In this document: piece by piece, positions 1-21,282 of the stretch
Position numbering within the stretch: position 1 is the stretch's first letter
Layout: each line of letters opens with the position of its first letter
Source: a virus
Reading direction: 5' to 3' (one strand)
Virus record (IMG/VR): IMGVR_UViG_3300028829_007380
Location: 1-21,282 of that record
Length of the DNA stretch: 21,282 nt
Made by a program: the position numbers and the translations under genes
The notes under the pieces: generated by a model
Told to the model about the DNA's origin: nothing
Databases searched by the model: none
What the model saw: the letters and a program-made list of their open reading frames with translations, nothing else

Positions 1-884
1 TCCTTGAAAAAGGTGGATTAAGTATCGGTGTGGCATCATTAAATGCGGAGTTATTTGATCAATTAGAAGAGGCCGGAAATTTACCGGGAAGAACTCTGGT
101 CAGAAATTTTGAAGAATTTTTAAATTTATATAGGGCTCAAGCTCAAGCTTCTAGCACAAGAGATGCCGACAATGAAGCAGCAAGAAAACTTAGAGAAGTT
201 TCTGTAGAGACTTTTAATCAAATTTTTAGAAACATTGAGGCAGGTTTTGTTAGTTTTAGGCATGAGGCAGAAATGGCTTTTCAGAAGTCTTCAAGTGAAT
301 TAAGAATAGATGCTACTATTTCTCAGTTTACGAGTTCTATGAATGAGCAATTAAATTCTTTTATATTAGGGAATTTACCAGATCTTGAAAAAGGTCAATT
401 CGCTGAATTTGCTGCAGGACAAAAAACTACAGATCAGTTATTAAGATTACGTCAAGAAAGACAGTCTTTTGATCTTAATCAAGAAAAAGAAAGGAATGAT
501 TTATTAAGGTCCAATGCCGAAAGTTTATCTAAAACTTTTTCTAGTGAGATATTTCAATCACAAGAAACCGGTAGGGCTTTTAGAGATTTAGCTTTACCTC
601 AGATACAGCAAGGAAACTATGACGTAAGAGATTTATTTGATAGATTCACTAAAGAGCACAATAAAAAAGCCATAAAAGCGTTTAATGAGAGCGCTCCCGA
701 TTTGTTAGGAAGGACGTTTCAAACTGAAGGTGAAACTGCAGATCAGGTAAAAGGGTTTCAAACACAAATTTCATCTTTAGTTAGAAGAATTTCAGATGGA
801 GACGTAAATATAGCTGGGGGAGGTGCAGATGCGACAGAAAGATTAAGAGATTTAAATGTTAGAGATAAGTCAAGAACTAGCTAA
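1..884 (+). CDS. Tape measure protein, N-terminal part (5'-truncated by window edge)
   Basis: The reading frame is open from the left edge (first full codon at position 3), so the true start lies upstream; an internal GTG at 30 is only a possible start. The protein is strongly helical and charged, with long heptad-like stretches rich in Glu, Lys, Gln and Arg and no membrane segment. This is what is expected of the rod part of a tail tape measure, which spans the tail lumen and sets its length. It ends at TAA 882-884, overlapping by 29 bases a second frame (start 856) that continues the same helical character and ends in clear tape measure motifs. I infer that the two are halves of one protein, broken by a +1 shift (natural, programmed or a sequence error), or else two separately translated pieces. 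The tape measure call rests mainly on the downstream half and on gene order. Confidence 0.72.
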   Translation, partial: LEKGGLSIGVASLNAELFDQLEEAGNLPGRTLVRNFEEFLNLYRAQAQASSTRDADNEAARKLREVSVETFNQIFRNIEAGFVSFRHEAEMAFQKSSSELRIDATISQFTSSMNEQLNSFILGNLPDLEKGQFAEFAAGQKTTDQLLRLRQERQSFDLNQEKERNDLLRSNAESLSKTFSSEIFQSQETGRAFRDLALPQIQQGNYDVRDLFDRFTKEHNKKAIKAFNESAPDLLGRTFQTEGETADQVKGFQTQISSLVRRISDGDVNIAGGGADATERLRDLNVRDKSRTS

Positions 885-3231
885 ACAAAAAGCACAAGTT
901 GAAGAAAAACTGGCTGTTCAAAAAGCTAAAATAGACGCTAAAAATTTAGCTAGAACTAGAGCCGCTGAAATAGCTTCTACTAGACTAGGTTTTGCTGGGG
1001 ATATAGCTGGAGCGACAGGAGAGTCACGAATAAGCGCAATTCAAAGAGGACTTAGCGATCCAAGGCAAACATTTGGGATGGGTTTGCAGGAAATAACTGA
1101 AAGAAGAATAGCTGCAGAAAGAGATATTTTAGAAGAAAGGAGGGCTATCGAAGATAATCAGCTTCAGATAGAAATGCGTCAATCATTATTGAGTTTAAAT
1201 GCAGAAGTAGAAAATACAAAAGCTCTAAAAGAATTAACTTCTGCTACACTTACTTTACTTAGCAGGCAGCTCAGTGAAGATGAAGATGTGAAAGCTATAA
1301 GTAGATTCAGGCAAGAAAATGCGGGTTCTGAAAGTTTAGAATCTGATCTTAATTCTATTTTTTCACCTGAAGCTAAAACTAGATATGAAGCTTTACAAAG
1401 AATAAACGCAAGTCAATCATTTTCTGGGTCTGGATCTACGGAATTAAATAAACAATTATCTAAAAATTCTGATTTAAGTTTTGATTCTTTAAGAAACACA
1501 GCAAAAGGAAATGAAGAGTTAACGCAACAGATTAACTTACTTGAGGAGCAATATAACACTAGATTAGAAATACTTGGTATTCAGCGTAAGGCTACTAATG
1601 AAGATATTAAGCAACAAAATGAATTAGACAGAATAAATAATACATTAAGTGGCAGGTTTCAAAAAGGTGTCGGAGGTATGGAGGAGCGATCTCAAGAAAT
1701 ACTTCTAAATTTAGCTGAAACTGCTCCTTCTAGATTTGCTGATGGGATGGCAAACGCTTTAAGTCAAGTAGCTGATGGAACTAAAGATATAGGGGATGCT
1801 TTTTCTGATATGGCAATTGATTTTGGCAAGATGCTTCAGCAAGAAGTTTTCAGAGCTTTAGCTCAAAAAGCTGTAGGTAATTTATTAAGCGGTTTTACTA
1901 CTGGTCAAACTGGTGGTTCAATGAGTCAGGGAGTGATAAAGGCTCAAAATGGAATGTATATTTCAGGCGGTAGAACAGGTGACCGTAATTTAGCTTTATT
2001 AGAGGACGGTGAATACGTTTTAAATAGAAATGCTGTTAGAGGAATGGGTGGATCTAAGGCTTTAGATAAATTAAATTTCGGAATGGCTCCTAGATTTCAA
2101 AGTGGCGGGTATAATATGTACGCTGACCAAGCTTTGAAAAACGGCGAATACGATTTCACTGGGGATTTAATGTCTAACGGTTCAAATGCTGGAGATATAA
2201 ACCCTGATTTATACAGCGCTTACGCTTTCGAAAATAGCCCTTATTTCCAAAGACAAAAAGAAATAGCTAATGAAAAGCTTCAGAGAAAAATCCGAAAAAG
2301 ATTTGAAAAAAGGACAAAAAGAGCACAATTAACTGGAGCTATAATAAATATGGTTGGCAGTTTTGCCGCAGCAAGTGCTGGGAGCGCAATAAGCGCCTCT
2401 CAAAACGCTGGAGCCGCTGCTAAATCTGCAGGAAGCGCTCTTCAATCTACGGCTGAAGGAGGCAATGCCGCTTTAGCAGCAGCCGCTCAAAAAAGTGATT
2501 ATTCTTTTGGTAGATATATACAGAGAAACTCTAGTACTCTTACATTAAATGGCCAATCTTTAAATCAATTAGGCTCAAATAAAATGATGACTAATTTAGG
2601 TTCAACTATTACTGGTTTTGATTCAGCTATGTCAGCTGCAGGAAAATTCTCATCAGATAGTTTTAAAAGACAAATGGCTGACCCTTTTGGTGGTGGGATG
2701 TTTAATAGGGATAGGGTAAAAATATCTTCTGTTTTTAATGATGCAGGGTTTACAGCTCAAGCTTCTAATAAACCGGGGTTATTGAAGACTATGTTTTCAG
2801 GGGCTAGAGGGTTTTTTGGTAAAGGTAAAAGACAGGAAGGAGGATTGATTAATTATAATTCAGGAGGTTTTGTTCCTCATGGTTCAAGGTTAAGCGATAC
2901 AATTCCAGCTATGTTGACGGGTGGTGAATACGTAATGAATAATAAAGCTGTTGCAAAATATGGATTAGGGACGATGAATGCTATGAATGCTGGGGGTCTT
3001 TCTACTTCTAGTACTACTAATAATTCTACTAATAATAATGCTACTAGTATTTCTGTAAGTGTTGATAGGTCTGGTAAATCTGAATACGGCGCTCAAACTA
3101 CTAGTTATAATAAAGATGATATTGTTATATCTAAAGAGATGGCGCAGCAGATAAATGCTCTTGTTTTAAAAAGGGTAGTGGATGAAAAAAGATACGGTGG
3201 AGAATTGTATAAAAACCCATTAAGAACATAA
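856..3231 (+). CDS. Tape measure protein, C-terminal part
   Basis: 791 residues. The N terminus (about 1-130) is coiled-coil-like and reads on naturally from the upstream frame. Around residues 290-345 lies the Ala/Phe-rich amphipathic segment typical of lambda-type tape measure C termini (FRALAQKAVGNLL). Two copies of the tape measure signature GEYV(L/M)N..AV occur, at about residues 385-395 and 690-700, each preceded by a short run resembling 'D..PALLTGGEYV'. A small-residue hydrophobic stretch at about 490-530 could be the segment that inserts in the host membrane during DNA ejection. ATG 856 directly follows an in-frame TAA (853-855), an arrangement identical to other gene joints here (for example 3229-3234), so independent initiation is possible. 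The protein ends at TAA 3229-3231, touching the next ATG. The family call is firm; whether this is a separate polypeptide is not. Confidence 0.85.
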   Translation: MLEISQELAKQKAQVEEKLAVQKAKIDAKNLARTRAAEIASTRLGFAGDIAGATGESRISAIQRGLSDPRQTFGMGLQEITERRIAAERDILEERRAIEDNQLQIEMRQSLLSLNAEVENTKALKELTSATLTLLSRQLSEDEDVKAISRFRQENAGSESLESDLNSIFSPEAKTRYEALQRINASQSFSGSGSTELNKQLSKNSDLSFDSLRNTAKGNEELTQQINLLEEQYNTRLEILGIQRKATNEDIKQQNELDRINNTLSGRFQKGVGGMEERSQEILLNLAETAPSRFADGMANALSQVADGTKDIGDAFSDMAIDFGKMLQQEVFRALAQKAVGNLLSGFTTGQTGGSMSQGVIKAQNGMYISGGRTGDRNLALLEDGEYVLNRNAVRGMGGSKALDKLNFGMAPRFQSGGYNMYADQALKNGEYDFTGDLMSNGSNAGDINPDLYSAYAFENSPYFQRQKEIANEKLQRKIRKRFEKRTKRAQLTGAIINMVGSFAAASAGSAISASQNAGAAAKSAGSALQSTAEGGNAALAAAAQKSDYSFGRYIQRNSSTLTLNGQSLNQLGSNKMMTNLGSTITGFDSAMSAAGKFSSDSFKRQMADPFGGGMFNRDRVKISSVFNDAGFTAQASNKPGLLKTMFSGARGFFGKGKRQEGGLINYNSGGFVPHGSRLSDTIPAMLTGGEYVMNNKAVAKYGLGTMNAMNAGGLSTSSTTNNSTNNNATSISVSVDRSGKSEYGAQTTSYNKDDIVISKEMAQQINALVLKRVVDEKRYGGELYKNPLRT

Positions 3232-4146
3232 ATGAAAAACGCAATAACAAATTACGAAAACACTTTTTACTTTAATGGTACTGCTTTATCTGGAGTAGTA
3301 GCTGTAGATGGTTCTTATAGTGTGGAATATTCGCCGCTTAATTCTTTAGGTAAAGGATTTTTAAAGCAAGTCATGTCTGCTCCTCCTTCTGCTAATATGT
3401 CTGTTACTCGTTATTTAACTAATTCAGATCCAATATTAAACTTTACAGGAACTAATAAGTTTGTTGCTGAACGTTTTGACGCTGGTTTGTTTTATAAAAA
3501 TAAATTTTTTGCTTTTCAAAAAGGTTATTTGAGTTCTTTAGGTATTTCTTGTTCTGTTGGTGAGATTCCTCAGATACAAAGCTCTTTTGATGTGTACGGT
3601 GATATAGGTCCTAATTTTAACCCTTCTGGCGATAAATATGCTGGCGCTGTGTTTGTTCCTCAAGTTAAAGATATTTTACTAACTACTAGAGGATCAACCA
3701 CTAATAGAATAAATAATTTTAGTATTGATTATTCTTTAAGCAAGCAAGTTATTTATGGAATCTCTTCTTCTAAAGATGAATTACCTTTTGAGGTTCATAA
3801 TGTAGTCCCTATAGAAGTCACAGCCAGTTTTGGTATGGAAATAGATGATTACGAAACAAAACGCGCTTTTAGTGATTTAACTTCTAATGGTTCAACAGAT
3901 TTTTCTATTAGCGTAAATGGAGCTGTTTTATCTGATATAACTTTAGATTCGGCAGATGGGCAAACTTTAATTGATGCTGGTAGTTCTGGTGAAGCTGGTG
4001 AAGATTTCAAATCTTACGATAAAGGAGATTCAGCTTCTATATTTAATTTTACGGCTTCTGATGCTATTATAGTATCGGAGCAAGTTAGTTCTACTTCAGA
4101 TGAAGTAATGAGTGTAAACTTATCATATAAAACATATTTAAACTAA
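3232..4146 (+). CDS. Tail tube-like / minor tail structural protein (paralog of 5924-6763)
   Basis: 304 residues, with the start directly abutting the previous stop (TAAATG) and no Shine-Dalgarno. The protein is rich in Ser, Asn, Phe and Tyr with alternating beta-strand character and no signal peptide or membrane segment. Its first half aligns by eye with the protein at 5924-6763: both contain YLT...P..LN(F/I)TGT (residues 61-74 here) and end the domain with FD(V/W)YGD (119-124 here). The second half has a further beta unit (about 160-215, FGMEIDDYE) that may be a divergent repeat of the first. Position after the tape measure and the beta-rich, repeated pattern suggest a tube- or tip-ring protein of the gpV/distal-tail type, but I recognise no named family motif. 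It could also be a fibre-anchoring adaptor for the fibre encoded immediately downstream. Confidence 0.6.
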   Translation: MKNAITNYENTFYFNGTALSGVVAVDGSYSVEYSPLNSLGKGFLKQVMSAPPSANMSVTRYLTNSDPILNFTGTNKFVAERFDAGLFYKNKFFAFQKGYLSSLGISCSVGEIPQIQSSFDVYGDIGPNFNPSGDKYAGAVFVPQVKDILLTTRGSTTNRINNFSIDYSLSKQVIYGISSSKDELPFEVHNVVPIEVTASFGMEIDDYETKRAFSDLTSNGSTDFSISVNGAVLSDITLDSADGQTLIDAGSSGEAGEDFKSYDKGDSASIFNFTASDAIIVSEQVSSTSDEVMSVNLSYKTYLN

Positions 4147-4147
4147 A

Positions 4148-5923
4148 ATGGCAAAATTTACAGATTTAACACCTATAGCTGGTTCGAGCATGACTACTGG
4201 TCATGTTTTTGCTGTTTCCACAAGTGCAGACACATTTCAATTAAGCTTGGACGCTTTAGAACAGTCTTTTACTGGTTTAACAGCAAAAGGCACTAGCGGT
4301 ATATCTTTTATAGGTAATACGGTTCCTAGCGGCATTACAGTAGCTGACAATGGCTTTGTGGGAATTAATGACACTAATCCAAATTTCGTTTTAGATGTAG
4401 GAGATTATGGGGCCGTTACTCATCCAGAATTTAGGATGACAGCTTCATCTTCTTCTAGGTCTGTCAAAACTACGATTGCCGATTCTGGTGTTTATTGGCA
4501 ATCAATAAAAAAAGCTTCAGATAAAGATTATTACATACAAGTTTCAGAAGATGGTTCTAATTACACTGGAGCATTGAATATAGATAAAGATGGTAATGTA
4601 GGAATTTTTAATGGCGGTGATGATTTAACGAATAAGTTTTACGTTTCAGGTGGAGATGTTAAATTTCAAAGTGGTGTTTCTGGTATGGTTTTTGATCCGG
4701 GTGATGCAGAAATAAAAACTTCAGTAGCTGGTGATATTTTATGTTTAAATAGAAGCAATTCTGATGATATTATTTTAGGCAACGGTTCTTTATATGTCTC
4801 TAATAATTCTTCTAATTCAAAAGTGGGAGTTAACACGGATTCTCCTAGTTATTCCTTAGAAGTTGAAGGCATAAACACTATTTTCAGTATAACAAATCCT
4901 TCTACCTCACGTAGTAGAATGAAAATAGCTAATAATTCGTCCACTAGTTATATAAGCGTTGAATCAACAAAATTACTTATAGGACCAAATTCTACTTTAA
5001 GTAGTAATAATTTAGTTTACGATTTGTCTTCTAAAAAATTAGGTGTAGGGTCTATTTCTCCAGATAACAAGCTTCATGTTTACAGCAGTACTGATGATAG
5101 AGTTTCAAAATTTGAAGGTAAAAGTTCGAGCACTTCTGAAGTTTTTCAAGTAAATAATTTTAACAATGATGAAATTTCTTATACTGGCCCTCGCCATACA
5201 GTATACACATTTGGTAGGTCGGTAGGCACTGGGCCTAGTTTCACGAATAATCAATCTAAATGGGGCATAGGGTTGTTCGATGATGGGGTTGGGGTTGATT
5301 ATGATGATGTTTTTGTTTTTAGAGTAGATGCGGACACCTCTTCAAATTCGTCTATAAAAGCTGAATTAGACCGTGACGGAAATTTTAATATTCAGGGTTC
5401 TTATACAACTAGCAATTCTTATTCAAAAGGTAAATTTGTACAAAATTATCATTCACGATGTATTTCTAGCGATATATATATAAACCCTTTTAGTGAAAGC
5501 TCTGCTACTACTGCTAATGTGAGTAGCAGTACAGAAAATCCTTTCACTATAGCTCCTTTTGCTGGGGAAATTAAAAAAATAAAAATTATAACAGCAGATG
5601 TTTCTTTAACTCACTTTACTAATGGTGCAAGATTTGAAATTTCAGTTGTAAACCCTTCTTCTGGTGGTGGAAATGAACAGCTCACTTCTTTTACTTCTGC
5701 AGCCTCTTCTGCTCCAACTTCGCTGCCTTCAAATGGTGTTGTTGCTCAGTTTGGATTGCAAGGAGTTAGCGCCGCTGGAACTGTGTATAGTTTCGAAAGC
5801 TTTTCTGGTAGCGCAGCTTTTACTGAGGGGCAATTAGTTCAGTATAGAATTTGTCAAGCAAATGGTTCAGCAACGGATATCAATAGCACAATAATGTCAA
5901 CAGTTTCCTTTACCGTAGATTAA
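4148..5923 (+). CDS. Tail fibre protein with repeated beta modules
   Basis: 591 residues, one base after the previous stop. The body carries repeats of the fibre motif (L/V)G(I/V)...(N/S)P...LxVxG: VGINDTNP at about residue 72, VGVNTDSP at about 227 and LGVGSISP at about 299. This motif is common in fibres of marine phages and marks short beta-structured, probably trimeric shaft modules. The same motif recurs in the terminal fibre gene (17801 onward), so the two are modular relatives. The C terminus (about 440-591) is a different, strand-rich domain with APFAGEIKKI near its start, and could be the knob or receptor-binding tip. There is no visible peptidase, lyase or chaperone signature. Its place between two related tube-like proteins, upstream of gpM, is unusual for a receptor-binding fibre and suggests attachment to the tail side or to a tip ring. 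Confidence 0.72.
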   Translation: MAKFTDLTPIAGSSMTTGHVFAVSTSADTFQLSLDALEQSFTGLTAKGTSGISFIGNTVPSGITVADNGFVGINDTNPNFVLDVGDYGAVTHPEFRMTASSSSRSVKTTIADSGVYWQSIKKASDKDYYIQVSEDGSNYTGALNIDKDGNVGIFNGGDDLTNKFYVSGGDVKFQSGVSGMVFDPGDAEIKTSVAGDILCLNRSNSDDIILGNGSLYVSNNSSNSKVGVNTDSPSYSLEVEGINTIFSITNPSTSRSRMKIANNSSTSYISVESTKLLIGPNSTLSSNNLVYDLSSKKLGVGSISPDNKLHVYSSTDDRVSKFEGKSSSTSEVFQVNNFNNDEISYTGPRHTVYTFGRSVGTGPSFTNNQSKWGIGLFDDGVGVDYDDVFVFRVDADTSSNSSIKAELDRDGNFNIQGSYTTSNSYSKGKFVQNYHSRCISSDIYINPFSESSATTANVSSSTENPFTIAPFAGEIKKIKIITADVSLTHFTNGARFEISVVNPSSGGGNEQLTSFTSAASSAPTSLPSNGVVAQFGLQGVSAAGTVYSFESFSGSAAFTEGQLVQYRICQANGSATDINSTIMSTVSFTVD

Positions 5924-6763
5924 ATGTCTAAATTTTTAAACTATAGAGGCGTAGATTTTCAATTGGAAAATGAAGATTTCTATGCTACAAATGTAAGCCT
6001 TAGTGCTCAAGCTTCAGTCGATCCTGTTATCTTGAGTGATGGGTCTTTATTGAATTATGCTCCTTCTTCTGCTGTTGTAGGAAGTTTGAGTTGTGATTTT
6101 TATTTAACAGCTGCTTTACCTTCTTATTTAAATATAACAGGCACTCATGACACCCCTATTAAAGCTAAATTTGCTAATGTAGAGATAGCTGAAGTTTATC
6201 CTAAAAATATTTCTTTTAATGTAGAGCCTTTTCAACCTGTATTGATTTCAGCAGAGTTTGATTGGTATGGTGATGTTAAAGTTGAAAATTTTGAAGAACA
6301 AGGTATAAATCAAGTAAAGCAAAAGCAAGTGCCCAATTATATAGCTCATTCTTATAAAAGCTATTTAAGTTCACGAAATATATTCAATTCAGATTACAGT
6401 GGGCCAAGTGGGCCAACTGGGCCTAGTGGTCCTCAAGGTAGTATTGTTTCTTTTTCATATCGTTCAAGTTGTGATAGACCTACATTTTTTAATGTAGATG
6501 AAGTTGTTCCTTTTAGGGTGGGTAAACTAAATAAACAGTGTGAAGTAGATTTAAGTGCAAACAATTTAGGAAAATTAATATCTGTCAATGGTAAGAATGC
6601 TTCTAGTGTTATATATTTAAAAGATTTTTACGGAACGTCTTTATCTTCTTTTTCAATAGACGGAGTATTATCTAATCAAAATTATAATGTTTCTGAGGGT
6701 CAATATTTACTGACAGAAGCTTCAATTAGGCAAACAATTACAGAAACAAAAACGTTGATCTAA
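5924..6763 (+). CDS. Tail tube-like / minor tail protein with short collagen-like segment
   Basis: 279 residues, starting immediately after the previous TAA. The N-terminal domain (1-120) is homologous by eye to the protein at 3232-4146: it has YLTAALPSYLNITGT at about 60-74 and FDWYGDV at 112-118 at matching spacing. A 13-residue Gly-Pro-rich collagen-like segment (GPSGPTGPSGPQG, residues 160-172, bases 6401-6439) links it to a small C-terminal beta domain (about 173-279). A similar short Gly-Pro segment opens the terminal fibre (17801 onward). Such segments usually make short trimeric joints, so this protein may be a trimeric adaptor with a tube-like base. No enzymatic motif is visible. Exact role unknown; a structural tail protein is well supported by context. 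Confidence 0.6.
   Translation: MSKFLNYRGVDFQLENEDFYATNVSLSAQASVDPVILSDGSLLNYAPSSAVVGSLSCDFYLTAALPSYLNITGTHDTPIKAKFANVEIAEVYPKNISFNVEPFQPVLISAEFDWYGDVKVENFEEQGINQVKQKQVPNYIAHSYKSYLSSRNIFNSDYSGPSGPTGPSGPQGSIVSFSYRSSCDRPTFFNVDEVVPFRVGKLNKQCEVDLSANNLGKLISVNGKNASSVIYLKDFYGTSLSSFSIDGVLSNQNYNVSEGQYLLTEASIRQTITETKTLI
6401..6439 (+). repeat. Short collagen-like Gly-Pro repeat within a tail gene
   Basis: Encodes four Gly-Pro-Ser/Thr/Gln triplets plus one Gly, in frame with the protein at 5924-6763. Unlike the later GSS tracts it contains proline in every triplet and so can plausibly form a true collagen triple helix. A related short segment sits at the start of the terminal fibre (about 17813-17842). 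Confidence 0.75.
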
Positions 6764-6764
6764 A

Positions 6765-8669
6765 ATGAGTTATTTATTATCAGGTTTAAATATAAAAAAT
6801 ATTTCGGAGTATGATTCTTCCGATGCATATAATAAATATGATGTTATCGATTTTCAGTTGCACAGTCAAAAATCTGCTTATCCGAATTATACAGGTTTTG
6901 GTGAAACAGGTTTGTTATTTTGGTTCAACAATGAATACTTAAATAGTTTTAATTTAGATTTAGATAATTATATTACTGGATGGCTTAACAAAGAAACTTC
7001 TGATGAATCTCCAGATGACATGTATGCAAATTTATTACAGCTTTCTGAAGATAAATCTTTAAGGCCTTTTGTTTATTTTGACGATAATTATATTGAGTTA
7101 TTTGGAGACCAGTTTTTAAGTGGTTCTGGTTTTGATTGCATAGAAAGAACTACTTTTGTATGTTTTGATGCTTCTGTAATTACAGATACTAATCCTGAAC
7201 AAAACATATTTAGGTTTGACAGGGAAGATGGTTGGGCAGAATCAAATTTTATTGCTACTGGACCTTCTGGTTTTTTAAAGATAAAAGGGTCTAATGCTCA
7301 AGGTCAAGCTAAAATTATGGTAGACGAGCAAGAGTTTGACGCGTCTTCTCCTATATATAACGCTTTAAATATAATAACTTTAGTTCAATCATCCGGTAAT
7401 CTTTCTACAGGCCCATCTATAACCGTAAGACAAAACGGTAACCAATTAGGAACTTACGAACATTACTATTCTGGATGGACTTCTGGTTTTCTTAAGTTGG
7501 GAGATACGAACAATCCTAATGGTGTTAAATATTATGATATTTTTTCTTTTAGTGGTGTTTTAAATGAAAGCGAAATCAAATCATATGAAAAATATTTATA
7601 TGAGTCTTATTTTGACAGTAATGATTTTTATTTTGCGAAGGAAGATGTTCCTGCTGGTTTTTCTAACTCTCCTTTAAACTATAGTGGTAATGATTACTGG
7701 ACTCAAGACATAGATGATTTATTTAAGTTAAGTTATGGGTCTTCAGTTAATTTTTCAGCTAAGCTTTCTAGATCGGATTTTGGTGACGGTTATCAGTCTA
7801 ATGTATCTAGGAACATAAATAGTCTAAATAGTGTTTTTGATTTAAAATATGATGGACTTACTGATGTTCAGGCTAAATGCTTGATAGCTTTTTTCGAAAC
7901 AACTCCTGAAGCTGGCATAAAAAATGAGACCGAAGGTTTTGCTGGCGTTAATATTGATTTGTTTCAGCCTTACAAAAAAGATGCAGAGCTTTACTTTTTA
8001 GATATTAATCATTCAACCCCTTATAACGATATAAATACTATATCTATAAAAGCGGAATCATTATATGATAGTAATTTAGATTACAAGGGGATGTCTATTA
8101 AATTAGATGAAAAAAATATAAGAACATATTCTGACTCTTTAGCTGGTTTTGAATATGATGATGTTGTTTATTTGGAGTCGAATTTCTATTCTGAGAGGGG
8201 GTATTATTATTATACGGGGCAAAAAACAAAAACTTCAGTATCTGAAGAAAACTCGCCATTAGGAGCTCAGTCTCATTTTACAAAAGAATTCTATTTTAAA
8301 TCAGATATAGATTATGATATTACCAATCAAATAAATTTAGTTACTATTGATTACGAAGGGTCAACAAAACAATACCTTAAAGATGGTATAAATTACAACG
8401 ATTTAGAATTTAATTTATCTTTTTCAAGCAGATCAAATAAAGAAACTAGAGCGCTATTGAAATTTTTAGATGATAAAGCTGGTTTTAAAATATTTAGATA
8501 TTCTTTACCTCAACCTTATAATAAAGAGATAGATGTTTATTGCCCTGAATGGGATCATACTTATAATTTCCACGACAATAATGATATTCAGGTTAAGTTT
8601 GTGCAATTTAGAGCCAAATCTTCGAAGTTAACTAACTTTGATACACAAATAGATTTCGTAAGTATATAA
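6765..8669 (+). CDS. gpM-like minor tail protein with LamG-like insertion
   Basis: 634 residues, one base after the previous stop. From about residue 330 it shows the lambda gpM-type signature FGDGYQ (339-344), followed by strand patterns ending in YDGLTDVQAKCLIAFFE, which matches the 'F.GL...E...I..FLE' part of the family. A second, more diverged unit of the same kind lies at about 545-622 (LKFLDDKAGFKIFRY), so the gpM core seems duplicated. The N-terminal 290 residues are extra: a short leader with a CBM5/12-like 'YNKYDVIDF' pattern (about 16-31) and a concanavalin/LamG-like beta sandwich (about 98-283) closing with FSGVLNESEIKSYEKYL, the usual end of that fold. In lambda gpM sits at the tail tip between tape measure and gpL; gene order agrees. 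The gpM assignment is good, LamG moderately so. Confidence 0.72.
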   Translation: MSYLLSGLNIKNISEYDSSDAYNKYDVIDFQLHSQKSAYPNYTGFGETGLLFWFNNEYLNSFNLDLDNYITGWLNKETSDESPDDMYANLLQLSEDKSLRPFVYFDDNYIELFGDQFLSGSGFDCIERTTFVCFDASVITDTNPEQNIFRFDREDGWAESNFIATGPSGFLKIKGSNAQGQAKIMVDEQEFDASSPIYNALNIITLVQSSGNLSTGPSITVRQNGNQLGTYEHYYSGWTSGFLKLGDTNNPNGVKYYDIFSFSGVLNESEIKSYEKYLYESYFDSNDFYFAKEDVPAGFSNSPLNYSGNDYWTQDIDDLFKLSYGSSVNFSAKLSRSDFGDGYQSNVSRNINSLNSVFDLKYDGLTDVQAKCLIAFFETTPEAGIKNETEGFAGVNIDLFQPYKKDAELYFLDINHSTPYNDINTISIKAESLYDSNLDYKGMSIKLDEKNIRTYSDSLAGFEYDDVVYLESNFYSERGYYYYTGQKTKTSVSEENSPLGAQSHFTKEFYFKSDIDYDITNQINLVTIDYEGSTKQYLKDGINYNDLEFNLSFSSRSNKETRALLKFLDDKAGFKIFRYSLPQPYNKEIDVYCPEWDHTYNFHDNNDIQVKFVQFRAKSSKLTNFDTQIDFVSI

Positions 8670-8671
8670 TT

Positions 8672-11470
8672 ATGACTACTGAATATAATAATGAAGTTTA
8701 TATGAATCCTGTTCCGACAGGTTTTGGGAGTTATACTGGTGTTTCTATATTTAATAGATCCGCTAAGTCTGTGACTTATGTTGCTGAAATGTCTGAAACA
8801 GTTTTATATAAAGCTGGTGATGTTTTATTGCCGGAAGCAGAAGCTGCAAATCAAAATCTTTATAATACTCTTTTTGTGTCTAGTGATTTAACTGATGTTA
8901 ATACCTTGTTAAATGAAACGGTTCTAACTTTAGGTGCTGGTGAATCTGGTAATATTTATATAGCTCACAAACCTTTTAATACTTTTTCGAGTTCTGCTGT
9001 GGCGAGTACTGGTATAGAAACTGCCACTTTAAATATTGTTTCAGAATCTTCCGCAGGAGATGCTGATGCATTGATTAACATAGAAATAACTGGCCAAAGA
9101 ATTCTAGATCCTCTTTCCCCAGATAAACCCGGAAGATTTTTTGCCATAGAATCTTATGACAGAACTAATAAATATGCATTAAATTTTAATTGGAAACTTC
9201 TAAGTGGGCAATCTTTCGTTACTGGTTTTAAACTAGACTTATGTAGCGATTCTAGTTTTAGTACTCCTGTTAAAGATTCGCCTTATGAAATTCCTATCGC
9301 GAAAAATTTAGAATTTTCTGAGCCAGATTATTTGAGTTATTATAATTATGGTACTATAGATTTTTCATACAAAGTGAATGAATTACCAACCGATGGTGAC
9401 TTGTATTCTAGAATTTTTGCTGTAAACGGTTTGGATGCAAACAGCGATGCTACTTTTTGTACAGGTTTCAAATCTAATATTTTACCATTTATAGATGATG
9501 TAACTTACAGCGGTCTTCATCCTACTCCGGGGGATAATTTAGGTTTTGTTACAGATTTCTTGTTAATTGATTATGTTGTTGACAATAATGAAGTGGATTT
9601 AACAACGGTTCTGTACGAAAACAATGGTGATTCTTATGATTTTACACATTATACGGGTGTCGTTATAAATTTTATATCTTCTGATGCTAACGGAATCTTT
9701 TCCTCTAAAAAAGACGTAGCAGCTATAAGATTAAAAAAACCAGAAAATGGATCTTTTTCTTATAGTGTTAATAGTAGCAACAAGTTTAATTTAGTTTTAA
9801 ACTTTGGTGATGTTTTTGTTGCTGGGTATAATGGTATAGGGGCTAATGAACGATCTGCTGGTGAAAATGGTAGTGCAATTTTTGATTTTGACAATTTAAA
9901 TTATGGTAATAAGGTTTTTGATTATTATATAAATAAAGATAAAGATAGTGTTTTTTATGCAGGTTTGGGGGGAGAGCAATCTTTCAAAATTGACAACAAC
10001 TCAGCTACAAATGTAGAAGAAGGAAGTAAATTAGACCATAGCAATTTATCTGATCTTGATTCAGTTAATAGAACGGAACTAGCTCCGGGACAAAATATCG
10101 TTAAGCAAGCAGGCTCAGATGGTAAGTTGATTAAAGAATCTCCTTCGTCGTTTCCTAATTTGTATTTAGGATTTTCACAAAAAGACGCGAGCAGTTCTAT
10201 TCCTGATTCTAAGCTTTTGTTTAGATTCAAAACAGACGGTATAGCAGATAATGCTGGTACCAAGGTAACTAATTGGTATTCTACTAATGATGACTTAAAT
10301 TTTAAAAACGCTGACGGTGACGATACTTCATTAACCGTAGAAGAAGCTTACGGTAGAAAGTTTTATGAATTAACTGGTGGCAGCAACCAAATTAAAGCTA
10401 TTAAAGCTACTAAGACGCATGGTGGCTCGGAGCCTTCCTTTGGGGGCGGTAACAACCGAAAAGATATTAGGCCAAATTATACAATACTAGTTTTTGCTTT
10501 AGCTAGAAAAGATTTAGAAAATGATAGCTATAGTGATACAGTAGATAAAATGCTCTCTAAATGCGGGGCGATTCATAAGTTTGTTGGTAAAACTAGATGG
10601 GGGTTCGATACAGAAGAAAATTCTTTAAAATTTTGGGGTGAGAGAACTCCTCCTTTTGATCCTAATAAACCAGTATATAATTTTCATAGAGAAGAGGGTG
10701 TTACTAAAAGCTCTTTTGCAGGATCTTGTCTAAATGCTGCTTTTTTTGTGAAGCAAGGTGATTTTTTGCAAAAAGGGATTAACGGGGCTGACGATGCAAG
10801 AGTAGTTGAAAGGCAATATTATTACTTATCTAACCAGCAAACTCAAGACCCAGACAAATGGAAGACTACTAAGGTTAAGACTGGTAGGGAAGTGGCTGAC
10901 TATCAAACTTATAAAAATTTGAATTTAGCTAAAACGCCAGATTTTGAGTCAGCTAATAATTCTAAGTTTCTTTTGAGTGATGGCACTGCTCTTGGAGCTT
11001 TTGAGTTGTTTTTCGTTAAAATGCATTATACTTTGGATAGTTCTGATATAGATCTTGAAAATTTTAGGAAAGGTGGTGATTTTGTAGCTGCTACAAATGA
11101 AACTTTTATAAACGGTAAAAAAGTTTTTAATCAAACGATTCAACATCATCGAGGGATTGAGGTTACCAATTTTGCTCAAAAGATGTTGATACAGCTTAAT
11201 AATAATGATAGCGATGCTGATGATGATACGCGAACTAGACTTTATCTTTTTGATTATCTTTATGGGGCAGCTGAAACCGTTGATGAGAGGGATAGTGGCT
11301 CTGAATCTATTATGCAATATTTATCAAGTTATTATGCTCCCTTAATTGTTAAATCTTCGAGCGCAAAATTAGTAGCAAGAAATAGTGGTAGTAGTGGTCC
11401 AGCTGGCAACGATCAGCTCGCTTTTGATTTGCCTTTAAGCCATAATTATTTAGATTTATATTCAAGTTAA
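8672..11470 (+). CDS. Tail tip protein with Ig-like, FN3-like and LamG-like regions
   Basis: 932 residues, two bases after the gpM-like gene. Residues 1-143 resemble ASH/HYDIN-type Ig-like domains (LTLGAGESGNIYI, then TLNIVSESSAGDADALINIEITG). About 150-275 look like an FN3-like sandwich beginning after PDKPGRF. About 290-445 hold a Gly/Asn-rich beta region containing GANERSAGENG. The second half (about 495-840) has LamG/concanavalin-like hallmarks: FYELTGG early, RPNYTILVFALARKD in the middle and FELFFVKMHYTLDSSDI at the end. There is no catalytic motif I can name. A short GSSGPAG linker lies near the C terminus. Its position between gpM- and gpL-like genes has no counterpart in lambda; it is most likely a tip- or fibre-associated adhesin that binds host glycans. 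Domain calls are by eye and moderate. Confidence 0.58.
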   Translation: MTTEYNNEVYMNPVPTGFGSYTGVSIFNRSAKSVTYVAEMSETVLYKAGDVLLPEAEAANQNLYNTLFVSSDLTDVNTLLNETVLTLGAGESGNIYIAHKPFNTFSSSAVASTGIETATLNIVSESSAGDADALINIEITGQRILDPLSPDKPGRFFAIESYDRTNKYALNFNWKLLSGQSFVTGFKLDLCSDSSFSTPVKDSPYEIPIAKNLEFSEPDYLSYYNYGTIDFSYKVNELPTDGDLYSRIFAVNGLDANSDATFCTGFKSNILPFIDDVTYSGLHPTPGDNLGFVTDFLLIDYVVDNNEVDLTTVLYENNGDSYDFTHYTGVVINFISSDANGIFSSKKDVAAIRLKKPENGSFSYSVNSSNKFNLVLNFGDVFVAGYNGIGANERSAGENGSAIFDFDNLNYGNKVFDYYINKDKDSVFYAGLGGEQSFKIDNNSATNVEEGSKLDHSNLSDLDSVNRTELAPGQNIVKQAGSDGKLIKESPSSFPNLYLGFSQKDASSSIPDSKLLFRFKTDGIADNAGTKVTNWYSTNDDLNFKNADGDDTSLTVEEAYGRKFYELTGGSNQIKAIKATKTHGGSEPSFGGGNNRKDIRPNYTILVFALARKDLENDSYSDTVDKMLSKCGAIHKFVGKTRWGFDTEENSLKFWGERTPPFDPNKPVYNFHREEGVTKSSFAGSCLNAAFFVKQGDFLQKGINGADDARVVERQYYYLSNQQTQDPDKWKTTKVKTGREVADYQTYKNLNLAKTPDFESANNSKFLLSDGTALGAFELFFVKMHYTLDSSDIDLENFRKGGDFVAATNETFINGKKVFNQTIQHHRGIEVTNFAQKMLIQLNNNDSDADDDTRTRLYLFDYLYGAAETVDERDSGSESIMQYLSSYYAPLIVKSSSAKLVARNSGSSGPAGNDQLAFDLPLSHNYLDLYSS

Positions 11471-11471
11471 A

Positions 11472-11687
11472 ATGTCAAATTTATTTTTATTAACAAACAG
11501 TGAAGTTATCGACTTATTTGAAATAAAGTTGAATGATTTTGAGGGTTATTTTTATTTTCATGGGTCGAAAAACTTCAAGGTAGAACGTATTTATATATAC
11601 CTTGTGAAATGTCAAACCTTCAATATGGTTCAGATGGTAAACAAAACAGACCAGTTATTAAGATCTCTAACGTTAATAATTTTATAA
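11472..11687 (+). CDS. N-terminal fragment of gpL-like minor tail protein (frame broken)
   Basis: A 71-codon frame that starts one base after the preceding stop, in the same TAAAATG context as other real genes here. Its first 34 or so residues (SEVIDLFEIKLNDFEGYFYF, then HGSKN) match the expected N terminus of gpL-type proteins, where an LFE-I-L strand and a short Phe/Tyr turn precede the strand GRTYLYIPCE. That next strand is found in the -1 frame (from base 11573), not in this one; here the sequence degenerates into an unrelated tail up to 11687. So this is best read as the front of the gene that continues to 13489. A -1 shift at the A5 run 11568-11572, or one missing A, joins them into about 672 residues. 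A standalone 71-residue protein is unlikely to be functional. Confidence 0.6.
   Translation: MSNLFLLTNSEVIDLFEIKLNDFEGYFYFHGSKNFKVERIYIYLVKCQTFNMVQMVNKTDQLLRSLTLIIL
11565..11576 (+). other. -1 frame break / possible slippery site in the gpL-like gene
   Basis: The sequence TCG AAA AAC TTC in the upstream frame contains a run of five A (11568-11572). Reading on in this frame loses the gpL pattern, while moving to the -1 frame after AAC gives LQGRTYLYIPCEM, which is the expected continuation. The heptamer G AAA AAC only partly fits the X XXY YYZ slippery pattern, so a single-base deletion in the A run (biological or a sequencing/assembly error) is at least as likely as programmed frameshifting. 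No strong stem-loop just downstream was obvious by eye. Confidence 0.55.
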
Positions 11688-13489
11688 GCAATTTAATAAA
11701 AGATAGAGGCAGTTTATTAGGAAAAGAATTTAATAGAAAAAAAATGTTAGCTAAGGATTTGGACGCTGTTAATTTTGATGGCGCGTCCAAAAACCCTTTA
11801 GGTACTTCTAGTTTTAAAGATTTTATTTCAAATGATAAATTTGTAGTAAATAGAAAGAATTCAGAAAATAAAGAAAGAGTAGAGTTTGAGCTGTCTAACA
11901 TATTAGATATAGATGGGTTAGCTTGTCCTTCGAGGAAAGTGTATAACAATACTTGTCAGTGGCAGTATAGAGGTCATGGATGTAATTACGGTAAGCTTTT
12001 AAATTATGATGGTCCTGATGTTCAAGTAACTGAAGCTACAGGAAATACTTTAAAAGCGGTTTTGGATTATTATTCTAACGATTCAATTAAAAATTATCTA
12101 GGGGTTTGGTTAGATTCTAATGGTTTAACTGCTTCATCAGATTTAACAAAATACCGTCGAGCTGACAGCGTAGATATTTTTTCTGGGCCCCTTCCGGGTT
12201 GGAATGCCAGATATTCTGATTTATTTTTCAACACTGCACTTGATAATTCTTGGGTAAATAAAGCGGGCACTTTAAATGATACTCCTGCTAATAATGTGAC
12301 AACTACTCAGAATATGACTTGGAATACTGGTTTGGGGCCAATTATTTTTACAAATTCAGGAAGATTAAAAAATAATTCTGGTGTATGTCCTGTCCGTCCT
12401 AATCTTGGAAAATTTGCTACAAAGCCAAATAGTTCATTTTTAAAACTTAATTTACCTACTAATTACAACACCAAAGATTTAACTATTTTTTATGTATTTG
12501 AGCCAACTACCATTTTTGTGCCTACTAGGGGTTATTTAGGTAGAGCTTTAGAAACAGAAGATCTGCAAACGTATATCGGTGTCCACGGAAGCGGGAGTGA
12601 TTTTAAGCGTAATACAAGTGCTCGTTTAGACTCTTTTCAGATTAAAAATTCTAATATAGGGAATGCAAAAATAAGTAATGTAAGATTTTCGAATCACTCA
12701 GCCGACAGACCTTCTTCATCTGCTGCAAACATTCCTGTAATTTATTCTTGTTCTATTCCAAAAGGTGATGGTGGGGAAATTAATTTTTATAAAAACGGTT
12801 CTCTTCTTAATTCTTCAACAGCAAATTATGGTTCAGGTAATAGTCATGAAATAGATAATTTAGGGTTTAATAAAAGCGTAAAGACTTCTAGTCATATCGT
12901 TATCTACGAAGTTATAATATTCGAAAAACAATTAACTCACAAACAAATAGAAAGCATTAACACTTATTTAGGTAACAAATATGGAATTTCTACTGCTGAT
13001 TCAGAAATTGTGGACTCTGGATGGAAAAAGAGTTCTGCTTTTTTTGATGGAAGCGGTGAAGATGGTAATTTAGGTGTTCCTATGGCTGATGAAAATGATA
13101 AAATGTTTTTAAAAAGTTATGCTGAAAAATTGAAATATTATAATTCTTATAGTTTCAAAGACTTAATTTATAAAGGGGATTATAATAGTAAAACGGTTTA
13201 TCAAAAAGGAGATTTTGTTAAAATCGATGCTAATATAGATTTTGATTTCACTAAAGATTCATTAACTCAAAATTCAGAATTACCACATAGATTTTTTGTA
13301 TGTATATCGCAGCAAGGCTCTAAAGGAATAAATCCTTTGGATAATAGTATTATATGGAAAGAAGATAAATGTTCTAAGAGTTTATCTGGTTGCTCTTTAA
13401 GGTTTGGGTCTGATGAAAACATTGGCAAAAAAATTCCTTTTGGAGCGTTTCCGGGTACAGTAGATTACGATTATGAATTACCTAGCTAA
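11609..13489 (+). CDS. gpL-like Fe-S minor tail protein with large LamG + CBM-like insertion
   Basis: 626 residues from ATG 11609, but the frame is open upstream to about 11543 and encodes expected gpL sequence (GRTYLYIPCE), so the real N terminus probably comes from the fragment at 11472. Residues 1-125 are classic gpL: a SNV strand, NFDGASKNPLG, VEFELSNILDIDGL and then CQWQYRGHGC. The four family cysteines that hold an iron-sulfur cluster in lambda gpL appear with native pair spacing: C116/C125 (CX8C) and C588/C595 (CX6C, CSKSLSGC, followed by LRFG). Between the pairs lie 462 residues instead of about 22. The insert contains a LamG-like domain (about 255-460, ending IESINTYLGNKYGI) and a CBM5/12-like unit (about 519-584, TVYQKGDFV ... 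W583). It overlaps the next gene by 17 bases. Family confident; insert domains moderate. Confidence 0.83.
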   Translation: MSNLQYGSDGKQNRPVIKISNVNNFISNLIKDRGSLLGKEFNRKKMLAKDLDAVNFDGASKNPLGTSSFKDFISNDKFVVNRKNSENKERVEFELSNILDIDGLACPSRKVYNNTCQWQYRGHGCNYGKLLNYDGPDVQVTEATGNTLKAVLDYYSNDSIKNYLGVWLDSNGLTASSDLTKYRRADSVDIFSGPLPGWNARYSDLFFNTALDNSWVNKAGTLNDTPANNVTTTQNMTWNTGLGPIIFTNSGRLKNNSGVCPVRPNLGKFATKPNSSFLKLNLPTNYNTKDLTIFYVFEPTTIFVPTRGYLGRALETEDLQTYIGVHGSGSDFKRNTSARLDSFQIKNSNIGNAKISNVRFSNHSADRPSSSAANIPVIYSCSIPKGDGGEINFYKNGSLLNSSTANYGSGNSHEIDNLGFNKSVKTSSHIVIYEVIIFEKQLTHKQIESINTYLGNKYGISTADSEIVDSGWKKSSAFFDGSGEDGNLGVPMADENDKMFLKSYAEKLKYYNSYSFKDLIYKGDYNSKTVYQKGDFVKIDANIDFDFTKDSLTQNSELPHRFFVCISQQGSKGINPLDNSIIWKEDKCSKSLSGCSLRFGSDENIGKKIPFGAFPGTVDYDYELPS

Positions 13490-13802
13490 ATTAAAGCATA
13501 ATAAATTTTTGTTTAACGATTTAAAAAGCAAATCTTTAGAATCTGAAAAAGAAATTTGTGGTTTTGTGCTTGACGGGAAGTTTGTTCAAAAAAAAAATAT
13601 GCATCCAGATCCTGTTAATCACTTCTTAATCTCTCCGAAAGAATGTATTTGGGGAGGAGATGTGGTTGTTTTTCATAGTCATCCTAATCATGTTGAAGAA
13701 AAAGGTTTTTCAGAATGGGATTTAGAAAATCAAAAATTTTTTTATATGGATATGCTTTTATATAGTGTAAATGAAGATGAATTTTACTTTAAGGAAAAAT
13801 AA
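13473..13802 (+). CDS. gpK-like JAMM/MPN-domain tail assembly peptidase
   Basis: 109 residues, the start overlapping the gpL-like gene by 17 bases, which suggests translational coupling. The JAMM zinc-protease signature is complete: Glu27 in EICGFVL, then H68-S-H70-P and S80-x-x-D83 (HSHP ... SEWD), with two residues more than usual between the second His and the Ser. Lambda gpK has this Mov34/MPN half followed by an NlpC/P60 endopeptidase half; here the protein stops after the JAMM domain and no NlpC/P60 Cys-His motif follows in this or the next gene. Gene order L-K-I-J is exactly as in lambda. It probably acts in tail tip maturation or assembly. The lost NlpC/P60 part, thought to help cut the cell wall, may be encoded elsewhere or be dispensable. 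Confidence 0.85.
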   Translation: MNYLAKLKHNKFLFNDLKSKSLESEKEICGFVLDGKFVQKKNMHPDPVNHFLISPKECIWGGDVVVFHSHPNHVEEKGFSEWDLENQKFFYMDMLLYSVNEDEFYFKEK

Positions 13803-14347
13803 TGGTTAATGTTACTTTAAAAGGTATTTTAGGAAAAAAACTTGGTCCCGATTGGAGCTTGAGCGTTTCTTCTGTTTTTGAGATATTTGAAGCTGTAGAG
13901 GCTAATTCTTCTGCAGTATCTAAAAATTTTTCTGATCTACAGAAATTTGTGACTCATTTTATGGTTTTTGTTGATGGAAAAGCTGTTCCTTATTATTTAA
14001 TGAACAGTAAAATTCTAAAACAAAATAGTAAGGTAGAAATAGTTCCTCTTGTTCAAGGTTCTGCTGCTATTATACCATTTGTTATAGCTATGGTTTTTTC
14101 AATAATATCTATGATAGTGGTAAAACAAATGAGCCCTAAATCGCCAAGAGATGTTAAAACTAATTCAACGATTTTAGGGCAACTTCGAAATGTTTCATCC
14201 AGAAATATTGTAGTACCTATTGGTTACGGTAGGTTAAGATTAGGTAGCTCATTGATTTCTAATTATATAAATGTGCAATCTAATGCTGCAGAAGCTTCAG
14301 GGCCTACAGATCCCATGGATATTACCAGATCATTTGGCTTTTTTTAG
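13802..14347 (+). CDS. gpI-like tail assembly protein
   Basis: 181 residues, the start sharing one base with the previous stop (TAATG). An AAGGA-like stretch at 13791-13795 is the only weak Shine-Dalgarno-like site in the window. The layout is that of lambda gpI: an N-terminal ubiquitin-like (beta-grasp) region of about 80 residues (VTLKGILGKKLGPDWSL near the start, VEIVPLVQG at its end), a hydrophobic helix at about 86-108 (AAIIPFVIAMVFSIISMIVV), and a C-terminal segment with the family motif VPIGYGRLRLGS (about 139-150). gpI is needed to build the tail tip with gpJ, gpL and gpK. It ends in SFGFF just before TAG 14345-14347. Clear assignment from motif plus synteny. Confidence 0.85.
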   Translation: MVNVTLKGILGKKLGPDWSLSVSSVFEIFEAVEANSSAVSKNFSDLQKFVTHFMVFVDGKAVPYYLMNSKILKQNSKVEIVPLVQGSAAIIPFVIAMVFSIISMIVVKQMSPKSPRDVKTNSTILGQLRNVSSRNIVVPIGYGRLRLGSSLISNYINVQSNAAEASGPTDPMDITRSFGFF

Positions 14348-14393
14348 GCAATCGATATCAGGAAGCATATAACACTTATAAAAACAATTCTTA

Positions 14394-14412
14394 AATTTAT
14401 TTACTATAAATT
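14394..14412 (+). promoter_or_regulatory. AT-only inverted repeat in the longest intergenic gap
   Basis: The 73-base gap 14348-14420 between the gpI- and gpJ-like genes is the longest in the window. It holds a perfect 7-base inverted repeat (AATTTAT, loop TTACT, ATAAATT) ending 8 bases before ATG 14421. It could be an operator, a weak hairpin affecting gpJ translation, or chance in very AT-rich sequence. The gap has no Shine-Dalgarno, no GC-rich terminator stem and no clear Bacteroidota TTTG/TAnnTTTG promoter. Confidence 0.2.
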
Positions 14413-14420
14413 ATTAAATC

Positions 14421-17400
14421 ATGAATGTTCCAGCAATTACATACAGTTCTCCCGATGACACAAAATTAGAAAGCGATGAGTTTTTATCTTGCGTAGATTT
14501 AATTTGTGAGGGGCCGATAGCTGGCCTTGTTGATTCTAATGGTAACATTTTAAAATATTTACCTGATGTTCAATATCCAAATATTATTTTAGGCAAAGGG
14601 GTCTATTTTAATAATGTTCCCCTTGTAGATTCCAAACTGAATAAACTTAATTTTGTTACTCAAGGTTTTAATATTTTTAATGGAACACAAAGCAATCATG
14701 CTTTCTACGATAAGCCTTCTACGATATTTAACTATAGACAGAACTTGTTACTAAACGAAAAAAATTATCGTAAGGATGTTACTGGCAACGATCCTGTAAA
14801 TATTCCTGTATATTTTTCGAGACCTTTTAGTTTTCTTCGTTCTGAAGGTAGAATTCAAAACAAAAGACTTTATGAATACGGTGCTGGTCCGTTGGAAGAC
14901 TCAAGCAGTCAACTAGACGTTACCACAGGTAATACCGCAGGAGCGTGGGATAATCTCGCAAAGAACATAGAAGCAGGCAAGGATACTTGCACTCCTTTTA
15001 TTCATGAGTTAAAAAATAAATTCGCAAACAAGGTGACAATTAATCTTTCAGTTGATCAGCTATATAATATTAGCACTAATGGCAGTACCGTAGTTTCTGA
15101 GATTGATTTTGTAATAGAGTTTTTCGAGGACAGTACAAGTGATGCATTTTACTTTTATGTGCCTATAAAAGGCATATCTAAAAGCTCTTATGTTTTTAGT
15201 GTTATTTTGGATTTAGATATAAATCCTTTTTTAGATAAAAAATATTACATAAGAGTTTATTCATTGACTCAAAAAATATCTTTTGATAATGCTAAAACAG
15301 TCGCTTCTATCGGTGTAGCGTCTATAGTTGAAACAGTAGATAATAAGGGAAATTTTACTTACCCGTATTCGGTTGTTGTTGGGTCATCAATTTCTTCGTC
15401 TCATTTTAAAAATCAACCTGACAGAACTTTTGATTTAAAATTATTAAAAATCAAAGTTCCTGATAATTATGATCCTGAATCTAAGTCTTATTCTGGAAAT
15501 TGGAGCGGGGTTTTTAATAAATTTTTAAGGTGGACAGATAATCCGGCTTGGATATTTTATGATATTTGCACTAATGGGAGATACGGAGTAGGGAATGGTA
15601 AGGTTTTGCTAGAAGATCTAAATAAATGGGAGTTATATAAAATAGCTAAATATTGTGACGAATTAGTAGTTTCTACGTCTCCAAGAGGCGCAAGTGAAGA
15701 TTCTTTTACTTACGATCCTGCCGATAAAACACATATTTATTTACAAAAGTCATCTGAAGACGGTCCTGTAAACATTTTGAAGGATTTAGTAGAAAAGTAT
15801 CGTCCGATTTATGGTTATCAGGGTTTCAATGGTGCTGCTGAACCTCATAATTCGCTTATTTTTATTTTTGATATTAATGGTCAAGTTTCGAATAATTATA
15901 AAAAATTTGTCATGAGTATAACAGAAGGAACCTTTGATGATGATGGCGTGTTTAGTGAAACTGATGTAGGGGCAGGTTCATGTTTTAGATTTCATTTAAT
16001 CCCTTGTTTTGGGCCTACATCAGCTTTTGAAAAAGAGCAAACAGGTAGCATGTTGAAGATGTTTAAAGAAAGAATTAGAGCAGCTAGCGAATATAACAAT
16101 AAATCTTCTGGTTATTTAAAAGCTATGCTGGAGAATTCAAAAATAAATACAGAAAACGGGGCCATGGATTCTATTTTGACCTTTATTTCTGAAAAATGGA
16201 ATGAGGCTGGTTATGAGCAATTAAAAACTGATTATATCGAAGCTCCTATTTTTTCTGGTGAGCAATCTTCTTTAACCTTACAAGGAAAATGTTTACCTAG
16301 AGTGCCTCGCTATAGAGACCCTTTAGAGCCTAGATTTACAGCGAATGTTTTTATTAATAATGAAACAGAGTGCTTAAAGTTGTTGAATGATTTAGCTTCA
16401 ATTTTTAGAGGTTTAACTTATTATAGAAATAATTTAATTACAGCTACAATAGATGTTGCGAAACCTATTTCTTATATTTTTAATAATACTAGTGTAAAAG
16501 ATGGGCTTTTTGATTATTCTACAGGAAGTTTAGATGGAAACTATAGTGTCGCAAAAGTTTTGTATAAAGATCGGTATGGTAATTTTAAAGATGAAATTGA
16601 AATTGTAGAAGATAGTGATTTAATCAGAGAATATGGTATTGTTTCAAAAGAGATACTTGGTTTTGGTGTGACTTCTAGGGATCAAGCTAGAAGGATGGGT
16701 TTATGGCTTTTAGCTACAAATAGATTCGAAAATGAGACTGTTTCTTTTTCGACTGATATGCAGGGAATACTATTGAAGCCCGGAGATGTTATTCAAATAG
16801 AAGATTCTTTTAAAAGTGATTTTGTTTTGCATGGTAGAGTTGTGGATGTAAATAGGTCAGAAAAATACATTGTTGTTGATAGACAAATTAGTGTTGAGTT
16901 TGCGGGGAGTAAAATAAAATTTTTGTATGACAGAGATTATAAATCTTTTGAAGATATTTCTAGTTCAGATCAATTTTTTGATCAAGAAAAAAATGATGTT
17001 ATTGAGCTTTTTATAGACTATGTAGATAATAGTACTAATAGAATTTACTTTTCTGAGCCTTTGAATGAGGATGGAAGTTTAAATGAGGAAGCTTTTTCTG
17101 TGTTTTATAAAATTGCTGTATCTTCTCCGTTTATTATCGATATTGATTCAAGTGTCGAAGGTGAGCTCGAACCTTCTGTTGATAATATAAACTTATACAA
17201 AATAGTAAGCATAAGTGAGCAAGACGTAAACGAATATTCTATTTTTGCTATAAAATACGATAAGAATAAATATTCAAGCTTAGATGATAATGTTATGGAT
17301 AAACAAAAAAATATTTTCAAGAAAACTATTTCTTATTCTTCTTCAGAGAATATAGTTGAAATTGATTTGTCTGATATGGACCCATCTTATTATGATTTGA

Positions 17401-17792
17401 CCCAGCATAACATGCAAGATGTTAACCAACTGGATTTTGATTACTCTTTTTGCGAATATGAATCTATTTTATCTAATGGCGGTTCAAATGTTTACGGTTC
17501 TATGAATTTACATTTTGATTTAATTAAAAGCTTTATTGAACAGCAGTCTGATCTTGGGAATAGTTACTATTCAGAAGTCAATAAAGTGCTATCTGTTGGA
17601 GGTGGTTTTATTTGTAAAGTTATTTCTAGTAATCAATCAATTAAATTTAAAGTTCCTTTTTCTGAAGCTGAAAAGAAAAGTATTTTTTTAGGGCAATTCC
17701 CTCAAGACACAGATTCACCTGATATGATATCTTTACAATCTTTTGTGAAAATATATATATACGACATAGAAAATAAAATAATTGAAGTGTAA
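14421..17792 (+). CDS. gpJ-like tail tip / central host-specificity protein
   Basis: 1123 residues, almost the length of lambda gpJ. Family landmarks appear in order: CVDLICEGPIAGLVD at about 24-38 (gpJ 'DLISEGPI.GLV'), NPAWIFYDICTNGRYGVGN at 374-392, and the ET-V-F-D region leading to LLKPGDVIQIED at about 784-796. The conserved strand KIVSISEQDVNEYSIFAIKYD lies around 930-955. gpJ forms the trimeric hub that closes the tail tip and carries host specificity in its C-terminal part. After the last landmark about 170 residues follow that I cannot assign; the FN3 string often found at gpJ C termini is not evident, but an FN3-like region occurs in the next gene only 8 bases downstream. Start chosen at ATG 14421; no Shine-Dalgarno. 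Confidence 0.88.
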   Translation: MNVPAITYSSPDDTKLESDEFLSCVDLICEGPIAGLVDSNGNILKYLPDVQYPNIILGKGVYFNNVPLVDSKLNKLNFVTQGFNIFNGTQSNHAFYDKPSTIFNYRQNLLLNEKNYRKDVTGNDPVNIPVYFSRPFSFLRSEGRIQNKRLYEYGAGPLEDSSSQLDVTTGNTAGAWDNLAKNIEAGKDTCTPFIHELKNKFANKVTINLSVDQLYNISTNGSTVVSEIDFVIEFFEDSTSDAFYFYVPIKGISKSSYVFSVILDLDINPFLDKKYYIRVYSLTQKISFDNAKTVASIGVASIVETVDNKGNFTYPYSVVVGSSISSSHFKNQPDRTFDLKLLKIKVPDNYDPESKSYSGNWSGVFNKFLRWTDNPAWIFYDICTNGRYGVGNGKVLLEDLNKWELYKIAKYCDELVVSTSPRGASEDSFTYDPADKTHIYLQKSSEDGPVNILKDLVEKYRPIYGYQGFNGAAEPHNSLIFIFDINGQVSNNYKKFVMSITEGTFDDDGVFSETDVGAGSCFRFHLIPCFGPTSAFEKEQTGSMLKMFKERIRAASEYNNKSSGYLKAMLENSKINTENGAMDSILTFISEKWNEAGYEQLKTDYIEAPIFSGEQSSLTLQGKCLPRVPRYRDPLEPRFTANVFINNETECLKLLNDLASIFRGLTYYRNNLITATIDVAKPISYIFNNTSVKDGLFDYSTGSLDGNYSVAKVLYKDRYGNFKDEIEIVEDSDLIREYGIVSKEILGFGVTSRDQARRMGLWLLATNRFENETVSFSTDMQGILLKPGDVIQIEDSFKSDFVLHGRVVDVNRSEKYIVVDRQISVEFAGSKIKFLYDRDYKSFEDISSSDQFFDQEKNDVIELFIDYVDNSTNRIYFSEPLNEDGSLNEEAFSVFYKIAVSSPFIIDIDSSVEGELEPSVDNINLYKIVSISEQDVNEYSIFAIKYDKNKYSSLDDNVMDKQKNIFKKTISYSSSENIVEIDLSDMDPSYYDLTQHNMQDVNQLDFDYSFCEYESILSNGGSNVYGSMNLHFDLIKSFIEQQSDLGNSYYSEVNKVLSVGGGFICKVISSNQSIKFKVPFSEAEKKSIFLGQFPQDTDSPDMISLQSFVKIYIYDIENKIIEV

Positions 17793-17800
17793 TATAAAGT

Positions 17801-20800
17801 ATGCCAGTTATTACAGGTCCAACAGGCCCCTCGGGTCCTAGTAGTTTTTTTGAGATAAATAGTTTAACTATAGATAATCTTAATTTTTATAGTGAAGTTG
17901 ATTATATAGTAAGCCCGTCTGTTCATGGGTTAAGCTCTAGCTCTAAGTTGATTTCAGCTTCTCTTCTCCAAGATGATGTTTCTTTTAAGCTGGATATATT
18001 TGACCCTTCTACTAGTAAGGTAATAACTGATTCTTTTGTAAAGTCTACTTACTTTTCTGGCATAAAAGTAGATTTATATGATTCGAATAGAAATTTTATA
18101 AGTAATATACTTGGTTATACTAAAAACACTAATATAAGTTTTACTAGCTCTTCTTTAAAAGATTCTATAGAAATTTATACAGGTTTTGATAGTATAAATA
18201 ATTTTAGAACGTTTTTTTTAGATTTTACTACTTGTAGTATTTATGGTGATAAAGATACGTATAGCAGTTTATTAACATATCCACAAGTAGAAATAACAGG
18301 GTTAGAAGTATTAAATACAAATCCAATACAAATAGCTCCGCTTCTTAACGATTATTCGTATGCCAAAAGTATTTCAACTTATTTAGTTGCAGATCCTAAT
18401 GAATTACCTTCTGGAGATGCAAATCTTTATAATCCTGTTAGTGGGTATTCAGGTCAGGATTTAGTTTATCAAAATAACAGGTCAAAAACTTTTTTTGAGT
18501 TTAGTCCTCCTGCATCTGGGGCCACTTATGTAGATTACACTAATCCTTTTAATTTTATATTTTTGCCGTATGATTATTTTAATACTGGTAGTTATTTTTC
18601 AAGCTCTGGGATTAAAACTTCTTTTTATGAAACAGAAGTAATATCTTCTTCAATAGACAATATAACAGGTTTCGTTTCTGCTTCTCAGAATAAATACGAT
18701 AAGAATTTAGATCTTAAAGCTTTTGTTAAATGGGACGCTATTCAGCAGCAGGAAAACTTATCATTTGAAGCTCATGTTAGCGAAAAAGGTAGCAATCATA
18801 TAAGTTATGTCTTTAATAGCCCTAATACTCAAGTAGAAGCTATTGAATATATAGCCTATGGCACAGGCAATAAGATAATTAATAATTCAGATAGATCTGA
18901 TTATTATTCTGGAGTAGATTCTATTTTTAAAACTTATGGTCAGCAAGGTATTGAGTGGTCTGATCATACTTTATTTGTAGATAATTATAATTCTTTACCT
19001 GTCGGTTTCTATCCTACTGGGTCAAAATTAAGTAGCGTATCAGAAATTCGTATACCTGCTGGAGTATCAGATAGTCCAGAGTTATATTTCGTTTATGATT
19101 ATGAACCTTCTACGAATTCTTTTTCTATCTTGCCAAGTGGGGGTCAATATGCTGGGGATGTTTACACAGGTACTTATACTGGAGCAAAATATACTGGAGT
19201 TTATTCTAATTCAGAAGACTATGGGCCTTCGGGTTACGATGGTATATCAGGTAAATCTCCTATTTATGTAGATTTTGAAAGCGGCACGTTATTAGCTAAA
19301 AGAATAACAGGGTTTACAGGTGAAATTGATTTTATATTATCTGAATTTGAGCCTAAGATTGAATTTAATGTAAAACCCAATAAAGATTATGAGATAAAAG
19401 TAAGAGCTTCTTATGAAGATGGAACTTCTTCTGATTTTTCAGAAACCTTGTTATTTACTTCAGGCCAAATATTAAATAATGTAGAAAGTATATTTTCCGG
19501 TAGCTATGTTTTAGCTGGTTCTGGTATTAGTGGTTTTGTTCCTTACTTTAGTGGCGACGATTTACTTGAAAACTCTGTTATCTATCAAAATGCGTCTGGG
19601 AATTTAGGACTGAATAAAATAGAACCATCTGGCCAGTTGCACATAGGTGGGGATTTATATATTGATAACGTTATAGAAGATGAAAATACTAATAAATTTT
19701 TAGTTTGGGATTCTTCTACTCGTTTAGTTAGTTATTCAACAAGTGGTGGAGGTGGTGATTCAGGTTCTTCTGGAACTAGTGGAACTTCTGGAACTAGTGG
19801 AACTTCTGGAACTTCAGGTGCAGATGGTACTAGTGGTTCTTCAGGCTCTTCTGGGATTGATGGTGGTCAAGGATCTACAGGTTCATCTGGAGCAAGTGGT
19901 TCATCTGGATCTAGTGGATCAAGTGGTTCATCTGGATCAAGTGGTTCATCTGGTTCTTCTGGATCTAGTGGATCTTCAGGCTCTTCTGGGATTGATGGTG
20001 GTCAAGGATCTACAGGTTCATCTGGAGCAAGTGGTTCATCTGGATCTAGTGGATCAAGTGGTTCATCTGGATCAAGTGGTTCATCTGGTTCATCTGGATC
20101 AAGTGGTTCATCTGGTTCTTCTGGATCTAGTGGATCTTCAGGCTCTTCTGGGATTGATGGTGGTCAAGGATCTACAGGTTCATCTGGTTCAAGTGGTTCA
20201 TCTGGATCTTCAGGTTTATTGAGTTTAATGGGATCAACAGATAACGGTGTGATCACATTGAATGGCAGCGCTCCTAATGCCACTGTTGAAAGTGGTGTAG
20301 TGATTTCTGGTGGTAATCTTGGTATAGGTACAATAAGTCCTACTCAAAAACTCCACGTTGTTGGTAAAGCTTTAATTACTGACGATGTACAATTAACAGG
20401 TAGCAACCCTAGAATAGATTTTAATACTAATGGGTCAAGCTCTCTAAGGTTTTACGATACGAATAATGCTGCAGAAAGAATGCGTATTAATACCAGCGGT
20501 AACGTTGGGATCAATACAGCAAGCCCTACTTCTAAATTACAAGTAGTCGGTTCTACCTCTGGAGATTCAGTGTTAAAGATCGACGGGACAAATGGAACAT
20601 TGTTCGAAGTTGTCGATGACCTTAGTGATTCATTAATGTCTGTAAATGATGCAGCGGGTCTACCGGTGTTTGAGGTTTTTGCTGATAATCATATAGTTGC
20701 TGGTAGGTATAATCAAAACGACTTTTATTTAAATACCGATGGAAGCTTAGGATTAGGAACAAGCGCTCCTTCTTCGGTTTTAGATATATATGAACAAAGC

Positions 20801-21282
20801 GGTAAAGATAATAAATTAAGATTTCATAGCAGCACAACTGGATCGGGAACATCGAACGGTTCTAGAATAGGTTTAAATGGGGCAGAGTTATTCATTAATA
20901 ACATCGAAAATAGTGCTATTAAAATATACACCCAATCCACTCAAACTAATGGCATAACTATATTAGGCGATGGTAAAGTTGGTATGGGTACAACTACTCC
21001 GTCAACCACACTTCATGTCGCAGGTAAGGTAACAGTAGACACTCTTGACACAGATGCAAGCTTAACTAACTTTGTGGTTGTTGATGGTAATGGAGAATTG
21101 CATATAAGAACAAGTGGAGCTTCTGGTTCTTCAGGATCTTCTGGATCTAGTGGATCTTCAGGTAATACTGGTGGTTCAGGAACTTCTGGATCTTCTGGAT
21201 CTTCTGGATCTAGTGGGTCTTCAGGTAATACTGGTGGTTCAGGAACTTCTGGATCTTCTGGATCTTCTGGATCTAGTGGGTC
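17801..21282 (+). CDS. Receptor-binding tail fibre with Gly-Ser-Ser repeats (3'-truncated)
   Basis: Open from ATG 17801 to the right edge (1160 codons plus 2 bases, no stop). Residues 5-14 are a Gly-Pro-rich mini-collagen (TGPTGPSGPS). Residues 15 to about 485 are beta-rich and unassigned. About 490-555 is FN3-like (YEIKVRASYEDGTSSDFSETL). A fibre motif LGLNKIEP at 602 precedes the linker NKFLVWDSSTRLVSYSTSG. Residues 655-805 are about 50 Gly-X-X triplets, mostly GSS/GTS, with GIDGGQGSTG repeated three times. Then come four beta motifs (GIGTISP 841, VGINTASP 902, LGLGTSAP 983, VGMGTTTP 1060), a second linker NFVVVDGNGELHIRTSG and a second GSS block from 1106. It is therefore a long shaft of alternating beta and glycine-repeat modules, following gpJ where lambda-like side or central fibres lie. 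The receptor-binding tip is beyond the window. Confidence 0.82.
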   Translation, partial: MPVITGPTGPSGPSSFFEINSLTIDNLNFYSEVDYIVSPSVHGLSSSSKLISASLLQDDVSFKLDIFDPSTSKVITDSFVKSTYFSGIKVDLYDSNRNFISNILGYTKNTNISFTSSSLKDSIEIYTGFDSINNFRTFFLDFTTCSIYGDKDTYSSLLTYPQVEITGLEVLNTNPIQIAPLLNDYSYAKSISTYLVADPNELPSGDANLYNPVSGYSGQDLVYQNNRSKTFFEFSPPASGATYVDYTNPFNFIFLPYDYFNTGSYFSSSGIKTSFYETEVISSSIDNITGFVSASQNKYDKNLDLKAFVKWDAIQQQENLSFEAHVSEKGSNHISYVFNSPNTQVEAIEYIAYGTGNKIINNSDRSDYYSGVDSIFKTYGQQGIEWSDHTLFVDNYNSLPVGFYPTGSKLSSVSEIRIPAGVSDSPELYFVYDYEPSTNSFSILPSGGQYAGDVYTGTYTGAKYTGVYSNSEDYGPSGYDGISGKSPIYVDFESGTLLAKRITGFTGEIDFILSEFEPKIEFNVKPNKDYEIKVRASYEDGTSSDFSETLLFTSGQILNNVESIFSGSYVLAGSGISGFVPYFSGDDLLENSVIYQNASGNLGLNKIEPSGQLHIGGDLYIDNVIEDENTNKFLVWDSSTRLVSYSTSGGGGDSGSSGTSGTSGTSGTSGTSGADGTSGSSGSSGIDGGQGSTGSSGASGSSGSSGSSGSSGSSGSSGSSGSSGSSGSSGIDGGQGSTGSSGASGSSGSSGSSGSSGSSGSSGSSGSSGSSGSSGSSGSSGSSGIDGGQGSTGSSGSSGSSGSSGLLSLMGSTDNGVITLNGSAPNATVESGVVISGGNLGIGTISPTQKLHVVGKALITDDVQLTGSNPRIDFNTNGSSSLRFYDTNNAAERMRINTSGNVGINTASPTSKLQVVGSTSGDSVLKIDGTNGTLFEVVDDLSDSLMSVNDAAGLPVFEVFADNHIVAGRYNQNDFYLNTDGSLGLGTSAPSSVLDIYEQSGKDNKLRFHSSTTGSGTSNGSRIGLNGAELFINNIENSAIKIYTQSTQTNGITILGDGKVGMGTTTPSTTLHVAGKVTVDTLDTDASLTNFVVVDGNGELHIRTSGASGSSGSSGSSGSSGNTGGSGTSGSSGSSGSSGSSGNTGGSGTSGSSGSSGSSG
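19763..20215 (+). repeat. Coding Gly-Ser-Ser repeat tract, block 1
   Basis: About 50 nine-base Gly-X-X units inside the fibre gene. Superimposed is a longer near-identical direct repeat: copy 1 at 19844-19978 (135 bases), copy 2 at 19979-20140 (162 bases, the same sequence with 27 extra bases) and a partial copy 3 from 20141. All lengths are multiples of 9, so frame and triplet phase are kept. X and Y are almost only Ser and Thr, with no proline, unlike ordinary collagen. The high base identity between copies points to recent slippage or unequal recombination, and makes copy number uncertain in a short-read assembly. Confidence 0.93.
21116..21282 (+). repeat. Coding Gly-Ser-Ser repeat tract, block 2 (cut by window edge)
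   Basis: A second glycine-repeat block in the same fibre gene. It contains a perfect tandem repeat of 63 bases (7 Gly-X-X units, including GNTGGSGTSG): the first copy is 21163-21225 and the second begins at 21226, is identical over all 57 visible bases and runs off the edge. It follows the linker TSG in the same way as block 1 does. Confidence 0.92.

Follow-up and report, generated by a model that had tools for sequence, protein, structure and literature searches.

The window, by which we mean the whole stretch of DNA analysed here, is a 21,282-base virus record whose tail genes follow the order known from lambda: a gpM-like gene (PF05939), gpL, a JAB-type gpK-like gene, a gpI-like gene and gpJ, with an extra gene encoding 932 aa between M and L. 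The gene at 11573-13489 matched PF05100 with 114.7 bits (cut-off 25) and the equivalog model TIGR01600 with 112.4 bits (cut-off 70.75), and its neighbours were identified by PHROG and Pfam matches (PF05939, phrog_30, phrog_32 and phrog_31). With both models above cut-off and the M-L-K-I-J order preserved, this gene is a true gpL. The features of the locus are listed below.

6765-8669, plus strand: gpM-like protein, with PF05939 at its C-terminus and a possible second jelly-roll domain at its N-terminus
11472-11570, plus strand: N-terminal piece of gpL (start MSNLFLLTNSEVIDLFEIKL...), in another frame than the rest (alignment with the relatives L001-L003; weak phrog_18 match)
11573-11983, plus strand: gpL HDI scaffold and first Fe-S half, up to and including cysteine pair 1 (scores above cut-off for PF05100 and TIGR01600; fold match to 8iyk_L)
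11984-13063, plus strand: insert 1, a predicted concanavalin/LamG-type jelly roll with flanking linkers, fast evolving (AlphaFold2 prediction for the L001 orthologue plus fold search; region-wise identity and pN/pS)
13064-13102, plus strand: conserved segment GNLGVPMADENDK between inserts 1 and 2 (motif in nearly all long- and short-class relatives)
13169-13354, plus strand: insert 2, a predicted small beta module of about 62 residues, also present in the short class (alignment; confident strands in the model)
13355-13489, plus strand: second Fe-S half with cysteine pair 2, followed by the gpL C-terminus, which bears the PFGxFPG motif (second PF05100 stretch 13358-13459; conserved in 37/37)
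13473-13802, plus strand: gpK-like protein (PHROG/Pfam matches)
13802-14347, plus strand: gpI-like protein (PHROG/Pfam matches)
14421-17792, plus strand: gpJ (PHROG/Pfam matches)

Several neighbouring genes have features of their own. The gpM-like protein carries two PF05939 matches per chain in 8/8 relatives checked, as if gpM had been duplicated and fused. The 932-aa protein (8672-11470) also looks like a fusion: in many relatives two separate adjacent genes encode an N-terminal half of about 480 aa and a C-terminal half of about 490 aa. The gpK-like protein, only 109 aa long, matched JAB weakly and no NlpC/P60-type family. The last ORF (17801-21280, open at the window end) contains long collagen-like GSS/GxS repeats, its matches to NCBIfam collagen-like adhesin models were far below cut-off, and it is probably a side or tail fibre.

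Alignment with L001-L003 revealed that the window copy of gpL lacks 19 nt near 11570 (within 11560-11580), which breaks the gpL frame. The frames of these three relatives are intact and begin at MSNLFLLTNSEVIDLFEIKL, which in the window lies at 11472 within ORF 11472-11687; this ORF is the true N-terminal piece of gpL, read out of frame. The starts assigned in the first-pass annotation, at 11573 and 11609, are thus not the natural ones. The deletion is either a real mutation or an assembly error, and because it breaks the frame, the structure and start site reported here rest on the intact relatives. The same deletion could be taken to mean that the long insert described below is an assembly artefact or a chance joining of two genes in the window contig. 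However, the same continuous reading frame was found in dozens of independent contigs, which rules this explanation out and leaves it with practically no probability.

The gpL of the window keeps two cysteine pairs at lambda-like spacing. Numbered from the ATG at 11609, the first (CX8C) is C116/C125 in CQWQYRGHGC at 11954-11983 and the second (CX6C) is C588/C595 in CSKSLSGC at 13370-13393. Recounting the positions confirmed that the two pairs are 462 residues apart, as initially claimed, against 22 in lambda. PF05100 matched in two stretches flanking the insert, 11573-12040 (2.6e-31) and 13358-13459 (3.3e-5), and the second stretch bears out the earlier assignment of CSKSLSGC as the C-terminal pair of gpL. 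In the phmmer search, the first stretch aligned significantly with lambda gpL (PDB 8iyk chain L), and this match extended weakly to CSKSLSGC, which aligned with lambda DKCSKCLSGC. All four cysteines, with exact spacing within the pairs, were present in 37/37 long-class sequences, which excludes chance. Judged from these alignments, the pairs are homologues of the lambda gpL Fe-S pairs, whose cluster ligands are Cys173, 182, 205 and 212 (PMC10721106).

We then scanned IMG/VR viral contigs, first with the protein and subsequently with an alignment, which yielded 56 distinct gpL sequences. The long class comprised 36 distinct sequences (one incomplete at the N-terminus) with 385-525 residues between the cysteine pairs, showing that the split found in the window is not peculiar to its contig. 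The short class contained 18 distinct sequences with 123-157 residues between the pairs and unchanged cysteines. One of the remaining two was cut by a contig end, and the other, L008, has 22 residues between the pairs. A distance of 22 was also found in 49/67 measured members of the L008 family (the others had 8, 25, 34, 108 or 159) and in 79/80 gpL proteins of the cyanophage type, with 21 in the remaining one. No INPHARED phage carries the long insert and only weak C-terminal matches were obtained there; the clade, which consists of uncultured phages, is without a close relative in INPHARED. A scan of genome contigs gave no relative.

The GNLGVPMADENDK motif, found in nearly all long- and short-class members, parts the large insert from the small one and by eye appears to resemble PAVADEYDQ of lambda. 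The large insert is absent from the short class, whereas the small one is present in both classes. There are, accordingly, two separate inserts at two insertion points rather than one insert. The series of 22, about 140 and about 450 residues would most simply reflect a stepwise gain of modules. Two members of the L008 gpL family carry their own, unrelated-looking inserts between the same cysteine pairs (159 residues in L136:1820-3076 and 108 residues in L145:3001-4155), pointing to an insertion hotspot. In other gpL families, additional sequence sits at a second location, downstream of the CX6C pair but ahead of the PFGxFPG motif; it amounts to about 65 aa in the cyanophage-type L170 (L170:2453-3400), L233 and others, and is much longer in L008 (L008:5653-7296).

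To obtain a structural view of the inserts, we used AlphaFold2 on the intact L001 orthologue (84% identity to the window protein). The model built with 77 sequences reached a mean pLDDT of 76.8; an earlier run with 7 sequences (pLDDT 34) was discarded. Residues 1-156 of the L001 model matched 8iyk_L with a Z score of 16.3 over 151 residues (rmsd 3.0), that is, the HDI fold of lambda gpL. Residues from about 196 to 500 gave jelly-roll matches with Z scores of about 15-16 over about 200 residues, including the tailspike of cyanopodophage Pan3 (15.9), domain 4 of the arabinanase AbnA (15-15.7), and, at about 15, the C-terminal domains of sialidases and the binding domains of clostridial neurotoxins. 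The sialidase and toxin matches reflect a shared fold and have no bearing on toxicity. In a fold search of a viral library, the insert also matched many proteins annotated as concanavalin A-like or LamG. Together, these matches support the prediction that insert 1 holds a separately folding concanavalin-type sandwich. A jelly-roll fold alone does not prove glycan binding, and searches of 24 members with E values up to 1 returned no lectin Pfam profile such as Laminin_G_3, only chance-level matches.

Insert 2 has confident strands in the L001 model. It gave no Pfam family match in 21 members beyond chance level and no convincing match in the PDB profile search, and it did not match the module at the N-terminus of the L008 gpL family either (hhalign 3.5%). 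The first-pass annotation had described the insert as a LamG/concanavalin-like domain plus a CBM5/12-like unit. The first part is upheld by structure prediction, though not by sequence profiles; the CBM5/12-like unit found no backing in Pfam, the PDB profile search or hhalign and must be regarded as a motif impression. Comparison of insert 1 with the N-terminal domain of the gpM-like protein gave an hhalign probability of 35%, which is suggestive only, and comparison with the C-terminal part of the 932-aa protein was negative.

We further compared the evolution of the insert with that of the scaffold. Mean pairwise identity within the long class was 73% for both scaffold parts, 34% for the large insert and 55% for the small module. 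Between the window and L001, the scaffold had pN 0.018 and pS 0.189, whereas the insert had pN 0.114 and pS 0.123, so that pN/pS between the window and its nearest relative was about 0.9 in the insert and 0.1 in the scaffold. The nonsynonymous excess in the insert had a Fisher p of 4.9e-4 against L001 and 6.6e-5 against L003; these pN/pS and Fisher figures are counts on a few related pairs rather than a codon-model test. The insert evolves much faster than the scaffold. In the closest informative pair the synonymous divergence of the insert was not raised, which makes it unnecessary to invoke replacement from a distant source for this pair. In the L004/L006 pair, change clustered in one block, the pattern expected of recombination. 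Compared with L001, the 932-aa neighbour was likewise variable in its C-terminal half, where synonymous divergence was raised; the gpM-like protein showed no such variability.

A high pN/pS in the insert can also stem from relaxed constraint. Many phage tails carry Ig-like domains, and the insert might similarly decorate the tip in a structural or protective role, recognising no specific glycan and varying because constraint is relaxed. The missing lectin match at the sequence level is consistent with this, as is a pN/pS that is near 1 and not clearly above 1 in the closest informative pair. However, the fold is kept over about 300-400 residues in distant relatives at about 25-30% identity and is not eroded or lost in the long class, and ConA-type domains are common in carbohydrate recognition. 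We therefore consider mere decoration rather unlikely.

Close parallels come from two other tail hubs, one of a gene transfer agent (RcGTA) and one of a marine phage (R4C). Phage lambda gpL itself (8iyk chain L) shares the HDI scaffold fold, the CX8C and CX6C pairs and the gene order M-L-K-I-J, but it has 22 residues between the pairs, compared with 462 and two added modules in the window. In the RcGTA hub gp13, cryo-EM showed an Fe-S domain made up of residues 143-167 and 250-263, with residues 168-249 in between forming an oligosaccharide-binding domain (Bardy et al. 2020, PMC7296036). Similarly, the R4C hub has segments 142-161 and 244-266 around an oligosaccharide-binding domain at 162-243, and its cluster was seen by cryo-EM (PMC10276861). 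We located the cysteines of the roseophage vB_DshS-R4C hub (CDS 11457-12332 of MK882925) at C147/C157 and C244/C251, 86 residues apart, on either side of the oligosaccharide-binding domain as with the gpL insert. The gpL insert, an independent beta domain between the cysteine pairs (its position given by sequence, its jelly roll by prediction), follows this type of design. There are differences: the RcGTA insert is about 82 residues long and of another fold in a hub family that differs by sequence, and in R4C the first pair is CX9C and the insert is not a concanavalin-type lectin. We compare these inserts in how they may work and do not claim common descent for them. In both hubs, saccharide binding was likewise deduced from the fold (PMC7296036, PMC10276861).

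These hubs also contradict the initial statement that no gpL of this design had been described: both carry a smaller insert at the same place, so the general design is not new. Evolved Dit proteins with carbohydrate-binding insertions likewise represent a tail-tip scaffold that gained saccharide-binding insertions, although the scaffold is a different one and appears to have no Fe-S site (e.g. PMC10688798). The LSH1 hub study called the C-terminal region of gpL a focus of hypervariability, but it concerns loss or replacement of the gpL C domain and not a lectin between the cysteine pairs (PMC13243795). New, within the open-access literature covered, are a predicted concanavalin-type domain, roughly 275-410 residues long, between the cysteine pairs of a lambda-type gpL, the two insertion points and modular size series in lambda-type gpL, and the rapid evolution of the insert.

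The RcGTA and R4C hubs bear on the Fe-S site as well. Residues 151-165 and 169-183 of the L001 model, around the first cysteine pair, had pLDDT values mostly under 50, and at this confidence the model does not show the two pairs converging. This is compatible with a reading in which the insert has parted the pairs, leaving a non-functional Fe-S site whose cysteines are kept for other structural reasons, and it counts against the explanation we propose below. However, the four cysteines are kept at exact spacing in all 37 long-class and all short-class sequences, and R4C and RcGTA keep the cluster despite an insert at the same point. A dead Fe-S site in this clade is thus very unlikely.

Given that the lectin-fold module changes fast while the scaffold stays fixed, we propose that it is a host-surface recognition element. 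The loop between the gpL Fe-S cysteine pairs would hold two modules, one a lectin-fold domain of the concanavalin/LamG type and the other a small beta module. The two Fe-S half-domains are expected to meet regardless of the insert and presumably form the cluster, and the joined halves would act as a staple that fixes both insert ends on the outside of the tail tip, with the insert facing outwards. If the copy number is three, as in lambda, three lectin-fold domains would be displayed around the cone, where they may bind glycans and take part in recognising the host surface or capsule. In favour of this explanation, the same insertion point in the RcGTA and R4C hubs carries an oligosaccharide-binding domain; the lack of a lectin profile match in the insert counts against it. 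The Fe-S domain of lambda gpL lies on the outer surface, which favours outward display, and the role of its cluster was stated to be unresolved (PMC10721106). Taken together, we consider it likely that this lambda-type gpL closes its Fe-S halves around the two modules and displays the lectin folds for host-glycan recognition.

We also considered a more far-reaching and highly improbable extension, in which the stapled loop would be the main fast-changing receptor site of the clade and glycan binding would open the hub through the cluster-held loop; if true, the conserved cluster would have a mechanical signalling role. Returning to the display of lectin folds, the cysteines are unchanged across the series of 22, about 140 and about 450 residues, suggesting that the cluster can serve as a staple that tolerates domain insertion. 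The finding would mark the loop between the Fe-S pairs as an evolvable adhesion site in different tails, namely those of RcGTA, R4C and the clade of the window.
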